From Olivibacter sp. SDN3 (lineage in GTDB: Bacteria; Bacteroidota; Bacteroidia; Sphingobacteriales; Sphingobacteriaceae): a stretch of DNA of 64,000 bases. The stretch is from the NCBI RefSeq assembly GCF_014334135.1, contig NZ_CP060497.1, positions 6,014,001 to 6,078,000 of the forward strand, in the 5' to 3' direction. Below are positions 1-64,000 of this stretch, piece by piece. Numbering within the stretch: position 1 is the first letter of the stretch; each line of letters starts with the position of its first letter. Under the pieces are notes generated by a model that did no database searches, was not told the origin of the DNA, and was given only the letters and a program-made list of their open reading frames with translations. A program made the translations under genes and the position numbers.

Positions 1-81
1 AAAAAGAAACAATTCATCAACAGGCTCTATATTAGATCAATAACATGCGAACAGGCTTTTTCAGCAATAAACTAAAAATAC

Positions 82-112
82 TTGCATAAACAAAAACATT
101 TTCTGATATTTG
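82..112 (+). promoter_or_regulatory. Possible promoter of the rpmB operon
   Basis: A TTG at 82-84 and GATATTTG at 105-112 lie 20 nt apart. This resembles the Bacteroidota housekeeping promoter (TTTG, about 19-20 nt, TAnnTTTG), but the -7 box lacks the leading TA. It would start transcription about 45 nt before rpmB. The match is imperfect, so this is a weak call. Confidence 0.3.
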
Positions 113-163
113 CAAACTCTTTAAGAAAAGAAGTTTTTAACAGAACGAATATAGCATATAGTC

Positions 164-397
164 ATGTCAAGAATTTGTGATTTAACAGGTAAAGCAGCAT
201 TAAACGGATACAACGTTTCTAATTCTAACGTTAAAACCAAGCGTAAATTTTACCCTAACCTTCAAACAAAAAGGTTCTTTATCCCGGAAGAAAACCGTTG
301 GATTACTTTAAAAGTATCTACATCTGCGATCAAAACCATCAACAAAAATGGTATTACAGCAGTGATTAACAAGTTTATCAAAAAAGGATACGTTTAG
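164..397 (+). CDS. rpmB: 50S ribosomal protein bL28
   Basis: This 77-residue protein is the large-subunit ribosomal protein bL28. It begins with the family signature MSRICDLTGKAALNGYNVSN and carries the basic stretch KTKRKFYPNLQTKRF that contacts 23S rRNA. Length is normal for the family. It has only one cysteine, so it is the form without the zinc-binding cysteine pairs. It is followed on the same strand by rpmG and DUF4295, an arrangement I know from other Bacteroidota, which suggests a ribosomal-protein operon. No Shine-Dalgarno sequence is visible before the ATG, as is usual in this phylum. Confidence 0.97.
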   Translation: MSRICDLTGKAALNGYNVSNSNVKTKRKFYPNLQTKRFFIPEENRWITLKVSTSAIKTINKNGITAVINKFIKKGYV

Positions 398-478
398 TTT
401 TAGGTATTACGCTAAAATCTATTTATCCTGTAGTACAAAATATATCCCGCAGATTTGCGGCATTAAGACAAAATAAAA

Positions 479-661
479 ATGGCTAAAAAAGGTAACAGAG
501 TTCAGGTAATTTTAGAGTGTACCGAACATAAAGAAAGTGGCCAACCGGGCATGTCTCGTTATATCACCACTAAGAATAAGAAAAATACTACAGAACGTTT
601 GGAATTGAAAAAATTCAATCCCGTACTTAAAAAAGTAACCGTTCATAAGGAGATTAAGTAA
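479..661 (+). CDS. rpmG: 50S ribosomal protein bL33
   Basis: This 60-residue protein is bL33, a small protein of the large ribosomal subunit near the E site. The family pattern [17 protein letters not shown], then [11 protein letters not shown] and [10 protein letters not shown], is clear. Only one cysteine is present, so it is the zinc-independent (C-minus) type. It sits 81 nt after rpmB and 42 nt before the DUF4295 gene in the same direction, most likely in one transcript. Confidence 0.97.
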
Positions 662-703
662 ATCTTTAATAATTGCCCACCAAGGGCCTAAAGAATAAAA
701 GAA

Positions 704-889
704 ATGGCTAAGAAAACCGTTGCAACCCTTAAAACAGGTAAAGGTAAAGATTACACAAAAGTAATTACCGCCGTTAAATCACCAAAAACTGGTGCTTATA
801 CGTTCAAAGAATTAATCGCTCACAACGATCATATTAAAGACGCCGTTGAAGCAGCAAAAGAAATTGTTGCAGAAAACGCCGCTCAGTAA
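704..889 (+). CDS. DUF4295 protein, probable ribosomal protein bL38
   Basis: This 61-residue basic protein starts MAKKTVATLKTGKGKDYTKV and ends in an alanine- and glutamate-rich helix. It matches the DUF4295 family, found in Bacteroidota directly behind rpmG. A cryo-EM structure of the Flavobacterium johnsoniae ribosome revealed a new large-subunit protein, bL38; I believe DUF4295 is that protein, but I recall the link rather than prove it here. The position in a ribosomal-protein operon and the basic composition agree. A terminator follows about 20 nt downstream, so the operon ends here. Confidence 0.85.
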   Translation: MAKKTVATLKTGKGKDYTKVITAVKSPKTGAYTFKELIAHNDHIKDAVEAAKEIVAENAAQ

Positions 890-910
890 TAAAGTGACCT
901 AAAATATATA

Positions 911-945
911 AGGCCGTTCCGATTTATATTGGAAGGGCTTTTTTT
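911..945 (+). terminator. Terminator after the ribosomal-protein genes
   Basis: Arms 913-920 and 931-938 pair with one internal mismatch (GCC and TTCC against GGAA and GGC) around a 10-nt loop, followed by a run of T at 939-945. It lies 22 nt behind the DUF4295 stop and separates this operon from ftsY. Confidence 0.75.
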
Positions 946-1070
946 GTTTAAACTGCTGCTACTATTTGTTTTCCCAAGGTCCGAATCATTATATCTAGCA
1001 GGTCATATAATCAAGTTAAAACAGTATCTTTACAGGGTATAGCAATTTATTTCTTGTACATTATTTAATT

Positions 1071-2033
1071 ATGGGATTATTTGATTTTTTTAAAAAAAAG
1101 GAACAGACCCCCGAAGTTCAGGAAGCTTTAGAAAAAGGTTTAGAAAAAACAAAAGAAGGTTTCTTCACGAAGATCACCAAAGCTGTGGTTGGCAAATCAA
1201 CAGTAGATGATGACGTGTTAGATGATCTGGAAGAGATATTGGTAACGTCTGATGTTGGTGTTACTACCACGCTGAAAATAATAGAACGCATAGAAGATCG
1301 GGTAGCTAGAGACAAGTATGTTAATACGTCTGAACTTAACGGCATCTTACGGGATGAGATTCAGGCATTATTAGCTGAAAATAACAGTGAAGATTTTGAA
1401 AACTTTGAATACGGCAAACATAAACCGTACGTAATCATGGTAGTCGGGGTTAATGGCGTAGGTAAAACTACCACCATTGGCAAATTGGCCCATAAATTAA
1501 AAGAGGCCGATAACAAGGTAGTGCTCGGAGCAGCAGACACATTCAGGGCCGCAGCTGTTGATCAAATAAAGCTGTGGGGTGAACGGGTTGGTGTAAGAGT
1601 GGTTGCTCAATCGATGGGATCAGACCCTGCCTCTGTTGCATTTGACACTGTCCAATCCGCCGTTGCTAACGGTGAAGATGTGGCTATTATTGATACTGCC
1701 GGTCGTCTACATAACAAGCTGGCGCTTATGAACGAGCTTACCAAAATAAAAAATGTTATGAAAAAGGTAGTACCAGGTGCTCCACACGAAATATTATTGG
1801 TGCTCGACGCTTCTACCGGGCAAAATGCCATTGAGCAGTGTAAACAGTTCACCCAAGCTACCGATGTTAATGCGCTGGCTTTGACAAAGCTGGACGGCAC
1901 GGCCAAGGGTGGAGTGGTAATAGGTATATCTGATCAATTCAAAATACCTGTAAAGTATATCGGTGTAGGCGAAAGTATAAACGACTTACAACTATTTAAT
2001 AAAAAAGAATTTGTGGACTCCCTCTTTAAATAG
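1071..2033 (+). CDS. ftsY: Signal recognition particle receptor FtsY
   Basis: FtsY is the SRP receptor GTPase that docks ribosome-SRP complexes at the membrane for co-translational insertion through SecYEG. The 320-residue protein has a short charged N-terminus (MGLFDFFKKKEQ), the helical N domain, then the G domain with GVNGVGKTTTIGKLA (P-loop, about 126-140), DTAGR (about 213-217) and TKLDGTAKGG (about 277-286). It lacks the long acidic A domain of the E. coli protein, as is usual in Bacteroidota. It is followed 14 nt later by rimO, so the two are probably cotranscribed. Confidence 0.97.
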   Translation: MGLFDFFKKKEQTPEVQEALEKGLEKTKEGFFTKITKAVVGKSTVDDDVLDDLEEILVTSDVGVTTTLKIIERIEDRVARDKYVNTSELNGILRDEIQALLAENNSEDFENFEYGKHKPYVIMVVGVNGVGKTTTIGKLAHKLKEADNKVVLGAADTFRAAAVDQIKLWGERVGVRVVAQSMGSDPASVAFDTVQSAVANGEDVAIIDTAGRLHNKLALMNELTKIKNVMKKVVPGAPHEILLVLDASTGQNAIEQCKQFTQATDVNALALTKLDGTAKGGVVIGISDQFKIPVKYIGVGESINDLQLFNKKEFVDSLFK

Positions 2034-2047
2034 GGAAAAGGGATAAG

Positions 2048-3379
2048 ATGAGGACAAAAAAAAAGACACCAATACAGCCGCAAAAACCACGTGTCAACGT
2101 GATTACACTGGGCTGCTCGAAAAACATTCATGATAGCGAAGTGCTCATGGGGCAACTCAAAGGCAACAACATGGAAGTTGTACATGAAGCTAATAACATC
2201 TATAAGGACGATATTGTCGTCATAAACACCTGCGGCTTTATAGACAATGCCAAGCAAGAATCAATTGACACCATTTTACAATATAGTGCATTAAAGGATG
2301 AAGGCAAACTAAATAAGGTTATTGTTACCGGTTGCCTTTCCGAGCGATATAAGCCCGAGCTTGAATCAGAAATTCCGAACGTAGATGCCTATTTCGGGAC
2401 AAATGACCTGCAAAACCTGTTAACTACCGTGGGGGCTGATTATAAATATGAGCTCTTGGGCGAAAGGATGCTTAGCACACCCAATCACTATGCTTATTTT
2501 AAAATAGCTGAAGGCTGCAATCGGCCCTGTTCTTTCTGTGCAATTCCGCTTATGCGCGGAAAACATATTTCAAAACCTATTGAAGATCTGGTAAAGGAGG
2601 CTAAACATTTGGCAAAAAACGGCACAAAAGAACTTATTCTAATTGCACAGGATTTAACTTATTATGGGTTGGATATCTATGGTAAACGTAACCTTGCCGA
2701 CTTGTTGAGGCACCTTTCGGATGTAGAAGGAATCGAGTGGATCCGATTACAATACGCTTATCCATCAGGTTTTCCGATGGACATATTAGAGGTGATGAAC
2801 GAAAGGGATAATATCTGTAATTATCTGGACATGCCCTTACAGCATATCTCAGACAGTATGTTGAAATCAATGCGCCGTGGAACCACTAAACAAAAAACTA
2901 TCGATTTAGTGAATGCCATTCGCGATAAAGTGCCTGATATTGCCTTGAGGACAACCCTTATCTGTGGGTACCCGGGGGAAACGCAAAAAGATTTCGAAGA
3001 AATGAAAGTATGGGTAGAAAATACTAGGTTTGACCGCCTGGGCTGCTTCACTTATTCACATGAAGAAAAAACCCATGCCTATGCCCTAGACGACAACATA
3101 TCGCAAGAAGTAAAGGAAAGCCGGGTAGAAGAAATCATGGACATCCAACAGGGAATTTCATACGAGATCAACCAAAACAAGGTAAACAAAACCTTCAAAG
3201 TGATGATTGATAAGTTAGAAAGCGATTACCTTATTGGTCGTACAGAGTATGACTCACCCGAAGTCGATAACGAAGTGCTCATTTCAGTAACAGAAAACTA
3301 TGCCAGTGTAGGCAGATTTGTAGAAGTACAAGTTAACAGGGCAGAAGATTTTGATCTTTATGGAACAATTGTAAAATAA
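2048..3379 (+). CDS. rimO: Ribosomal protein uS12 methylthiotransferase RimO
   Basis: RimO is a radical-SAM enzyme that adds a methylthio group to an aspartate of ribosomal protein uS12, using two [4Fe-4S] clusters. Three cysteines of the N-terminal MTTase domain are seen at 23, 62 and 96 (LGCSKN, NTCGF, VTGCLSER). The radical-SAM motif CNRPCSFC gives Cys157, Cys161 and Cys164. A TRAM-type RNA-binding domain fills the C-terminus (about 375-443). The length of 443 residues is standard. It lies directly behind ftsY and ends before a strong terminator. MiaB is the closest alternative, but the LGCSKN start and the SFCAIPLMRGKH segment favour RimO. Confidence 0.95.
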   Translation: MRTKKKTPIQPQKPRVNVITLGCSKNIHDSEVLMGQLKGNNMEVVHEANNIYKDDIVVINTCGFIDNAKQESIDTILQYSALKDEGKLNKVIVTGCLSERYKPELESEIPNVDAYFGTNDLQNLLTTVGADYKYELLGERMLSTPNHYAYFKIAEGCNRPCSFCAIPLMRGKHISKPIEDLVKEAKHLAKNGTKELILIAQDLTYYGLDIYGKRNLADLLRHLSDVEGIEWIRLQYAYPSGFPMDILEVMNERDNICNYLDMPLQHISDSMLKSMRRGTTKQKTIDLVNAIRDKVPDIALRTTLICGYPGETQKDFEEMKVWVENTRFDRLGCFTYSHEEKTHAYALDDNISQEVKESRVEEIMDIQQGISYEINQNKVNKTFKVMIDKLESDYLIGRTEYDSPEVDNEVLISVTENYASVGRFVEVQVNRAEDFDLYGTIVK

Positions 3380-3424
3380 GTGTTCGGTACACTTGCTAAA
3401 CCATTTGAAATGCTATTTTTGTTA

Positions 3425-3455
3425 AACAGGTTGGTGAACACCGATCTGTTTTTTT
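3425..3455 (+). terminator. Strong terminator after rimO
   Basis: Arms 3425-3436 and 3439-3450 form a nearly complete 12-bp stem with two G-T pairs; the innermost pairs open to make the loop. A run of seven T (3449-3455) follows. It ends the ftsY-rimO transcript. The bshC GTG start lies only 17 nt further on, so bshC needs read-through or a start close to this hairpin. Confidence 0.85.
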
Positions 3456-3471
3456 ATTAAAACATAATCAA

Positions 3472-5064
3472 GTGAAGGCAAGTTACATCAATTATAGCGA
3501 CACCAATAGTTTTTCTGAAACCCTTATAGCCTATATAGCAAATAACAAAAAGTTGGCCCCATTTATTGGCAACCGGCCAACCCTAGATGGTTTTAAGAAC
3601 CAGATCGCTCAAAAAAAGGGAAAAACAGATCGCTCCCTACTAGTAAATAACCTACAGGAGCAATATCGGGAGATTGATGAACATTTCAGTGCTGTAAATA
3701 CCAATATTGAACTTCTGGCAGACGAAAACACCTTTACCGTCACAACAGGCCATCAACTCAACATCTTTACCGGTCCGCTTTATTTTATCTTTAAAATCGT
3801 TAGCACTATAAAACTGTGCAACGAGCTTAAGAAACATTTTCCAGAATATAACTTCGTACCCATCTATTGGATGGCAACCGAAGACCATGATTTTGAAGAA
3901 ATCAACCATACCGAGTTGCAGGGAGAAACCATTAAATGGGATATACCTGCTCAGGCAGCTACCGGTCGCATGGAAACACTCTCCATGGCGCGTACTGTTA
4001 AGAAATACAAAAGAATTTTAGGCCTTTCCCATAATTCGGATAAACTGGCAACGCTAGTCGAAAAAGCCTACCTCTCCAATCATAACACTTTGGCCGATGC
4101 CACCCGTTATCTGGTCAACGGCCTATTCGGAAAATACGGTTTGGTGATCCTGGATGGAGATAGGCAACAGCTAAAGAAGACTTTTGCACCTTATATAGAA
4201 CAAGATATTCTTCGGCAAAACAGCTATCGTGAAATTGTCAAAACAACAAAAGCCTTAGAAAAACAAGGTTTTGAAGCACAGGTGCATGCCAGAGAAATCA
4301 ACTTCTTCTATCTCACGGATGAAATACGTGAACGGATTGTGGCTACGAAAGAGGGAAAGTTCCAGGTACTTCATCAGAACAAGTTTTTTACCGAAGAAGA
4401 ACTGTTAAAGGAAATTCATGAGCATCCTGAGCGTTTCAGTCCGAATGTAGTCATGCGTCCACTTTATCAGGAAGTTCTGTTACCAAACCTCTGTTATGTT
4501 GGTGGTGGTGCCGAAATTGTGTACTGGTTGCAATTGAAAAGTAATTTTGAATGCTATAAAGTTGATTACCCCATATTATTACCGCGCAATTCGGCCCTGA
4601 TCTCCAATGAACATCTCGACTATAAAATATTTAGATTAAACCTTACCTTTAAAAGTATTTTCAGAGATGCAGATGATCTAAAAAAAGAATACGTACGTGT
4701 TCACTCAAAACACCGGCTTAACCTAAATGAGGAATGGCTGGAAATTGAAGAGGTATTTGAACGGATAAAAGAACGGGCAGGAAAAATTGACCCGACACTT
4801 AAACCAAGTACCGATGCTATAAAAACAAGATTATGCAAAGCAATCAATAACCTGGAACGAAAGTTTGTGAAAGCCGATAAACTGAATTTTGACGATGCAA
4901 TCTCACAGATTGATAAGATTAAAGAAAAATTCTTTCCAAACGGTCAATTGCAGGAAAGGACAGAGAACTTTGGATTACTCTATGTAAAATATGGCGATGA
5001 ACTTATATCCGATTTACTACGCTATTTTAATCCCTTGGACATGAAATTCACCGTTTTATATTAA
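3472..5064 (+). CDS. bshC: Bacillithiol biosynthesis cysteine-adding enzyme BshC
   Basis: BshC joins cysteine to glucosaminyl-malate in the last step of bacillithiol synthesis, the low-molecular-weight thiol that replaces glutathione in Firmicutes and many Bacteroidota. The 530-residue protein has the family landmarks TVTTGHQLNIFTGPLYFIFK (about 85-104), PIYWMATEDHDFEEINH (about 126-142), an FSPNVVMRPLYQE segment, GGGAEIVYWLQL, and a C-terminal coiled coil of about 440-500 (EEVFERIKERA to QIDKIKEKFFP). Length agrees with the family. The start is the GTG just behind the rimO terminator; no better ATG is available upstream. A GC-rich non-coding island follows. Confidence 0.93.
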   Translation: MKASYINYSDTNSFSETLIAYIANNKKLAPFIGNRPTLDGFKNQIAQKKGKTDRSLLVNNLQEQYREIDEHFSAVNTNIELLADENTFTVTTGHQLNIFTGPLYFIFKIVSTIKLCNELKKHFPEYNFVPIYWMATEDHDFEEINHTELQGETIKWDIPAQAATGRMETLSMARTVKKYKRILGLSHNSDKLATLVEKAYLSNHNTLADATRYLVNGLFGKYGLVILDGDRQQLKKTFAPYIEQDILRQNSYREIVKTTKALEKQGFEAQVHAREINFFYLTDEIRERIVATKEGKFQVLHQNKFFTEEELLKEIHEHPERFSPNVVMRPLYQEVLLPNLCYVGGGAEIVYWLQLKSNFECYKVDYPILLPRNSALISNEHLDYKIFRLNLTFKSIFRDADDLKKEYVRVHSKHRLNLNEEWLEIEEVFERIKERAGKIDPTLKPSTDAIKTRLCKAINNLERKFVKADKLNFDDAISQIDKIKEKFFPNGQLQERTENFGLLYVKYGDELISDLLRYFNPLDMKFTVLY

Positions 5065-5341
5065 TTTAGATTCATGGATTTCGCTGTTAATCTTTGGATA
5101 CGCCACGTAGCTGCAACGCTCGCTCTGCTCACGCCACAAGTTTGCTTATGCGCATCCAAAGCTGCCTCCGAACTTCCAACAGGTTTTGTGACCGTTACAG
5201 ACACGACCTTGGAGGCGGCAGCGGAGCGCGCCCGGATCCAGACGTGGAGCAACGGGCGCAAAACCAATCTTGTTAAAGCGAAATCCCTGGGTTTTGATTT
5301 GGTGGGTAGACAATTGAATGTATATAAAGACTATTAAAGCA
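5065..5341. repeat. GC-rich, hairpin-rich intergenic island A
   Basis: Between bshC and the yjbR-like gene lies a stretch (about 5092-5265) clearly richer in G and C than its surroundings. It holds three inverted repeats in a row: 5092-5103 with 5150-5161 (CTTTGGATACGC against GCGCATCCAAAG, one mismatch), 5161-5169 with 5211-5222 (GCTGCCTCC against GGAGGCGGCAGC, with a 3-nt bulge), and 5228-5234 with 5253-5259 (GCGCCCG against CGGGCGC). Short open frames on both strands cross it but none looks like protein. It may be an interspersed repeat or a structured RNA; I cannot tell without a genome search. Confidence 0.5.
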
Positions 5342-5692
5342 ATGAATATCGAAGAACTAAGAACGTATTGCCTAAGCAAAAAAGGGGTTACCGAAGGTTT
5401 TCCTTTCGGCCCAGACACCTTGGTTTTCAAAGTAGGAGAAAAAATTTTCTTGCTTACAGGCTTAGATTCGAATCCCCTATCCTTCAATGTCAAATGTGAT
5501 CCAGAATGGGCCATTGAACTACGTGAACAGCACCCACATAGTGTGTTGCCTGGTTATCATATGAACAAAAAACATTGGAACACTATTCGCGTGAATGGCG
5601 AACTCCATCGACAACAGCTCGAAAAAATGGTCGACCACAGTTATGAACTGGTATTCAATAGCCTACCGAAAAGCGTGAAAGACATTCTCTAG
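5342..5692 (+). CDS. MmcQ/YjbR family protein
   Basis: This 116-residue protein belongs to the MmcQ/YjbR family, small proteins with a CyaY-like alpha/beta fold often labelled DNA-binding; the true role is unknown. Family marks are MNIEELRTYCLSKKGVTEGF, PFGPDTLVFKVGEKIF, PGYHMNKKHWNTI and the closing SYELVFNSLPK. An upstream in-frame ATG at 5318 would add eight residues (MYIKTIKA) unlike the family, so I place the start at 5342. It stands between the GC-rich island and the large TMEM260-like gene. Confidence 0.88.
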   Translation: MNIEELRTYCLSKKGVTEGFPFGPDTLVFKVGEKIFLLTGLDSNPLSFNVKCDPEWAIELREQHPHSVLPGYHMNKKHWNTIRVNGELHRQQLEKMVDHSYELVFNSLPKSVKDIL

Positions 5693-5787
5693 TGTAACAA
5701 AAACAAAGCGATTTTAATATTTAACATTTAACATTCGGTTTTTAACACTTTCTCCCACTACTTTTAAGGGAATAAAAACCCGAATTT

Positions 5788-8700
5788 ATGGAGATCTCCT
5801 ATACAAAACTCAACAACCTTCTTGGATGGATATGCTGCTTTTTGGCAAGCACCGTATTTTTTTTGACCAAAGAACCCACGGCCAGCTTTTGGGACTGTGG
5901 AGAATTTATAGCAGCCGCCTATAAATTGCAAATTGTTCACCAACCCGGCGCACCCTTGTTTCTACTGATTCAGAATTTATTTTCAAACCTCGCTTTTGCC
6001 GGCACTGGCCATATTGCTTATTGGATGAATACGGGTGCCGCACTATGTAGTGGTTTAACCATCTTATTCCTATTTTGGACCATTACGGCGCTGGCGAAGA
6101 AAGCCATGATAAAAAATCAGGAGATACCTGGCGTACTGCAGACTGCACAGATTATGGGTTCGGGCATCGTAGGTGCTTTAGCCTATGCTTTTTCAGACAC
6201 CTTTTGGTTTTCCGCCGTTGAAAGTGAAGTATATGCCATGTCGTCCTTATCTACAGCTCTTGTCTTTTGGCTCATTCTCAAATGGGAAAACCACGCCCAT
6301 GAGGTACGTTCGGATAAATGGTTGATACTAGTTGCCTTCATCATGGGGCTTTCCATCGGCGTGCACCTATTGAATTTGTTGACTATTCCCGTAATAGCGT
6401 TGGTCATTTATTTTAGAACCCATGAGCAAAGTTCCACAAAGGGCGTATTAAAAACATTGGGTGTAAGTTTCTTGATATTGGCCTTTATTCTGTGGGGGGT
6501 AATTCAATACCTGGTTATGGCAGCGGCACAATTTGATTTCTTTTTTGTTAATCAGCTCGGTTTAGGCTTTGGAAGTGGCATCACCGTTTTCGCCATGCTG
6601 CTGATCGCTGCCATTGTGCTGAGCATTCGCTACTCGATAAATAAAAATAAACCGCGATTAAACTTAGCGCTTATCTGTTTCAGTTTTGTGCTTTTTGGCT
6701 ATAGCTCATTCGCCATGGTAGTTATCCGGGCGGCAGCCAATCCTCCTCTCAATAATTACGCACCGGACAATATTTTTTCCTTTTTAGAATACGTTGCCCG
6801 TGATCAATATGTGGCTACTCCATTAATTACGGGCAAATATTTCGATTCTAAACCAATAGCTGTTAAAAACGGCGCAAACATTTACCGGAAAGATCAGGAT
6901 AAATATACGATCATAGGCAATAAACCGGTATATGAGTACGATCGATCAACACTGTTTCCCCGTGTGCACAGTAGTGAAGCCGGCCGCAGCCACCCGCAAT
7001 TTTACCGTAGCTGGTTGGGTTTGACAACTTCCGAGCAACCTACCTTTATTAGTAATCTACAGTTCTTCATCACCTATCAGTCCGGGGTCATGTTCTGGCG
7101 TTACTTTATGTGGAATTTTGTGGGTCGGCAGAATGATGAAAGTGGTCAACTGGCCAATCTTACAGACGGCAACTGGCTAAGCGGTATAAAACCACTCGAC
7201 AATTTGCGCTTGGGCGGACAATATGCGCTACCACAATCGGCACAAAACGAGCCATCAACTAACCATTTCTATTTTCTACCGCTACTTTTGGGTATCGTGG
7301 GGCTCTTGTGGCACTATAAATCCAGTAAAAAAGATATGGCAGTAGTAGGGCTATTATTTTTCTTTACAGGCCTGGCCATTGTATTGTACTTAAACGACAC
7401 ACCTATGCAGCCACGAGAACGCGATTATGTATATGCAGGTGCTTTCTACGCCTTTACCATCTGGATCGGATTAAGCGTGATGGCTATTATTAAGCTATTA
7501 AAACATAAGCTGCGGCCAAAAGTCGCCACTATCGCAGCTGTAATACTTGCCTTCCTTATGGCGCCGGCATTAATGCTCAAAGAAGGATGGGACGATCACG
7601 ACCGCTCGCATCGGCATACTGCAAGAGATTTATACGCCCGCAACTACCTGGAGTCTTGCGAACCGAATGCCATCCTGTTTACCATAGGCGATAACGACAC
7701 CTTTCCCCTCTGGTATGCGCAGGAGGTAGAAAATATCCGACCCGATGTCAGGATCGTAAACTTGGGTTATTTAAGCTCCGATTGGTATGTCAAACAGATG
7801 CGCGAACAGATGAACGCATCTGCCCCGCTCCCCATAAACATTCCGCCGGAGAAAATTGATAAAGGCATTAGAGATTATCTGGAATATGAAGATTACGGTA
7901 TCTCACAACGCATTGAGATCAAAGATCTATTGGAGGTGATGTTATCTGATCATCCCAGTGATAAATCCACACAGAGCGGCCGGAATTTTCTGCCGACAAA
8001 AAAAATGAAGCTTGCCGTCGACAAACAGGACGTCTTAAAAAATAAAGTCGTTCCGAAAGCATGGGAAGACGCTATCACCGATAGTATGGAATGGGATTTC
8101 AATCAAGATTACATTACCCGAACGCATCTAGCCTTTTTTGATATTTTAGTAAACAATAAGTGGGAACGCCCTATCTATTTCAATGCCATGCCATCCAGTG
8201 AGTTAATGGGCCTGGATAAATATCTGGTCAATGAAGGACTGGTTTTAAAATTGATGCCGGTAGCCTTTAATCAAGAACGAGAGGCAGATGAAATACCGCC
8301 GGCCGGACAACTCAGCAATATCGATGCACTTCATGATAACCTTATGCACAAATATCAATGGGCAAACATTAATAAACTCGCCTATCTGGACCCTATTACC
8401 CGAAATATCATTCCCCAATTCACCAGTAATTTTAATCTGCTATCAAGAGAACTTCTAGTAAAAAACCAACGGGAGAAAGCCAAACAAGTAGCCAATAAAT
8501 GTTTGGATGTGTTACCCAAACAGATCTTATCCATGAATCAGGCGGTAGATTTCTATTTTCTATCAGATACACTGTATGAAGTAGATGATACCGAAAAAGC
8601 GAACGATTTGGTTAAGCGGAATGCCGATTATGTCTCGGAGCAACTTACTTACCAACTGGCCATAGCTCAGGATAAAAAGGGAAGCCATACGATAGATGAA

Positions 8701-8835
8701 AAATCTTTAAGATTAGGTATGGGCATTATACACGCCCTATTGGAAAATACCAAAAAGTACAAACAGACCGCTATAGAAAACCACATTGCTCAGCAATATG
8801 CAAAACTGGAAAAGGAAATCGCAGAAACGATTTAA
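5788..8835 (+). CDS. DUF2723 / TMEM260-like membrane glycosyltransferase
   Basis: This 1015-residue protein has many hydrophobic segments over its first 580 residues and a soluble C-terminal part of about 430 residues with helical repeats at the end. The N-terminus (residues 10-110) has the DUF2723 signature TKEPTASFWDCGEFIAAAYKLQIVHQPGAPLF (quoted pieces: FWDCGEF, HQPGAP), in which the acidic residue after Cys is the likely catalytic base. DUF2723 is the bacterial branch of the family that contains vertebrate TMEM260, a protein O-mannosyltransferase using lipid-linked sugar. By inference it glycosylates proteins or envelope glycans on the outer face of the inner membrane. It stands alone, convergent with the heme cluster. 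Confidence 0.85.
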   Translation: MEISYTKLNNLLGWICCFLASTVFFLTKEPTASFWDCGEFIAAAYKLQIVHQPGAPLFLLIQNLFSNLAFAGTGHIAYWMNTGAALCSGLTILFLFWTITALAKKAMIKNQEIPGVLQTAQIMGSGIVGALAYAFSDTFWFSAVESEVYAMSSLSTALVFWLILKWENHAHEVRSDKWLILVAFIMGLSIGVHLLNLLTIPVIALVIYFRTHEQSSTKGVLKTLGVSFLILAFILWGVIQYLVMAAAQFDFFFVNQLGLGFGSGITVFAMLLIAAIVLSIRYSINKNKPRLNLALICFSFVLFGYSSFAMVVIRAAANPPLNNYAPDNIFSFLEYVARDQYVATPLITGKYFDSKPIAVKNGANIYRKDQDKYTIIGNKPVYEYDRSTLFPRVHSSEAGRSHPQFYRSWLGLTTSEQPTFISNLQFFITYQSGVMFWRYFMWNFVGRQNDESGQLANLTDGNWLSGIKPLDNLRLGGQYALPQSAQNEPSTNHFYFLPLLLGIVGLLWHYKSSKKDMAVVGLLFFFTGLAIVLYLNDTPMQPRERDYVYAGAFYAFTIWIGLSVMAIIKLLKHKLRPKVATIAAVILAFLMAPALMLKEGWDDHDRSHRHTARDLYARNYLESCEPNAILFTIGDNDTFPLWYAQEVENIRPDVRIVNLGYLSSDWYVKQMREQMNASAPLPINIPPEKIDKGIRDYLEYEDYGISQRIEIKDLLEVMLSDHPSDKSTQSGRNFLPTKKMKLAVDKQDVLKNKVVPKAWEDAITDSMEWDFNQDYITRTHLAFFDILVNNKWERPIYFNAMPSSELMGLDKYLVNEGLVLKLMPVAFNQEREADEIPPAGQLSNIDALHDNLMHKYQWANINKLAYLDPITRNIIPQFTSNFNLLSRELLVKNQREKAKQVANKCLDVLPKQILSMNQAVDFYFLSDTLYEVDDTEKANDLVKRNADYVSEQLTYQLAIAQDKKGSHTIDEKSLRLGMGIIHALLENTKKYKQTAIENHIAQQYAKLEKEIAETI

Positions 8836-9165
8836 TTTTATAAAACTTTTTTCCGCAAAAAGTAGGCAAAAGCTCCCGCTGTAGACAGCTGCTCAAAGGT
8901 AGTAACCTGCAAATCGCAGCTGTCTAAGGCGGTTTTTGAGCAATACGAAAGGGCGCTACGGGCAGGCATAAGGAATTATGCGGCTGGCAGAACGGCATCG
9001 GAGCATAGCGTGGAATAGTTTAGGGTTTTATTCATTAAGTGCTTGTTTTCATAGGTATTACTCATTTGTTCGTTTATGGTAAAGGGGCATTCGTGAGGTC
9101 GCTTTGCTTAGTTCATGAGCTTTCAATGGTCGGTTTTGCTCAGCTTTTTCTAAATAAAAAGATTT
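8836..9165. repeat. GC-rich structured intergenic island B
   Basis: This 330-nt gap between two convergent genes contains no credible coding frame. Around 8850-9015 it is richer in G and C and carries inverted repeats: 8882-8892 with 8916-8926 (TAGACAGCTGC against GCAGCTGTCTA, 11 bp perfect, with a small GGT/ACC pairing inside), and a GCATAA/TTATGC hairpin with a GGAA loop near 8968-8983. No strong T run follows either arm, so it is not a standard terminator. It resembles island A in style, though I see no long shared sequence. Confidence 0.45.
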
Positions 9166-9699
9166 TTATTTTCTCTCCCTTATACGCTTATACAGTTTCA
9201 CTGCCATCATCAGTATAACAGCAAACAATACCAATCCTATTACACCATATATCCAATTGACAGCGCTCTTCAATACCACAACAAAAACAATAGCAAACAG
9301 TAAGACCGTTGCCAATTCATTCCATAAACGCAATTGAATAGATGTCCAGCGATTAGTCTCATCACTTAACCTGAATAGGATACGCTGGCATATGAAATGG
9401 TAAATGATCAAGCCCAAAACAAGTATCAGTTTCACGTGCATCCATGGTTGCTGCAACCATGCCGGATTCAAATAAAGCATGATGGCACCTGCAATGATCG
9501 TCAGATACATAGAAGGTGTTGCTATTACCCACCAGAGTAAACGTTCATTACGTTGATACTCTTCATGTAGAACATCATAGGCTACCTTCGATTTAAGTTT
9601 GGCTTCTGTATGGTAGATAAAAAGCCTTACCATATAGAACAGACCTGCCATCCAACAGATAACAAAAATAATATGTATGGCTTTTGCGTATAAGTACAT
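9166..9699 (-). CDS. hemJ: Protoporphyrinogen IX oxidase HemJ
   Basis: HemJ oxidises protoporphyrinogen IX to protoporphyrin IX in the membrane, the step before iron insertion or further porphyrin oxidation. The 177-residue protein has four to five membrane helices and the family start MYLYAKAIHIIFVICWMAGLFY, including the conserved histidine of AIHI and the WMAGLFY helix. Later marks are ATPSMYLTIIAG and WMHVKLILVLGLIIYH. Length is typical. It is the last gene of the heme cluster, 44 nt behind hemE, and this context separates it from other CopD-like proteins. Confidence 0.93.
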   Translation of the reverse strand: MYLYAKAIHIIFVICWMAGLFYMVRLFIYHTEAKLKSKVAYDVLHEEYQRNERLLWWVIATPSMYLTIIAGAIMLYLNPAWLQQPWMHVKLILVLGLIIYHFICQRILFRLSDETNRWTSIQLRLWNELATVLLFAIVFVVVLKSAVNWIYGVIGLVLFAVILMMAVKLYKRIRERK

Positions 9700-9743
9700 A
9701 AACCTTATCCGTTTGGGAATACCGTATTTGACAAAGCAAAAAA

Positions 9744-10781
9744 CTAATACCTAAACCCCTTCACCAAATCAATGGCATATTTTACGTTATCAAAGGGAAT
9801 GTCCGGCATGATACCATGACCTAGGTTAAAAATAAATCCTTCTTCCCCACGCATGCGTTCAAAAAGGTTTAGGATTTTTTTCTTGATCACCGCCCTATCC
9901 GCATAAAGTACGTAAGGGTCTAAATTGCCCTGAACGGCTACTCCTTTTGGCAAGCTGTTCTTCACATGCTTCAAATCAGCATTCCAATCCACAGAAATCA
10001 CATCCGGCCTTGCTTCCGCCATAAGCGGAGCGAATACCGAGCTTCCTTTACAAAACGAAATAATCGGAATATCCTGTCTATCAAGCTGCGAAATAATATC
10101 CACATTATAGCGGTGTGAAAATTCGCGGTAATCATCCCATGAAAGGGCTAGTGCCCAACTGTCAAATAACTGTAAAGCATTCACACCTGCAGCTATTTGC
10201 ATATTCAGGTAATCGGCGGTCACTTTCGCAATTTTTGCCAATAATTGATGGGCCAGGGCAGGTTCATTATTCAAAAACAGTTTTGTGCGTTTAAAATCCT
10301 TCGAAGAACCTCCCTCTATCAGATAACTGAGTACGGTAAAGGGAGCACCTGCAAAACCTATAAGCGGTATACTGCCCGCCAAACGTTGCTGAATAACCTT
10401 AATAGCATCTGCCACATACTGAAGCCTATCTTCCACCTCGGTCTGAAGTGCATCTATATCCTGCTTACTCCTTACAGGGTTTGAAAATTTCGGCCCTACA
10501 CCCTGAATAAAATCCAGGTTGCCCCCCATAGCCTCAGCTGTTACCAAGATATCAGAGAAAAGTATAGCGGCATCGATTCCTAATAGATCAACTGGTAACA
10601 TGGTAACATCTGCTGCAATTTCAGGTGTTTTACACATTTCAAGAAAAGAGTACTTATTCTTAATGGCCCAATACTCTTTCATAAATCTACCTGCCTGGCG
10701 CATCATCCAAACCGGAGGTCGTTCTGTTGACTGCGAAAATGCAGACTTTATAAATAAACTGTCTTTAATAGCTGTGGTCAC
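9744..10781 (-). CDS. hemE: Uroporphyrinogen III decarboxylase HemE
   Basis: HemE removes four carboxyl groups from uroporphyrinogen III to give coproporphyrinogen III, without cofactor, in the cytosol. The 345-residue protein shows the substrate loop PPVWMMRQAGRFMKEY (22-37), the catalytic aspartate region LFSDILVTAEAMG (Asp77), GFAGAPFTVLSYLIEGG, and the closing FNLGHGIMPD. Length is normal. Its start lies 3 nt behind the stop of the TPR protein gene, so translation is probably coupled to the regulatory genes upstream. Confidence 0.97.
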   Translation of the reverse strand: MTTAIKDSLFIKSAFSQSTERPPVWMMRQAGRFMKEYWAIKNKYSFLEMCKTPEIAADVTMLPVDLLGIDAAILFSDILVTAEAMGGNLDFIQGVGPKFSNPVRSKQDIDALQTEVEDRLQYVADAIKVIQQRLAGSIPLIGFAGAPFTVLSYLIEGGSSKDFKRTKLFLNNEPALAHQLLAKIAKVTADYLNMQIAAGVNALQLFDSWALALSWDDYREFSHRYNVDIISQLDRQDIPIISFCKGSSVFAPLMAEARPDVISVDWNADLKHVKNSLPKGVAVQGNLDPYVLYADRAVIKKKILNLFERMRGEEGFIFNLGHGIMPDIPFDNVKYAIDLVKGFRY

Positions 10782-10784
10782 TCT

Positions 10785-11297
10785 TTATTTGGGTATTTCG
10801 TTTTCTATTCTATTCACAATCTGCGCTATCCTACTACTTACTTCAAGCTCTTTTACTTTTTCTAAATAAACCTTTACACGATCATATCGCTTCATGCTCA
10901 GGTTGATATTGGCTAAATTGACAAAGATCAAAGCTTTATCGCTCTTTCTTCTGAAAGGCAACCTACTGGCTAGTTGAAAATGCCGTTCAGCAGCCTCATA
11001 GTCCAACAATTGCATAGCCAAGCTACCACTGATAAACTCGTAATAATTGCGTCTCCTTTTCCTCAGGTGATCAGGGTTTCTGATATCCGCCAATAAGGTT
11101 CTGGCCTGATCGTATTGCTTTTTCTTAAAAGCCTCAGAGGCCAATAACACCGTTCCTTCGCGGTAATAACTCCAAATCGTGTAGCCCATCAGCCCCAACA
11201 TTAAAGCTGTTAACTGATAGGTTCTTGCGTAAACCGTATAAATTAACAGTAAAAATGCAATAATTACAACACCCAATCGAGCTTTGGAAGTCATCAT
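10785..11297 (-). CDS. Small membrane protein with TPR-like helices
   Basis: This 170-residue protein has two hydrophobic segments at the N-terminus (about 8-24 and 27-44) and then a soluble helical region. Residues 50-160 hold degenerate tetratricopeptide-like repeats (FKKKQYDQARTLLADI, DYEAAERHFQLASRLP, MKRYDRVKVYLEKVKEL). I cannot name a function. It lies between the response regulator (3 nt gap) and hemE (3 nt gap), so it is almost certainly cotranslated with both. A scaffold for heme enzymes is one idea, supported by place only; hemY of Proteobacteria has a similar plan of two helices plus TPRs, but is much longer. Confidence 0.7.
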   Translation of the reverse strand: MMTSKARLGVVIIAFLLLIYTVYARTYQLTALMLGLMGYTIWSYYREGTVLLASEAFKKKQYDQARTLLADIRNPDHLRKRRRNYYEFISGSLAMQLLDYEAAERHFQLASRLPFRRKSDKALIFVNLANINLSMKRYDRVKVYLEKVKELEVSSRIAQIVNRIENEIPK

Positions 11298-11300
11298 AGG

Positions 11301-12011
11301 CTAAGCGGTCTTATTATCCGTAAACTTATATCCCACGCCTCTTATAGAATGAAAATAAATAGGATTTTTCTGATCAGGTTCGAAATATTTACGGAAAGTC
11401 AGGATAAAGTTATCGATGGTACGGGTAGAGGGATAAACGTCGTAGTTCCAAACGGTCTCTAAAATTTGCTCACGCGAAACGGCCTCATTTCTGCGTTCTA
11501 TCAGCAATTTTAGTAGCATCGTTTCTTTCTTTGTCAGCGCTGTAACCGTTCCGTCAGCGTGATGCAATTCAAAAGAGTTAAAGTAGATCGTTTTATCGCC
11601 GATATGATAAGAATTAAGCTCTTTCAAATCATCTCCTTTCATCCCTCTACGCACTAAATTCCCCACTCGTAAAATAAGTTCTTCCAAATTAAAGGGTTTA
11701 ACCAGATAATCGTCGGCACCCTTTTTTAGCCCAGTAATACGGTCTTCACTGGTATTTTTAGCGGTTAAAAACATAATAGGCAATTCTGAATTTTCCAATC
11801 GAATCGTTTCTGCTACCTGAAAGCCATCGATCTCAGGAATCATCACATCCAAGATGATAAGATTAAACCGCTCTTCTTTAAATTTTTTCAAGGCTTTTTT
11901 ACCGTCTGTTGCCGTAGTTACCTTATACCCTTCAAGCTCCAAATTTAGCTTGATGGCCTCCAATAGATGTTCTTCATCTTCTACTAGAAGTATTCGTTGT
12001 TTTGCTTGCAT
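11301..12011 (-). CDS. OmpR-family response regulator
   Basis: This 236-residue DNA-binding regulator has a receiver domain (about 5-120) with the acidic pair Glu11-Asp12, phospho-acceptor Asp55 (LIILDVMIP), Thr83 and Lys105 (DDYLVKPF). A winged-helix domain follows (about 130-232), including ALTKKETMLLKLLIERRN and REQILETVWNYDVYPSTRT. It starts 1 nt behind the stop of the histidine kinase, its obvious partner. The pair lies inside the heme cluster, so control of heme genes or of respiratory genes is a reasonable guess; the target sites are not known. Confidence 0.93.
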   Translation of the reverse strand: MQAKQRILLVEDEEHLLEAIKLNLELEGYKVTTATDGKKALKKFKEERFNLIILDVMIPEIDGFQVAETIRLENSELPIMFLTAKNTSEDRITGLKKGADDYLVKPFNLEELILRVGNLVRRGMKGDDLKELNSYHIGDKTIYFNSFELHHADGTVTALTKKETMLLKLLIERRNEAVSREQILETVWNYDVYPSTRTIDNFILTFRKYFEPDQKNPIYFHSIRGVGYKFTDNKTA

Positions 12012-12012
12012 A

Positions 12013-12879
12013 TTAACTAAATGTTACATCAAAAATGCTCCCTGTAGGAGTGTTGTTTAAAACTTTAATCTGTGCATTATGTTTATCTAAAACTGATTTT
12101 ACTATATATAACCCCAAACCGGTTCCTTTGGTTTTCCGGGTATCTTCACTACCCACCCGATAAAATTTATTAAAAATACGTTTTTTTTCTTCGTCGTTGA
12201 TACCTATACCGAGATCTGCAACAGAAAAACGTATTTGATTACGATCATTTTTATAGAGTTTTACGTTAACATGAGCACATGGCGGCGAGTATTTGATCGC
12301 GTTTTCCACCAGATTAGTAATAACAGATGTAATAGCAAGTTTATCCCCAACATAATGGATACCTGATTCTACATCCGTTTTAATAATCTGAGAGGTACAA
12401 GAGTGCACCTGCAACCTATCAGTAATTCTATAGGTTAATTCCGAAAAATCGAAAGACTCCTTCGGTATACTTTTTCCAACATTCTCCAATTTAGTAGCCA
12501 ACAAGACGTTTTCTACCAAATCATCCAAACGTTCTATATCTTTTAACGAATTTAACAGAAATTGCTTACGTTGCTCCTTGTTTAATTCGCGTTTTAAGAT
12601 TGTTTGAATATATAATTTAATAGAAGCTAGTGGAGACTTTAATTCGTGTGTAACAGAAAGTAAAAAATTATGTTGTTGCTTATGTGTTTTATGCTCATGC
12701 ACAAAAGCCTTTTTAAGTTTGATGGCACCCACCAAAAAAATGGTCATAAAAATAAATCCTTCACCAATAATCATCCCTCTCCGTAAAGGCTCAGCATCGA
12801 TCAACAGCATCCCCCACCAAACGATCTGCGCAATGGCGTAAAAAACAAGGAAGTAAAACAAAAATAGTGACTTACGCAT
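12013..12879 (-). CDS. Sensor histidine kinase with almost no periplasmic domain
   Basis: This 288-residue kinase has two membrane helices (about 5-27 and 36-54) joined by a loop of roughly ten residues, so it has no room for a periplasmic sensor. The catalytic core shows the H box SVTHELKSPLASIK (His78), the N box NLVENAIKYSPP, DLGIGI and GTGLGLYIVK. No HAMP or PAS domain is visible. This plan matches the intramembrane-sensing kinases, which read a signal in the membrane or from a partner protein. It follows hemL by 30 nt and precedes its regulator by 1 nt. Confidence 0.92.
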   Translation of the reverse strand: MRKSLFLFYFLVFYAIAQIVWWGMLLIDAEPLRRGMIIGEGFIFMTIFLVGAIKLKKAFVHEHKTHKQQHNFLLSVTHELKSPLASIKLYIQTILKRELNKEQRKQFLLNSLKDIERLDDLVENVLLATKLENVGKSIPKESFDFSELTYRITDRLQVHSCTSQIIKTDVESGIHYVGDKLAITSVITNLVENAIKYSPPCAHVNVKLYKNDRNQIRFSVADLGIGINDEEKKRIFNKFYRVGSEDTRKTKGTGLGLYIVKSVLDKHNAQIKVLNNTPTGSIFDVTFS

Positions 12880-12909
12880 AATATTAAATTTAGCTAAAGT
12901 AACCCCAAA

Positions 12910-14274
12910 CTACTTGAATACCACATCTAAACTCTCAAAGATAGCTCTTTTAGCCTTTTCAAGTTCAACTTTAGAATGTGCAGCAGAAATAAATCCAACT
13001 TCATAACCGGAGGGGCCCATATAAATACCTCTATTTAGCAATTCGCGGTGCATGACCTTATATTTTTCCATGCTCGCATGATCAATATCAGCTGCTGCCC
13101 GAATATGCTCTTTCTCGGTAAAAGCTATCCAAAAAATAGAGGCTATATTAAACACTTTTATCTTATAGTTTTTCGCATCAGCGTAACGTTGTATAGATGC
13201 AGCAAAGTCCGACGTCTTTTTGTTAAGTTCTTTGTAGAAACCATTTCTGCTCAGCTCTGTAAGCTGGGCGATGCCCGCAGCCATAGCAATAGGATTTCCA
13301 GACAAAGTACCAGCTTGATAAACACCACCATCCGGTGAGATGTGGCCCATGATTTCCGCAGAAGCACCATAAGCACCAACAGGCATTCCCCCACCGATAA
13401 TTTTCCCATAAGTAATAATGTCTGGCTGCACGTCATAATAGGCTGCTGCTCCCTCAAATCCTAGGCGAAAACCAGTGATTACTTCATCGAAGATCAACAA
13501 TGCCCCCTGCTCTTTGGTAATAGCTCTTAAAAAGTGGATATACTCTTTATCTTGCAGCAACAACCCATTATTTGCTGGTACCCCTTCAATAATAACCGCA
13601 GCAATTTCACCCGGAAACCTATCAAAAGCTTCAGTCAACGCATTTTTATCATTTAAAGCAATAACGATGGTTTGCTCCGCAAAAGATTTTGGCACACCGG
13701 CGGACGAGGTTTCACCAAAAGTGACTAAGCCTGAACCAGCTTTAACCAATAAAGAATCTGAATGCCCATGGTAACATCCCTCAAATTTAATTATTTTATC
13801 TCGCTTTGTATATCCTCTGGCCAAACGTATAGCAGACATCACCGCTTCCGTCCCAGAGCTCACAAACCGTAGCTTCTCCAAATATTTATTGTTCTTCAGA
13901 ATCAACTCCGCCAGCTCATTCTCCAAGGCTGTAGGCGCTCCAAAGCTTAAGCCATACGGTAAAGCCGCTGTTACCGATTCACGGATCTTACTATTGTTAT
14001 GGCCTAAAATAAGCGGCCCCCAAGAACAGCAAAAGTCTATAAACTGATTACCATCCGCATCCCAGATAAAACAGCCATCGCCTTTTTCAATAAATAAAGG
14101 TGTACCATAAACCGACTTAAATGCTCTTACGGGAGAATTAACCCCCCCAGGAAAATAGCTTTTTGCTTTTTCATATAATACAGCAGATTTCTCGCGTGAT
14201 ATATCGGCTTTCGAACGAGCGGAACGGGCTTCTTCCTCCGTTCCTGAAAACATCTTTTTTATAGATCCTAACAT
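12910..14274 (-). CDS. hemL: Glutamate-1-semialdehyde 2,1-aminomutase HemL
   Basis: HemL converts glutamate-1-semialdehyde to 5-aminolevulinate with pyridoxamine/pyridoxal phosphate, the second step of the C5 route to heme. The 454-residue protein has FPGGVNSPVRAF (41-52), FVSSGTEAVMSAIRLAR (137-153), the PLP aspartate in FDEVITGFR (Asp263), and the Schiff-base lysine in YGKIIGGGMPVG (Lys291). About 25 extra residues (MLGSIKKMFSGTEEEARSAR) precede the usual start; Met8 is an alternative. The motif written EPVAGNMG in many relatives reads EGVPANNG here. It lies between hemB and the kinase gene. Confidence 0.96.
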   Translation of the reverse strand: MLGSIKKMFSGTEEEARSARSKADISREKSAVLYEKAKSYFPGGVNSPVRAFKSVYGTPLFIEKGDGCFIWDADGNQFIDFCCSWGPLILGHNNSKIRESVTAALPYGLSFGAPTALENELAELILKNNKYLEKLRFVSSGTEAVMSAIRLARGYTKRDKIIKFEGCYHGHSDSLLVKAGSGLVTFGETSSAGVPKSFAEQTIVIALNDKNALTEAFDRFPGEIAAVIIEGVPANNGLLLQDKEYIHFLRAITKEQGALLIFDEVITGFRLGFEGAAAYYDVQPDIITYGKIIGGGMPVGAYGASAEIMGHISPDGGVYQAGTLSGNPIAMAAGIAQLTELSRNGFYKELNKKTSDFAASIQRYADAKNYKIKVFNIASIFWIAFTEKEHIRAAADIDHASMEKYKVMHRELLNRGIYMGPSGYEVGFISAAHSKVELEKAKRAIFESLDVVFK

Positions 14275-14350
14275 TTGTTTAGCAATTAGCTTTCAGCCAT
14301 AAGCACTTCGCTCTTGACTTTATATCTCATTTTTACAATTAAAATTTCGT

Positions 14351-15319
14351 TTAAATCCATCCTTGTTCCACCATATCCCGGATATGATAGGTAGTTATCA
14401 CATTCGCTCCTGAGCGAGCAAAAGCGTACATGGTCTCCATTACTACCTTTTGTTCATCGATCCAGCCGTTCTGGGCAGCAGCTTTAATCATCGCAAATTC
14501 TCCAGAAACATTGTAACAGGCCAAAGGCAGATTCGTTTCCTCTTTAATAGCTTTAATAATATCCAAATAAGCTAAAGCTGGTTTGATCATCAAAATATCA
14601 GCACCTTCTTTCACATCCTGTAACGCTTCTCGCATGGCTTCCTGCGGGTTTCGAAAATCCATTTGATACGCTTTTCTATCTCCTTTACCGGGAGCACAAT
14701 CTGCTGCTTCTCTAAAAGGACCATAATAAGCAGATGCAAATTTAGTAGCATGCGACATGATTCCCACGTTGGTAAACCCTTCGAAATCCAATGCCGTTCT
14801 TATAGCACCTATTCTACCATCCATCATGTCAGAAGGAGCTAACATATCTACTCCTGCATCGGCATGGGCTAAAGACATTTTGGTTAAAACGGCTATCGTT
14901 TCATCATTCTGCACATAATCGTCTACCAGGATTCCGCAATGACCATGACTGGTATAAGAACAAACGCAAACATCGGTGATAATATAAAGGTCTTCTCCAA
15001 ATTTATCACGGAGGGTACGAACTGCCTGAGACACAAGCCCCTTTTTGTCGTAAGCAATGTGTGCATCAGCACTTTTTTCCTCGCCTACACCAAATAGCAT
15101 GATCTTATTGACACCCAATTTTAAACCGAGTTCAACATCTGCCAACAGTGTATCGATCGAAAAGTGATAAATACCCGGCATGGCATCAATAGCCTCCTTA
15201 ACCCCTTTGCCTGGAACGACAAAGTAAGGATAGACAAACATGTCTTTTACTAAACGGGTTTCAGCCACCATTTCACGGATAACCGCGTTCTTTCTTAATC
15301 TACGTTGACGATAAATCAT
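14351..15319 (-). CDS. hemB: Delta-aminolevulinic acid dehydratase HemB
   Basis: HemB (porphobilinogen synthase) condenses two 5-aminolevulinate molecules to porphobilinogen. The 322-residue enzyme has a cysteine zinc site (Cys118, Cys120 and Cys128 in DVCVCSYTSHGHCG), so it is the zinc-dependent type, and the two active-site lysines Lys193 (SHATKFASAYYGPFR) and Lys246 (DILMIKPALAYLD). Length is standard. It is separated from hemCD by 235 nt and from hemL by 76 nt, all on the minus strand. Confidence 0.97.
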   Translation of the reverse strand: MIYRQRRLRKNAVIREMVAETRLVKDMFVYPYFVVPGKGVKEAIDAMPGIYHFSIDTLLADVELGLKLGVNKIMLFGVGEEKSADAHIAYDKKGLVSQAVRTLRDKFGEDLYIITDVCVCSYTSHGHCGILVDDYVQNDETIAVLTKMSLAHADAGVDMLAPSDMMDGRIGAIRTALDFEGFTNVGIMSHATKFASAYYGPFREAADCAPGKGDRKAYQMDFRNPQEAMREALQDVKEGADILMIKPALAYLDIIKAIKEETNLPLACYNVSGEFAMIKAAAQNGWIDEQKVVMETMYAFARSGANVITTYHIRDMVEQGWI

Positions 15320-15554
15320 GTTCTATGTATTTATAAAAGAGCGATACGTGAAGCAATGAACAGGCTGGACAACGATCCGTTCTCCCCTTAAAGACCATAT
15401 AAATTTTCAATGATTTTGAGTGTCTCTCAGCATGTTCTATATCGGATTGCCCCCTCACATAAAGCGAGGGAAGCCAATGTTCATGATCAGCTCTAAAATT
15501 TCATGTTTTACAAAGATAAAAGTAAACAGTGCCCGTGCCGAAACATAAAAAATT

Positions 15555-17198
15555 TTATAGCAATGGGGTGACAGTCTTAGATGATTCTCCACCATTAGTA
15601 GGATTTATATCACCAAAATCCAAGCTGAACACCGCCTCCGCTAAACCTATTTCATCTGGCGAAAAAGGCAAGGTATAGGTTAATCCTATTTCGGCTAGTT
15701 TTTTGCCCGTAGAATTGCCAATACTAATGATTTTCTGTCCAGGCTCTACTAAGTTATCTTTAAAGTATGCTTCTACATTGGTAGGACTGGTAAAGACTAA
15801 TACGTCGGCACTCGAACGTTCTACCTCCTCATCTATACGCGTTTCATAAACAGGTAAATCTATAACTTTAGTATCTGGAGTTAATCTGCTTTGAATTGTT
15901 TTTAAGGATCCTTTTGCCCGGGGAAAAAGAACGGTTGATCCGGCGGCCACCTTTGCAAAAGCATCTCCCACCTTTTCCATCGCTATCCCCTCTGCTTCCC
16001 CCGTAAAGGAAGGGGTGATACCATATGATCGCAACATTTCTTCAGAGCCTCTCCCGACTACAGCATATTGTACATATTTACTTAGTCGTGGCTTCAACCG
16101 AAAAAAGTTTTCAATACCATTTTTACTGCTAAAGAACACCCATCTTACATATTTTAAAATATAAGGATTTAAGGTGTTGATGATAGAAAACACCTTAATG
16201 AGCGAGCGACTTTCAACTTTTATCTGGTGATTATTCAGTGCTCTTCTCAGGTAACTGGTATCCGAAAGATCGCGGGTTATAAAAACTGTGCTCGGGAGTT
16301 TACGCTGAGGATCGAATTTAGCAACAATTTTTTCTGATAATCCTATGGTATCGTCCACTTTTAAATATAAACGTGCAGGAAAACTTTCACCATCTTTGGC
16401 TTTTGCCGTCCAACATTCAAACCCGTCCTCAGTTTTACGGCAATAACAGCCTAGTGGCATATGGCAGCCTCCCTCAAACAGTTTAAGTACTCTGCGTTCC
16501 ACTCCTATCGCTTCCGCCACCTCTACCTGATGCAAAGGTTGAAGCGCCTGCTCCAAAGCTTCATCTGACTCCCTTATCTGCACCGCCAGCACACCCTGCG
16601 CCGGAGCTGGGATAAGCTCTGTTGGCGGAATTACTTCGACATAAAATTCAGAGAGGTCCAATTCGAGACGATCCACACCGGCCTTTGCCAACATAATCGC
16701 ATCATATTTCTCATCCCGTAATTTCTGAATGCGTGTATTAACATTCCCCCTCAGATCATCTATTTCCAAATCGGGGCGTAAAGCGAGCAACTGCGCCCTG
16801 CGCCTATTGGAAGACGTGCCTACGGTGGCATTGTGCTTAACAGACAAACGCTTTTTAGAATCGACGCAGTCTTTTAATATGATCAGCAATTCCGAAGGAT
16901 CTTCTCGCTCAGAAACGGCTGCAACCTTCAAACCTGGAGGATTAGTAGTAGGCAAATCTTTATGTGAATGTACTGCAATATCGATTTTTCCAGACAAAAG
17001 TTCGTCTTCCAGTTCTTTCGTAAAAAAACCTTTGCCTTCTAACTTATCCAAACGTAGATGCTGAATATTATCCCCTTGGGTTTTGATCACCTTAAGTTCC
17101 GCAGAAATACCGATCGCTGCTAAACGGTCTTTTACATAATTAGCCTGCCACAAAGCTAATTCACTACCTCTGGTTCCAATAATAAGCTTTCTATCCAC
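15555..17198 (-). CDS. hemCD: Fused porphobilinogen deaminase and uroporphyrinogen III synthase
   Basis: One 547-residue protein combines two consecutive heme enzymes. Residues 1 to about 300 are HemC: IGTRGSELALWQA, catalytic Asp81 (HSHKDLPT), the RGNVNTRIQKL arginines and cofactor-binding Cys245 (FEGGCHMPLG). Residues about 305 to 535 are HemD, the two-lobed uroporphyrinogen III synthase, with VFFSSKNGIENFF and DVLVFTSPTNVEAYF. Fusion could pass hydroxymethylbilane directly to HemD before it cyclises by itself. The fusion occurs in some other Bacteroidota. A terminator-like hairpin stands between hemA and this gene. Confidence 0.95.
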   Translation of the reverse strand: MDRKLIIGTRGSELALWQANYVKDRLAAIGISAELKVIKTQGDNIQHLRLDKLEGKGFFTKELEDELLSGKIDIAVHSHKDLPTTNPPGLKVAAVSEREDPSELLIILKDCVDSKKRLSVKHNATVGTSSNRRRAQLLALRPDLEIDDLRGNVNTRIQKLRDEKYDAIMLAKAGVDRLELDLSEFYVEVIPPTELIPAPAQGVLAVQIRESDEALEQALQPLHQVEVAEAIGVERRVLKLFEGGCHMPLGCYCRKTEDGFECWTAKAKDGESFPARLYLKVDDTIGLSEKIVAKFDPQRKLPSTVFITRDLSDTSYLRRALNNHQIKVESRSLIKVFSIINTLNPYILKYVRWVFFSSKNGIENFFRLKPRLSKYVQYAVVGRGSEEMLRSYGITPSFTGEAEGIAMEKVGDAFAKVAAGSTVLFPRAKGSLKTIQSRLTPDTKVIDLPVYETRIDEEVERSSADVLVFTSPTNVEAYFKDNLVEPGQKIISIGNSTGKKLAEIGLTYTLPFSPDEIGLAEAVFSLDFGDINPTNGGESSKTVTPLL

Positions 17199-17263
17199 TT
17201 TCTAATAAATTTTTCCTACAATAAGAATCTGGTTTCTTTCTAATAAAAACACTCCGCAACATA

Positions 17264-17297
17264 TGAAAAAAGATGGTTTGTGATCAAAACCATCTTT
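17264..17297 (-). terminator. Terminator-like hairpin between hemA and hemCD
   Basis: Arms 17269-17279 and 17287-17297 form an 11-bp perfect stem (AAAGATGGTTT against AAACCATCTTT) with a short loop. Read on the minus strand the stem is followed by a run of T (complement of 17266-17271). It lies about 50 nt behind hemA and may end or attenuate that transcript before hemCD. Confidence 0.7.
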
Positions 17298-17344
17298 AAT
17301 GTGCCATAAAAATAAAAAATTTATGCGATTGTAATAAGCAATCT

Positions 17345-18589
17345 TTAATTATCTGAAGTTTCTTTGCTCTTTGCCACCAGTATTTCTTTGGCCATAATCA
17401 TGGGAACACTGATATATTTTTTCTCCATATAATTAATCACCTTCTCCAGTACCTCACGGGAATTTGCATCCAGTGTATTGAGCTCATTGGCAAAAACAGT
17501 ATTCAGCGCAAACGATTTTATCTCTTTCACTTTTTCGGGTACACACCTCATAGCCAACTCCACCTTACGTTGCTTCAATATAGGCATAAATTCAGCAATA
17601 TTAGACTCGATAATACGTTCAGCATGAATAAGTTCATTATAACGCTCCTGGAGATTTTTATTAGCAATGGCCTGTAACCCACTCACTTCTATATAATGCA
17701 TCAGGTGATTGTTAACTACATCGTCCGATACATCATTGGGAATAGCTAAATCAACAACAATTTTTTTGGAGGTTTCCCCATTAAGAAGTGATTCATAAAC
17801 AGTTGGAGTAATCACGGGATCTGTTGAGCCTGTACAGGTAATCAATATATCGAAACCTTTCTTATACTTCCATAGGTCCGCCAGCGTATAAGCTTCTCCA
17901 TGCAATTCCCTTGCCAGACGCTTCGCCTTATCGTATGTACGGTTAAAAACCGCAAAATTTGAATACTTATGTTTTTGGAGATATTTAGAAATATTCTGGT
18001 TTGTCTCGCCAGCACCAACGATTAATATCCTTGGATTTTCAACAAACTTTAAATCCCGCATTTTACGGTAGGCTAGGGAAACAACCGACACAGGATTACG
18101 CGATATGCGGGTATGGGTATACACCTCTTTAGCCGTTTTCACTAAGCTGTTCATCATCAAGCGCATAAAATCACCCGTAAAACCTCCTTTCCTACATCGC
18201 TCATAAGCTCTACGTACCTGAGCCAAAATTTCCTTTTCACCAACTACAAGGCTTTCTAAAGAGCATGACATTCGAAAGAGGTGGTTTAGCGCATCGAGAC
18301 CTTCGTAGGTAGTTACCTGATTTAAGAACTGATCAAACTGCTCATTAGGAACACAGAAATTCAGTCCTCTCAAGAACCCTTTGATGAAATCATCAGTTAG
18401 AGGATGTTGGCCATAAAAAACAAACTCAACACGGTTACAGGTCCCTATATAGAAAAGCTCGGTAATGTCAAAATGGTTCTTAACATTAATCAATCTACTT
18501 TCAAGCTCTTCATTGCAAATAACCAGATTACCTAAATCTTTTAGGTCAACATGTTTATGCGTAAATGCTATTACTTTAAGATGCTCCAA
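17345..18589 (-). CDS. hemA: Glutamyl-tRNA reductase HemA
   Basis: HemA reduces glutamyl-tRNA to glutamate-1-semialdehyde with NADPH, the committed step of the C5 heme pathway. The 414-residue protein has the catalytic cysteine Cys51 in YIGTCNRVEFVF, the LESLVVGEKEILAQVRRAYE helix, an NADPH-binding fold near ILIVGAGETNQ and the C-terminal dimerisation helices. It is the first gene of the heme cluster and is transcribed away from the MFS gene; a promoter-like site lies upstream at 18623-18657. Confidence 0.97.
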   Translation of the reverse strand: MEHLKVIAFTHKHVDLKDLGNLVICNEELESRLINVKNHFDITELFYIGTCNRVEFVFYGQHPLTDDFIKGFLRGLNFCVPNEQFDQFLNQVTTYEGLDALNHLFRMSCSLESLVVGEKEILAQVRRAYERCRKGGFTGDFMRLMMNSLVKTAKEVYTHTRISRNPVSVVSLAYRKMRDLKFVENPRILIVGAGETNQNISKYLQKHKYSNFAVFNRTYDKAKRLARELHGEAYTLADLWKYKKGFDILITCTGSTDPVITPTVYESLLNGETSKKIVVDLAIPNDVSDDVVNNHLMHYIEVSGLQAIANKNLQERYNELIHAERIIESNIAEFMPILKQRKVELAMRCVPEKVKEIKSFALNTVFANELNTLDANSREVLEKVINYMEKKYISVPMIMAKEILVAKSKETSDN

Positions 18590-18622
18590 GGTCTCTTTAC
18601 CCTCTTTATATTATACAGTTGA

Positions 18623-18657
18623 CAAAAGTACATCTATACATGTGTTGCTCTGTCAAA
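18623..18657 (-). promoter_or_regulatory. Possible hemA promoter
   Basis: On the minus strand TACTTTTG (complement of 18623-18630) fits the Bacteroidota -7 box TAnnTTTG. A TTTG (complement of 18654-18657) lies 23 nt upstream, a little more than the usual 19-20. Transcription would begin about 30 nt before the hemA ATG. Confidence 0.45.
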
Positions 18658-18796
18658 ACTTTGTCAAACACACTTATTTAGAATGTTTTTAAATTAACTT
18701 CCACCCGGTTGATTGCAACTACAAAGAAATAAAATAATACGTATTTCGTAAACTAAATGTGAATTTTTTTCCCAATCGATAGTTTAAGTAAATTAT

Positions 18797-18804
18797 TAAG
18801 TTTG
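18797..18804 (+). promoter_or_regulatory. -7 box before the MFS gene
   Basis: TAAGTTTG is an exact TAnnTTTG box. No good -33 element is visible 19-20 nt upstream. Transcription would begin at about 18808-18812, which is after the first in-frame ATG (18806) and before the second (18824). This favours the second ATG as the MFS start. Confidence 0.5.
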
Positions 18805-18823
18805 CATGTCAAATATAATTTTC

Positions 18824-20059
18824 ATGCAGCAAACACCTACACAACAAACACCTACACAAAAGGTGATTACCTCTAACCAATCTGTTTCAAAAACCGTATA
18901 TCCCATTTTATTTACTGTCAGCTTTTCGCATTTGGTGAATGATATGTTACAATCGGTTATTCCATCTGTATACCCTCTTCTTAAAACAAGCTATGGTTTA
19001 AGTTTCACGCAAATAGGACTTATCACCTTAACCTATCAATTAATGGCTTCTATCCTGCAACCTTTCGTAGGATCTTTCACCGATAAAAAGCCCACTCCTT
19101 TCTCTCTACCGGTAGGCATGCTCTTCTCACTTGGGGGTATGATTGCTTTGGCAATGGCTTCTGATTTTGGCACTATTCTACTTGCTGTTAGCGTTGTGGG
19201 TATAGGCTCGTCCATCTTCCATCCAGAATCATCAAGGGTGGCTTACCTCGCTTCAGGAGGCAGGAGAGGACTCGCCCAATCTATTTTTCAAATCGGGGGA
19301 AATGCCGGAAGCGCTATCGGTCCGCTGGTTGTGGCATTACTCATTATACCGAATGGTCAATCGGCTATTTTATGGTTCGTACTCATTGCTTTAGTAGGCG
19401 TTATTGCACTACTAAAAGTGGGAACTTGGTATCGTGCTCATCTCATTGTCCGATCAAAAAAACAACAAGCAGTAAGTGAAATTGCACCAACACTATCGCC
19501 TTCACGTATTCGTTGGTCAATCATTATCTTGTTGGTGCTTATTTTTTCTAAATATTTTTATATGGCCAGCATGACCAGCTATTTTACCTTTTTCATGATA
19601 GATAAGTTCAACGTTTCAGTGCAGCAATCTCAAATATATCTTTTCGGTTTTCTTGCTGCTGTTGCTGCCGGCACCTTCTTTGGAGGCCCTTTGGGTGATC
19701 GATTTGGACGAAAATACATCATCTGGTTTTCCATTTTGGGAACATCACCTTTTGCATTATTCTTGCCTCATGCTAATCTATTCTGGACAGCAGTCCTTGC
19801 TATTGTTATCGGTTTTATACTAGCCTCGGCTTTCTCTGCAATCTTAGTTTATGCACAAGAGCTATTACCTGGAAAAGTAGGTATGATCTCTGGTTTATTT
19901 TTCGGCTTTGCCTTTGGCATGGGCGGGTTAGGATCTGCAGTTCTCGGAACAGTGGCAGACCATACCAGCATTAACTTTGTATTCAGTCTGTGTGCATACC
20001 TGCCCTTAATTGGTATATTAACCTACTTTCTCCCAAATGTTAAAAAACCAAAGCAATAA
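18824..20059 (+). CDS. MFS transporter of the Fsr (fosmidomycin resistance) type
   Basis: This 411-residue protein has about twelve membrane helices and belongs to the major facilitator superfamily. The segment SFSHLVNDMLQSVIPSVYPLLK, followed by SYGLSFTQIGLITLTYQL, is typical of the Fsr group of drug exporters, as are SSIFHPESSRVAYLASGGRRG and GPLGDRFGRKYI. The substrate cannot be read from sequence. The N-terminus contains a twice-repeated 15-bp unit coding QTPTQ. The ATG at 18806 would add six residues, but a -7 promoter box ends only 2 nt before it, so 18824 is preferred. Confidence 0.9.
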   Translation: MQQTPTQQTPTQKVITSNQSVSKTVYPILFTVSFSHLVNDMLQSVIPSVYPLLKTSYGLSFTQIGLITLTYQLMASILQPFVGSFTDKKPTPFSLPVGMLFSLGGMIALAMASDFGTILLAVSVVGIGSSIFHPESSRVAYLASGGRRGLAQSIFQIGGNAGSAIGPLVVALLIIPNGQSAILWFVLIALVGVIALLKVGTWYRAHLIVRSKKQQAVSEIAPTLSPSRIRWSIIILLVLIFSKYFYMASMTSYFTFFMIDKFNVSVQQSQIYLFGFLAAVAAGTFFGGPLGDRFGRKYIIWFSILGTSPFALFLPHANLFWTAVLAIVIGFILASAFSAILVYAQELLPGKVGMISGLFFGFAFGMGGLGSAVLGTVADHTSINFVFSLCAYLPLIGILTYFLPNVKKPKQ

Positions 20060-20100
20060 AAGAAAGGGGAAGCAACTTTTGGTTGCTTCCCCTTTCTTTT
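20058..20100. terminator. Bidirectional terminator between MFS gene and Skp gene
   Basis: A perfect 19-bp inverted repeat (20058-20076 with 20082-20100) with a 5-nt loop overlaps the MFS stop codon. Its A-rich left end and T-rich right end make it work in both directions. It lies between two convergent genes, 26 nt from the end of the Skp gene. Confidence 0.92.
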
Positions 20101-20126
20101 ATTGCCATCAAATTAATACTCAAAAA

Positions 20127-20759
20127 CTAATTTGCTGGTGGAATAGCAGGTTGTTGTTGTGTACCTGTTCCAGGAGCACCTGGAGCCGCACCACCATCGG
20201 GAGCTGGAGCAACAGGCTTAGCATTCGGATCAATACCTAATTTAGTTTTCACCTCTGAACTAATATCTTCTCCACCGTCAAAATAAATTGTTGCTGGCTG
20301 CGAGATATCCAATACGTAAGCATAACCCTTTTCTTTTGCTACCGCCTGAATAGCTTGCTCTGCTTTTTCAAAAACAGGCTGGAATACTTCCTCTCTCTTT
20401 TGGCCTACCTCTTGCTCTGCACGTTGCTGTATCTGCTGCATACGTTCTTCCATCTCCTGGATATCACCTTGCAATGCTTGCAACTCTTTCCCTACTTCTT
20501 CTTTATTCGCTTCACTAACTGTTTTCTGTTTGTCATAAAAAGCAGTAATCTTTTTCTGACGCTCAGCATCCATTTGCTGAATTTCTGTACGTTTCGTACC
20601 AACAAAACTTTCTAATGCTTCGTTAGCGGTTTTATACTCCGGCATCAGGAATAAAACTTCCTGTGTATTAATATGACCAATTTTTTGTTGAGCGTTTACC
20701 GCGCCAACGGCTAAAAATAATCCTGCAGCTACTAAAACCGACTTTAATAAATGTTTCAT
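20127..20759 (-). CDS. OmpH/Skp-family periplasmic chaperone (second copy)
   Basis: This 210-residue protein has a signal peptide (MKHLLKSVLVAAGLFLAVGAVNAQ), then the Skp start QKIGHINTQEVLFLMPEYKTA, a long coiled coil (about 45-125) and a short beta part. Skp chaperones hold unfolded outer-membrane proteins on their way to BamA. The last 35 residues are rich in Pro, Gly and Ala (KPVAPAPDGGAAPGAPG), a tail missing in the neighbouring paralogue. It is the last gene of the bamA cluster, with a strong terminator behind it. Confidence 0.93.
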   Translation of the reverse strand: MKHLLKSVLVAAGLFLAVGAVNAQQKIGHINTQEVLFLMPEYKTANEALESFVGTKRTEIQQMDAERQKKITAFYDKQKTVSEANKEEVGKELQALQGDIQEMEERMQQIQQRAEQEVGQKREEVFQPVFEKAEQAIQAVAKEKGYAYVLDISQPATIYFDGGEDISSEVKTKLGIDPNAKPVAPAPDGGAAPGAPGTGTQQQPAIPPAN

Positions 20760-20889
20760 TGATTTAATTTGTTTTTACTAGGCCCCTTAAGGCTATCTGA
20801 TTTGTTTAAGTTAATTACGTTTGAAATACCCAATATTTGCATAAATACAAGACACATACAATAATGGTGCAATTTTAAGCAAGTATTCC

Positions 20890-21426
20890 CTATTTTGCAA
20901 GTCCTTCCGGCTTATAACCTAATCTTGTGATGACATCATCGCTTCTATCCAGTTTTGGGTTGGAATATAAAAAGGTGACTTCACTTCCTTTATCCAATAC
21001 CATCTCAAGATTCTGGCTTTCCGCTACAGCCTGTATCGCTTTCGAAACGCGCTCCTGTATCGGCTTAATTAATTTCAATCGTTCCTGGTAAAGATCTCCT
21101 TCAAAACCAAATATCTTTCGTTGAAAATCCTTAGTCTCCCGCTCTTTCTGAACAATTTCATCTTCCCTTTTCTTACGCATATCATCACTTAACATGACCT
21201 GATCCTGCTGGTAAGCTTTATACATCTTTTCAATCTCGCTATAGCGCCCATCCACTTCTTTTTGCCATTTTTCAGACATATCTTCTAATTGCTTTTGCGC
21301 CGAAACATATTCCGGAATATGTTTCAGGATATATTCGCTATCTACATAAGCTAAACGCTGCGCAAACGCATATGTTCCTGTAATCAATAAAAAAGCAAAC
21401 GTAAATAATATTTTTTTAGTGTTCAT
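20890..21426 (-). CDS. OmpH/Skp-family periplasmic chaperone (first copy)
   Basis: This 178-residue protein has a signal peptide (MNTKKILFTFAFLLITGTYAFAQ), the Skp start RLAYVDSEYILKHIPEYVSA, a coiled coil of about 40-110 and an ending typical of the family (EVTFLYSNPKLDRSDDV). An ATG 9 nt upstream (21435) would add only MHI; I prefer the internal Met. It follows bamA after a 540-nt gap with a long palindrome. Tandem OmpH genes behind bamA are also found in Porphyromonas and other Bacteroidota. Confidence 0.93.
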   Translation of the reverse strand: MNTKKILFTFAFLLITGTYAFAQRLAYVDSEYILKHIPEYVSAQKQLEDMSEKWQKEVDGRYSEIEKMYKAYQQDQVMLSDDMRKKREDEIVQKERETKDFQRKIFGFEGDLYQERLKLIKPIQERVSKAIQAVAESQNLEMVLDKGSEVTFLYSNPKLDRSDDVITRLGYKPEGLAK

Positions 21427-21435
21427 AATATGCAA

Positions 21436-21967
21436 TTTAATCCTTCAATCAGTTCTTCTAAAGACAGGCATTAGACAAAATAGTTTAATCTCTTCTGCAA
21501 GAATCTTTGCCCCTATCTTTAGCTATTGATATACTCATCAAAATTTAATGCCAAAGATAATACCATAAATAGATAGTAAGCATAAAATTTAACATTTTTT
21601 AGCAATTCATTTTTTTCCCCAACACCCCAATAGCAAATTTCAGAACCGTTTGAGCAAGGCGTATCTATTGGAAAAAATGTAAGGTCCAATCTGGAAAGAC
21701 TAGTACGCGCTTCCACCGTCTTACCGGAGACACCTGAAACAAATGATCTGGAACCTTGACGCATCCGTGCTGTTCTGACAAAATATGTTGAAAAGCTCCT
21801 AATAAAATCGTAACATCTTCATGCTTGTTTCGGCCATTCATCAGGTATTTACCAGGTTTTTATCAGGTATTGATCAGGTTTACCTGATCAATACCTGATA
21901 AAAACCACTTAATATCCAATAAATATCCGAATTTGATGGGAAATTTTTAGGTATTTTATAACAATTC
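21436..21967. promoter_or_regulatory. Long intergenic region before the Skp genes
   Basis: This 530-nt gap between bamA and the first Skp gene has no credible protein-coding frame. On the minus strand TATCTTTG (complement of 21552-21559) is an exact -7 box about 115 nt before the Skp start, though no clear -33 box is found. Further upstream, at 21838-21906, lies the long palindrome described separately. The region probably holds a separate promoter for the chaperone pair. Confidence 0.4.
21838..21906. repeat. Perfect 25-bp palindrome with three copies of an 18-bp motif
   Basis: Positions 21855-21879 and 21882-21906 are perfect inverted copies of 25 bp separated by only TT. Inside, the motif ATCAGGTATTNANCAGGT occurs twice in direct order (21839-21856 and 21862-21879, two differences) and once inverted (21882-21899). 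No T run follows on either side, so it is not a normal terminator. It could be an operator for a dimeric regulator, a folded RNA element or a repeat family. It lies 60 nt behind bamA on the minus strand. Confidence 0.85.
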
Positions 21968-24532
21968 TTAATTAAACCCGCCCATCTGCTGCATAATACT
22001 GAAAGTAAACGGCTGCCGCCATTGGTTATCCGGTACACCAGGAATTGGATCAAAGGCATGACCATAGTCGATACCCAACAGTCCAAAAATTGGCAAGAAG
22101 ATCCGTGCACCAACCCCTACGGTACGCCGTACTTTAAAGGGATTGAAGTCTCTGAATTGATCCCAAGTATTACCGGCATCTGCAAAGCCCAATAAGAATA
22201 CCTTAGCCTGCTCATTCATCATCACCGGATAACGCAATTCCATCTGATAACGGGTATAAATTGGACTACCCGAGTTACGAGCGATAGTAATCTCATTATT
22301 ATTGGTCATACTTTCCGGTACAACCATACCATTGGTATAACCACGCATGGCTATAACTTCAGAGCCCTGTAAAAAATCAAAGCCCATCATACCATCACCC
22401 CCTAATTTGAAACGCTCGAAGGCCGATGTTCCTGTAACACTACTATATGAACCTATAAAACCGAACTGTGCTTGTGCTTTGAAAACCAATTTGCCGACTA
22501 TCGTCTGAAACCATTGTGAATCAAACTTCCATTTGTGGTACTCTACCCAACGGTAACGCTCATGATCTGGAGCCGTAGGATAGTTAATTTTGTTAAACAA
22601 CGAATACGGTGGCGTAGCCTGTACAGTAAAACGTAAATTTGAACCCGAAGTAGGAAAAATAGGGTCACTCAAAGAGTTACGGCTGATTTCTTGCGTTAAG
22701 TTGATATTATAAGAAGTACCATTAGCAAACAAGAAATATGAATTATAATTGTTCAACTTATACTGCTGCAAGTTGAGGGAATAATTAATCTGAAACAAAT
22801 AATCAGGCCATTTTAAACGCTTACCCAAGCTTAACGTAACACCGTTCATCCGAATACGCGGTGTGGTCTCGGTAATATGCTCCCTGCCTGTATAAGGGTC
22901 CCAACCACCTAAGGTGGACATCGAAGTGAAGGCGCTTACTCCAAAATATACCGGTTTCTTACCACCCAACCAAGGCTCGGAGAAGGAGAAGCTGAAGGAC
23001 TGATAAGACCGTCCACTAGTCTGCCCCCTAAGACTCAGCTTTTGTCCATCACCTCTCGGTAGTGGCCGCCAGGCCTTTCTATTGAAAAAATTAGCGGTGG
23101 AGAAATTATTAAAGGTTAGTCCTAAGGTACCAATGATACGCCCGGCGCCAAAACCTCCTGAAAGTTCTACCTGGTCAGATGGTTTTTCAGCCACCGTATA
23201 TTCAATATCAACCGTACCATCACCAGGGTTTGGTTTAGGCACCGGTGACGTTTTAGATTCGTCAAAATTACCCAGTGTGGCAATCTCCCGTATATCGCGC
23301 ATGATATTGGTTTTGGAAAACTTTTGCCCAGGCTTTGTCTGTAATTGTCTCCTGACCACTTTATCATTCGTTACATCATTTCCTTTTAATAGGATGCGAT
23401 TAACATCGTATTGCGGTCCTTCATACATGCGCATCTCCAGATCAATGGTATCACCATATACTTTTACCTGTACAGGATCCACCTGAAAGGTAAGATAACC
23501 ATCATCCATGTAATACGCGGAAACGTCAGCCCCTGTCTGCTTGGCACCGCCCAGTAACTTTGTATTTAGCTTTTCCTCACTAAACTCTTCTCCTTTTTCA
23601 ATACCTAGTATTTTCGTCAATTGCTCATCGGTATATTTTGCATTTCCAGACCAGGAAATATCCCCGAAATAATACTTAGGTCCTTCGTAAATATCGATAT
23701 CTATACGTACATTTTTACGATCTAACTGTGTTACAGAGTCGCGTAAAATAACCGCGTCACGATAACCTTTATCGCGCATTTTTGCTAAAAGAGCCTCCTT
23801 ACCTTCGTCATATTTCTCATAGTTAAATTTACCTGGCCCCCAAAATCTCCACCATCTCTTCTGTTTTACCTTTTTCAGGTATCGGTGCATCTTGTAATTG
23901 GAGAAATCTTTATTTCCGGTAAAATTGATTTTTTTTGCTTTTACTTTTTTATTCCGATTGACCTGCACTTGTAATATCTGGTTGTTAGCCTCGGTGCTGT
24001 CTTTCACTTGGGTGGTAGTAATATCGGGATATAAAAACCCTTTCTCTCTTAAATAACGACTAATGGTATTACGGGTAGTGTTTAATAAATTTTCATTAAT
24101 GATTTTACCCGTATTTTCATTTAAGCGTTTACGCACCTCTTCGGTCTGGCTCTTACTAAGTCCTTTTAAATCAATGCGTGTTAAACGGGGACGCTCCACT
24201 ACATCGATATTAAAAAAGATAGAATCGCCCTTTATCATGTCTACTGTAAGCTCCACGTTATCAAATAAGCCCTGCGCCCACAGATTTTTGATAGCATTGG
24301 ATGTTGCTTCTCCAGGCACCTCAATCCGATCTCCTATAGCCAATTTTGATATGGTAAGCAATACATCATTATCTAAAAACTGCGTACCGCTAATCGTTAC
24401 TCCTCCAATAATGTAATCTTTGGGATTCAAATAGCTAAGATCATCATCAGGTTTGGAAGATCTTCGAAACTGAGCAGAAGCTATCTGTGCCCCTATAACG
24501 TAAATACCTATTAAAAGAAAAAGTCGCTTCAT
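21968..24532 (-). CDS. bamA: Outer-membrane protein assembly factor BamA
   Basis: BamA inserts beta-barrel proteins into the outer membrane. The 854-residue precursor has a signal peptide (first 20 residues, ending IASA), five POTRA-like modules over about 35-450 (for example VVERPRLTRIDLKGLS and DIYEGPKYYFGDISWSGN), and a C-terminal 16-strand barrel. The barrel contains the diagnostic LRGY-like motif as MRGYTNG in the loop 6 region and ends FSIMQQMGGFN. It lies in the order nadK, porG, uppS, bamA, skp, skp, conserved in Bacteroidota. BamB-E partners are not encoded here. Confidence 0.96.
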   Translation of the reverse strand: MKRLFLLIGIYVIGAQIASAQFRRSSKPDDDLSYLNPKDYIIGGVTISGTQFLDNDVLLTISKLAIGDRIEVPGEATSNAIKNLWAQGLFDNVELTVDMIKGDSIFFNIDVVERPRLTRIDLKGLSKSQTEEVRKRLNENTGKIINENLLNTTRNTISRYLREKGFLYPDITTTQVKDSTEANNQILQVQVNRNKKVKAKKINFTGNKDFSNYKMHRYLKKVKQKRWWRFWGPGKFNYEKYDEGKEALLAKMRDKGYRDAVILRDSVTQLDRKNVRIDIDIYEGPKYYFGDISWSGNAKYTDEQLTKILGIEKGEEFSEEKLNTKLLGGAKQTGADVSAYYMDDGYLTFQVDPVQVKVYGDTIDLEMRMYEGPQYDVNRILLKGNDVTNDKVVRRQLQTKPGQKFSKTNIMRDIREIATLGNFDESKTSPVPKPNPGDGTVDIEYTVAEKPSDQVELSGGFGAGRIIGTLGLTFNNFSTANFFNRKAWRPLPRGDGQKLSLRGQTSGRSYQSFSFSFSEPWLGGKKPVYFGVSAFTSMSTLGGWDPYTGREHITETTPRIRMNGVTLSLGKRLKWPDYLFQINYSLNLQQYKLNNYNSYFLFANGTSYNINLTQEISRNSLSDPIFPTSGSNLRFTVQATPPYSLFNKINYPTAPDHERYRWVEYHKWKFDSQWFQTIVGKLVFKAQAQFGFIGSYSSVTGTSAFERFKLGGDGMMGFDFLQGSEVIAMRGYTNGMVVPESMTNNNEITIARNSGSPIYTRYQMELRYPVMMNEQAKVFLLGFADAGNTWDQFRDFNPFKVRRTVGVGARIFLPIFGLLGIDYGHAFDPIPGVPDNQWRQPFTFSIMQQMGGFN

Positions 24533-24647
24533 CGAAATTATTTATTGCCGCTAAAGTAAAATAAACAGTTGTTAATTTTTGTTAAACTATTTTTTTTCAA
24601 CCGTTTCTATTTTCAGCAATTACTATTTTTTTATTTTATCTATTCAA

Positions 24648-25388
24648 TTATTTTAGCTGTTCACTTGTTAAACCAAACCGACGTTCCCGGTTTTGGAATT
24701 CAAGTACCGCTTCGTATAAATCCGCACGCCTAAAGTCGGGCCATAGCTTGTCTGTAAAATAAAGCTCCGCATAAGCTAATTGCCAAAGCAAATAGTTACT
24801 GATACGTTTCTCGCCACTGGTTCTGATCATAAGTTCCGGATCCGGTAAAGGATATGAGTTCAAGTATTGCGCAAAGGTGGTTTCCGTAATATTATTTACA
24901 TCGACCTCTCCTTCAACAGCAGCTTTAGCGATTGATTTAACCGCATCCGTTATTTCCCACCTGGCACTGTAACTTAATGCCAGCGTAAGCGTACATTTTG
25001 TATTAGTGGAGGTATCTTCCATACACTTTTTTAATGATTTAACAGCTTTCGACGGCAATTCATCTAAATTGCCTATGGCATTCAGGCGTACGCCATTCTT
25101 CATCATGGTTCTCGTTTCCTTAGCAATAGAAGACACCAACAATTCCATTAAAGCTGTTACTTCTAGTTTTGGACGTTTCCAGTTTTCTGTAGAAAATGTG
25201 TATAAAGTTAAATAAGGCACACCCAAATCTACCGCTCCCTCCAGCACATCACGAACAGACTCTACTCCTTCCTTATGCCCAAATACACGTAATTTACCCT
25301 TTTCTTTTGCCCACCTTCCGTTACCATCCATTATAATAGCGATATGTTGGGGCAATTTATTGCGGTCAATCAATTCAATATTAGTCAT
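24648..25388 (-). CDS. uppS: Undecaprenyl diphosphate synthase (isoprenyl transferase)
   Basis: UppS adds cis-isoprene units to farnesyl diphosphate to make the lipid carrier for peptidoglycan and surface glycans. The 246-residue protein has the catalytic IIMDGNGRWAKEK (Asp21), GHKEGVESVRDVLEGA, LTLYTFSTENWKRP, and the substrate-binding ELMIRTSGEKRISNYLLWQ. Length is normal. It lies 8 nt behind porG and precedes bamA on the minus strand, an envelope-biogenesis operon. Confidence 0.97.
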   Translation of the reverse strand: MTNIELIDRNKLPQHIAIIMDGNGRWAKEKGKLRVFGHKEGVESVRDVLEGAVDLGVPYLTLYTFSTENWKRPKLEVTALMELLVSSIAKETRTMMKNGVRLNAIGNLDELPSKAVKSLKKCMEDTSTNTKCTLTLALSYSARWEITDAVKSIAKAAVEGEVDVNNITETTFAQYLNSYPLPDPELMIRTSGEKRISNYLLWQLAYAELYFTDKLWPDFRRADLYEAVLEFQNRERRFGLTSEQLK

Positions 25389-25396
25389 TTTCTAAA

Positions 25397-26221
25397 CTAG
25401 TTCCCTTTTATATAAATAGGACACCCTGCCCTGAATATTGCGTATGTCAACGTAAAATTTGCCAACATATAGGCGTCCCTCTTTCTTCCATCTCCGCGTT
25501 GTGTGCCTATCAATGTCTCATATGAAGGATCGATAAAATATCTACGCTGCGCTAAAGCTTCGTTTCCTAAAGCGTACCTTTCCGGAACGCCATCATATGC
25601 ACTGATATAGCTCCCACTAATATCATCTAAATAATCTGTAAAGGCTACCCGGTATCCAAACTCCACGCCTACACTCCAAGGTCCTTTTAGATTATATCGA
25701 AAACCGATACCAAAAGGTACGCTTACCTCAAACCTATTATATGTCACTCCTTCTGTTTGATAAGGATGAAGGTTAACCAAATCACCATCAAAATTATAAT
25801 TCTTTGGTTGAAAGTGAAAGCCCCCTACCCCCACAAATAGATAAGGTGTATATGAAACTCGGTTATACGAGGGCTCAAATTTAAAGAAATTAAACTCTCC
25901 AACGATAGACGCCTCATATAAAGATGTCTTAAAATACAATTTCTGCTGTTGGAGATGTTCGTTTGAGTTAGAAGAAGCGTCTCCCTGCACATTTGCCCGT
26001 ATAAAATTCATCCGAACCGCCCAGTGTCTACTCAGATTTTTCCTGATAAGTAAACCGATAGTCCAATCATTTATATTCAACGGATTATCTTGATTTAGCT
26101 CTCCCATATAGCCCGACATACCTCCACCCAAACCCAATTCCCAATCTTGAGCACTTACGTTGGTTATACACCCTGAAAGGAGTAAACAAACAAAAAGTGT
26201 TTTCTTCAGACTAGTAACCAT
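25397..26221 (-). CDS. porG: Type IX secretion outer-membrane protein PorG (DUF6089)
   Basis: This 274-residue protein has a signal peptide ending near NVSA|Q and an eight-strand-like outer-membrane barrel of the DUF6089 family (GLGGGMSGYMGELNQ, YTPYLFVGVGGFHFQPK, FGIGFRYNL, GVEFGYRVAFTDYLDDISG). PorG is the outer-membrane partner of the PorK/PorN rings in the type IX secretion system. In Porphyromonas gingivalis porG lies beside uppS and bamA, and the same order is found here between nadK and uppS, which decides the call over a generic porin. Confidence 0.87.
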   Translation of the reverse strand: MVTSLKKTLFVCLLLSGCITNVSAQDWELGLGGGMSGYMGELNQDNPLNINDWTIGLLIRKNLSRHWAVRMNFIRANVQGDASSNSNEHLQQQKLYFKTSLYEASIVGEFNFFKFEPSYNRVSYTPYLFVGVGGFHFQPKNYNFDGDLVNLHPYQTEGVTYNRFEVSVPFGIGFRYNLKGPWSVGVEFGYRVAFTDYLDDISGSYISAYDGVPERYALGNEALAQRRYFIDPSYETLIGTQRGDGRKRDAYMLANFTLTYAIFRAGCPIYIKGN

Positions 26222-26294
26222 TCATCCAAATAAAGTTGGTAAAGATAAAAGAATTAATTTATAATGAGCTATTAGAAATAATACACCCATCTAA

Positions 26295-27185
26295 TCAGTA
26301 ATTTCTAGTATCTAAACCCCAAAGCAGCTTTTGTCTCAATGTTCTGAAAAAGCTTTCATTCTTAAGTCGAATGAGATTCACAGCGAAATCCGCTTTACGA
26401 ATATGAATGTATATATTGGTTTTAACGGGACGTGTGTCCGAATCACAGGAAAAAAGAAATTCGTCGCTTCTACTTTCAACTTCTAAGCGTATAATGCTAC
26501 TATCTGACACAACTATTGGCCTAACATTTAAATTATGAGGTGAAATTGGCGTAATAATAAAGTTTCCTGATCCCGGCATTACGATAGGTCCTCCGCAACT
26601 CAATGAGTAGGCCGTTGATCCCGTAGGTGTGGCGATTATTAGACCGTCCGACCAATAAGAATTTAACAGTTCATCGTTTACATAAGCATGAACTGTCATC
26701 ATGGCCGAGCTGTCTTTTTTAACAAGTGTGATATCGTTCAGGGCAAAACAAAGGTCTTTCTTATTTTTATGCGCTTCACTGGATGTATAAGAGCTCAAGA
26801 GAACCCGCCTTTCGATATCATAATTACCCAATAACAGTTCCCGAAAAGCGTCCTTTATATTGTCTTTCCCGATACTTGCCAAAAAACCTAATCTACCAAA
26901 ATTTATTCCCGTTACGGGAATTGTACTATCGGCGATAATGGATACTGCAGCAAGCATTGTACCATCACCTCCAAGGCTTAACATAAACTTAATATCAGGT
27001 GGAAGATCGCTATTCGATTGAAAGGCGTGTATGGATTGAGGATAGTCTATTTTGTCAACAAGAAATTCTCTAAAAGGGAGGTAAACCCATACTTCGATTG
27101 CTTCCTCGGCCATCAGGTCAAATAATTCTTGAACGTATTGAATAACCTGATTTTGGAACTCTCTACCATACACGGCTATTTTCAT
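26295..27185 (-). CDS. nadK: NAD kinase
   Basis: NadK phosphorylates NAD to NADP. The 296-residue protein shows the nucleotide motif LSLGGDGTMLAA (GGDGT at 72-76), GINFGRLGFLA, and the NAD-binding SDGLIIATPTGSTAYSLSCGG, followed by the conserved PISPHNLNVRPIV. Length is standard. It is first or second in the cluster nadK, porG, uppS, bamA, with 73 nt to porG and 154 nt from the CBS gene. Confidence 0.97.
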   Translation of the reverse strand: MKIAVYGREFQNQVIQYVQELFDLMAEEAIEVWVYLPFREFLVDKIDYPQSIHAFQSNSDLPPDIKFMLSLGGDGTMLAAVSIIADSTIPVTGINFGRLGFLASIGKDNIKDAFRELLLGNYDIERRVLLSSYTSSEAHKNKKDLCFALNDITLVKKDSSAMMTVHAYVNDELLNSYWSDGLIIATPTGSTAYSLSCGGPIVMPGSGNFIITPISPHNLNVRPIVVSDSSIIRLEVESRSDEFLFSCDSDTRPVKTNIYIHIRKADFAVNLIRLKNESFFRTLRQKLLWGLDTRNY

Positions 27186-27339
27186 CAGATAGTTTATTTT
27201 TAAATGACAATGAACCTTACACGAGTTGTATCTTTTTTATTTCCTTCTGTGAGTGACAGCTCATGCAGGTTTCATCGAGATAATTATTTTTTCTGCTATT
27301 TATTTCATTAAACTGGTGAGCAGATGGTATAGGCTGCGC

Positions 27340-28005
27340 TTATAAATTCAGATAGTTCATTAACTGATCGTAACGATCTCTAGTAGAATCATAACCCCTT
27401 TTATCATTATATATGGCTTTAACGATATAATCGTGCCGCAAAAACGAAGCAATAATGGACGAGATATCAGATCTATTCAATTTTAAAGTTATTTCCAAAC
27501 GTGTTGAATCCGGGAAGCTACGGACACTTGAACTGAGAATCTGCGTATTATCAGATTCTACAATTTGTGCAATATGTGACATAGAGTTGTCCCTACTGCC
27601 GATTTCTAAAACAACAATTCCACCCTGTTCATCCGAAACCAAACTTTCTGCAAAGTAATCAAGCACATTTTTCAAGGTAAGCACGCCCTTATATTGCTGT
27701 TGCTCGTCAACCACTGGCAATATATCCAGTTGATGCACGTGAAATAGACGTAGTGCATCATAAATGTGCTGATTCTCATAAACAAAAATTAGTTTCATTG
27801 TATGGGGTACAGCTATAGCTTTCATTTCTAAATCGGCAGTCTGCTCTAGTAACTCATCCTCCATTAACAGCCCCATATAGAGATTACCTTGCACTACTGG
27901 TAGCTGGGAGATCTTATATTCTGTCATTCTATCTAATAAATACTTTAAGGTATCATCTGAATTGACAGGATAAATATCGTTTACTATTAATTCACCGGTA
28001 GTCAT
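27340..28005 (-). CDS. CBS-pair protein with a C-terminal ACT-like domain
   Basis: This 221-residue cytosolic protein has two CBS motifs (about 1-55 and 65-118) and a C-terminal ferredoxin-like part of about 127-195 (GIVVLEIGSRDNSMSHIAQIVES), so the plan resembles AcuB-type proteins. CBS pairs bind adenosine ligands such as AMP or ATP; no enzyme domain is present. The gene stands at the head of the nadK, porG, uppS, bamA cluster, where a CBS protein often occurs in Bacteroidota. Its target is unknown. Confidence 0.85.
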   Translation of the reverse strand: MTTGELIVNDIYPVNSDDTLKYLLDRMTEYKISQLPVVQGNLYMGLLMEDELLEQTADLEMKAIAVPHTMKLIFVYENQHIYDALRLFHVHQLDILPVVDEQQQYKGVLTLKNVLDYFAESLVSDEQGGIVVLEIGSRDNSMSHIAQIVESDNTQILSSSVRSFPDSTRLEITLKLNRSDISSIIASFLRHDYIVKAIYNDKRGYDSTRDRYDQLMNYLNL

Positions 28006-28183
28006 CGTTTCTATGCTAAGTTAAAAAACATTTGTACGCAACTCAAACATCTCGTCTGTATTTATTATAACTATATATTAATACGGTAAAAGAGAGCATT
28101 TGGTTTATATTATTTTTATATAGCATACTTTCTGAGTAAAACTGATAAAAAAATAAATGAATCAGATTAGCTAAATCCTCGTC

Positions 28184-28942
28184 TTATACTATTTTATCCA
28201 AAAAAGCTCGCAATTGCTGATTAAACTCCTGTGGCTGCTCCATCATTGGTGCATGCCCGCATTGATCAATCCATGTTAATTCAGCATTTGGCAGCAAAGC
28301 TAAAAACTCCTCGGCTACATCAGGAGGCGTAATTTTGTCATTTTTACCCCAAATCAAACCAACCCGAACATGGATACCTGGCAATTCCTTTGCCATATTA
28401 TGTCTAATTGCTGACTTCGCCATTGCGATCGTTTTTATTACACGCTCCTTATTATTAACGGTAGCAAAAACTTCATCTACTAGTTCTTTGGTTGCTGTTT
28501 TAGGATCATAAAAAGTAAACTCTACACGTTCCTTTATAAAATCATAACTTTCTCTCCTGGGGAAAGAGCCACCAAAAGAGTTTTCATATAAACCGGAACT
28601 ACCTGCAAGCACCAAGGCTTTAATTTTATCTTGATGTTCCACAACATACATCAAAGCAATATGCCCACCTAAAGAATTGCCAACAAGAACAAAATCCCTC
28701 AAATTCATGTGGTTAACAAATTTCTCCAACCACTTACTCAAACTCTTAACTCCTGTTGATATAATTGGCATATCATAAATAGGCAGCATAGGAATAATTA
28801 CCCGATATTCTCCTTTAAGCTCTCCCACTGTTTCTTCCCAGTTACTCAATGCTCCCATTAAACCATGGAGTAAAAGCAAAACCTGTCCTTCTCCTTCGTC
28901 AATATATTTATAACCTTTATCTTCCTTAATGGTCAATTCCAT
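28184..28942 (-). CDS. Alpha/beta-fold hydrolase
   Basis: This 252-residue protein has the alpha/beta hydrolase fold: LLLLHGLMGALSNWEE (oxyanion region), nucleophile elbow VLVGNSLGGHIALMY, an acid in GKNDKITPPD and histidine in DQCGHAPMMEQP. No signal peptide is visible, so it acts in the cytosol. The substrate is not evident; relatives include esterases and the MenH-like group. It stands alone between the CBS gene and the YqeY gene, all on the minus strand. Confidence 0.85.
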   Translation of the reverse strand: MELTIKEDKGYKYIDEGEGQVLLLLHGLMGALSNWEETVGELKGEYRVIIPMLPIYDMPIISTGVKSLSKWLEKFVNHMNLRDFVLVGNSLGGHIALMYVVEHQDKIKALVLAGSSGLYENSFGGSFPRRESYDFIKERVEFTFYDPKTATKELVDEVFATVNNKERVIKTIAMAKSAIRHNMAKELPGIHVRVGLIWGKNDKITPPDVAEEFLALLPNAELTWIDQCGHAPMMEQPQEFNQQLRAFLDKIV

Positions 28943-29050
28943 ATAATTAATTATGATTTCGATATTTTTTAACTTTTAAATATTAAGCTATTAAGCAATG
29001 CTGATATTAAATCTTTGTAGAAGAACAAGCGATACAGATCTCAATAAGTA

Positions 29051-29506
29051 CTATAAGGCACTTAATAGTTCTTTTACTACCTCAGACACCGTTTTACCAT
29101 CTGCTTTTCCTGCAAGTTCTTTATTGGCTGCCCCCATCACCTTACCCATATCTTTCATACTCGCAGCACCTGTTAGGCCAATGATATGTTTCACTTTTTC
29201 GCTGATCTCCTCCCTACTCAGCTGTTTGGGCAAATAGGTTTCTATAACCTGCTGCTCCTCTTTTTCAATCTGATAGAGGTCTTCTCTATTTTGTTGCTGA
29301 TAAATTTCGGCCGACTCCTTACGTTGTTTAACCAACTTTTGAAGCACCTTTATCTCCGCCTCTTCCGTAAGCGCATCTCCGGCCCCTTTTTCTGTTTTTG
29401 CTAACAATAGCGCAGACTTTATAGCTCTTAACCCTCTTAGTCGCGTATTATCTTTAGCCAACATAGCAGCCTTTATATCGCTATTTATGATTTCTTCTAA
29501 TGCCAT
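29051..29506 (-). CDS. GatB/YqeY-domain protein
   Basis: This 151-residue protein is of the YqeY family, related to the tail domain of the amidotransferase subunit GatB; its task is unknown, though tRNA binding is suspected. It begins MALEEIINSDIKAAMLAKD and contains LRAIKSALLLAKTEKGAG, IEKEEQQVIETYLPKQLS and GKVMGAANKELAGKADGK. An in-frame ATG at 29605 would add 33 residues unlike the family, so I use the internal Met. Confidence 0.9.
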   Translation of the reverse strand: MALEEIINSDIKAAMLAKDNTRLRGLRAIKSALLLAKTEKGAGDALTEEAEIKVLQKLVKQRKESAEIYQQQNREDLYQIEKEEQQVIETYLPKQLSREEISEKVKHIIGLTGAASMKDMGKVMGAANKELAGKADGKTVSEVVKELLSAL

Positions 29507-29653
29507 ATATTTATTATTTAACCGCATCAAACCACTAAAAGTAATGCTTTTTCCTTTATTTACAGTGGGAATATTTCCATTATACAAAATATTTGCAAAT
29601 GGCAAAACTACTTATTTTACGGCTAAAATAGCTACTTTGAAATAAGTATTTAC

Positions 29654-30418
29654 TTAAGATTTACTATTTTTATAGAATAAGGTGCCCGAAGCCTGCGCCG
29701 TAGGCATTAACAAAAGATCGTTTACATTCACATGTGCGGGTCGTGAAGCGGTAAACCAAATCGCTTCGGCAACATCTTCCGCTGTTAATGGAGTAAAACC
29801 TTCGTAAACCTTTCTTGCACGTTCCGCATCTCCCTTAAATCGAACAATGGAGAACTCTGTTTCCACCGCTCCTGGATCTACGCTCGTTACCTTTATATTA
29901 TAGGGTAATAGGTCTATACGCATAGCTTTAGTTAACGCATCTACCGCATGTTTTGTTGCACAATACACGTTACCATTGGGATAGACTTCTTTTCCAGCTA
30001 TTGAGCCTACATTAATAATATGTCCACTCCCCCGCTCTTTCATAATTGGTGCAACTATTCGGGTAATATACAGCACGCCTTTAACATTGGTATCGATCAT
30101 CCGGTCCCAATCGGCTATATCACCTTCGTGTATAGGATCAAGTCCCTGGCTCAACCCAGCATTATTGATGAGCACATCCACCTCCTTCCATGCATCCGGT
30201 AATTCATTCCATGCCTTTTCAACCAATGCGTTATCTTTTACATCTAAACCTACCGCATGAATTTTAACGCCGTATTTATCCTGAAGATCATTGGCCATTG
30301 CATGTAACCGATCAACACGTCTAGAGGCCAGCAAAAGATTATATTTTTCGCGCGCAAATATTTCAGCACAAGCAAACCCTATACCTGAACTTGCACCCGT
30401 TATAAAAACCGTTTTCAT
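29654..30418 (-). CDS. SDR-family oxidoreductase (YdfG-like)
   Basis: This 254-residue short-chain dehydrogenase starts MKTVFITGASSGIG with the glycine-rich NADP-binding motif. It has NNAGLSQG, the catalytic serine in NVGSIAGKEVYPNG and the YCATK pair. The pattern resembles YdfG and serine/3-hydroxy acid dehydrogenases. A start at 30457 would overlap porT by 8 nt and add 13 residues without family support, so 30418 is chosen. It follows porT on the minus strand, probably in the same transcript. Confidence 0.9.
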   Translation of the reverse strand: MKTVFITGASSGIGFACAEIFAREKYNLLLASRRVDRLHAMANDLQDKYGVKIHAVGLDVKDNALVEKAWNELPDAWKEVDVLINNAGLSQGLDPIHEGDIADWDRMIDTNVKGVLYITRIVAPIMKERGSGHIINVGSIAGKEVYPNGNVYCATKHAVDALTKAMRIDLLPYNIKVTSVDPGAVETEFSIVRFKGDAERARKVYEGFTPLTAEDVAEAIWFTASRPAHVNVNDLLLMPTAQASGTLFYKNSKS

Positions 30419-30449
30419 ATGCTTTAACACTTTTATTAACTCTTGGTTA

Positions 30450-31274
30450 TCATTCAAATATTAAACTAAACTGAATGCTTCGCAATAACAGCTTGTCTAT
30501 TGGATCCATAAAAGGGTTGGACCTTCCGCTAAAATTCTTGTCCAATATACTATGCATACTTTGCGACCATTTCAATTCTGTCGACATCTTGAAGTATTCA
30601 AAAAAAAAGTCTGCACCAACACCTGCTTCATAAGAAAAATAAGAAGGCTGCACAATTAAGGGCATCCTATCAGCAGGGTTTGGAGTATCTATCAATCGGT
30701 TATAATATTTGTTTCTACCTATATTCCTTGTAAACTTAAAACCACCGACCACATACCCCCTATATTTATCTTCTCCATAGAGCTGCTTCATGTCTGATTT
30801 GAACTTCAATAGGACAGGCATATCAAAAACAAAAAAGTTTCGGTCAAGTTCATCATTTCCCCCTTCCCTTTCCATTTCTTCTTTATGGTACTTTGAAACG
30901 GTATAGGTGCTGCTTCCCTCCCTAAATTGATAGTTTAACGGCTGATTGGCAAATATAATATAGGAAGGCCTGAATATAAAGTTAGTATTCCCGCCCAGTC
31001 GAACGTCTACTGGTATACCGAATCCCAGTCCGCCCATAGCTGTCGGTGTACTTATCCCTACCAAACGACGTCCCGGTATGCCCCCGTCTGCGTTTTGCCA
31101 ACCACTTGATTTACGTACTTTATAGTATGAAGTTTGATAATTAAAAAAGAAACCCACATGTAAAATTTGATTTTCATCATAGGCACCTCCAAAAGGTATA
31201 GCAACTTTCTGCGCCTGTAGCACAAAACAAGAACCCAACAAAAAGACCATAACTATACCTCCTTTCAATATCAT
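30450..31274 (-). CDS. porT: Type IX secretion outer-membrane protein PorT
   Basis: This 274-residue protein has a signal peptide (MILKGGIVMVFLLGSCFVLQAQ) and an outer-membrane beta-barrel with alternating strands (LHVGFFFNYQTSYYKV, NTNFIFRPSYIIF, VFDMPVLLKFKSD, ending SIQFSLIFE). Length, the DMPVLLKFKS strand and its place behind ubiE fit PorT, a barrel needed for type IX secretion in Porphyromonas and gliding relatives. Its start overlaps the ubiE stop by 4 nt, so the two are translationally coupled. A generic porin-family protein is the alternative. Confidence 0.82.
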   Translation of the reverse strand: MILKGGIVMVFLLGSCFVLQAQKVAIPFGGAYDENQILHVGFFFNYQTSYYKVRKSSGWQNADGGIPGRRLVGISTPTAMGGLGFGIPVDVRLGGNTNFIFRPSYIIFANQPLNYQFREGSSTYTVSKYHKEEMEREGGNDELDRNFFVFDMPVLLKFKSDMKQLYGEDKYRGYVVGGFKFTRNIGRNKYYNRLIDTPNPADRMPLIVQPSYFSYEAGVGADFFFEYFKMSTELKWSQSMHSILDKNFSGRSNPFMDPIDKLLLRSIQFSLIFE

Positions 31275-32005
31275 TTTACACCTATATATATCGTACAGAT
31301 GCCAAAAGTTTGCGGTCTGCTAACGGTATCAATAAAACCTGCTTTTTTTAAAATAGAAGTAAATCGTTCTCCGTCAGGAAATTGCGCAACTGATTCAGGT
31401 AAATAACTATATGCATTTTTATCTTTGGAAAACATTCGTCCAAAGAAGGGCATCAATGTTTTCGAATAGAGGTTGTACAATTGCTTTACAGGAAAAACTT
31501 TAGGGTTAGAGAATTCTAAAATAACGGCCCTTCCTCCCGGTTTCAACACCCTGCACATATCGCTAAGCCCCTTCTCCAAATGTTCGAAATTCCTCACTCC
31601 AAAAGCAACTGTAACCGCATCAAATGTTTCACTCTCGAAGGGCAGTCCTTCGGAATCTCCCAAAACGACCTCAAACTTGTGCTGTAGATTGCGCTTCGCT
31701 ATTTTTTCTTTAGCTACAGCTAGCATACCTGCCGAAATATCTACGCCTATTATCCGATCGGGGTTTAACCTTTGGAGAGCCTCAAAAGCAAAATCACCAG
31801 TTCCTGTAGCTACATCCAATATGAACTTGGGCCGAGCATCTTTAAGCAAACTGATGGCTTTCTTACGCCAGATAATATCGATTCCCAATGAAAGAAAATG
31901 ATTCAAAAAATCATAGGTCCCGGAGATCTTATTAAACATTGTAGCAACTTGCTGTTTTTTTCCAGCCTTATCGTCTCTGTATGGAGTTACTGTCTTTGAA
32001 GTCAT
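31271..32005 (-). CDS. ubiE: Demethylmenaquinone methyltransferase UbiE/MenG
   Basis: This 244-residue SAM-dependent methyltransferase carries out the C-methylation of demethylmenaquinone. Family marks are MFNKISGTYDFLNHFLSLGID, the SAM motif FILDVATGTGDFA (61-73), VTVAFGVRNFEHLEKGL and VLEFSNPK. Since no ubiquinone is expected in Bacteroidota, the MenG activity is the likely one. It has a very clear promoter upstream (32013-32044) and is coupled to porT by an overlapping stop and start. Confidence 0.95.
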   Translation of the reverse strand: MTSKTVTPYRDDKAGKKQQVATMFNKISGTYDFLNHFLSLGIDIIWRKKAISLLKDARPKFILDVATGTGDFAFEALQRLNPDRIIGVDISAGMLAVAKEKIAKRNLQHKFEVVLGDSEGLPFESETFDAVTVAFGVRNFEHLEKGLSDMCRVLKPGGRAVILEFSNPKVFPVKQLYNLYSKTLMPFFGRMFSKDKNAYSYLPESVAQFPDGERFTSILKKAGFIDTVSRPQTFGICTIYIGVK

Positions 32006-32012
32006 GTGTACG

Positions 32013-32044
32013 CAAACTTAGATAAAATTGCTATTACCGCCAAA
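32013..32044 (-). promoter_or_regulatory. Promoter of ubiE-porT
   Basis: On the minus strand TTTG (complement of 32041-32044), 20 nt, then TAAGTTTG (complement of 32013-32020): a full match to the Bacteroidota consensus. The ubiE ATG begins 7 nt behind the -7 box, so the 5' leader is very short or absent. Confidence 0.8.
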
Positions 32045-32133
32045 TACATTCTCAGCTGTTATACAGCAGCATTGACGCATTTAATAATGTTTTATGGCTA
32101 CCCTTCATAGCTAATGCCTTAGCGTACCTCCCC

Positions 32134-32161
32134 TTGGAGACAACTAAAATGATTATCTTTG
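32134..32161 (+). promoter_or_regulatory. Probable engB promoter
   Basis: TTG at 32134-32136, 17 nt, then TATCTTTG at 32154-32161, an exact TAnnTTTG box. The engB ATG follows only 4 nt later (32166, or 32169 for the second Met), which suggests a nearly leaderless mRNA or use of a later start. Confidence 0.6.
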
Positions 32162-32165
32162 TTGC

Positions 32166-32780
32166 ATGATGATAAAACGTGCGGAATTTATTTGCAGCAA
32201 CACAAATGTAGATAAGCTACCCCAACCCACTTTACCTGAATACGCCTTTATAGGCCGATCGAATGTCGGCAAATCGTCGCTAATCAACGCTCTTACCCAG
32301 AGAAAAGGTCTGGCAAAAACCTCACAGACTCCTGGAAAAACACAACTGATAAATCATTTTTTGATCGATAACCGTTGGTATTTGGTTGATCTTCCCGGCT
32401 ATGGTTATGCCAAAACTTCACGCAGCAACCGCAATGAATGGGAGAAATTCATAAGAAAGTATCTTTTTACACGAGAGAATCTACAATGTGTCTTCGTACT
32501 GGTCGATAGCCGGTTAAAACCTCAGAAAATTGACTTAGATTTTTGTTATACGTTGGGCGAAAAAGGTATTCCTTTCATACTGGTCTTTACTAAAGCCGAC
32601 AAACAATCGCGGGTAAAATCTGATCAGCATATCGCCCTTTTTTGTAAAGCGTTGAAGCAATGGTTTGAAGAAATTCCGCCACACTTTCTCACCTCCTCAG
32701 AAAGCCGTTTAGGATGCGATCAGGTGATGGAGTTGATCGATGACGTTAACCAAAAATTCTATTCATCTTACGAAAGTTGA
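32166..32780 (+). CDS. engB: Ribosome biogenesis GTPase EngB (YihA/YsxC)
   Basis: EngB is a small essential GTPase for assembly of the large ribosomal subunit. The 204-residue protein has G1 FIGRSNVGKSSLINAL (28-43), the switch TSQTPGKTQLINHF, G3 LVDLPGYGYAK and G4 VFTKADKQ. Length is typical. A second Met directly behind the first (32169) is an equal start candidate. It is followed 11 nt later by the UbiA-type gene. Confidence 0.96.
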   Translation: MMIKRAEFICSNTNVDKLPQPTLPEYAFIGRSNVGKSSLINALTQRKGLAKTSQTPGKTQLINHFLIDNRWYLVDLPGYGYAKTSRSNRNEWEKFIRKYLFTRENLQCVFVLVDSRLKPQKIDLDFCYTLGEKGIPFILVFTKADKQSRVKSDQHIALFCKALKQWFEEIPPHFLTSSESRLGCDQVMELIDDVNQKFYSSYES

Positions 32781-32791
32781 AACATTAATAA

Positions 32792-33646
32792 ATGAAGAAA
32801 TATCTATCTCTTGTACTCTTTGCACATAGTATCTTTGCACTGCCCTTTGCTTTCATAGGATTCTTCTTAGCCGTGCACACCACTAAGCATTCCTTCAATT
32901 GGCAGCTGCTGTTACTGATGTTGATATGCATGGTTACCGCTCGTAATGCGGCAATGGCCTTTAACCGCTACCTCGATCGCGATATCGATATACTTAATCC
33001 GCGCACAGCCATGCGTGATATTCCTGCAGGTAGAATCAGCGCCAAAAGTGCACTGCTGTTTACCCTTATCAATTGCTTTATTTTCCTTATCGCAACGTAT
33101 TTCATTAACCCGCTTTGTTTCTACCTTTCTCCGATTGCACTTTTTGTTGTATTGTTCTATAGTTATACCAAACGTTTTACGCCACTTTGCCATTTGGTAT
33201 TAGGACTCGGTTTGGGTTTGGCTCCACTAGGAGCATATCTTGTTGTTACCGGCAGTTTTAACATTGTGCCGATAATGTATGCTTTTTCCGTAATGTTTTG
33301 GGTAAGTGGCTTTGATATTATTTACGCCTTACAGGATGAAGAATTTGACCGTGAACATGGTTTAAATTCTATACCAGCCTATTTTGGTAAAAAGGGAGCC
33401 CTACGCGTCTCTGAGCTGCTACACGTATTGTCTGCGGTATGTGTGATTATACCTATGTTTTACATGCATTTAAGTTGGTTCTATATAACTGGAATCATCT
33501 TCTACTGCAGTTTGTTAATCTATCAGCATATCATTGTGAGTCCGACAGATTTGCGCCGTGTAAATCGTGCTTTTATGACCACTAACGGCATTGCTTCCGT
33601 AATTTTCGCTATTTTCTTTTTGTTGGACATCTATTTTTTCAGGTAA
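32792..33646 (+). CDS. UbiA-superfamily prenyltransferase, probably menaquinone pathway
   Basis: This 284-residue integral membrane protein has about eight or nine helices and two Asp-rich motifs: NRYLDRDID (Asn58, Asp62, Asp66) and DIIYALQDEEFDREHGL. It belongs to the UbiA superfamily, which attaches a polyprenyl chain to an aromatic acid. Bacteria of this group make menaquinone, so the substrate is more likely a menaquinone precursor (MqnP-type of the futalosine route, or MenA) than 4-hydroxybenzoate; the sequence resembles the UbiA/MqnP branch. It is cotranscribed with engB. Confidence 0.85.
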   Translation: MKKYLSLVLFAHSIFALPFAFIGFFLAVHTTKHSFNWQLLLLMLICMVTARNAAMAFNRYLDRDIDILNPRTAMRDIPAGRISAKSALLFTLINCFIFLIATYFINPLCFYLSPIALFVVLFYSYTKRFTPLCHLVLGLGLGLAPLGAYLVVTGSFNIVPIMYAFSVMFWVSGFDIIYALQDEEFDREHGLNSIPAYFGKKGALRVSELLHVLSAVCVIIPMFYMHLSWFYITGIIFYCSLLIYQHIIVSPTDLRRVNRAFMTTNGIASVIFAIFFLLDIYFFR

Positions 33647-33725
33647 ATACACATGCCCGGCGCTACCCCTTTAACATACATATATCCACATGATATATTT
33701 CGGAACGAAGCGGTATACGCATTTA

Positions 33726-33760
33726 TTCGGGAGGGTTAGTTGATTTGGTACCCTCCCGAA
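33726..33760. terminator. Hairpin after the prenyltransferase gene
   Basis: A perfect 11-bp inverted repeat, 33726-33736 (TTCGGGAGGGT) with 33750-33760 (ACCCTCCCGAA), loop 13 nt. It lies 80 nt behind the stop. The T run comes about 12 nt later (TTTTTCTCTTTT near 33773-33784), so it is only a possible terminator. Confidence 0.5.
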
Positions 33761-33830
33761 GAAACGATTAAGTTTTTCTCTTTTGATGATCATTTTTAGT
33801 AAAAAAATTAAAACTTTACAAAGTCGTTCT

Positions 33831-33838
33831 TATGTTTG
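33831..33838 (+). promoter_or_regulatory. -7 box before the M3 peptidase gene
   Basis: TATGTTTG fits TAnnTTTG exactly and lies 51 nt before the ATG. I see no good -33 element 19-20 nt upstream, so this is a partial match. Confidence 0.35.
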
Positions 33839-33889
33839 TAAGGCGAAAGAAGGAATACTTCTTAACAGCTCTACTTTTCACATCAAATA

Positions 33890-35611
33890 GTGAATTTATC
33901 TATGCAAATGTTAACGAATAAAAAACGTCAATACGTCCCCGTAAACCTTCAAATAACCTGGGATAATTTATCGCCATTATTCAAAGAACTAGAAGATCGC
34001 CCTATACGATCTAAAGAAGAACTTGAAAAATGGATGCTAGATCGAAGCGAACTGGAAGCTGTTTTGGAAGAAGATTTTGCCTGGCGCTACATTCGGATGA
34101 CCTGTGACACCACCGATGAAACTCTCCTTAAAAATTTTCAGTATTTTGCCTCGGAAATTGAGCCTAAAATAGCCCCGATTAGCAATAGTCTTAACAAAAA
34201 GCTGATAGATTCCAAATATCGGGAAAACCTCGACCAAGAAAAATATTTCACCTACTTGAGGAGTGTAAAAAAAGCGCTGGAAATCTTTAGACAAGAGAAC
34301 GTTGCATTACAAACCGAAATTCAGCTAAAGCAACAGAAATACCAGTCCATAACTGGAAATATGGAAGTAGAAATCATTGGCCAAAAGTATACACTCCCAC
34401 AGGCAGCCTCTTTTCTAAAAGATCCAGACAGGATAAAACGAGCAAATGTTTGGAGAAAAATTACAGATAGACGTCTTCAAGACAAAGTAGCGCTGCAAAG
34501 CTTGTTTAGTGACTTATTGAAGCTTCGCCATCAAATAGCAGTTAATGCAGGATTTGAAAATTACCGGGATTATATGTTTCAGGCAATGGGCCGATTTGAT
34601 TATAACCCCCAAGACTGCTACGCTTTTCATGCCGCAATAGAAAAAGAGGTTGTGCCACTACTACAGGAGCGGGCAAAAATCAGGCAAGAAAGGTTAAAAA
34701 CAGATCGCCTGAAGCCTTGGGATCTTGAAGTAGATACCACGGGCAAACCCGCACTTAAACCCTTTGATAGCGGAAAGGAGTTAATTGATAAGACAGTACA
34801 ATGTTTTAGCAAACTAGACCCCTATGTCGGTAAATGCATCGAAACGATGCGAGACAACAACCTATTCGATGTTGAAAGTAGAAAAGGAAAGGCTCCCGGC
34901 GGTTACAACTATCCATTGGCCGAGCGAGGGGCTCCCTTCATATTCATGAATGCCGCAGGTACATTCCGAGATTTAACGACCATGGTACACGAAGGAGGAC
35001 ATGCTTTGCATACCTTTCTCTCTGCCCATCTAGAGCTGAACGATTTTAAACACCTCACAAGCGAGATTGCTGAATTAGCTTCAATGAGTATGGAACTTAT
35101 TTCCATGGATCACTGGGATCTTTTTTTCGATAATCCGGATGACTTAAAACGCGCCAAGAAAGAGCAGTTGGAGGATATATTGAAAACCCTTCCTTGGGTG
35201 GCCATTGTGGATCAATTTCAACACTGGCTCTATACGAACCCGGATCATACCGAAAAACAAAGGAACCAGGCGTGGAATCAGCTCTTTAATCAATTCGGTG
35301 AAAATTTCGCTGATTGGACCGGAGAAGAAGAAGCAAAGGCTTACCTTTGGCAAAAGCAATTACATATCTATGAAGTGCCTTTCTATTATATAGAGTATGG
35401 AATGGCTCAATTAGGTGCGATTGCTATATGGAGAAATTATAAAGAAAATCGCGAAAAAGGCTTAAAACAATATATGGAAGCCTTAAAACTGGGATATACC
35501 AAAACAATTCCTGAAATATACGAAACGGCAGGAATTGAGTTTAACTTTAGTCAGGCTTATGTTAAAGAGTTGATAGACTTTACAAAACAAGAGCTCGAAG
35601 CCATTAGATAA
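33890..35611 (+). CDS. M3-family oligoendopeptidase
   Basis: This 573-residue zinc metallopeptidase of the M3/oligoendopeptidase F group cleaves short peptides in the cytosol. The zinc site is MVHEGGHALHTF (His367, Glu368, His371), with the third ligand in the downstream helix LTSEIAELASMSMEL. Other marks are GGYNYPLAERGAPFIFMNAAGTFRDL and the closing YYIEYGMAQLGA. No signal peptide is seen. Met5 and Met7 are alternative starts. A LOG-family gene begins 7 nt behind its stop. Confidence 0.93.
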   Translation: MNLSMQMLTNKKRQYVPVNLQITWDNLSPLFKELEDRPIRSKEELEKWMLDRSELEAVLEEDFAWRYIRMTCDTTDETLLKNFQYFASEIEPKIAPISNSLNKKLIDSKYRENLDQEKYFTYLRSVKKALEIFRQENVALQTEIQLKQQKYQSITGNMEVEIIGQKYTLPQAASFLKDPDRIKRANVWRKITDRRLQDKVALQSLFSDLLKLRHQIAVNAGFENYRDYMFQAMGRFDYNPQDCYAFHAAIEKEVVPLLQERAKIRQERLKTDRLKPWDLEVDTTGKPALKPFDSGKELIDKTVQCFSKLDPYVGKCIETMRDNNLFDVESRKGKAPGGYNYPLAERGAPFIFMNAAGTFRDLTTMVHEGGHALHTFLSAHLELNDFKHLTSEIAELASMSMELISMDHWDLFFDNPDDLKRAKKEQLEDILKTLPWVAIVDQFQHWLYTNPDHTEKQRNQAWNQLFNQFGENFADWTGEEEAKAYLWQKQLHIYEVPFYYIEYGMAQLGAIAIWRNYKENREKGLKQYMEALKLGYTKTIPEIYETAGIEFNFSQAYVKELIDFTKQELEAIR

Positions 35612-35618
35612 ATTCAAA

Positions 35619-36196
35619 ATGAATAGTATTACGATTTTTTGCGGGTCTAGCACGGGGGTAGAGCCAATTTACCAAAAAGAGGCTATTCTATTAGGCGAGA
35701 CTTTGGCAAAACAGCACATACAACTGGTGTATGGAGGTGCCAAAGTTGGACTGATGGGAGCAGTTGCTGATGGTGCGTTAAGCAAAGGCGGACGCGTGGT
35801 GGGTATTATACCTGATTTCCTCCAGAAGAAGGAACTGGCCCATCGAGGAGTTAGCGATTTACATATTGTAGAAACCATGCATCAGCGAAAAACAATGATG
35901 CATGATCTCAGTGATGGTTTTATAGCCTTACCAGGCGGCTTTGGCTGGAAGAACTGTTTGAAATCATCACATGGGCCCAATTAGGCCTGCATAAAAAACC
36001 AATAGGCCTGCTGAATACCAAAGGTTTCTATAATGACTTAATACATTTGCTAGACAATATGGTAAGCAATGGTTTCCTAAAAGAAATTAACCGAAAAATG
36101 CTCCTAATAGATGAACACATTGCGGGGTTGCTAAGTCAAATGAAAAACTATCAAGCTCCAACAGTGGGTAAATGGATAGCAAAAGAAGAGGTTTAA
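35619..36196 (+). pseudogene. LOG-family (TIGR00730-type) gene with a frameshift in the PGGxGTxxE motif
   Basis: LOG proteins are nucleotide 5'-monophosphate phosphoribohydrolases, some of which release cytokinins. The first frame (to 35984) reads well: MNSITIFCGSS, QLVYGGAKVGLMGAVADGAL, MHQRKTMMHDLSDGFIALPGGFG. It should continue with TLEE, but the frame runs into WKNC and stops. The rest is present from 35945 in another frame: LEELFEIITWAQLGLHKKP, then GLLNTKGFYNDLIH to a stop at 36194. Four bases appear lost (of the codons for G-T-L), exactly in the catalytic PGGxGTxxE motif. Either a real inactivation or a sequencing error. Confidence 0.9.
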
Positions 36197-36213
36197 CGCG
36201 TTATGTATATAAT

Positions 36214-36873
36214 CTAGCGGCTCAATAACTCTTCTATAAAAAGGGCATCTACCTCGGAGTAATCCTTGATGTAGGCACTACAGGGTGGTAGTTCTTGTTG
36301 TGTGTGTGAAGATAGCACACCTACTACTTTCATGTTAGCTTGAAGTGCTGCAGTCACGCCAGAAAATGAATCTTCAAAAACCACACAATGCTGCGGGGTT
36401 ACCTGTAAATTTTCTGCTGACTTGAGGTACACTTCCGGATTGGGTTTGTGTGTACTTACATCCTCACTGGATAAGATAGATTCCATCTGCTGGGCAAACA
36501 TCAACTTTTCTAAAATAAGCGCGAGATTCGCACGCGGCGCAGAGGTAGCTACACCAGTTTTAAACCCATGCACTTTTAAATCCCTCAAAAACGTTAAAAA
36601 ACCATTAATAGGTGCCACGTGCTGTGCATATATTTCCCTGAAAAGCGATTCTTTTTCATCTTCCAACACAGTTACCTCTTCCTTACTTAACGCTCGTTTA
36701 AGAAAATACTGCATAATATAACTATTGTGCTTACCATACATATGTTCCGTAAATTCTTCGTCTGTATAAGGAATACTTCTTTTATCGAAAAACACTTTAA
36801 AGGCTTCCGCATGGTAGGGATTGGTGTGACAAATAACACCATCCATATCAAAAATTACCGCATGATCTTTCAT
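36214..36873 (-). CDS. HAD-superfamily phosphatase (beta-phosphoglucomutase-like)
   Basis: This 219-residue cytosolic protein is a HAD hydrolase of subfamily IA with an alpha-helical cap. The nucleophile motif is VIFDMDGVICHT (Asp9, general acid Asp11), motif II is GVATSAPRANL, and motif IV is CVVFEDSFSGVTAA. It resembles beta-phosphoglucomutase and small sugar-phosphate phosphatases; the substrate is unknown. A -7 box lies 4 nt before the ATG. It is convergent with the broken LOG gene, 17 nt apart. Confidence 0.9.
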   Translation of the reverse strand: MKDHAVIFDMDGVICHTNPYHAEAFKVFFDKRSIPYTDEEFTEHMYGKHNSYIMQYFLKRALSKEEVTVLEDEKESLFREIYAQHVAPINGFLTFLRDLKVHGFKTGVATSAPRANLALILEKLMFAQQMESILSSEDVSTHKPNPEVYLKSAENLQVTPQHCVVFEDSFSGVTAALQANMKVVGVLSSHTQQELPPCSAYIKDYSEVDALFIEELLSR

Positions 36874-36877
36874 ACGG

Positions 36878-36885
36878 CAAAGATA
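36878..36885 (-). promoter_or_regulatory. -7 box before the HAD gene
   Basis: The minus strand reads TATCTTTG (complement of 36878-36885), an exact -7 box, only 4 nt before the ATG at 36873. No clear -33 element is found. If used, the transcript has almost no leader. Confidence 0.4.
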
Positions 36886-36937
36886 AAAAATGAACCCGAC
36901 ATGTTGATACAGGTTTATTCACGCACCACCAAAATAA

Positions 36938-37648
36938 TCAGGCAATTTTACGCATCAATGTACGCTTTGCCATTGGCAATAGGGTTTGATTGAGTGGAAA
37001 TGTGATATCACTTTCAATATGATAAACGGCAGGATTAGGTAGTTTTGTTCTTTTCTGAATGAGATCTTTACGAATCGACTCTGGTGAACCGTATATAAAA
37101 TGACTGTCATATTTATCGACATAATCCATATGTACCCCCCTATATTTTTCATCTTTTCCTTCAAATAATGTCACTTGATACTCGTACACCAAGGTCCCTT
37201 TTTCCTGCCCATTACGAAGCAACATATATCCAAAATGAGAATTGAGCGGTATCATACCTATTGATTCAATTGTTAAACGACTTTCAACAAAATCATAAAT
37301 CTCCTTCCCTTCTTTCAATGCGATATCCAATTTTCCCAATGCATAGGTAATAATCTGTTCGATTTCCGTCATCATTACATCATCGTTCACCAGTTTTTCG
37401 TAGGTAAGTTTGACAGCCTCTGTATCTGCGTGTGTTAAACGTACCGGAAACGAATTCTGCAAAGTCTTTTTATCCTTTTTAAATTTATGTAAGTTGTTAT
37501 AGTGGAAGACTAAATCATTCAAATTAGGGTACAACCTCGTTTTATAAAAATGATAATTGATCTCTTTTAAATAACCCAAAAGCTGATACTTTTTATACTC
37601 AAAATCTAAGGGGATTTCGATAAACCAGTCGGTGTTTAACTTAGCCAT
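36938..37648 (-). CDS. Conserved hypothetical protein
   Basis: I do not recognise this 236-residue protein. It has no signal peptide, no membrane segment and no clear catalytic motif. The N-terminal half is helical and lysine-rich (YKKYQLLGYLKEINYHFYKT, NNLHKFKKDKKTLQNSF); the C-terminal half looks like beta strands (YMLLRNGQEKGTLVYEYQVTLFE). Codon use matches the neighbours, so it is a real gene. It stands upstream of the HAD gene on the same strand, 64 nt apart. Confidence 0.7.
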   Translation of the reverse strand: MAKLNTDWFIEIPLDFEYKKYQLLGYLKEINYHFYKTRLYPNLNDLVFHYNNLHKFKKDKKTLQNSFPVRLTHADTEAVKLTYEKLVNDDVMMTEIEQIITYALGKLDIALKEGKEIYDFVESRLTIESIGMIPLNSHFGYMLLRNGQEKGTLVYEYQVTLFEGKDEKYRGVHMDYVDKYDSHFIYGSPESIRKDLIQKRTKLPNPAVYHIESDITFPLNQTLLPMAKRTLMRKIA

Positions 37649-37727
37649 TATTACCTCCTATTTTTACTCCTATTAAGTTAGGCGTTTTTTTTTAATTATC
37701 AAATGACCATTTCATAAAATATTCACC

Positions 37728-37757
37728 GTCTGAGCCCGCAGCATCGCTTGCTCAGAC
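37728..37757. repeat. Small inverted repeat in an intergenic gap
   Basis: Arms 37728-37735 (GTCTGAGC) and 37750-37757 (GCTCAGAC) are a perfect 8-bp pair with a 14-nt loop, in the 230-nt gap between two divergent genes. It stands in a GC-richer patch of about 37725-37775. No T run follows. Function unknown. Confidence 0.35.
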
Positions 37758-37879
37758 CTTCCAGGGTTGTCTCATACGTTGATCTGAAATAGTAAAGTGA
37801 TCATAATCGCTTAAACATAGCGCTATCTGATTAAACCTATCATTTATTAAAACGTCTAAACCTTAAAATATTTAATCAT

Positions 37880-38206
37880 ATGACACCTATACGTTATTAT
37901 ATAGCCGTTTTTGTTGTTTTTTTCATGATATCTTCCTGTGTTACGGCAACTTACATCGGAGATAGGTTCCAACCAACACATGCTATCGATGTATATTACG
38001 CCGGTAAAGACGTTAAAAAGGGATACAAGGTCATCGGCCATTTATCGGCACCCGCTTCATTCAGGGATGAAAGATCTAAGAAGGACATTATTGCAAAAGC
38101 AAAGGCTGTTGGTGCCGATGGTGTAATCATCGTTGGATCCGAACACGCCGGGGGCGAACATGCCAAGCGTTACAACAAAGCAGAAGCTATCAAATACGGA
38201 AACTGA
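37880..38206 (+). CDS. Small putative lipoprotein
   Basis: This 108-residue protein has a hydrophobic N-terminus ending in a lipobox-like MISSC (Cys at about 20), so it is probably a lipoprotein. The mature part has DVYYAGKDVKKGYKVIGHLSAP and KKDIIAKAKAVGADGVIIVG, a pattern like small envelope proteins that fold as YbjQ/RcsF-type domains (strand, helix, GADGVIIVG). I cannot assign a role. It stands upstream of the FAD oxidoreductase gene, 66 nt apart. Confidence 0.75.
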   Translation: MTPIRYYIAVFVVFFMISSCVTATYIGDRFQPTHAIDVYYAGKDVKKGYKVIGHLSAPASFRDERSKKDIIAKAKAVGADGVIIVGSEHAGGEHAKRYNKAEAIKYGN

Positions 38207-38272
38207 TAGACTTCTCCAAACATTATCGGCGTCACCGGGTTATTCATCCAGTTAAAAAACTGGACAAAACTT

Positions 38273-39478
38273 ATGGACTTACATTCTGGATCTCCGTATT
38301 GGAGTATAAAAAACCCCATGCTTCAACAGGTCAGTGCATTGGACAAAGATTTAACAACTGAGACTTTAATCATAGGAGCAGGAATTACGGGTGCTTTGGT
38401 GGCACACGAACTGTGCAGTACGGGAATGAACTGTGTGGTGGTCGACAAACGTTCCATTGCCGGAGGAAGCACAAGCGCCAGTACTGCGCAACTGCAATAC
38501 GAAATCGACGTACCTCTACATCAATTGGTAAAAAAAATGGATGAGAAAAAAGCCGTTGCCGCCTACAAAGCGAGTTTAAAGTCCATCAACGATCTGAAAA
38601 AAGTCTTAAAACAAACCAGGGTCGACGGAGAATTCCAACAGATACCCACATTGCTACTTGCTAGCAATCGTAAAGGTCTTAGGGAGCTAAAGGAAGAATA
38701 TACCATTAGAAAAAAAAATAAACTCCCAGTCGAATTTCTCGATGCAGCGACCTTAAAGGGACAATATAATATAGATCGCCACGGAGCGCTTTGGAACAAT
38801 ACATCTGCACAAATAGACTGTTATAAAACCACTATAGGGTTGTTTAACCATCACCAGAAAGAAAATCAATTAAAACTCTTTCCCTATACGGAGATCGTTG
38901 CCTATAGCAAGAGCGATAAAGGCTTTACGGTGCAAACATCAAAAGGGTTTAAGATAACCTGTAAATACATGGTGATTGCTGCTGGTTTTGAAGCCGGTAA
39001 ATTTCTACCTGAAAAGGTTATGAACCTCATTTCTACCTATGCACTGGCATCCGAACCTTTAACAGTTAAGTCGTTATGGCCAGAACGTTGTCTAATCTGG
39101 GAAACTAAACAACCTTATTATTATATGCGCACGACCTCCGATAACAGAATTATGATGGGCGGCGAAGATATACCATTTAAAAACGCAAAATTACGGGACG
39201 CGCAACTTCCGAAAAAAATTAAAATTCTGGAAAAAAAATTCAAAGGGCTGTTCCCAGACATACCTATGGTAACCGACTTTTCCTGGTGTGGGACCTTCAG
39301 CTCAACAAGTGATGGTTTACCCTACATTGGCGAATATAAAGATAGGAAGAATGTGTTTTTCGCCCTGGGATACGGAGGAAACGGCATTACCTTTAGCATG
39401 ATCGCGGCTCAATTGATTCGCAACAAAATATTTGGAAACCGGGATAACCGCGAACAGGTTTTTGGGTTTGAAAGATAG
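38273..39478 (+). CDS. FAD-dependent oxidoreductase of the DAO family
   Basis: This 401-residue protein is a flavin oxidoreductase of the DAO (D-amino-acid oxidase/DadA) group. The dinucleotide fold LIIGAGITGALVAHEL has GAGITG at 35-40. The insert GGSTSASTAQLQYEID and the closing ALGYGGNGITFSMIAAQL are typical of the group near gamma-glutamylputrescine oxidase. No C-terminal Rieske domain is present. The substrate is probably an amine or imino acid, but cannot be stated. It is convergent with serS. Confidence 0.88.
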   Translation: MDLHSGSPYWSIKNPMLQQVSALDKDLTTETLIIGAGITGALVAHELCSTGMNCVVVDKRSIAGGSTSASTAQLQYEIDVPLHQLVKKMDEKKAVAAYKASLKSINDLKKVLKQTRVDGEFQQIPTLLLASNRKGLRELKEEYTIRKKNKLPVEFLDAATLKGQYNIDRHGALWNNTSAQIDCYKTTIGLFNHHQKENQLKLFPYTEIVAYSKSDKGFTVQTSKGFKITCKYMVIAAGFEAGKFLPEKVMNLISTYALASEPLTVKSLWPERCLIWETKQPYYYMRTTSDNRIMMGGEDIPFKNAKLRDAQLPKKIKILEKKFKGLFPDIPMVTDFSWCGTFSSTSDGLPYIGEYKDRKNVFFALGYGGNGITFSMIAAQLIRNKIFGNRDNREQVFGFER

Positions 39479-39515
39479 CAGCAGGACGACATCCCACTAC
39501 TAATAACAAACAATA

Positions 39516-40787
39516 TTAATCGATCCACTCAAAGCCAGTATACGGCACTAACGCATCTGGTACTTTTATACCCTGGTCACGCTGATTTTCCTCTAGGAGA
39601 CAAGCTACAATTCTAGGTAAAGCCAGGGCACTGCCATTGAGCGTATGTACCAAATGCATTTTCCCATCCTTCCCTTTGAACCGGGCTTTTAAGCGATTAC
39701 TCTGAAATGTCTCAAAATTAGAAACAGAAGAAACTTCCAACCATCTCTTTTGGGCTCCGCTCCATACTTCCATATCATAAGTCATTGCCGAAGTGAATCC
39801 CATGTCTCCGCCGCACAAACGCAATACACGATAGGGTAATTCAAGTTTTTGCAATAAAGATTGTACATATGCACTCATCTCTTCTAACACTGCATACGAA
39901 TTATCGGGATGGACCAATTGCACCAATTCTACTTTATCAAATTGATGTAGTCTATTCAATCCACGTACATGTGCGCCATAGGACCCTGCCTCTCTCCTGA
40001 AACAGGGAGTGTATGCTGTGTTTTTTATAGGAAAATCTTCCTCTTTCAAAATCCGGTCTCTATACATATTAGTAACAGGGACCTCCGCCGTCGGTATGAG
40101 ATATAAATCATCTGCTTCTACTTGATACATCTGTCCTTCCTTATCGGGTAGCTGCCCTGTACCGTAACCGGAATCTCCATTGATCAATACCGGAACCTGA
40201 ACCTCACGATACCCCTGTTCAGATGCCTGGTCTAAGAAAAAATTAATCAAAGCCCTTTGCAGGCGAGCACCTTTTCCCTTATATATCGGAAAACCAGCAC
40301 CACTTACTTTTACTCCAAGCTCAAAATCAATAATATCATATTTGGTAGCCAATTCCCAATGTGGCAAGGCTTTTTCTGATAGCAGCGTTTTCTCACCATA
40401 CGTTAAGACAATTTCATTATCATCGGCAGACTTGCCCGTAGGAACATTTTCGTGAGGTAAATTCGGTAATAATATTATTTTCTGCTGAAAAACATGTTCC
40501 AATTCATTCAGCTTTTCATGCAATGTTTTTACCTGCTCTTTATAGGTCCCTGACTTTGCTTTGATCGCTTCTGCTTCCTCACGTTTCCCTTGCCGCATCA
40601 ATTCACCTATTTGCTTGGCCGCTGCATTAGCTTCCGAAGAAATATATTCAGATTTTGATTTCGTAGAACGGATTTCTTCGTCAAGACGTATCACATCATC
40701 TACCAATTCAATTTCTGTGAAGTTACGTACAGATAAACGTCTGACAACCTCATCTCTGTTTTCGCGGATATAACTAATTTGCAACAT
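39516..40787 (-). CDS. serS: Seryl-tRNA synthetase
   Basis: SerS charges tRNA-Ser with serine. The 423-residue class II enzyme has the N-terminal antiparallel coiled coil that grips the tRNA long arm (about 28-105), motif 2 as YTPCFRREAGSYG, and motif 3 as LNGSALALPRIVACLLE. The conserved EVSSVSNFETFQSNRLKAR (quoted in part) is present. Length is normal. It is transcribed away from rsmI from a shared divergent promoter region. Confidence 0.97.
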   Translation of the reverse strand: MLQISYIRENRDEVVRRLSVRNFTEIELVDDVIRLDEEIRSTKSKSEYISSEANAAAKQIGELMRQGKREEAEAIKAKSGTYKEQVKTLHEKLNELEHVFQQKIILLPNLPHENVPTGKSADDNEIVLTYGEKTLLSEKALPHWELATKYDIIDFELGVKVSGAGFPIYKGKGARLQRALINFFLDQASEQGYREVQVPVLINGDSGYGTGQLPDKEGQMYQVEADDLYLIPTAEVPVTNMYRDRILKEEDFPIKNTAYTPCFRREAGSYGAHVRGLNRLHQFDKVELVQLVHPDNSYAVLEEMSAYVQSLLQKLELPYRVLRLCGGDMGFTSAMTYDMEVWSGAQKRWLEVSSVSNFETFQSNRLKARFKGKDGKMHLVHTLNGSALALPRIVACLLEENQRDQGIKVPDALVPYTGFEWID

Positions 40788-40892
40788 ATTTAATTTTCAT
40801 CTTAATAATAAGCTCTCATCTGCCGATGAGAGATCGATAAACAGCGTAGCTCTTCTCATGAACACCTTTAAATTATATACGCTTGTGAATAA

Positions 40893-40934
40893 TTGTATAT
40901 AAAAGACAGTTTATCTAAGTTTGCAACAAAGATA
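40893..40934. promoter_or_regulatory. Back-to-back promoters for serS and rsmI
   Basis: On the plus strand TTG at about 40893-40895, 20 nt, then TAAGTTTG at 40916-40923 faces rsmI (leader of about 100 nt). On the minus strand TATCTTTG (complement of 40927-40934) faces serS, with only a weak -33 match. The two -7 boxes are 3 nt apart, so polymerase binding at one should exclude the other. Confidence 0.55.
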
Positions 40935-41026
40935 TTGTTTAAAGATGAAAGCTGAAAGACTGTGAGCATAAGATTTAACTCATCGCAGATCACTTAAAAT
41001 TAACAAGGGTAATCCATATTTAACGC

Positions 41027-41692
41027 ATGCTATACATCGTTCCCACACCAATCGGTAATTTAGAAGATATGACTTTTAGGGCGATAAGAACCTTAAAAGA
41101 AGCTGATATTATTTTAGCAGAAGATACGCGTACCAGTGCACCGCTGCTCAAACACTTCGGAATCGACAAGAAAGCCTATGCCCACCACCAGCACAATGAA
41201 CATAAGGCCCTTAATGAGATCATTCGTTTCTTAAAAGAAGGCAAAAGCGTCGCGCTGGTTTCCGATGCCGGAACACCTGCGATATCCGACCCTGGCTTTC
41301 TTTTGGTGCGTGAAGCAATAAAAAATGGATTAAGTGTATGTTGTCTTCCGGGAGCTACCGCCTTCGTACCTGCATTGGTTAATTCCGGTCTTCCTGCCGA
41401 CAGCTTTGTATTTGAAGGTTTTCTTCCGGTAAAAAAGGGACGCCAAACCAAGATGAAATCATTGAGTGATGAACAGCGAACCATGATTTTTTATGAATCT
41501 CCTCATCGCATCCTAAAAACATTGGAAGATTTCAGTTCCATCTTAGGGGAAGAAAGACGCGCCTCGGTATCGCGGGAATTGAGCAAAGTTTACGAAGAAA
41601 ATGTACGTGGCACACTTAGGGAACTTATTGAACATTTTCAAAACAATATCATAAAAGGAGAGTTTGTAATTTGTGTAGGCGGAAAACCGTAA
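41027..41692 (+). CDS. rsmI: 16S rRNA 2'-O-methyltransferase RsmI
   Basis: RsmI methylates the 2'-OH of C1402 in 16S rRNA. The 221-residue protein has the family start MLYIVPTPIGNLEDMTFRAI, AEDTRTSAPLLKHFGI, LVSDAGTPAISDPGF, CLPGATAFVPALVNSGL and FYESPHRILKTL. It is a tetrapyrrole-methylase fold, but the rRNA role is known for this subfamily. Length is a little under E. coli RsmI, because the C-terminal domain is missing, as in other Bacteroidota. Confidence 0.95.
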   Translation: MLYIVPTPIGNLEDMTFRAIRTLKEADIILAEDTRTSAPLLKHFGIDKKAYAHHQHNEHKALNEIIRFLKEGKSVALVSDAGTPAISDPGFLLVREAIKNGLSVCCLPGATAFVPALVNSGLPADSFVFEGFLPVKKGRQTKMKSLSDEQRTMIFYESPHRILKTLEDFSSILGEERRASVSRELSKVYEENVRGTLRELIEHFQNNIIKGEFVICVGGKP

Positions 41693-41791
41693 ATTAGCAT
41701 ATTATATAGGGATAAAGTGTAACAATTGATGCACAACAAACCTGACAATACGTTATCTTGATGCCATTATCTGGCTCTAAACATCGTAAAA

Positions 41792-42424
41792 ATGTATATC
41801 GAACAATATCTAAACGAAGAACAGGATCCAAAGGTAGTTGAAAAACTGTTGGTAAAATTGAAAGACATCCTTACTTCTGGCGAAGTAATTACTTACATCG
41901 CTGTTCAGAAAAAACCTGCAGTCACCCTTTTACCTGATTGCTTGGCGTTGAGCAACAAGCGTCTTTTCTTATGCAAAGCTGCCAAATTAGGTTTAACAAC
42001 CAATTTCACTATCTATAATTGGCAAGACATCAAAAGTGTTACGTTCAAGGAAGAGTTTTTTGGAGCTAAATTTATTGTAGTCCCCCAACATACAGAAAAC
42101 TTCTCTGTCGAATATCTTCCAAAGATTCAGGTCAGAAAACTATACCAACTGGCCAGTGATGCCTTGGAGAAAAAACAGGAAGAGCAGCGACTAAAAGATC
42201 TTGAAATCAAAAAGGCTTCAACACCTCCTGTAATGCTTAAACCTGTCCCGGAAGAAGCAAAAGAGCCACCACTGAAGCCTGAAGAAGAGCCTGTCATAAA
42301 AAAGCCTGTTGAAGACGATGAAGTCACCATTAAACTGAAAAAACTAAAATCCTTGTTTGAAAAACAATTAATCACTCAAGCAGAATACGAAAACAAAAAG
42401 AACGACATACTATCGCAGTTTTAA
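41792..42424 (+). CDS. PH-domain and SHOCT-domain protein
   Basis: This 210-residue protein has an N-terminal bacterial PH-like domain (about 15-125; LTSGEVITYIAVQKKP, ALSNKRLFLCKAAK, WQDIKSVTFKEEFFGAKF), a proline- and glutamate-rich linker (about 145-175) and a C-terminal SHOCT motif (KLKKLKSLFEKQLITQAEYE). Such proteins are common but their role is unknown; the PH part may bind a membrane or a protein. The next gene, lnt, starts 1 nt behind its stop, so the two are translationally coupled. Confidence 0.8.
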   Translation: MYIEQYLNEEQDPKVVEKLLVKLKDILTSGEVITYIAVQKKPAVTLLPDCLALSNKRLFLCKAAKLGLTTNFTIYNWQDIKSVTFKEEFFGAKFIVVPQHTENFSVEYLPKIQVRKLYQLASDALEKKQEEQRLKDLEIKKASTPPVMLKPVPEEAKEPPLKPEEEPVIKKPVEDDEVTIKLKKLKSLFEKQLITQAEYENKKNDILSQF

Positions 42425-42425
42425 C

Positions 42426-44060
42426 GTGAAAAAATATTACCTGTTAGCATTACTAAGTGCCCTTCTATTGTGGGTTGGCTGGCCACCTATCCCTTATACC
42501 TCTCCTCTTTTATTAATCGCTTTTGTTCCATTGTTGATAGCCATCGAAAAGATTATTCTTTTCGAAAAAAGTAAATCTGGAAGCAAAGTGTTTCTGGTAG
42601 CAAGTGTCACTGCGGTTGTATGGAATACGGCTTCTATCTACTGGGTGTATAACGCCATTAGTGCCGTGATGCCAGCTTATATCGCCATTTTTATTTCGCT
42701 TATCCCTTTTGGGCTGGCGGCCTTGTTGATGGCATTTGCGTTTAGACTTTACTACCAACTGAGAAAAAGATATAGCATTATAATTAGTCTTTTTGGTCTT
42801 GTCTGTTTTTGGATTGCTTACGAATACCTACATCAAACATGGGAACTTGCATTTCCCTGGATGACCCTTGGAAATGGTTTTGCCAGCACCCATCAGCTCA
42901 TCCAATGGTATGAATATACTGGTGTTTACGGAGGCTCGCTTTGGATATGGTTTTGCAATATCGCACTGTTCCTGCTGGTCCGTAAAAAGCTTGTCTATCC
43001 TTCATTTAGGTTAACCTTTAGACAAACTCTTGGTTTCCTGCTTTTGATATTGATACCTACTATTTCCTCACTCATTCGATATTTCACTTATGAAGAACGT
43101 GAAAACCCTTCTCATATGGTGGTCGTGCAGCCCAATATAGATCCATATGCCAAGTGGAGCATGCCTATTGAGCAGCAGGTAGAAAATTTAATCCGTCTTT
43201 CGAAAGAGCAAGCGCAGCCCAATACCGAGTTTTTCCTCTGGCCGGAATCTGCTATTCCTGAAAGGCCTCCGGGAGTAAATGAAGAAGAAATAAGGGGTAA
43301 CGAAAATTACCTTAACATCCAGCATTTTTTAAACGACTATAAGAATGGAAACGTATTATCAGGCATCGAATCCATGCTTATTTACGATTCGCTAGAAACT
43401 AGCTCCGCGCGTAAATTTGTCGACATTGATAAATATTACGATGTTTTTAATGCCGCTGTACTAATTGACAATTCTTCGAAAGTGCAATTTTACCATAAAT
43501 CCAAGCTGGTGCCTGGCGTAGAGCAAACACCTTTCGCTTCTTTATCATTTCTTAAACCACTTTTTGCTGCTTTTGGTGGCAGCACAGGGAGCTACGGAAG
43601 GCAAGATAAACCGTCTGTTTTTTATGCCGAAAGTGGTATAGGTGCTGCACCGGTTATATGCTACGAATCTATTTGGGGTAATTATGTTGCAGCATATATA
43701 AAACAGGGTGCTCAGTTCATCGCGGTAGTTACCAACGACGGATGGTGGGGCGACACATCCGGTAAAAGCCAACACTTGCAGTACGCAAAACTACGTGCAA
43801 TTGAAAATCGACGTTGGGTTGCACGGTCGGCCAATACCGGAATATCCGCATTTATTAATCAAAGAGGAGATGTCACTAAAAAAAGTACCTGGTGGACAGC
43901 AACCGCGCTGAGCGAAAATATTAATCTAAATGAAGAAATAACCTTTTATACCGCAACAGGCGATTATCTGGCTTACATCAGCAGTTTCGGAGCAGCTATT
44001 TATTTTGTGCTATTAATAGGTACTATCAAACGAACAAACAAAAAGGCCGCAACGATTTAA
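42426..44060 (+). CDS. lnt: Apolipoprotein N-acyltransferase Lnt
   Basis: Lnt adds the third acyl chain to the N-terminal cysteine of lipoproteins on the outer face of the inner membrane. The 544-residue protein has about six to eight membrane helices, then a nitrilase-like domain with catalytic Glu274 (FLWPESAIPER), Lys358 (FYHKSKLVPGVE) and Cys412 (PVICYESIWG). It starts with GTG 1 nt behind the PH-SHOCT stop. A terminator hairpin overlaps the stop codon. The window encodes several lipoproteins that would be substrates. Confidence 0.94.
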   Translation: MKKYYLLALLSALLLWVGWPPIPYTSPLLLIAFVPLLIAIEKIILFEKSKSGSKVFLVASVTAVVWNTASIYWVYNAISAVMPAYIAIFISLIPFGLAALLMAFAFRLYYQLRKRYSIIISLFGLVCFWIAYEYLHQTWELAFPWMTLGNGFASTHQLIQWYEYTGVYGGSLWIWFCNIALFLLVRKKLVYPSFRLTFRQTLGFLLLILIPTISSLIRYFTYEERENPSHMVVVQPNIDPYAKWSMPIEQQVENLIRLSKEQAQPNTEFFLWPESAIPERPPGVNEEEIRGNENYLNIQHFLNDYKNGNVLSGIESMLIYDSLETSSARKFVDIDKYYDVFNAAVLIDNSSKVQFYHKSKLVPGVEQTPFASLSFLKPLFAAFGGSTGSYGRQDKPSVFYAESGIGAAPVICYESIWGNYVAAYIKQGAQFIAVVTNDGWWGDTSGKSQHLQYAKLRAIENRRWVARSANTGISAFINQRGDVTKKSTWWTATALSENINLNEEITFYTATGDYLAYISSFGAAIYFVLLIGTIKRTNKKAATI

Positions 44061-44075
44061 CATTACGGCCTTTTT
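44040..44075 (+). terminator. Terminator at the end of lnt
   Basis: Arms 44040-44049 (AAAAAGGCCG) and 44066-44075 (CGGCCTTTTT) form a 10-bp stem, with T residues continuing at 44077-44080. It overlaps the lnt stop codon and, being A-rich on the left, may also end the convergent DUF4136 gene. Confidence 0.8.
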
Positions 44076-44100
44076 GTTTTATGTAAAATTTATTATAAAA

Positions 44101-44661
44101 CTATTTTCTCGCTAGCGCGGGATATTGTTTCATAATATTCTGAATCACATAGGGCAAATCATTTACAGCTTTTTCCGGATTCCTAACTTCTCCACTGCCT
44201 CTAGCCTGCCAAACTACTTTATTTGTTTTAGCATCAATGGCCTCAATAATGATATGGCCGGCACGGTAACGCTCGGTACCTACACCACCTCCCATACCCA
44301 TACCCCAGTAAGGGTTCCAGCCCCAACCCCAGCCCCAGCCTCCCCACATTGGAGCATAAACTGTTCTACTGGTATTGTTAACGATCGCCTTATAACGAAA
44401 TAGCAAATCAGGATTAGCTTGATCATAAGTTAACCCCTTAGCCTGTAAAGCTGCATCGGCAGTTTCATATATATTTTCTTGCGCTATTGCATTATTGTAG
44501 TATGATTTTGACAAAGAATCCAACTCAGGCAGCCATGCATAGGTTCTGTAATTAGAAAAATCACTATTCTTACTTTGCGTATTATAATACCTATAAGGTG
44601 AACAGGCTGCCATAACCATAGCCGCCAGCACCATAAATAACCATTTATTTTTCATTTTCAT
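44101..44661 (-). CDS. DUF4136 lipoprotein with a Gly-Trp-rich insert
   Basis: This 186-residue protein has a lipoprotein signal (MAACS, Cys at about 20) and the DUF4136 pattern: SDFSNYRTYAWLPELD, DAALQAKGLTYDQANPDLLFRY, GHIIIEAIDAKTNKVVWQARGSG. A glycine and tryptophan run (GGWGWGWGWNPYWGMGMGGG, about 107-126) interrupts the domain; such loops are common in this family. The function is unknown. A good promoter stands 7 nt before the first ATG; the second in-frame Met (44655) is also possible. Confidence 0.88.
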   Translation of the reverse strand: MKMKNKWLFMVLAAMVMAACSPYRYYNTQSKNSDFSNYRTYAWLPELDSLSKSYYNNAIAQENIYETADAALQAKGLTYDQANPDLLFRYKAIVNNTSRTVYAPMWGGWGWGWGWNPYWGMGMGGGVGTERYRAGHIIIEAIDAKTNKVVWQARGSGEVRNPEKAVNDLPYVIQNIMKQYPALARK

Positions 44662-44668
44662 ACCCTCC

Positions 44669-44701
44669 CAAACTTAGATAAATTGCTTTTTTATATACAA
44701 A
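44669..44701 (-). promoter_or_regulatory. Promoter of the DUF4136 lipoprotein gene
   Basis: On the minus strand TTTG (complement of 44698-44701), 21 nt, TAAGTTTG (complement of 44669-44676). The -7 box ends 7 nt before the ATG at 44661, so the leader is very short. Confidence 0.7.
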
Positions 44702-44862
44702 CCAATTACATTGCATGTAAAAAGCAATTTAATCGGTCTTCCCTCCACTATAGCGACATACTTTTGATAGAGGAAATTACACTATAAAAATAACGAATTT
44801 AATGCCAATATGCTACAAATTAGAAAAATTTAATCAGTTGTAACATTTTTACATGAACCCAA

Positions 44863-46506
44863 CTAAAATGAATGGTGTGCAACTAAAGGCATTGATCTTC
44901 CTGTACCAAAAGCCTTCCGTGTAACGCGAAGTATAGGCGGTGATTGAAAGCGCTTAAACTCCGCCCTAACCACCATTTGGACAATCCGCTTAACCAGCTC
45001 GTCAGCAAACCCTCTATTAATAATATCTTGAACACTCCGTTCCAGCTCTATATATTGATACAGTATTTCATCCAAAACGGCGTAGTCCGGCAAAGAATCA
45101 GCATCTTTTTGATCGGGGCGAAGTTCAGCGGATGGGGCCTTAACAATGGTATTCTCTGGTATTATCTCCTGGCTACGATTAATATATCTTGCCAGCTCGT
45201 ACACTTTGGTTTTAAACACATCACCTATTACGCCCAGTGCACCCGCCATATCTCCATAGAGCGTACCGTAACCAACAGCGGCCTCACTCTTGTTGGAGGT
45301 ATTAAGCAAAATATATCCATGCTTGTTAGACATCGCCATTAATACAATGGCACGTACCCGTGCCTGTATATTTTCTTCCGTAATATCGGGTGCTTTTCCC
45401 TTAAATGCAGGAGCCATTGTACGCTCAAAAGATGAGACAGCATCGCCTATCGGTATAACCTCGTGCAAACATCCTGTATTCTTTACTAAATCTATAGCGT
45501 CTTTTATGGAATGATCGGTTGAATAAATAGATGGCATAAGCACAGCCATCACGTTTTCAGCACCTAAAGCTTCGCAAGCTAAGGCAGCAACAACAGCCGA
45601 GTCAATCCCTCCAGACAAACCTAGTATGGCCTTTTGAAAACCAGATTTACCAAAAAAATCTTTTATACCAAGCACTAAAGCTTGATGAATCCGAGCAATA
45701 TCGGCACTTTCCCGATAGGGCACAATCGTATGTAAAGGAAGTATATTATCTTTCTCAACCTTATAGAAACGAATATCTTCTGCAAAGTCATTCAAAATAT
45801 CCAGAACATGAGCATCCTTATCAAAAACCATTGATCTACCATCAAAAATAATCTCCGCGTGCGCACCGATACCATTTACATAAAATGCGGGTATCTCATA
45901 TTTCTGAACCTGACTCTCCACAACGGATAATCTGGTAGGGAAATGCTTTTCAGAAAAAGGAGAAGCCGCTATATTGATCATCACATCAGGTTGCGAGCGC
46001 GACAGCTCTTTCATGGGGTCCCGTTTATATAAAAATGGGGGTAGGCTGTTCCAAAGATCTTCGCAAATGGTTAAGGCGATATTAACCCCCTTAAAGGTAA
46101 TTGGCTTAAAGGTATTATTCGGTTCAAAATAACGATGCTCATCAAATATATCATAATCTGGAAGCAGGGTTTTATGCACAATATGCTTAATTTCCTGGTC
46201 TGCAATAAATATCGCTGCATTAAATAGACTCTTGGCGTGTTTACTGCTGTTTCTAATTGGCGCGCCTACAATACAAGCTATGCCATCGCAAACTTGGGCT
46301 ATATGGTGAAGACTTTCTTCACACGCATCCAAAAAAGCGCTATATTTTAGCAGATCCTTAGCAAGATAACCTCCAATAATTAATTCAGAAAAAACAACGA
46401 GGTCGGCCCCTTGCGCTTTAGCCTCATAAATGGTGTCGATAATTTTCTCAGTATTTTCTTCAAAATTCCCTATATGATAATTGAGTTGGGCAATCGCTAC
46501 AATCAT
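44863..46506 (-). CDS. nadE: Glutamine-dependent NAD+ synthetase
   Basis: NadE makes NAD from nicotinate adenine dinucleotide, ATP and the ammonia of glutamine. The 547-residue enzyme has an N-terminal nitrilase-type glutaminase with Glu41 (VFSELIIGGYLAK), Lys112 (HKTLLPDYD) and Cys148 (ALTICEDLW), and a C-terminal synthetase with the pyrophosphatase loop SGGIDS (298-303) and NTSNKSEAAVGYGTLYGD. The length is right for the glutamine-using bacterial form. It lies behind a barrel protein gene on the minus strand. Confidence 0.97.
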   Translation of the reverse strand: MIVAIAQLNYHIGNFEENTEKIIDTIYEAKAQGADLVVFSELIIGGYLAKDLLKYSAFLDACEESLHHIAQVCDGIACIVGAPIRNSSKHAKSLFNAAIFIADQEIKHIVHKTLLPDYDIFDEHRYFEPNNTFKPITFKGVNIALTICEDLWNSLPPFLYKRDPMKELSRSQPDVMINIAASPFSEKHFPTRLSVVESQVQKYEIPAFYVNGIGAHAEIIFDGRSMVFDKDAHVLDILNDFAEDIRFYKVEKDNILPLHTIVPYRESADIARIHQALVLGIKDFFGKSGFQKAILGLSGGIDSAVVAALACEALGAENVMAVLMPSIYSTDHSIKDAIDLVKNTGCLHEVIPIGDAVSSFERTMAPAFKGKAPDITEENIQARVRAIVLMAMSNKHGYILLNTSNKSEAAVGYGTLYGDMAGALGVIGDVFKTKVYELARYINRSQEIIPENTIVKAPSAELRPDQKDADSLPDYAVLDEILYQYIELERSVQDIINRGFADELVKRIVQMVVRAEFKRFQSPPILRVTRKAFGTGRSMPLVAHHSF

Positions 46507-46603
46507 GGTGTTTTTTTCCTTCTTATGTTGAGGTAATTTGTTTTTTACGTTATCTTAACACGTTTATCGCGTCTTACTTACAATGAACTATCGGTCGCTT
46601 GGA

Positions 46604-47299
46604 TTAAAATAAAATCCCAAAGTTAAATGATACAAATGAATTTCTTGGACTATCAGATTTTATAACCCGTGTAAAACCATTGTTGAAACTTAGCCCTGTC
46701 ATCAAACGTAAGTTATGATCCAGTTGCCATTCTACTCCGCCTCCAACCTGAAGTCCTAACCGGAACAAATCTGCCCGTCCTTTTAAATTCCTCGATTCCT
46801 GAAGCAACGTACCATTTTCTGCGGTAACTTCCTGTTTAGCATTAATTTTTATACCCGCTGTAAAACCAAATAAGCCATAATAACTTCTGTAATAGCGCTG
46901 CGTGCTTTTTAGCTTTACTCCAAAAGGGATCTCTGCATACTGAAGCCTATAGTCATTTACCTCGACAAACCTTTGCTGATTCTCCGGCACCGTCGTATAT
47001 CTACGGGCTTCCGCATTCAGTGTATTGATTAAAAACCCGGTAGAAAAATAATAGTTTTCTGAAAAAGCAAAATCTGCAAGTAAACCATAAGCATATCCCA
47101 TTTTGGCTTTAGTTCCTTCTACATCAACATCTCCATAGCGCAACCAACTAACATTGGGTGAAAATGTAATACCAAGGCTCATACGTTTACTGTCATAAAA
47201 AGATTCATTATAGTCTTGAGCAACCGCATAAAAAGAAAAAAAAGAAAGAACGATTCCTAATAATGGTTTTGCTAAGGGCATAAATAAATTTATTTTCAT
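46604..47299 (-). CDS. Outer-membrane beta-barrel protein (PorT-like porin family)
   Basis: This 231-residue protein has a signal peptide (ending FYAVA|Q) and a barrel of the eight-strand type: LGITFSPNVSWLRYGD, YAYGLLADFAFSENYYFSTGF, LQYAEIPFGVKLKST and the closing SFVSFNFGILF. It belongs to the outer-membrane beta-barrel group of Bacteroidota, with no known function. It lies between nadE (same strand) and gldB (divergent), a setting known from gliding bacteria, but that does not prove a role in secretion. Confidence 0.85.
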   Translation of the reverse strand: MKINLFMPLAKPLLGIVLSFFSFYAVAQDYNESFYDSKRMSLGITFSPNVSWLRYGDVDVEGTKAKMGYAYGLLADFAFSENYYFSTGFLINTLNAEARRYTTVPENQQRFVEVNDYRLQYAEIPFGVKLKSTQRYYRSYYGLFGFTAGIKINAKQEVTAENGTLLQESRNLKGRADLFRLGLQVGGGVEWQLDHNLRLMTGLSFNNGFTRVIKSDSPRNSFVSFNFGILF

Positions 47300-47406
47300 C
47301 TTAAAATTTTTCCTCGTTATTGTTACCTGCTAACATATCCAGCGCTGTTAGATCTTTTTTGGACTGCGTCTTTAATGTTTGTATTTTAGCATGCACATCC
47401 ATATTT

Positions 47407-48438
47407 ATGATAGTATTCAAAAGTACGCAAATCTACCTCTTTTTTTTTACTCTAATCCTGGTATCTTGCACCAGACAACATAAGCCAGATCTCAGCAAAA
47501 TAACCTTAAATATAAAAATTGAACGTTTAGACCAGGCGCTTGACAGCCTTAACCCCAACAACATACCAACCAAACACCGGAAATGGCAAGAACAGTATGG
47601 GCAATTCTATGGCGACTATATTATGCACATGCTTCAAGTTGGAAATCTACAAGACACAGCTGAACTTTTCACTAATTTTAGGGAAATATTACAGAATCGT
47701 GATTATAAAGAGCTGAAAAAAAATATTTCAGAGACTTTCCCCGACCTTTCTTCATACGACGAGCAATTAACTGGAGCATTCAAACATATCTTATATTACT
47801 TCCCTGAGGTAAAAATCCCTCGATTTGTTTCCTTTTTTTCTGGCTTTACTGTGCAAACTCCGGTTAATGACGAATATATCGGCATCGGTTTAGATATGTT
47901 CCTGGGAAGTGAATCCAAATTTTATCCGGCATTAATCCAAAGTATTCCCCGATACGTTTCCCGGAGGTTCACTCCCGAAAACATCCTTCCAAGAACTGTA
48001 GAAGCGTATATACGAGAAGAAATATATCCCGAGCCATCATTCACAACACCCGACCTGTTATCGTTGATGGTCTATAATGGAAAAATAATGTATTTGATGG
48101 ACCAGGTAGTGCCAGCGTTGGCTGATAGCTTGAAATTGGGTTACACGTCTGCTCAAATGGCTTGGGCGCAAAATTATGAAACTGATATATGGGCCTGGCT
48201 CTTAACAGAAGATTTACTCTTCAATACTGATTATCATCAAATACAAAAACACCTGGGAGAAGCTCCCTTCACGCCAGACCTAGGTAAAAACAACGAATCT
48301 GCTCCTAAGTTAGGTGTTTTTATTGGGTGGCAAATAGTAAAAAAATATATGAAGGAAAATGCTTCATCATTGCAGGAACTGCTAGCGATGCAAGACGCCC
48401 AACAAATTTTAAAAGACGCCAAGTACAAGGGCAGATAG
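47407..48438 (+). CDS. gldB: Gliding motility lipoprotein GldB
   Basis: This 343-residue protein is GldB, a lipoprotein needed for gliding in Flavobacterium but also found in non-gliding relatives. The lipobox is LILVSC (Cys21). Family marks are IKIERLDQALDSLNP, FVSFFSGFTVQTPVNDEYIGIGLDMFLG (quoted in parts), YPEPSFTTPDLLSLMVYNGK and APKLGVFIGWQIVKKYM. The open frame begins at 47320, but residue 30 (47407) gives a proper signal sequence and clears the region shared with the divergent barrel gene. gldC is not next to it here. Confidence 0.9.
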   Translation: MIVFKSTQIYLFFFTLILVSCTRQHKPDLSKITLNIKIERLDQALDSLNPNNIPTKHRKWQEQYGQFYGDYIMHMLQVGNLQDTAELFTNFREILQNRDYKELKKNISETFPDLSSYDEQLTGAFKHILYYFPEVKIPRFVSFFSGFTVQTPVNDEYIGIGLDMFLGSESKFYPALIQSIPRYVSRRFTPENILPRTVEAYIREEIYPEPSFTTPDLLSLMVYNGKIMYLMDQVVPALADSLKLGYTSAQMAWAQNYETDIWAWLLTEDLLFNTDYHQIQKHLGEAPFTPDLGKNNESAPKLGVFIGWQIVKKYMKENASSLQELLAMQDAQQILKDAKYKGR

Positions 48439-48464
48439 TTGCCATGCGAAACGAATACCCTTTA

Positions 48465-49133
48465 CTAGTATCCTACTATTTCACTCTTTCCGTCCCTTCC
48501 CGGCGAACCAGAATAAATCTGCCCTTGCGGCACCCCACCTAACCGACCTGCACCGCTACGTATTCCCATTCCTATTTGCGTATAGATATTATAAAGATCT
48601 GTCTGCGGATTAACACGATAGCCACCTGCGCGGGTGTCGATCTTTAGGTAGCCAGTTTTATGCTTATTTTCTTGCTGAGGGATTATCCCAGACTGATCGT
48701 AGCGGACCTTTACATTCCCTCCGTTACCATTGGGATGGGTACGTGAACCGTTGTTGGCATCTCTCCCACCAGCTAAGATGTATAGTTTACCCAATCTTTC
48801 GAAACGGATATCAATATCCATATCACTTCCGTTATTCTTGCTATCTGTACCAACAATATACGCCTCTTCCGGAATTTCGGCATGTTTTACAGTCAATTGC
48901 ACCTTTTTCTTACCAAAGAATTCCAAGGTAGCTCTATCTTTCATTATCAGGGTATCGATAGTTAACAGCATCGTTGAGTCCCGCTGTTTTACGGCAAAGG
49001 TTTTCTTTTTTCTCTTGTCTATTTCGAGCTTTTGAATATACTGTACGCTATCTCCCTCCTGTGCGTAAGCCGAACTTATGGAGAAACATATCAACAAGCC
49101 AGCTATGATTATTTGTGCCTTCATCACTAACAT
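48465..49133 (-). CDS. Secreted hypothetical protein
   Basis: I do not recognise this 222-residue protein. It has a signal peptide (MKAQIIIAGLLICFSISSAYAQ, quoted in part: ISSAYAQ), a lysine-rich strand region (QKLEIDKRKKKTFAVKQRD), then GGRDANNGSRTHPNGNGGNVKV and a glycine-rich end. It is likely a periplasmic or surface protein. Met4 (49124) is an alternative and perhaps better start. It is convergent with gldB, 26 nt apart, with no clear terminator between. Confidence 0.7.
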   Translation of the reverse strand: MLVMKAQIIIAGLLICFSISSAYAQEGDSVQYIQKLEIDKRKKKTFAVKQRDSTMLLTIDTLIMKDRATLEFFGKKKVQLTVKHAEIPEEAYIVGTDSKNNGSDMDIDIRFERLGKLYILAGGRDANNGSRTHPNGNGGNVKVRYDQSGIIPQQENKHKTGYLKIDTRAGGYRVNPQTDLYNIYTQIGMGIRSGAGRLGGVPQGQIYSGSPGRDGKSEIVGY

Positions 49134-49230
49134 ACATTTATTTTATCAAACAAATGAACTAACCAACGGTTTGACCGCCACTTGATTCATTTAGTTGGAC
49201 TACTGCAGGCCGACAGGGTTTAATCTTCAT

Positions 49231-49264
49231 AAAAAAAGGGTACAAGGCGAAAGCCTGTACCCTT
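49231..49264 (-). terminator. Terminator after the 72-residue membrane protein gene
   Basis: Arms 49238-49248 and 49253-49262 (GGGTACAAGGC against GCCTGTACCC, one bulged A) close a GAAA loop. On the minus strand the stem is followed by a run of T (complement of 49231-49237). It lies 24 nt behind the small gene that ends at 49288. Confidence 0.85.
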
Positions 49265-49287
49265 AATATTATCCTTGTTAGAAAATT

Positions 49288-49506
49288 TTACTTCATAATA
49301 CGGAAAACCGTTCTAAAAGCAATAAAACTTCCAATGATCAATAAGATATTAGCAATGGAAGTAAATAAAAATGAATCTTGTATGAATCGGAAAAAAGCAC
49401 CCGCCAAGCCAAAAGCTACAGCGATTACTAAAGTTACATAATAATGCGTTTGATTTGCGTTATTATCGGTACTAACGTGCGGTCTTTGTTCTGTTGGGTT
49501 TGCCAT
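49288..49506 (-). CDS. Small membrane protein
   Basis: This 72-residue protein (MANPTEQRPHVSTDNNANQT) has a short polar start and two membrane helices (about 20-40 and 45-68: YYVTLVIAVAFGLAGAFF, FTSIANILLIIGSFIAF). I do not know its function. The in-frame ATG at 49524 would add MYKQYI; the internal Met is preferred. It has its own terminator, which supports it as a real gene. Confidence 0.7.
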   Translation of the reverse strand: MANPTEQRPHVSTDNNANQTHYYVTLVIAVAFGLAGAFFRFIQDSFLFTSIANILLIIGSFIAFRTVFRIMK

Positions 49507-49568
49507 AATGTATTGTTTGTACAAAAGTAAAATTTTTTCTCTAAAACGGGTAATATGCTGCTCGTTTT

Positions 49569-50219
49569 TTAAATATTAAAACCAATGGTTAGGTTAAAGC
49601 TATTCAGATTAAAAGACTTTGCTGGTAAATGTATATATGATGCGCCCATATCGCCCTGTATAACGGTATTCCTTACCACAAGACGAGGTCTGAACAACTC
49701 AAAACTGGTTCGCAAATACCATCTCCGTTTTATTTCAACTTTTAAACCGAGCTCTCTTCCTAAGCCCCAACCGCTCATATAATCTTCCGAGTGCACATTT
49801 ACAAATTCGTCATTTATTGCATCATAAATATTTCCCTGGGTATCAAAATTTGTACACCAGGCAAAGTCCAGCTTAAAGGTAGGAATAAGCACCATATCTC
49901 CCCAAGTAAACGCCTCATATTGAAATTCCGGTCCTCCTCGTAAAGTGGCTAAATGTTCTGTAAAATTATCATCCAAGTTATGAAAATGCCATTTTATACC
50001 TATCGATCCTTTAATATAAATACGTTCTGCTGTGCCAATCACCCACTTTGGACCGAAGAATAGGTTAATCCCCAAGGGGAATATACCATTGATTTCATTT
50101 GACTGATAGCGGGAAATACCGCCTTCGACTTCAAAATTCAGGCGCTTTTGCTGTGCCTGTATGTTCGTTATCGTGAACAAAGCAAGAAATAAACAGATAA
50201 AGCGACAGCGATAGATCAT
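49569..50219 (-). CDS. Outer-membrane beta-barrel-like protein
   Basis: This 216-residue protein has a signal peptide (MIYRCRFICLFLALFTIT, ending IQAQ) and alternating strands typical of an outer-membrane barrel (FEVEGGISRYQSNEI, GSIGIKWHFHNLDD, FKLDFAWCTNF, ending NSFNLTIGFNI). No function is known. The open frame reaches 50267, but that end lies inside the terminator of the atp operon, so the start at 50219 is the more credible one. Confidence 0.8.
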   Translation of the reverse strand: MIYRCRFICLFLALFTITNIQAQQKRLNFEVEGGISRYQSNEINGIFPLGINLFFGPKWVIGTAERIYIKGSIGIKWHFHNLDDNFTEHLATLRGGPEFQYEAFTWGDMVLIPTFKLDFAWCTNFDTQGNIYDAINDEFVNVHSEDYMSGWGLGRELGLKVEIKRRWYLRTSFELFRPRLVVRNTVIQGDMGASYIHLPAKSFNLNSFNLTIGFNI

Positions 50220-50246
50220 CCAATGATATTTACGGATGAAAATAAA

Positions 50247-50278
50247 AAAAAACCTCTCTGTTTCCAAAGAGGTTTTTT
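50247..50278 (-). terminator. Terminator of the atp operon
   Basis: Arms 50247-50257 (AAAAAACCTCT) and 50268-50278 (AGAGGTTTTTT) form an 11-bp perfect stem with a 10-nt loop. On the minus strand a T-rich tail (complement of 50241-50252) follows. It lies 35 nt behind atpG. Confidence 0.88.
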
Positions 50279-50312
50279 AGACAATCAACAAGTAGTTAGA
50301 CACAAACGTCTC

Positions 50313-51200
50313 TTAGCCGTTTGAGAGCGCAGCCGCACCACTCACGATCTCTGTAAGTTCAGTAGTAATAGCCGCTTGTCTTGCTTGGTTATATGATAAT
50401 TTCAACGACTTTAGCAACTCTCCCGCGTTATCTGTTGCTTTATCCATAGCAGTCATCCGTGCCCCGTGTTCCGAAGCATGGGAATCCAGTACCGCTTTGT
50501 ACAACTGTATTTTAATAGATTTAGGAATAAGTTGCTCGATGATCTCTTCCTTCGAAGGTTCTAAGATATAATCAACGGCTAACGGAGCCTTATCTTCTTC
50601 TACCGTAACTGCGGGCAATAATGGCAACAACTGTTCTGTTTTTAATACCTGAACCGCTGCATTCTTAAACTGATTATATACCAGTTCCACTTTATCAAAC
50701 TCGCCATCTAAAAAGCCCTGCATAATGGATGCCGTGATCTTAGCTGTATTTTCGAAATTCAACTTCGAGAATAGCTCGACGTGATTACCCAGAACTTCGT
50801 ATTTATTTTTTTTATAATAATCTTGTCCTTTTTTCCCTATTGCAACAATTTTTACATTGCCCTTTTTATGTTGCTCACTGTATTTTTTAGTTATCAGTAA
50901 GTTAGCGGTTTTTATAACATTTGCATTAAATGCTCCAGCCAAACCTCTATTCGAAGTAACTACTACCAGCAATATCTTGCGTGGCTTACGGTTAGTCATA
51001 AAAGGAGAAGATGTTCCTTCTACAGAAGAAGACAAGTTCGACAAAATATCTTGTAGCTTGTCTGCATACGGACGCAGCTGAACGATAGCATTTGTCGCCC
51101 GCTTTAATTTAGCAGCAGATACCATCTTCATCGCTCTAGTAATCTGTTGTGTGGAGCTTACAGAGGTTATCCGGTTTCTTACTTCTTTTAAATTAGCCAT
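50313..51200 (-). CDS. atpG: ATP synthase F1 subunit gamma
   Basis: AtpG is the central rotating shaft of the F1 motor. The 295-residue protein has the N-terminal helix MANLKEVRNRITSVSSTQQITRAMKMVSAAK (quoted in part: RNRITSVSSTQQITRAMKM), the middle VVVTSNRGLAGAFNANVIK, and the C-terminal helix SEHGARMTAMDKATDNA, all standard. It is the last gene of the operon, 36 nt behind atpA, with a terminator behind it. Confidence 0.97.
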   Translation of the reverse strand: MANLKEVRNRITSVSSTQQITRAMKMVSAAKLKRATNAIVQLRPYADKLQDILSNLSSSVEGTSSPFMTNRKPRKILLVVVTSNRGLAGAFNANVIKTANLLITKKYSEQHKKGNVKIVAIGKKGQDYYKKNKYEVLGNHVELFSKLNFENTAKITASIMQGFLDGEFDKVELVYNQFKNAAVQVLKTEQLLPLLPAVTVEEDKAPLAVDYILEPSKEEIIEQLIPKSIKIQLYKAVLDSHASEHGARMTAMDKATDNAGELLKSLKLSYNQARQAAITTELTEIVSGAAALSNG

Positions 51201-51236
51201 ATTTTAAATTTGTGAGTTGCGAACTAAATAAATTTA

Positions 51237-52811
51237 TTAATAACTCGCCGCAATCTCCTTTGCTACCTTATCTAAAACAGCCGTAATATCTTCCGTAAAT
51301 TTACCAGCCTTGAGATCTTTCAAAACCTCTGGATGACGTAACTCTAGTTGTTGCAAATAATTAGCTTCGAACTCCTTCACTTTATTCACAGGAACATTAC
51401 GGAACAAACCTTTTACACCCGCATAGATGATAGCCACTTGTTTCTCCACAGCTACCGGTGCAAATTGACCTTGTTTAAGTATCTCTACATTACGCACCCC
51501 TTTATCAAGCACTCCTTTAGTGGCAGCGTCAAGATCGGAACCGAATTTAGCAAAAGCTTCCAGCTCGCGGTATTGCGCCTGATCTAACTTCAGCGTACCT
51601 GCAACTTTTTTCATCGATTTAATCTGCGCATTTCCCCCAACACGTGACACCGATATACCTACATTAATAGCAGGTCTAACCCCAGCATTGAAAAGATTGG
51701 ATTCCAAAAAGATCTGTCCATCAGTAATGGAAATAACATTGGTAGGAATATACGCCGATACATCTCCTGCTTGCGTTTCTATAATAGGCAAAGCCGTTAA
51801 CGAGCCTCCACCTTTTACTATATCTTTAATCGAATCAGGTAGATCGTTCATACCGCGTGCAATATTATCAGACGCATTGATTTTAGCTGCACGCTCCAAT
51901 AAACGGCTGTGCAAATAGAATACGTCACCGGGATATGCTTCACGACCTGGAGGACGGCGAAGGAGTAAAGATACTTCACGATACGCTACCGCTTGTTTTG
52001 ATAAATCATCATAAACAATTAATGCCGGACGCCCTGTATCTCGGAAATACTCTCCAATAGCCGCACCCGCCATCGGGGCGTAAAACTGCATCGGTGCTGG
52101 GTCTGCAGCAGAAGCACATACCACTACCGTATAAGCAAGAGCTCCTTTTTCCTCCAATGTACGTACGATGTTCGCTACGGTAGAATTTTTCTGACCAACG
52201 GCTACATAAATACAGAAAACAGGCTCACCTGCATCGTAAAATTCTTTCTGATTGATAATCGTATCGATACAAACCGCAGTTTTACCTACTTGACGATCAC
52301 CGATAACCAACTCCCGTTGACCACGTCCAATCGGAATCATTGCATCTATCGCTTTAATACCTGTTTGTAGAGGTTCATTTACTGGTTGGCGATAGATAAC
52401 ACCAGGCGCTTTACGCTCGATAGGCATGTTGTAGGTTTTTCCAGCTATAGGCCCTTTCCCATCAATCGGCTGGCCTAAGGTATTAACTACCCTACCCAGC
52501 ATCCCTTCTCCAACCTGTATCGATGCGATTTTATTCGTCCGCTTAATCGTGTCCCCTTCTTTAATTTCATCTGACGGACCTAATAATACCACACCCACAT
52601 TATCTTCTTCAAGGTTCAATACTATTCCCTGTAACCCGTTGTCAAATTCAACCAATTCGCCTGATTGAACTTTGGTTAAGCCGTAAACCCTTGCAATACC
52701 GTCACCCACTTGGAGTACTGTACCCACTTCTTCAAGCTCGGCTTCTGATTTAAAGTTCGACAATTGTTCCCTTAAGATTGCCGATACCTCATCTGGTCTT
52801 ACCTCTACCAT
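51237..52811 (-). CDS. atpA: ATP synthase F1 subunit alpha
   Basis: AtpA is the non-catalytic nucleotide-binding subunit of the F1 hexamer. The 524-residue protein has the Walker A motif GDRQVGKT (171-178), the [20 protein letters not shown] segment and the arginine finger region [16 protein letters not shown]. Length fits the family. The partner atpD (beta) and atpC (epsilon) are not in this window, as usual in Bacteroidota where they lie elsewhere. Confidence 0.98.
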
Positions 52812-52859
52812 TGTTTTATCTTAATTTTAATATTTTTTATACAATAATAATACGATTAA

Positions 52860-53405
52860 CTACGAATGAAAAGCCCGCTCCAGCTTATTCAATCTTCCTG
52901 ATAAACTCGCGTCTACCTGTTTGTCTCCTACAGTTACCACAAATCCACCAATAAGTGTTGGATCTACCTGGTTCTCCAAAATTACTTCATGGCCAGTAGA
53001 AGTTTTGATAAGCGCTGTTAATACAGTTTTATTTTCATCAGATAAAGCTGTTGCCGAAACAACCTTCGCATGCACGATGCCTTTGTATTCGTTGTACGCT
53101 CTAATAAACTCTTTGGACGTACCATACAAAATTTCCGCACGCCCTTTATTCACCATGATCTTAAAAAAGGCCAATACGCTAGGATGAAATTTCTCCTGAA
53201 ACAACAAAGACAGGATAGTATTCTTTTTGTCCTGCTGAACGATCGGATTTTTTAATACAGCCTGCAATTCGGAATTCTGCTTTAATACGGAAATGAAATA
53301 CTCCATATCTGTTTTAACCTCATCAATTGCGTGTTGTTCTACAGAAAGATCTAATAAAGCTTTTGCGTATCTGGATGCAACTTTAAATTCTGACATGTCT
53401 TTCAA
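52860..53405 (-). CDS. atpH: ATP synthase F1 subunit delta
   Basis: AtpH joins the F1 head to the peripheral stalk. The 181-residue protein has the N-terminal helical domain (KVASRYAKALLDLSVEQ) and the C-terminal segment VILENQVDPTLIGGFVVTVGDKQVDASL (quoted in part: VDPTLIGGFVV), typical of delta/OSCP. It lies between atpF and atpA with short gaps. Confidence 0.96.
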   Translation of the reverse strand: MKDMSEFKVASRYAKALLDLSVEQHAIDEVKTDMEYFISVLKQNSELQAVLKNPIVQQDKKNTILSLLFQEKFHPSVLAFFKIMVNKGRAEILYGTSKEFIRAYNEYKGIVHAKVVSATALSDENKTVLTALIKTSTGHEVILENQVDPTLIGGFVVTVGDKQVDASLSGRLNKLERAFHS

Positions 53406-53429
53406 TTATTAGCTAATGGACTGACCCTA

Positions 53430-53924
53430 TTAGTTTAACTTTACTTCTTTTAACAATTCTCCTACTAAGGCTTCCTGTTTACCCTTATCAGATAACTCCT
53501 GTTGTAAAACTTTGCTGGCAATTTCTAAGGATAACTTCGACACTTGGTTTTTAACATCGGCTAAAGCTATTGCCTTTTGATTGTTTATCTCGATACGTGC
53601 TTTCTCGATCATCCGGTTACCCTCAACCTGTGCCTGATCTTTGGCATCTTTTAACAATTGCTCTTTGATTTCCTTGGCCTCTTTCAAAATCAGATCCCTT
53701 TCAGCACGAGCGTCTTTTAACAATTGCTCATTTTCGCTGGTCAAGCGTGCCATTTCCTGCTTTGCTTTTTCTGCTGCATCCAATGCATTTTCAATGGAGC
53801 GCTCTCGCTCTCCGATAGCTTTCATAACCGGCTTCCACGCAAACTTAGCTAAAAGAAACAATAAAAGAAGAAAGGAAATGGTATGCCAAAAAATCAAACC
53901 AATTTCGGGGATAAGTAAATCCAT
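53430..53924 (-). CDS. atpF: ATP synthase F0 subunit b
   Basis: AtpF forms the peripheral stalk. The 164-residue protein has one membrane helix (about 7-27: [21 protein letters not shown]), then a long charged coiled coil to residue 155. The start [13 protein letters not shown] is typical. It lies between atpE and atpH, 24 nt before atpH. Confidence 0.96.
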
Positions 53925-54058
53925 ATAATTTGTTATTTAAAATTCAATTCTATTACACTAAACGTTAAATACCTAAATAAACATACCAAAAAAGAACCCA
54001 CAGACGGCAATCCCGAAGGCAGGTTCCTTGATGAATGGTTTTTCAATTATTTCCCTAA

Positions 54059-54268
<210 letters not shown>

Positions 54269-54310
54269 TTAATTTATATATTTAGTTTAACAATAATGTT
54301 TAATATAATG

Positions 54311-55483
54311 CTAATGATCAGTATGCTCTTCTATAGCCATACCGATAAAAAGTGCAGATAATATGGTGAAGATAAATGCCTGTATAAATGCCACCAACAG
54401 TTCAATAGCTCCTATAAATACAACGAAGAAAACTGAAGCGGGAGCCACTGCTAGCGAATTAAAAATAAAAACAAGGCACAATAAGGATAATACCAAAATA
54501 TGACCTGCTGTTATATTTGCAAACAAACGGATCATCAAGGCAAATGGCTTTGTAAATACACCTATCATCTCTACAGGAATCATCAACGGCTTTAGCCACC
54601 ACGGAACCGGCGGATTAAATATATGCCCCCAGTAATACTTATTCCCACTAAACAAAATGATAATAAGTGTAAATAATGCTAACACCATCGTTATTGCAAT
54701 ATTTCCCGTAACGTTTGCTCCACCTGGAAAAAAAGGAACCAATCCTAACATATTATTCACCCAAATGAAAAAGAATACGGTAAGTAAATAGGGCATATAA
54801 CGTTCGTATTTATGCCCTAGATTAGGCTTGGCAATATCATCCCGTACAAAAAGTATAATAGGTTCCAAAACAGACTGCAAGCCTTTCGGTGCTCTCCCCT
54901 CCCTTTTCTTGTAACCGTTAGCCACTGTTAGAAAAATAACAAGAAGCAGGGCTACAGAAAAAAAAATCGTAAATACATTCTTTGTAATAGAAAAATCAAT
55001 CGGACGTTTATTGGTAACTGTCTCTTCCCCTTTTTCATTGGTAGTATGATGTACATAACTTCCATGCGAAGGCTCTTCCGACGCATAGTAAATTTTACCG
55101 TGCGAACGGACAAAACGCATACCCGCCTTTTCTACCACTACACTCCCATCATCATTCAAATGGAACTCTTTCGAGCTAAAACTTAGCAAACCATTGTCTG
55201 TATATAAGATGATAGGTAAATACAATCCTGTCCACTTATCACCATGTCCCCAAAAATGAAATTCATGGGCATCTCCAATATGATGAAAAATAAAGCTATT
55301 AATATCAAACGCCTTTTCTTCATGGTTGTCCTGATGGCCTGGTGCTACAGGCATTTCAGAAATAGAATCAACCGAGTGGTCATGTGCATGATCTTGGGCA
55401 TTGGCATTCAAAAAAGTGAAGAAAACGGCGAAAAAAGCAAGTATTCCTATTTTTTTTGAAGTCAAAAAGTGGCTAAATTTCAT
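54311..55483 (-). CDS. atpB: ATP synthase F0 subunit a with a secreted His-rich N-terminal extension
   Basis: AtpB forms the proton half-channels beside the c ring. The 390-residue protein is much longer than the usual 240-270. Residues 1-29 look like a cleavable signal peptide (ending NANA|Q), 30-165 are a soluble His-rich part (DHAHDHS, HQDNHEEK, HHIGDAHEFHFWGHGD), and only from about 168 does the subunit a fold begin. The essential arginine is Arg319 in FALMIRLFANITAGH. Such an extension occurs in other Bacteroidota; its role is unknown. Confidence 0.95.
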   Translation of the reverse strand: MKFSHFLTSKKIGILAFFAVFFTFLNANAQDHAHDHSVDSISEMPVAPGHQDNHEEKAFDINSFIFHHIGDAHEFHFWGHGDKWTGLYLPIILYTDNGLLSFSSKEFHLNDDGSVVVEKAGMRFVRSHGKIYYASEEPSHGSYVHHTTNEKGEETVTNKRPIDFSITKNVFTIFFSVALLLVIFLTVANGYKKREGRAPKGLQSVLEPIILFVRDDIAKPNLGHKYERYMPYLLTVFFFIWVNNMLGLVPFFPGGANVTGNIAITMVLALFTLIIILFSGNKYYWGHIFNPPVPWWLKPLMIPVEMIGVFTKPFALMIRLFANITAGHILVLSLLCLVFIFNSLAVAPASVFFVVFIGAIELLVAFIQAFIFTILSALFIGMAIEEHTDH

Positions 55484-55497
55484 TTATTCAGTGATTT

Positions 55498-55887
55498 TTA
55501 CTTATTATTTTGGTGGCGCAAGTTACGCAACAAACACATAACTTCAAAGAGTGTAAATAATAAATATAAAGAAAAATAGTTCAGAACGAAAACTAACTGG
55601 TTCTCAGAAAGTTTAAGAACAACGACCAATGCAAAGGTCATGGCAAATAATAATTTGATAATTATTCCTCCCATGATAGCAAAAACACCTATTTGGGCGC
55701 TCCTATTTATGCCTAAAAAAGAAATTACATAAGCGATATAGGTCAGCAAAAACAAAAAGAAATAAATCATCCAAAAGTTGGGAGTGAAAAGCAGTACCTG
55801 AGGAAAAAAAAATTTAATCAGTCCCACTAGTCCAGCCAAAAATGACCCGAAGACTATGTAATAAATGGTAAACCTTGTTAATCCCAT
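55498..55887 (-). CDS. Unknown membrane protein within the atp operon
   Basis: This 129-residue protein has four membrane helices (about 5-25, 38-60, 67-90 and 99-120) and very few charged residues. I do not recognise a family, but the place between atpZ and atpB is where an AtpI-like assembly protein could stand, and AtpI of other bacteria also has four helices. It starts 33 nt behind the atpZ gene and is 14 nt before atpB, so it is surely in the operon. Confidence 0.75.
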   Translation of the reverse strand: MGLTRFTIYYIVFGSFLAGLVGLIKFFFPQVLLFTPNFWMIYFFLFLLTYIAYVISFLGINRSAQIGVFAIMGGIIIKLLFAMTFALVVVLKLSENQLVFVLNYFSLYLLFTLFEVMCLLRNLRHQNNK

Positions 55888-55920
55888 AGGTGCTATAATA
55901 GAAACGGCCGACTAAATAGG

Positions 55921-56163
55921 CTATTTATTTTTCTTCGTGACAGCATATATCGTTCCAACCAAACTGACGCAAACTCCAATCAAGGATAAAATAGCCGTAT
56001 ATAACCCAACCTCTCCCGCTTTATTAACGTCTATTTTATAACCTATAAAAGCGAACAAACCAATAGTCGCTATCATTTGAAAGCCTAACCCTGTATAATA
56101 TACATAGTTATTATATCCTTGCTTTTTCGATGGCCTATTGTTATTTAAATCGGATTGGCTCAT
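55921..56163 (-). CDS. AtpZ/AtpI-family protein
   Basis: This 80-residue protein has two membrane helices (about 25-43 and 50-73: LGFQMIATIGLFAFIGYKID, AILSLIGVCVSLVGTIYAV), the plan of AtpZ/AtpI-family proteins at the head of atp operons, with roles in assembly or in Mg/Ca uptake. The open frame reaches 56220, but the promoter -7 box lies at 56173-56180, so the start at 56163 is the only one inside the transcript. Confidence 0.88.
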   Translation of the reverse strand: MSQSDLNNNRPSKKQGYNNYVYYTGLGFQMIATIGLFAFIGYKIDVNKAGEVGLYTAILSLIGVCVSLVGTIYAVTKKNK

Positions 56164-56172
56164 AGTATCCTG

Positions 56173-56204
56173 CAAACTTAGGGAAATGCGTGTGAATATA
56201 CAAA
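56173..56204 (-). promoter_or_regulatory. Promoter of the atp operon
   Basis: On the minus strand TTTG (complement of 56201-56204), 20 nt, TAAGTTTG (complement of 56173-56180): an exact match to the Bacteroidota consensus. The first ATG (56163) follows 9 nt later, so the leader is a few nt long. Confidence 0.82.
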
Positions 56205-56383
56205 AACTTGAAAAGCACATAGCCTTATAGTTTACTCCTTATCAGTTCATTTTTATGGATGAAAAGTTATTGAAAAATAACAGAATTTTATAGTAAGTTT
56301 ATGCGGGCTTTGTAGCAATCGGGTACGGATTACTGATCACGAAATCCAAATCAAGAAAATTTTTAGATTACTATTGAGCAACT

Positions 56384-56391
56384 TAACTTTG
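56384..56391 (+). promoter_or_regulatory. -7 box before porW/sprE
   Basis: TAACTTTG fits TAnnTTTG exactly, 16 nt before the ATG at 56408. The -33 position holds only TTTT (56361-56364), spacing 19 nt. Confidence 0.5.
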
Positions 56392-56407
56392 CATATATAT
56401 TTTTTTG

Positions 56408-59320
56408 ATGGACCGTCGCCAGAAACACACCATAGGTCACACCGCTTTTACCAGTACAACTACCACATTGCAATTCGGTAATGCGCTAAAAAGTAAATAC
56501 CTGAGGTGCAGGCTTCAGTACCTCATTTCCCTCATAATTCTTTGTATGTCCGCGTCAGGCTGCTTTCTGTCAAAGCAGGAAAAAAAGAACAGAACTGATC
56601 TGATGCAAAATCTGACAACCAAATTTAATATTCTATATCACGCAAATAAACTGCTTAATGAGGCAGAAAAAAATAGAATAGGTGGATATAAAGAAAACTA
56701 TCAGCGTTTACTCCCCATTTTTATAGAGCCATACGAGTCGAGCATTACCACCAACAACCACGCAATGGATTCTGTTATTCAAAAGGCGATAACGATTATA
56801 AACGACAAAAGTGATAGCAAATATGTCAATGATGCCTACTTTTTAATGGCGAAAGCAAACTTTGAAAAAGGTAATTATTACCATGCGGCTGAATTCTTCT
56901 CATATGTTGCCAACACTGTAAATGAACAGCAAGGTAAATTACTGGAGTTATCACTTGTATGGAAAGGAAAATCATTACTACAAATAGGTTACCTACAACA
57001 GGCTGGTAAGGCGCTTGACTCGGCCTTAATGATTACTTCGACCAGAAAAAATATCCCTCCATTGTATTACGCTACAAAAGCACAATATCTTTTAGCTATA
57101 GGCGATAATGAAAACGCTACAGATCTTTTAAATCAAGCAATAGCAACGAGCAATAAAAAGAAAGAAAAACTTAGATGGCATTATCTTATTGGCCAGTTAT
57201 TACAGAAAAAAAACAACTATTTGGAAGCAGACCTACATTTCAACAAAGTAGTGAAAAGTAATGCGTCTTTTGAGATGGCCTTCAACGCAGGGCTGAATCA
57301 GATTGATATGCAAAAAATTACTGGCGACTCGTTACAGACAAATACCTTTGCTAAATTGAGTAAAATGATCAGAAATGATAAGTACAAAGATTTTACCGAC
57401 CAGATTTACTACATCATAGGCGAAACTTACCTTGCTAACAACAATGAAGGAGAAGCGATCAAACACTATAATCTCTCTCTTAGCGCACACAGTAATAATA
57501 GTTTTCAGCGGGCAAAAACTTACAACCGCTTGGCCGATCTCTATTTTGATCAAGCTGCCTACCAACTGGCCAAAAATTATTACGACAGCACGTTAACACT
57601 AGCTTCTAGCGACTTTCCTAAGTATAACATCATACGTGCAAAAGTAGATCATCTTGACGATTTGATCGCACAGTATACAATCATCGCCGAGCAAGATGAA
57701 TTGCAAAAACTAGCAGAATTACCTGAAAATTCCCGCATCAACGCAGTCGACAGTATCTTTGAACGTAAAGAAACCATACAAAAAGATATTGTAAAAAACG
57801 ATACTCCGCAAGCGAATACGAATGTGTTTGACGGACAACACCTCTCTCCCGATCACTATACCGGCCATGCTGATAACCGCTTCTACTTCAATAATCCTGC
57901 AGCTATAAGCAGTGGAACTACCGCATTTAAGAGACGCTGGGGCAACCGTTCGTTAACCGATAACTGGCGTTTTTCCAACAGCAATTCATCCAATACCGGA
58001 ACAGAAGACCATCCCACATCAGCCGCTCCGCAACAAGAGCTTGTTGTAAACAATATCGAAACATTAACGTCCCTGAAGGAAAACTTCATCAGAACTATTC
58101 CACTCACTTCTACCGCTAGGGACTCATCGAATAGAAAAATTATTGATGCGCATTTAAGCCTCGGCGAAATATACCGTGACAATCTCAGAGATGGTGTGGC
58201 CGCTATAAAGATCTATACACAATTGATCGATCGCTTTCCAGAATTAAAAGAAAAAGATCTGATAGATTATAATCTGTATAGGCTTTACACCGAACAGGGA
58301 GACGAAAAACAGGAATATCACAAAGAACAACTTCTGATCTCCTCACCTGAATCAATATATACAAAAATTATCAGAGACCCACAATATCTGGATAAGTTGG
58401 CCAAAGAATCCCAGGTGCTCAATGATATATACACAACCGCCTACAACTTATATGTTGATCGCAAATACCAACAGGTGATGCAATTAGCAGACAGTCTAAA
58501 TACGATTATTGAAAACGATCAATATAAAAGTATTTATGCACAAATGGCTTACTTAAGAGCAATGGCAGTAGGTAAAACAAAAACGATGGAAATCTTCGAA
58601 ACATCATTGAAAAATATTCAATTAAACTATCCTGATGATCAACTCATTGTTCCCTTAGTGTCACAACATTTGAACTATATTGATTCGAATAGATTATCTT
58701 TGCAGGATAGAAACATAGCATTGATGGTTATTGAAGAAGGAAGAGAACAGTTTGTAGACGAACCCATATTAACAAAATGGCCTGAACTCGTATTTAACCA
58801 TCAATCAGCCGGTCCTTCCGCTCGCCGTATTTTGGCAGGAAATTTGCCGGGCAATCAACCGGAAATACAGGTGACACCTTTTAATCGGACAGTAAGTTTA
58901 GGTAAGGTTAATGTAGGCGCCTATCAGAGACCTCAGCATACCAACAGTTTCAGAGATCTTGATATGCTTCCAGACTCAGCAACTTACTGTTTCGTTATTA
59001 ACGTAGCGAGTGCAAAAGTGAACCTAAGTCCTTCGAGATATGGAATCGGGCAATTCAACCGGGGACAATATTCATCGAAGAATTTAATGCATCAGATAAA
59101 GCGGGTAGATGATGAACTGCAACTGTTATATATTAGCAAATTTAATACTTTTGATGAGGTAATAGCATATCAAGAACGGATCAGCCCCTTGTTAAAAACA
59201 ATCATGAAAATACCAAGTGGAAGTTATCATACGTTTATCATTACAGAACACAACCTTCAACTGTTAACAGACTTCGATCAGGTAAATGATTATTTCATAA
59301 AGTATACAGAACAATTCTAA
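56408..59320 (+). CDS. Type IX secretion lipoprotein PorW/SprE
   Basis: This 970-residue lipoprotein (lipobox SASGC, Cys52, after an unusually long charged start) has many TPR-like helical repeats in its first half (NDAYFLMAKANFEKGNYYHA, KTYNRLADLYFDQAAYQLAKNYY) and again at about 590-760. The start of the mature part (MQNLTTKFNILYHANKLLNEAE, then KENYQRLLPIF) matches the PorW/SprE group, which links the type IX translocon to the PorK/PorN rings. A TTG 3 nt upstream is in frame, but the ATG is preferred. pbp1A follows 13 nt later. Confidence 0.85.
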   Translation: MDRRQKHTIGHTAFTSTTTTLQFGNALKSKYLRCRLQYLISLIILCMSASGCFLSKQEKKNRTDLMQNLTTKFNILYHANKLLNEAEKNRIGGYKENYQRLLPIFIEPYESSITTNNHAMDSVIQKAITIINDKSDSKYVNDAYFLMAKANFEKGNYYHAAEFFSYVANTVNEQQGKLLELSLVWKGKSLLQIGYLQQAGKALDSALMITSTRKNIPPLYYATKAQYLLAIGDNENATDLLNQAIATSNKKKEKLRWHYLIGQLLQKKNNYLEADLHFNKVVKSNASFEMAFNAGLNQIDMQKITGDSLQTNTFAKLSKMIRNDKYKDFTDQIYYIIGETYLANNNEGEAIKHYNLSLSAHSNNSFQRAKTYNRLADLYFDQAAYQLAKNYYDSTLTLASSDFPKYNIIRAKVDHLDDLIAQYTIIAEQDELQKLAELPENSRINAVDSIFERKETIQKDIVKNDTPQANTNVFDGQHLSPDHYTGHADNRFYFNNPAAISSGTTAFKRRWGNRSLTDNWRFSNSNSSNTGTEDHPTSAAPQQELVVNNIETLTSLKENFIRTIPLTSTARDSSNRKIIDAHLSLGEIYRDNLRDGVAAIKIYTQLIDRFPELKEKDLIDYNLYRLYTEQGDEKQEYHKEQLLISSPESIYTKIIRDPQYLDKLAKESQVLNDIYTTAYNLYVDRKYQQVMQLADSLNTIIENDQYKSIYAQMAYLRAMAVGKTKTMEIFETSLKNIQLNYPDDQLIVPLVSQHLNYIDSNRLSLQDRNIALMVIEEGREQFVDEPILTKWPELVFNHQSAGPSARRILAGNLPGNQPEIQVTPFNRTVSLGKVNVGAYQRPQHTNSFRDLDMLPDSATYCFVINVASAKVNLSPSRYGIGQFNRGQYSSKNLMHQIKRVDDELQLLYISKFNTFDEVIAYQERISPLLKTIMKIPSGSYHTFIITEHNLQLLTDFDQVNDYFIKYTEQF

Positions 59321-59333
59321 GGTAAGAAACAAA

Positions 59334-61571
59334 ATGCAACGAAACACCAAGAAAAAAAACAATAAGTTAACCAACAGCGATATTAAACGTTATACTTTTT
59401 CTTTCTGGAAATTGTTTGTCGGACTAATTTTGTTAGGTTTTTTATTTTTCGTAAGTGTCGGACTTGGTCTATTCGGAGAATTACCATCTTTCAGAGACCT
59501 CGAAAACCCTAAAAGTAACCTTTCCTCTGAAATCATTTCTGCAGACAGCGCGTTACTTGGAACCTATTATGTACAAAATCGGTCTAATGTTACTTATAAG
59601 GAGTTGTCTCCTGCGCTGATAAAAGCGCTTATAGCCACAGAAGATATACGCTTTAATTCGCACTCGGGTGTAGATTTTAAACGTACTTTTACCATTATCT
59701 TTTATAATCTTATAGGAAAAAAGCAAGGCGCTAGTACCATTACGCAACAGTTGGCACTTAATCTCTTTTCTGATGGGCGTGCCCGCACTCCTGGCAAACG
59801 CATTATCCAAAAATTTCAGGAGCTGATTACGGCGGTACGACTGGAAAGAAATTATACGAAAGAAGAAATTCTCACCATGTACCTAAATACCGTAGATTTT
59901 GGTGCTTATAACACTTATGGAATAAAATCCGCTGCGAGGACTTATTTCAACACCACTCCTGCAGAACTTACCGCACCGCAGGCGGCAGTGCTAGTAGGCA
60001 TGTTAAAGGGACCCGGTATTTATTCGCCGATTCGCTATCCTGAAAACGCTCTTAAACGCCGTAATACAGTATTCGACAGAATGCGGACCGCAGGTTTTAT
60101 CACCTCGGCAGAAGCTGCCGCTTATAAGGAGAAACCTATTGGGTTAACATTCCGGGCAAGTGTTTATGGTGACGGCTTAGCACCCTACCTCAGAGCAGTT
60201 TTAAAGAATGATATCAAAAACGTCTTCAATCAGCTATCGATCACGAAAGCAGATGGGACACCTTATGACCTTGACCGAGACGGGTTAAAGATTTACACAA
60301 CTATCGATTCGCGCATGCAAGCTCATGCTGAAGAAGCACAAAAAGAAATGATGCGTGAACTACAAGTCACCTTCAACAATCAATATAAAGGCAGGGACCC
60401 CTTTAAAGGACTCGAAAATCTATTGGATAGAGGTGTTAAACAATCGGATCGCTACCGATGGTTGAAATATAGCGACCACTCAGAAGAGGAAATTAAAAAG
60501 GATTTTAATACACCTACCAAAATGACCGTCTTCAGCTGGAAGGGCGAAATAGACACCGTCATGACGCCATTGGATTCTATCAAATATAATAAATTGATAT
60601 TACGAAATGCCATGATGTCTATGGAACCTCAAACAGGTCATGTGAAAGCTTGGGTGGGCGGTATCAATTTCCAGCATTACAAATATGATCAGGTACGGAT
60701 GGGAACCCGTCAGGTAGGTTCTACCGCAAAGCCCTTCACTTATGCTGTAGCCATAGATAATGGCTATTCGCCCTGTTTCCGCGTGCCAAATTCACCGATC
60801 AATGTGGACGGCTGGCAACCAAAAAGCGAAAACACAGTTGCTGGGCCGATTACACTAAAAAAAGCGCTTGCTAACTCACAGAACTGGGCCACCGCTGATG
60901 TCATACAACGCGTAGGCGCTCAGAATGTAGCTAATCTCATTAAAAATTTAGGTATCAGCTCCAACGTACCCGCCTACCCCTCTATCAGCTTAGGGACATT
61001 TGACGCTTCGGTATACGACATGGTGGGTGCTTATTCTGCTTTTGTAAACCATGGTGTATGGACCCAACCGATTTATTTGTTACGTATTGAAGATAAGAAT
61101 GGAACGGTTATCTACGAACATCAGAAAAAAGTCAAGGTGGTGATGAACGATCAGTCAGCCTATGTAATCGTGGATATGCTGAAAGGAGTTGTTAACGAGG
61201 GATCCGGTGGGCGTGTGCGTTGGAAATACCATTTGACGAATCCCATTGGTGGAAAAACGGGTACTTCCCAAAGTAATTCAGATGCCTGGTTCATTGGTGT
61301 TACTCCAGAACTGGTAAGTGGTGTATGGACGGGTGCTGACGAACGAAGTATCCATTTTAGCAGTACTGCATTAGGTCAAGGTGCCAATGCGGCGCTACCT
61401 ATGTTTGGGTTGTATATGCAAAAGGTGTATGCCGACAAAGACCTCAACTACTCGCAAGGTGATTTTGAGTTACCGCCCGGCGGGCTACAGCGTGAACTAG
61501 ATTGCAACAAGTATCAATATGACTATCCAACAGAAAGTGAATCGAAGATTGATGATCGATTGGATTTCTAA
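59334..61571 (+). CDS. Class A penicillin-binding protein (PBP1A type)
   Basis: This 745-residue enzyme makes peptidoglycan: a glycosyltransferase domain and a transpeptidase domain behind one membrane helix (about 25-47). The glycosyltransferase has Glu103 in ATEDIRFNSHSGVDF, GASTITQQLALNLF and RKIIQKFQE-like RIIQKFQELITA. The transpeptidase has the nucleophile Ser463 in GSTAKPF, then SQN in NSQNWA and KTGTS near 646. Length is standard. It lies between sprE and uvrC, 13 nt and 2 nt away, so one operon. Confidence 0.95.
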   Translation: MQRNTKKKNNKLTNSDIKRYTFSFWKLFVGLILLGFLFFVSVGLGLFGELPSFRDLENPKSNLSSEIISADSALLGTYYVQNRSNVTYKELSPALIKALIATEDIRFNSHSGVDFKRTFTIIFYNLIGKKQGASTITQQLALNLFSDGRARTPGKRIIQKFQELITAVRLERNYTKEEILTMYLNTVDFGAYNTYGIKSAARTYFNTTPAELTAPQAAVLVGMLKGPGIYSPIRYPENALKRRNTVFDRMRTAGFITSAEAAAYKEKPIGLTFRASVYGDGLAPYLRAVLKNDIKNVFNQLSITKADGTPYDLDRDGLKIYTTIDSRMQAHAEEAQKEMMRELQVTFNNQYKGRDPFKGLENLLDRGVKQSDRYRWLKYSDHSEEEIKKDFNTPTKMTVFSWKGEIDTVMTPLDSIKYNKLILRNAMMSMEPQTGHVKAWVGGINFQHYKYDQVRMGTRQVGSTAKPFTYAVAIDNGYSPCFRVPNSPINVDGWQPKSENTVAGPITLKKALANSQNWATADVIQRVGAQNVANLIKNLGISSNVPAYPSISLGTFDASVYDMVGAYSAFVNHGVWTQPIYLLRIEDKNGTVIYEHQKKVKVVMNDQSAYVIVDMLKGVVNEGSGGRVRWKYHLTNPIGGKTGTSQSNSDAWFIGVTPELVSGVWTGADERSIHFSSTALGQGANAALPMFGLYMQKVYADKDLNYSQGDFELPPGGLQRELDCNKYQYDYPTESESKIDDRLDF

Positions 61572-61573
61572 AC

Positions 61574-63370
61574 ATGGAAGTATTTGATTATCGAAGTGAG
61601 TTAAAAAAGATCCCCCACAAACCTGGCGTTTATCAATATTATGATAAACAGGGAACGCTTATATACATCGGTAAAGCCAAAGATTTAAGGAATCGGGTCG
61701 GTTCTTATTTTATCAAAGATGCACATACCTATAACACTAAAACGAGTGTACTGGTACGCAAAATCAATCGGATTACGTTTACCATCGTTGATACCGAAAC
61801 TGACGCTTGGCTGTTGGAAAACAGCTTGATAAAAAAACACCAGCCAAGGTATAACGTGATGCTGAAGGATGACAAGACCTATCCCTGGATTGTTATCAAA
61901 AACGAACGTTTCCCAAGAATTTTCTGGACAAGGAAAATTATCAAAGATGGATCAAAATATTATGGCCCTTATGCTTCGGTAGGTATGATGCATGCGCTAC
62001 TTGATGTGATCAAAGAACTGTTTCCGTTACGCACCTGCAATTTACCCCTTACAGAGAAGAATATCGCACAAGGTAAATTCAGGGTTTGTTTGGAATATCA
62101 AATCGGCAACTGTAAAGGCCCCTGCCAAGCGTACCAAACGGAAGAAGATTATAACCGAAGCATTGAAAGTATCAAAGATATTCTCAATGGAAAAACAACT
62201 GTTGTCTTTAAACAACTAAAAAACAACCTTGATCGTGCCATTGCGAATTTAGACTTTGAGGAAGCCCATCACCTGAAACAGAAATTGGCACTTTTAAGTA
62301 ACTATCAAAGTAAATCTACTATCGTAAGCAATAGCATCAACGATGTCGATGTATTTAGTATTGCATCCGATCAAAGTTACGCCTTCGTTAATTTTTTGAA
62401 AGTGATGAACGGCACAGTTATACAAACCCAAACCATCGAGCTGAAAAAACGCCTAGATGAAAGTGATCAAGAACTCCTCGGTCTGGCTGTGCAGGAACTG
62501 AGAACGCGTTTCAAAAGTTCATCTAAAGAAATTATTGTCCCTTTTACGCTAGACATAGAAAGTCCCGATTTTAAACAGACAGTTCCGCAGTTAGGCGATA
62601 AAAAAAAATTACTGGACCTATCTCATAAAAATGTAAGTTTTTTCAAGAAAGAACGATTAGACCAATACGAGAAACTAAATCCCGAAGTTAGAACAGAACG
62701 TATTCTCCACAAAATGAAGGAAGACTTACGTTTAAATGTACTGCCTAAACATATCGAATGTTTTGACAATTCCAATTTCCAGGGAAAATATCCTGTTTCG
62801 GCTATAGTGGTTTTTAAAGATGGTAAGCCCTCAAAAAAAGACTACCGGCATTTTAACGTCAAAACCGTGGAAGGACCTAATGATTTTGCTACCATGGAAG
62901 AGGCGGTATTCCGCCGTTATAAACGATTGTTGGAAGAAGACAATCCCTTACCTCAACTGATTATTATTGATGGTGGTAAAGGTCAGCTATCAGCGGCTAT
63001 GAAAAGTTTAAAAAAATTAGCTATTGCCTCCAAAGTAACCGTAATAGGTATCGCAAAACGTTTAGAAGAATTGTACTACCCTGGCGATCAGTATCCTTTA
63101 TATTTGGACAAAAGATCGGAAACATTAAAAATAATCCAGCACTTACGCGATGAGGCCCATCGTTTTGGAATTACTTTTCACAGGAACCAGCGAAGCCGTA
63201 AAACCTTTCAGACAGAATTGGAACAAATCCCCGGTATTGGCAAAACAAGTGCAGAAAAACTGTTACTGACGTTTAAATCCGTGAAGAAAATAAAAGAGGC
63301 GGCAAAAAAAGATTTATTGAAGGTCCTTAGCCCCAAACAAGCCGATGCTGTAATAACTTATTTTGCCTGA
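61574..63370 (+). CDS. uvrC: Excinuclease ABC subunit UvrC
   Basis: UvrC makes both cuts around DNA lesions in nucleotide excision repair. The 598-residue protein has the GIY-YIG nuclease at the N-terminus (PGVYQYY, LIYIGKAKDLRNRV), the four-cysteine-like segment near 150-185 (CNLPLTEKNI, CLEYQIGNCKGPC), a UVR motif near 205-235, the RNase H-like endonuclease (IECFDNSNFQGKYPVSAIVVF, IIIDGGKGQLSAA) and a C-terminal helix-hairpin-helix (IPGIGKTSAEKLL). It starts 2 nt behind the PBP stop. Confidence 0.97.
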   Translation: MEVFDYRSELKKIPHKPGVYQYYDKQGTLIYIGKAKDLRNRVGSYFIKDAHTYNTKTSVLVRKINRITFTIVDTETDAWLLENSLIKKHQPRYNVMLKDDKTYPWIVIKNERFPRIFWTRKIIKDGSKYYGPYASVGMMHALLDVIKELFPLRTCNLPLTEKNIAQGKFRVCLEYQIGNCKGPCQAYQTEEDYNRSIESIKDILNGKTTVVFKQLKNNLDRAIANLDFEEAHHLKQKLALLSNYQSKSTIVSNSINDVDVFSIASDQSYAFVNFLKVMNGTVIQTQTIELKKRLDESDQELLGLAVQELRTRFKSSSKEIIVPFTLDIESPDFKQTVPQLGDKKKLLDLSHKNVSFFKKERLDQYEKLNPEVRTERILHKMKEDLRLNVLPKHIECFDNSNFQGKYPVSAIVVFKDGKPSKKDYRHFNVKTVEGPNDFATMEEAVFRRYKRLLEEDNPLPQLIIIDGGKGQLSAAMKSLKKLAIASKVTVIGIAKRLEELYYPGDQYPLYLDKRSETLKIIQHLRDEAHRFGITFHRNQRSRKTFQTELEQIPGIGKTSAEKLLLTFKSVKKIKEAAKKDLLKVLSPKQADAVITYFA

Positions 63371-63466
63371 CACAATGGTCAAATTATCTCAGCGGTCAAT
63401 TACCTGCCGCAAGCTACGGTAAAAGGGTATACAGTAAAAAGAGGTCGTACAATTACTGCAACAGTG

Positions 63467-64000
63467 TCAATAACTCCACAAATCATGTTCATAGTCCATC
63501 AAATCCTGCTTTATCCGTTCAGACTCATACAAACGGTCAATACCTTGCTTATAATCTTTTATACGTAAATCTTCCGGGTTTGACTGCTTAATCACATAAC
63601 TTGAGAAAATCCTTTTAACGAACACATCGTCATAGCTCAAACCTGTCGCATCATTATTTCTATTGACCACCTCCTTATTAACTAAGATGTGCCTTGCCTC
63701 TGGAAAATAAATCCAAAACGCCGGTTGAGGTTCAAGATAGATATCGGCTGCTTTTATACTGATTAAAGGAGCTATACCTATTATACGAGGCTCGAATACG
63801 GAGCGCTGCTTATCAAAAATCCAATCTTCTTTGATTCGAAACTTCACCACACTGTCTGCGTTAAATTCGCCAGACTGAAAGGTCCCTCCTACTTGGTTTC
63901 CTTCCTTGTCAAACTCAGGGACAAAAACACTATCCGCCAAATTGGCCATTAATTCGTCTGGATTTAATGGCACTTTAAAGCTATCTCCATTAGGATCTTC
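63467..64000 (-). CDS. gldN: Gliding motility / type IX secretion protein GldN (PorN), C-terminal part
   Basis: The last 177 residues of GldN are present; the frame is open to the window edge, so the start lies outside. Marks are FRIKEDWIFDKQRSVFEPRIIGIAPL, PAFWIYFPEARHILVNKEV and DDVFVKRIFSSYVIKQSN (quoted in parts in the family alignment I recall). GldN/PorN forms the periplasmic ring with PorK in the type IX system. An internal GTG at 63973 is not the start. The genes gldK, gldL and gldM are expected upstream, beyond 64000. Confidence 0.9.
   Translation of the reverse strand, partial: EDPNGDSFKVPLNPDELMANLADSVFVPEFDKEGNQVGGTFQSGEFNADSVVKFRIKEDWIFDKQRSVFEPRIIGIAPLISIKAADIYLEPQPAFWIYFPEARHILVNKEVVNRNNDATGLSYDDVFVKRIFSSYVIKQSNPEDLRIKDYKQGIDRLYESERIKQDLMDYEHDLWSY

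Follow-up and report, generated by a model that had tools for sequence, protein, structure and literature searches.

Among the two-component systems described in connection with heme, HemKR (Hklep/Rrlep) of Leptospira comes closest to the locus analyzed here. Phosphorylated HemR is reported to bind the sequence TGACA-N6-TGACA, to activate heme synthesis genes including hemA and to repress the heme oxygenase gene hmuO, and ALA is described as shutting the Leptospira pathway down through the phosphatase activity of the kinase (PMC11426443). The hemKR genes of L. interrogans lie between hemL and hemE; for Bdellovibrio, a linkage is mentioned with the data not shown (PMC2266917). According to the same report, the 32-residue loop of the L. 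biflexa kinase is replaceable while its transmembrane (TM) part is indispensable, and L. biflexa mutants of 2008 had hemA, hemE and hemL transcript levels lowered 2- to 10-fold (PMC2266917). By contrast, an L. biflexa hemKR deletion reported in 2024 revealed no significant change of hemA in standard medium (PMC11426443), which suggests that the control of hemA is composite in this species. HrrSA and ChrSA of Corynebacterium have also been described as two-component systems answering to heme. The genes of heme synthesis are targets of HrrA, and the regulators of both systems belong to another family than the regulator studied here; that of HssRS is, as here, of the OmpR type. BceS, LiaS and SaeS are intramembrane-sensing kinases which possess, like the present kinase, two TM helices with nearly no loop. 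Kinases of this kind are reported to be tied to accessory membrane proteins, and the kinase of HssRS (Staphylococcus and others), which contains a HisKA domain like the one here, is described as harbouring its heme-binding site in the TM helices (PMC11237747). HssRS is described as driving the efflux pump HrtBA, though, in contrast to the heme supply genes concerned here, and HssS as having an extracellular domain.

The sensor kinase (HK) and the response regulator (RR) encoded in the heme locus of Olivibacter sp. SDN3 very probably constitute a two-component system of the HemKR type by which the supply of heme is set. They share with Leptospira HemKR an OmpR/PhoB-type regulator, a HisKA kinase with two N-terminal TM segments, the TGACA-N6-TGACA repeat before hemA and, with L. 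interrogans, the position between hemL and hemE. Due to the shared box and gene order, the pair was filed as HemKR-type; the likeness in box, gene order and domains was drawn from published descriptions rather than from a protein alignment, and Leptospira records were not among the matches listed in the sequence searches. There are also differences. The loop of the kinase comprises about 8 residues instead of the 32 in L. biflexa, RR is followed by a TPR gene in Sphingobacteriaceae, the box in combination with a -7 element, the form in which it was searched genome-wide, occurs in the own genome at hemA only, and the linkage to heme genes is often missing in other Bacteroidota. A literature search yielded no report of such a regulator of heme synthesis for Bacteroidota, and the main texts of PMC11426443 and PMC2266917 contain no word beginning with Bacteroid.

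The heme gene run and its regulatory genes

The window, i.e. the whole stretch of 64,000 nucleotides that was analyzed, belongs to a genome consisting of a single 6.12 Mb contig. Its minus strand carries a run of genes which together cover seven enzyme activities of the heme pathway (A, C, D, B, L, E and J). The run starts with hemA (17345-18589; TTG start), encoding glutamyl-tRNA reductase and predicted to be the main target of the regulator, and continues with the hemC-hemD fusion hemCD (15555-17198), hemB (14351-15319), hemL (12910-14274), the genes of HK (12013-12879), RR (11301-12011) and a small TPR protein (10785-11297), hemE (9744-10781; GTG start) and, as the last gene, hemJ (9166-9699). 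HemJ scored above the cut-off of UPF0093 and reached 123.7 bits with TIGR00701, below the model cut-off of 138. The first-pass annotation had placed the three regulatory genes between hemL and hemE with spacers of 30 nt (hemL-HK), 1 nt (HK-RR), 3 nt (RR-TPR) and 3 nt (TPR-hemE), all of which were confirmed from the coordinates. Absent from its account were hemJ, located 3' of hemE, and hemB, hemCD and hemA on the 5' side.

HK is a protein of 288 aa with the Pfam domains HisKA and HATPase_c. RR (236 aa) is composed of a receiver and a winged helix, the domains Response_reg and Trans_reg_C both exceeding the Pfam cut-offs. It is neither RprY nor PhoB of Bacteroidetes, as the scores with these NCBIfam models were 186.8 and 186.3 bits at cut-offs of 370 and 270, respectively. 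The closest named relative of RR (97%) is found in Olivibacter domesticus. Exactly one match to RR at E <= 1e-60 was obtained in each of 25 Sphingobacteriaceae genomes, the own genome included, and in 24 of them HK-RR adjoins hemL or hemE, indicating that the linkage to heme genes is more than chance. In the single unlinked genome (G014; 2.0 Mb, 99% complete), hemE was not found and no hemA exceeded the cut-off. In G012, hemE sits on a different contig. Within the family, RR is the most conserved of the three proteins (74-98% identity to the window protein, compared to 51-91% for HK and 31-87% for the TPR protein). All 20 named loci of Sphingobacteriaceae/Sphingobacteriales, from Olivibacter, Sphingobacterium, Daejeonella, Arcticibacter, Pedobacter, Mucilaginibacter and MAGs, revealed the order HK-RR-TPR-hemE-hemJ, at least two of these genomes being already contained in the 25. 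At the five Sphingobacterium loci among them, hemA, hemCD, hemB and hemL were not found within 10 kb upstream.

The TPR protein (170 aa) has an N-terminal helical (membrane) hairpin followed by TPR helices, the Pfam TPR repeats scoring slightly below the cut-offs. The first-pass annotation had suggested that it presents a signal to the kinase or holds heme enzymes at the membrane. A function as an accessory that presents the signal, known from other intramembrane-sensing kinases, or as a HemY-like membrane anchor for HemE/HemJ, would agree with the combination of membrane hairpin and TPR and with the gene position between RR and hemE in 21 of the 25 genomes and in 20 of the 20 named loci. However, the gene is not located beside HK-RR in G008, G011, G012 and G014 nor in any examined locus of another family, and G008, G011 and G012 still have the hem-box at hemA. 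Since HK-RR and the box thus persist without it at the locus, in these three genomes as well as in other families, the idea of a signal presenter was not borne out, an unlinked partner being conceivable. The protein also bears no likeness to E. coli HemY (hhalign probability 1%), and a structure search resulted in generic TPR folds only, none at E <= 0.001. Both functions are therefore doubtful. As the gene accompanies HK-RR only in Sphingobacteriaceae/Sphingobacteriales, the TPR protein is a Sphingobacteriaceae addition to the pair.

The hem-box and the hemA promoter

Alignment of hemA upstream regions within the genus, performed before the comparison with the Leptospira literature, revealed a conserved block consisting of an inverted repeat (ATTTAnAA-N3-TTCTAAAT), the direct repeat TKACA-N6-TGACA and, 20 nt downstream, TAnnTTTG, which is the -7 consensus of Bacteroidota. 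In the window, the predicted binding site of RR is the hem-box TGACA-N6-TGACA, an 11-bp direct repeat on the minus strand (18651-18666). It is followed at a distance of 20 nt by the -7 element TACTTTTG (18623-18630, minus strand), and the inverted repeat ATTTAAAA-ACA-TTCTAAAT (18676-18694, minus strand) lies directly upstream. The hem-box of Leptospira was reportedly introduced by Morero et al. in 2014. The inverted repeat was rejected as RR site because it is absent from most other families that retain the direct repeat; perhaps, as a guess, it is the site of an iron regulator. A Mucilaginibacter hemA located apart from the operon retains both repeats.

Searching the own genome (6.1 Mb) for the box plus -7 element with at most one mismatch yielded a single match, the one at hemA. 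The reversed pattern, used as a control, gave one match in this genome and two across 14 chosen genomes, where the authentic pattern matched 26 times. All eight exact matches among the 26 are located at hemA; the 18 with one mismatch concern three heme genes (hemA and hemL in G045, which belongs to another class of the phylum, and hemB in G005), two TonB receptors of G014 and 13 other places. A scan of 31 chosen RR-bearing genomes for the exact core at 20-33 nt from ANNTTTG resulted in 34 matches compared to six for the reversed pattern, namely 18 at hemA, three at hemL of the other class, two at the G014 TonB receptors, ten elsewhere and one at a contig end, the sequence of which is the same as that of the G055 hemA site. 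Eight of the 31 genomes had no exact box with -7 element (G304, G213, G041, G026, G032, G034, G040 and G185). The hemA boxes of the first three contain one or two mismatches; no full hemE was found in G026, G032, G034 and G040 and no full hemA in G034, G040 and G185. In the window itself (64 kb), the box alone matched four times with at most one mismatch, 7.8 matches being expected. A second exact repeat (10160-10175), situated within hemE and lacking a -7 element, was taken as chance.

A box (TKACA-N6-TGACA, at most one mismatch, within 350 nt upstream) precedes 56 of 58 hemA genes from RR-bearing genomes, and 51 are exact. This set was made up of 26 genes from Sphingobacteriaceae operons, L119, L123, 26 full-length genes from a search of 30 genomes, and L202, L213, L214 and L276. 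The two genes without box are L252 (two mismatches; genome G213) and L257. G018 possesses two hemA genes, the first with the box and the second, L257, without. The spacers are diverse, there being 48 distinct boxes among the 56, and block shuffles of the 29 sequences first scored contained 0.04 cores (at most one mismatch) with a -7 element versus 17 observed. In most hemA genes, the distance between box and -7 element is 19-21 nt. It amounts to 29-32 nt in six of seven genes of f18 (Chitinophagaceae-like by tree company), in two of four of f21 (Saprospirales-like) and in one Sphingobacteriaceae gene; in L228, the seventh f18 gene, tandem half-sites lie further upstream and neither distance leads to a good -7 element.

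These distances bear on the mode of action of RR. HrrA of Corynebacterium represses hemA. It is conceivable that RR similarly acts as a repressor which covers the -33 region of hemA under heme excess, since in the window the downstream half-site overlaps the -33 element expected from the promoter consensus. On the other hand, box and -7 element are kept 19-21 nt apart, or 29-32 nt, i.e. one helical turn more, in most of the phylum sample, which is rather characteristic of an activator touching RNA polymerase. Moreover, TGACA is conserved while TTTG at -33 is not, and HemR is reported to be an activator of hemA (PMC11426443). Repression thus appears unlikely, and the sequences favour a role of RR as activator at hemA.

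The membrane part of the kinase

The two TM helices of HK are connected by about 8 residues. In its AlphaFold model (mean pLDDT 85), TM1 (residues 2-29) and the TM2-DHp helix (31-96) are separated by a break of one residue, leaving nearly no periplasmic loop. Because the helices turn at residue 30, W21/W22 and E40 may lie at similar depth according to this model. H78 was assigned by position as the phospho-accepting His. With two TM helices and a loop below the limit of 25 residues that applies to intramembrane-sensing kinases, HK follows the plan of this group.

To examine its conservation, kinases of 45 genomes (28 Sphingobacteriaceae, 17 others) were compared which had been picked solely by adjacency to RR. 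W22 and E40 are present in all 45 and W21 in 43, the exceptions being two species of one genus with SW replacing WW. The distance between WW and the His box is 56 residues in Sphingobacteriaceae, 77-97 in f18, f21 and G040, and 134 in G034. In the other class of the phylum, it reaches 199 residues. These distances correspond to loops of roughly 8, 30-50, 85 and 150 residues. WW and Glu are the sensor-part residues kept from kinases with loops of about 150 residues down to nearly loopless ones. A hydropathy scan upstream of the 28 HisKA domains of the own genome detected WW in the first and an acidic residue in the second helix in HK only. Of the 18 Bacteroidota kinases that adjoin a related RR at the named loci L120-L143, 17 have WW, L120 being the one without. 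Both WW and Glu are present in the kinase of a Planctomycetota locus (L152), neither of them in the paralog kinases of L154-L156, L158 and L171, and the L164 kinase has WW and no Glu. The invariance of the TM1 Trp and the TM2 Glu at a loop length varying from about 8 to 150 residues points to sensing within the membrane, so that the intramembrane-sensor plan proposed by the first-pass annotation gained support. What separates HK from BceS, LiaS and SaeS is that its long-loop relatives keep the same TM residues.

As regards the signal, candidates are heme, another porphyrin and the quinone pool; the shutdown of Leptospira HemKR by ALA (PMC11426443) favours the porphyrin pathway, by analogy. The conserved Trp and Glu residues of the membrane helices would, though, be compatible with either a quinone or a porphyrin. 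The kinase might monitor the membrane's quinone or redox state instead and tune heme synthesis to respiration, and in seven of nine f18 loci HK-RR follows a lipoprotein gene, presumably gldH-like and thus of gliding type. However, those targets that stand out from the background belong to heme supply, and the published system answers to ALA (PMC11426443), making a quinone signal rather improbable.

Distribution in the phylum and proposed function

At E <= 1e-75, RR was detected in 23 of 296 genomes of the phylum, eight of which are Sphingobacteriaceae, all with linkage to heme genes. In most families sampled outside Sphingobacteriaceae, HK-RR or an orphan RR is located apart from heme genes. 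Of 12 RR genomes of other families that emerged from the same search as the 25, ten have no kinase adjacent to RR and none has heme genes nearby. The order hemL-HK-RR exists in one f21 genome (G076) and not in three others, as well as in Phaeodactylibacter xiamenensis (L122) and UBA7662 (L123), the latter with hemA and hemCD upstream. HK-RR-hemE is found in all four genomes of the other class (G041, G045, G050 and G055), with hemL located upstream except in G050, where it is on a separate contig piece; in G041, G050 and G055, hemE is followed by a gene which we take to be hemN-like. In this class, the box also occurs before hemL of the hemL-HK-RR-hemE arrangement. When linkage to heme genes was mapped on a tree of RR with 56 rows, six changes were required (at least four by well-supported branches) compared to 15.5 in shuffles, indicating that the linkage was lost or gained several times. 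A strict dedication of HK-RR to linked heme genes was ruled out by its separate location in many families. Thus, the gene order on which the first-pass annotation had based the relation to heme held within the family (24 of 25 genomes) but not in most other families, where the regulatory genes lie apart from heme genes. That the relation is nevertheless not due to chance follows from the box, which is still present before hemA in those families where hemA exists (56 of 58 genes over all families, linked or not). For instance, hemA is about 1.5 Mb away from HK-RR in G019 and on a separate contig in G076, and both genes carry the box.

By contrast, none of 20 hemA genes from 18 RR-lacking genomes has a box, the best having two mismatches. 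Since the genomes were hand-picked, not random, and relatives are not independent, families were counted: a box exists in 14 of 14 families with RR and in none of five without (Fisher 8.6e-5; L123, having no assigned family, left out). Five of the 30 genomes searched for hemA (G327, G185, G034, G040 and G050) had no full hemA and remained uncounted. G080, which has a box, was counted as RR-bearing since its RR, missed at E 1e-75, was recovered at 1.7e-70; the best RR match of the remaining RR-lacking genomes was 6e-51. A different, unlinked regulator as owner of the repeat, with HK-RR lying in the operon by chance or having other targets, would match the pair's separation from heme genes in the majority of other families and the ten of 34 exact matches at other genes, but is highly improbable in view of the coincidence of box and RR (14/14 vs 0/5 families), the G080 case, first counted as RR-lacking and then proved RR-bearing, the identity of the box to the HemR box and its occurrence at TonB receptors in G014. 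Hence, the functional link to heme claimed by the first-pass annotation is upheld by gene order and by a hemA box that tracks RR even when unlinked.

G014, which is devoid of hemA and hemE, keeps HK-RR, and the box precedes two genes for TonB receptors. The first receptor (708 aa) passed no NCBIfam cut-off, its best models being B12 and hemin receptors, and is followed by a protein narrowly above the HmuY cut-off (27.3 vs 27); the second is truncated by the contig end. Among the RR-lacking genomes, those called Flavobacteriaceae-like, which is a guess, and G025 have an AraC-like gene divergent from hemA in nine of 15 loci listed (L261, L262, L264-L267, L270, L274 and L275, by sequence likeness). 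Three of these regulators (L262, L266 and L274) were tested with Pfam and are of AraC type.

For the HemKR-type pair, the following mode of action is proposed. The membrane kinase would read the state of the porphyrin pathway in or at the membrane by means of its two helices and, upon heme shortage, phosphorylate RR. Bound to the hem-box, which in the hemA promoter coincides with the -33 region, RR would then activate hemA and, together with it, genes of the operon, its own included. If porphyrins are plentiful, the kinase would turn into a phosphatase and the operon would be shut down. Phosphotransfer, box binding, hemA activation and shutdown by ALA are taken from the work on Leptospira, their carry-over to Bacteroidota being presumed, as is the sensing site. 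The present analysis contributed the gene order, the single ortholog per genome, the box, its nearly one-to-one co-occurrence with RR and the boxes at hemL and TonB receptors. More tentatively, it is possible, though not the likelier case, that the kinase directly senses a heme pathway product in the membrane, with the two adjacent Trp of TM1 and the TM2 Glu as binding or switching site, and that heme supply in Bacteroidota was ancestrally under HemKR control. In Flavobacteriaceae-like genomes, a divergent AraC-type regulator would then have taken the place of HemKR, and after loss of biosynthesis HemKR would have been redirected to the uptake of heme.

The conservation of the TM residues fits the finding in L. 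biflexa that the loop is replaceable while the membrane part is indispensable. The question how the kinase reads the heme status is thereby reduced to a test of three residues. It is unlikely that the Leptospira system is a spirochete oddity, and in a large part of a phylum a candidate regulator of heme synthesis, its predicted target and a predicted binding site can now be named.

Elements upstream of hemA and hemB and the HemL N-terminus

Upstream of the hem-box, the direct repeat TGACA-N6-TGACA ahead of hemA predicted to be bound by the regulator, lies an inverted repeat, ATTTAnAA-N3-TTCTAAAT (18676-18694, minus strand), which is perhaps the site of an iron regulator. This repeat is kept at that place in the Sphingobacteriaceae. 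In Sphingobacterium mizutaii (locus L104, 17394), it also occurs with an AraC gene on one side and a gene for an outer-membrane barrel on the other. The 235-nt gap ahead of hemB (15320-15554, minus strand) possibly carries an internal promoter; it contains an element similar to the -7 promoter element, TATCTTTG, and a GC-rich hairpin-like stretch. At its N-terminus, HemL is extended by about 25 residues (14200-14274, minus strand), which possibly form a membrane-binding helix. Other Sphingobacteriaceae HemL proteins (L079, L082 and L223) also show the extension, which is absent from L095 and L222.

Hem-box copies at other genes

Genomes G327 and G014 (loci L310 and L322), which both lack a full hemA, each carry an exact hem-box in front of a gene for a PD40 beta-propeller protein, and the two proteins are similar in sequence. 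In genome G080 (L316), a second exact hem-box precedes a gene which we take to be bacilliredoxin-like and which is faced by a radical-SAM HemW-like gene.

Regulator genes and their neighbours

In genome G008 (L079, 5290-5892), the kinase and regulator genes are separated by an unrelated ORF of approximately 200 aa. At loci L261, L262, L264-L267, L270, L274 and L275, from genomes in which the regulator is missing, an AraC-like gene is divergent from the adjoining hemA and possibly takes the regulator's place. In two Bacteroidota MAGs, the regulator gene is directly preceded by an exact hem-box core (L141, 4151; L136, 9903), an arrangement that would suit autoregulation of the regulator.
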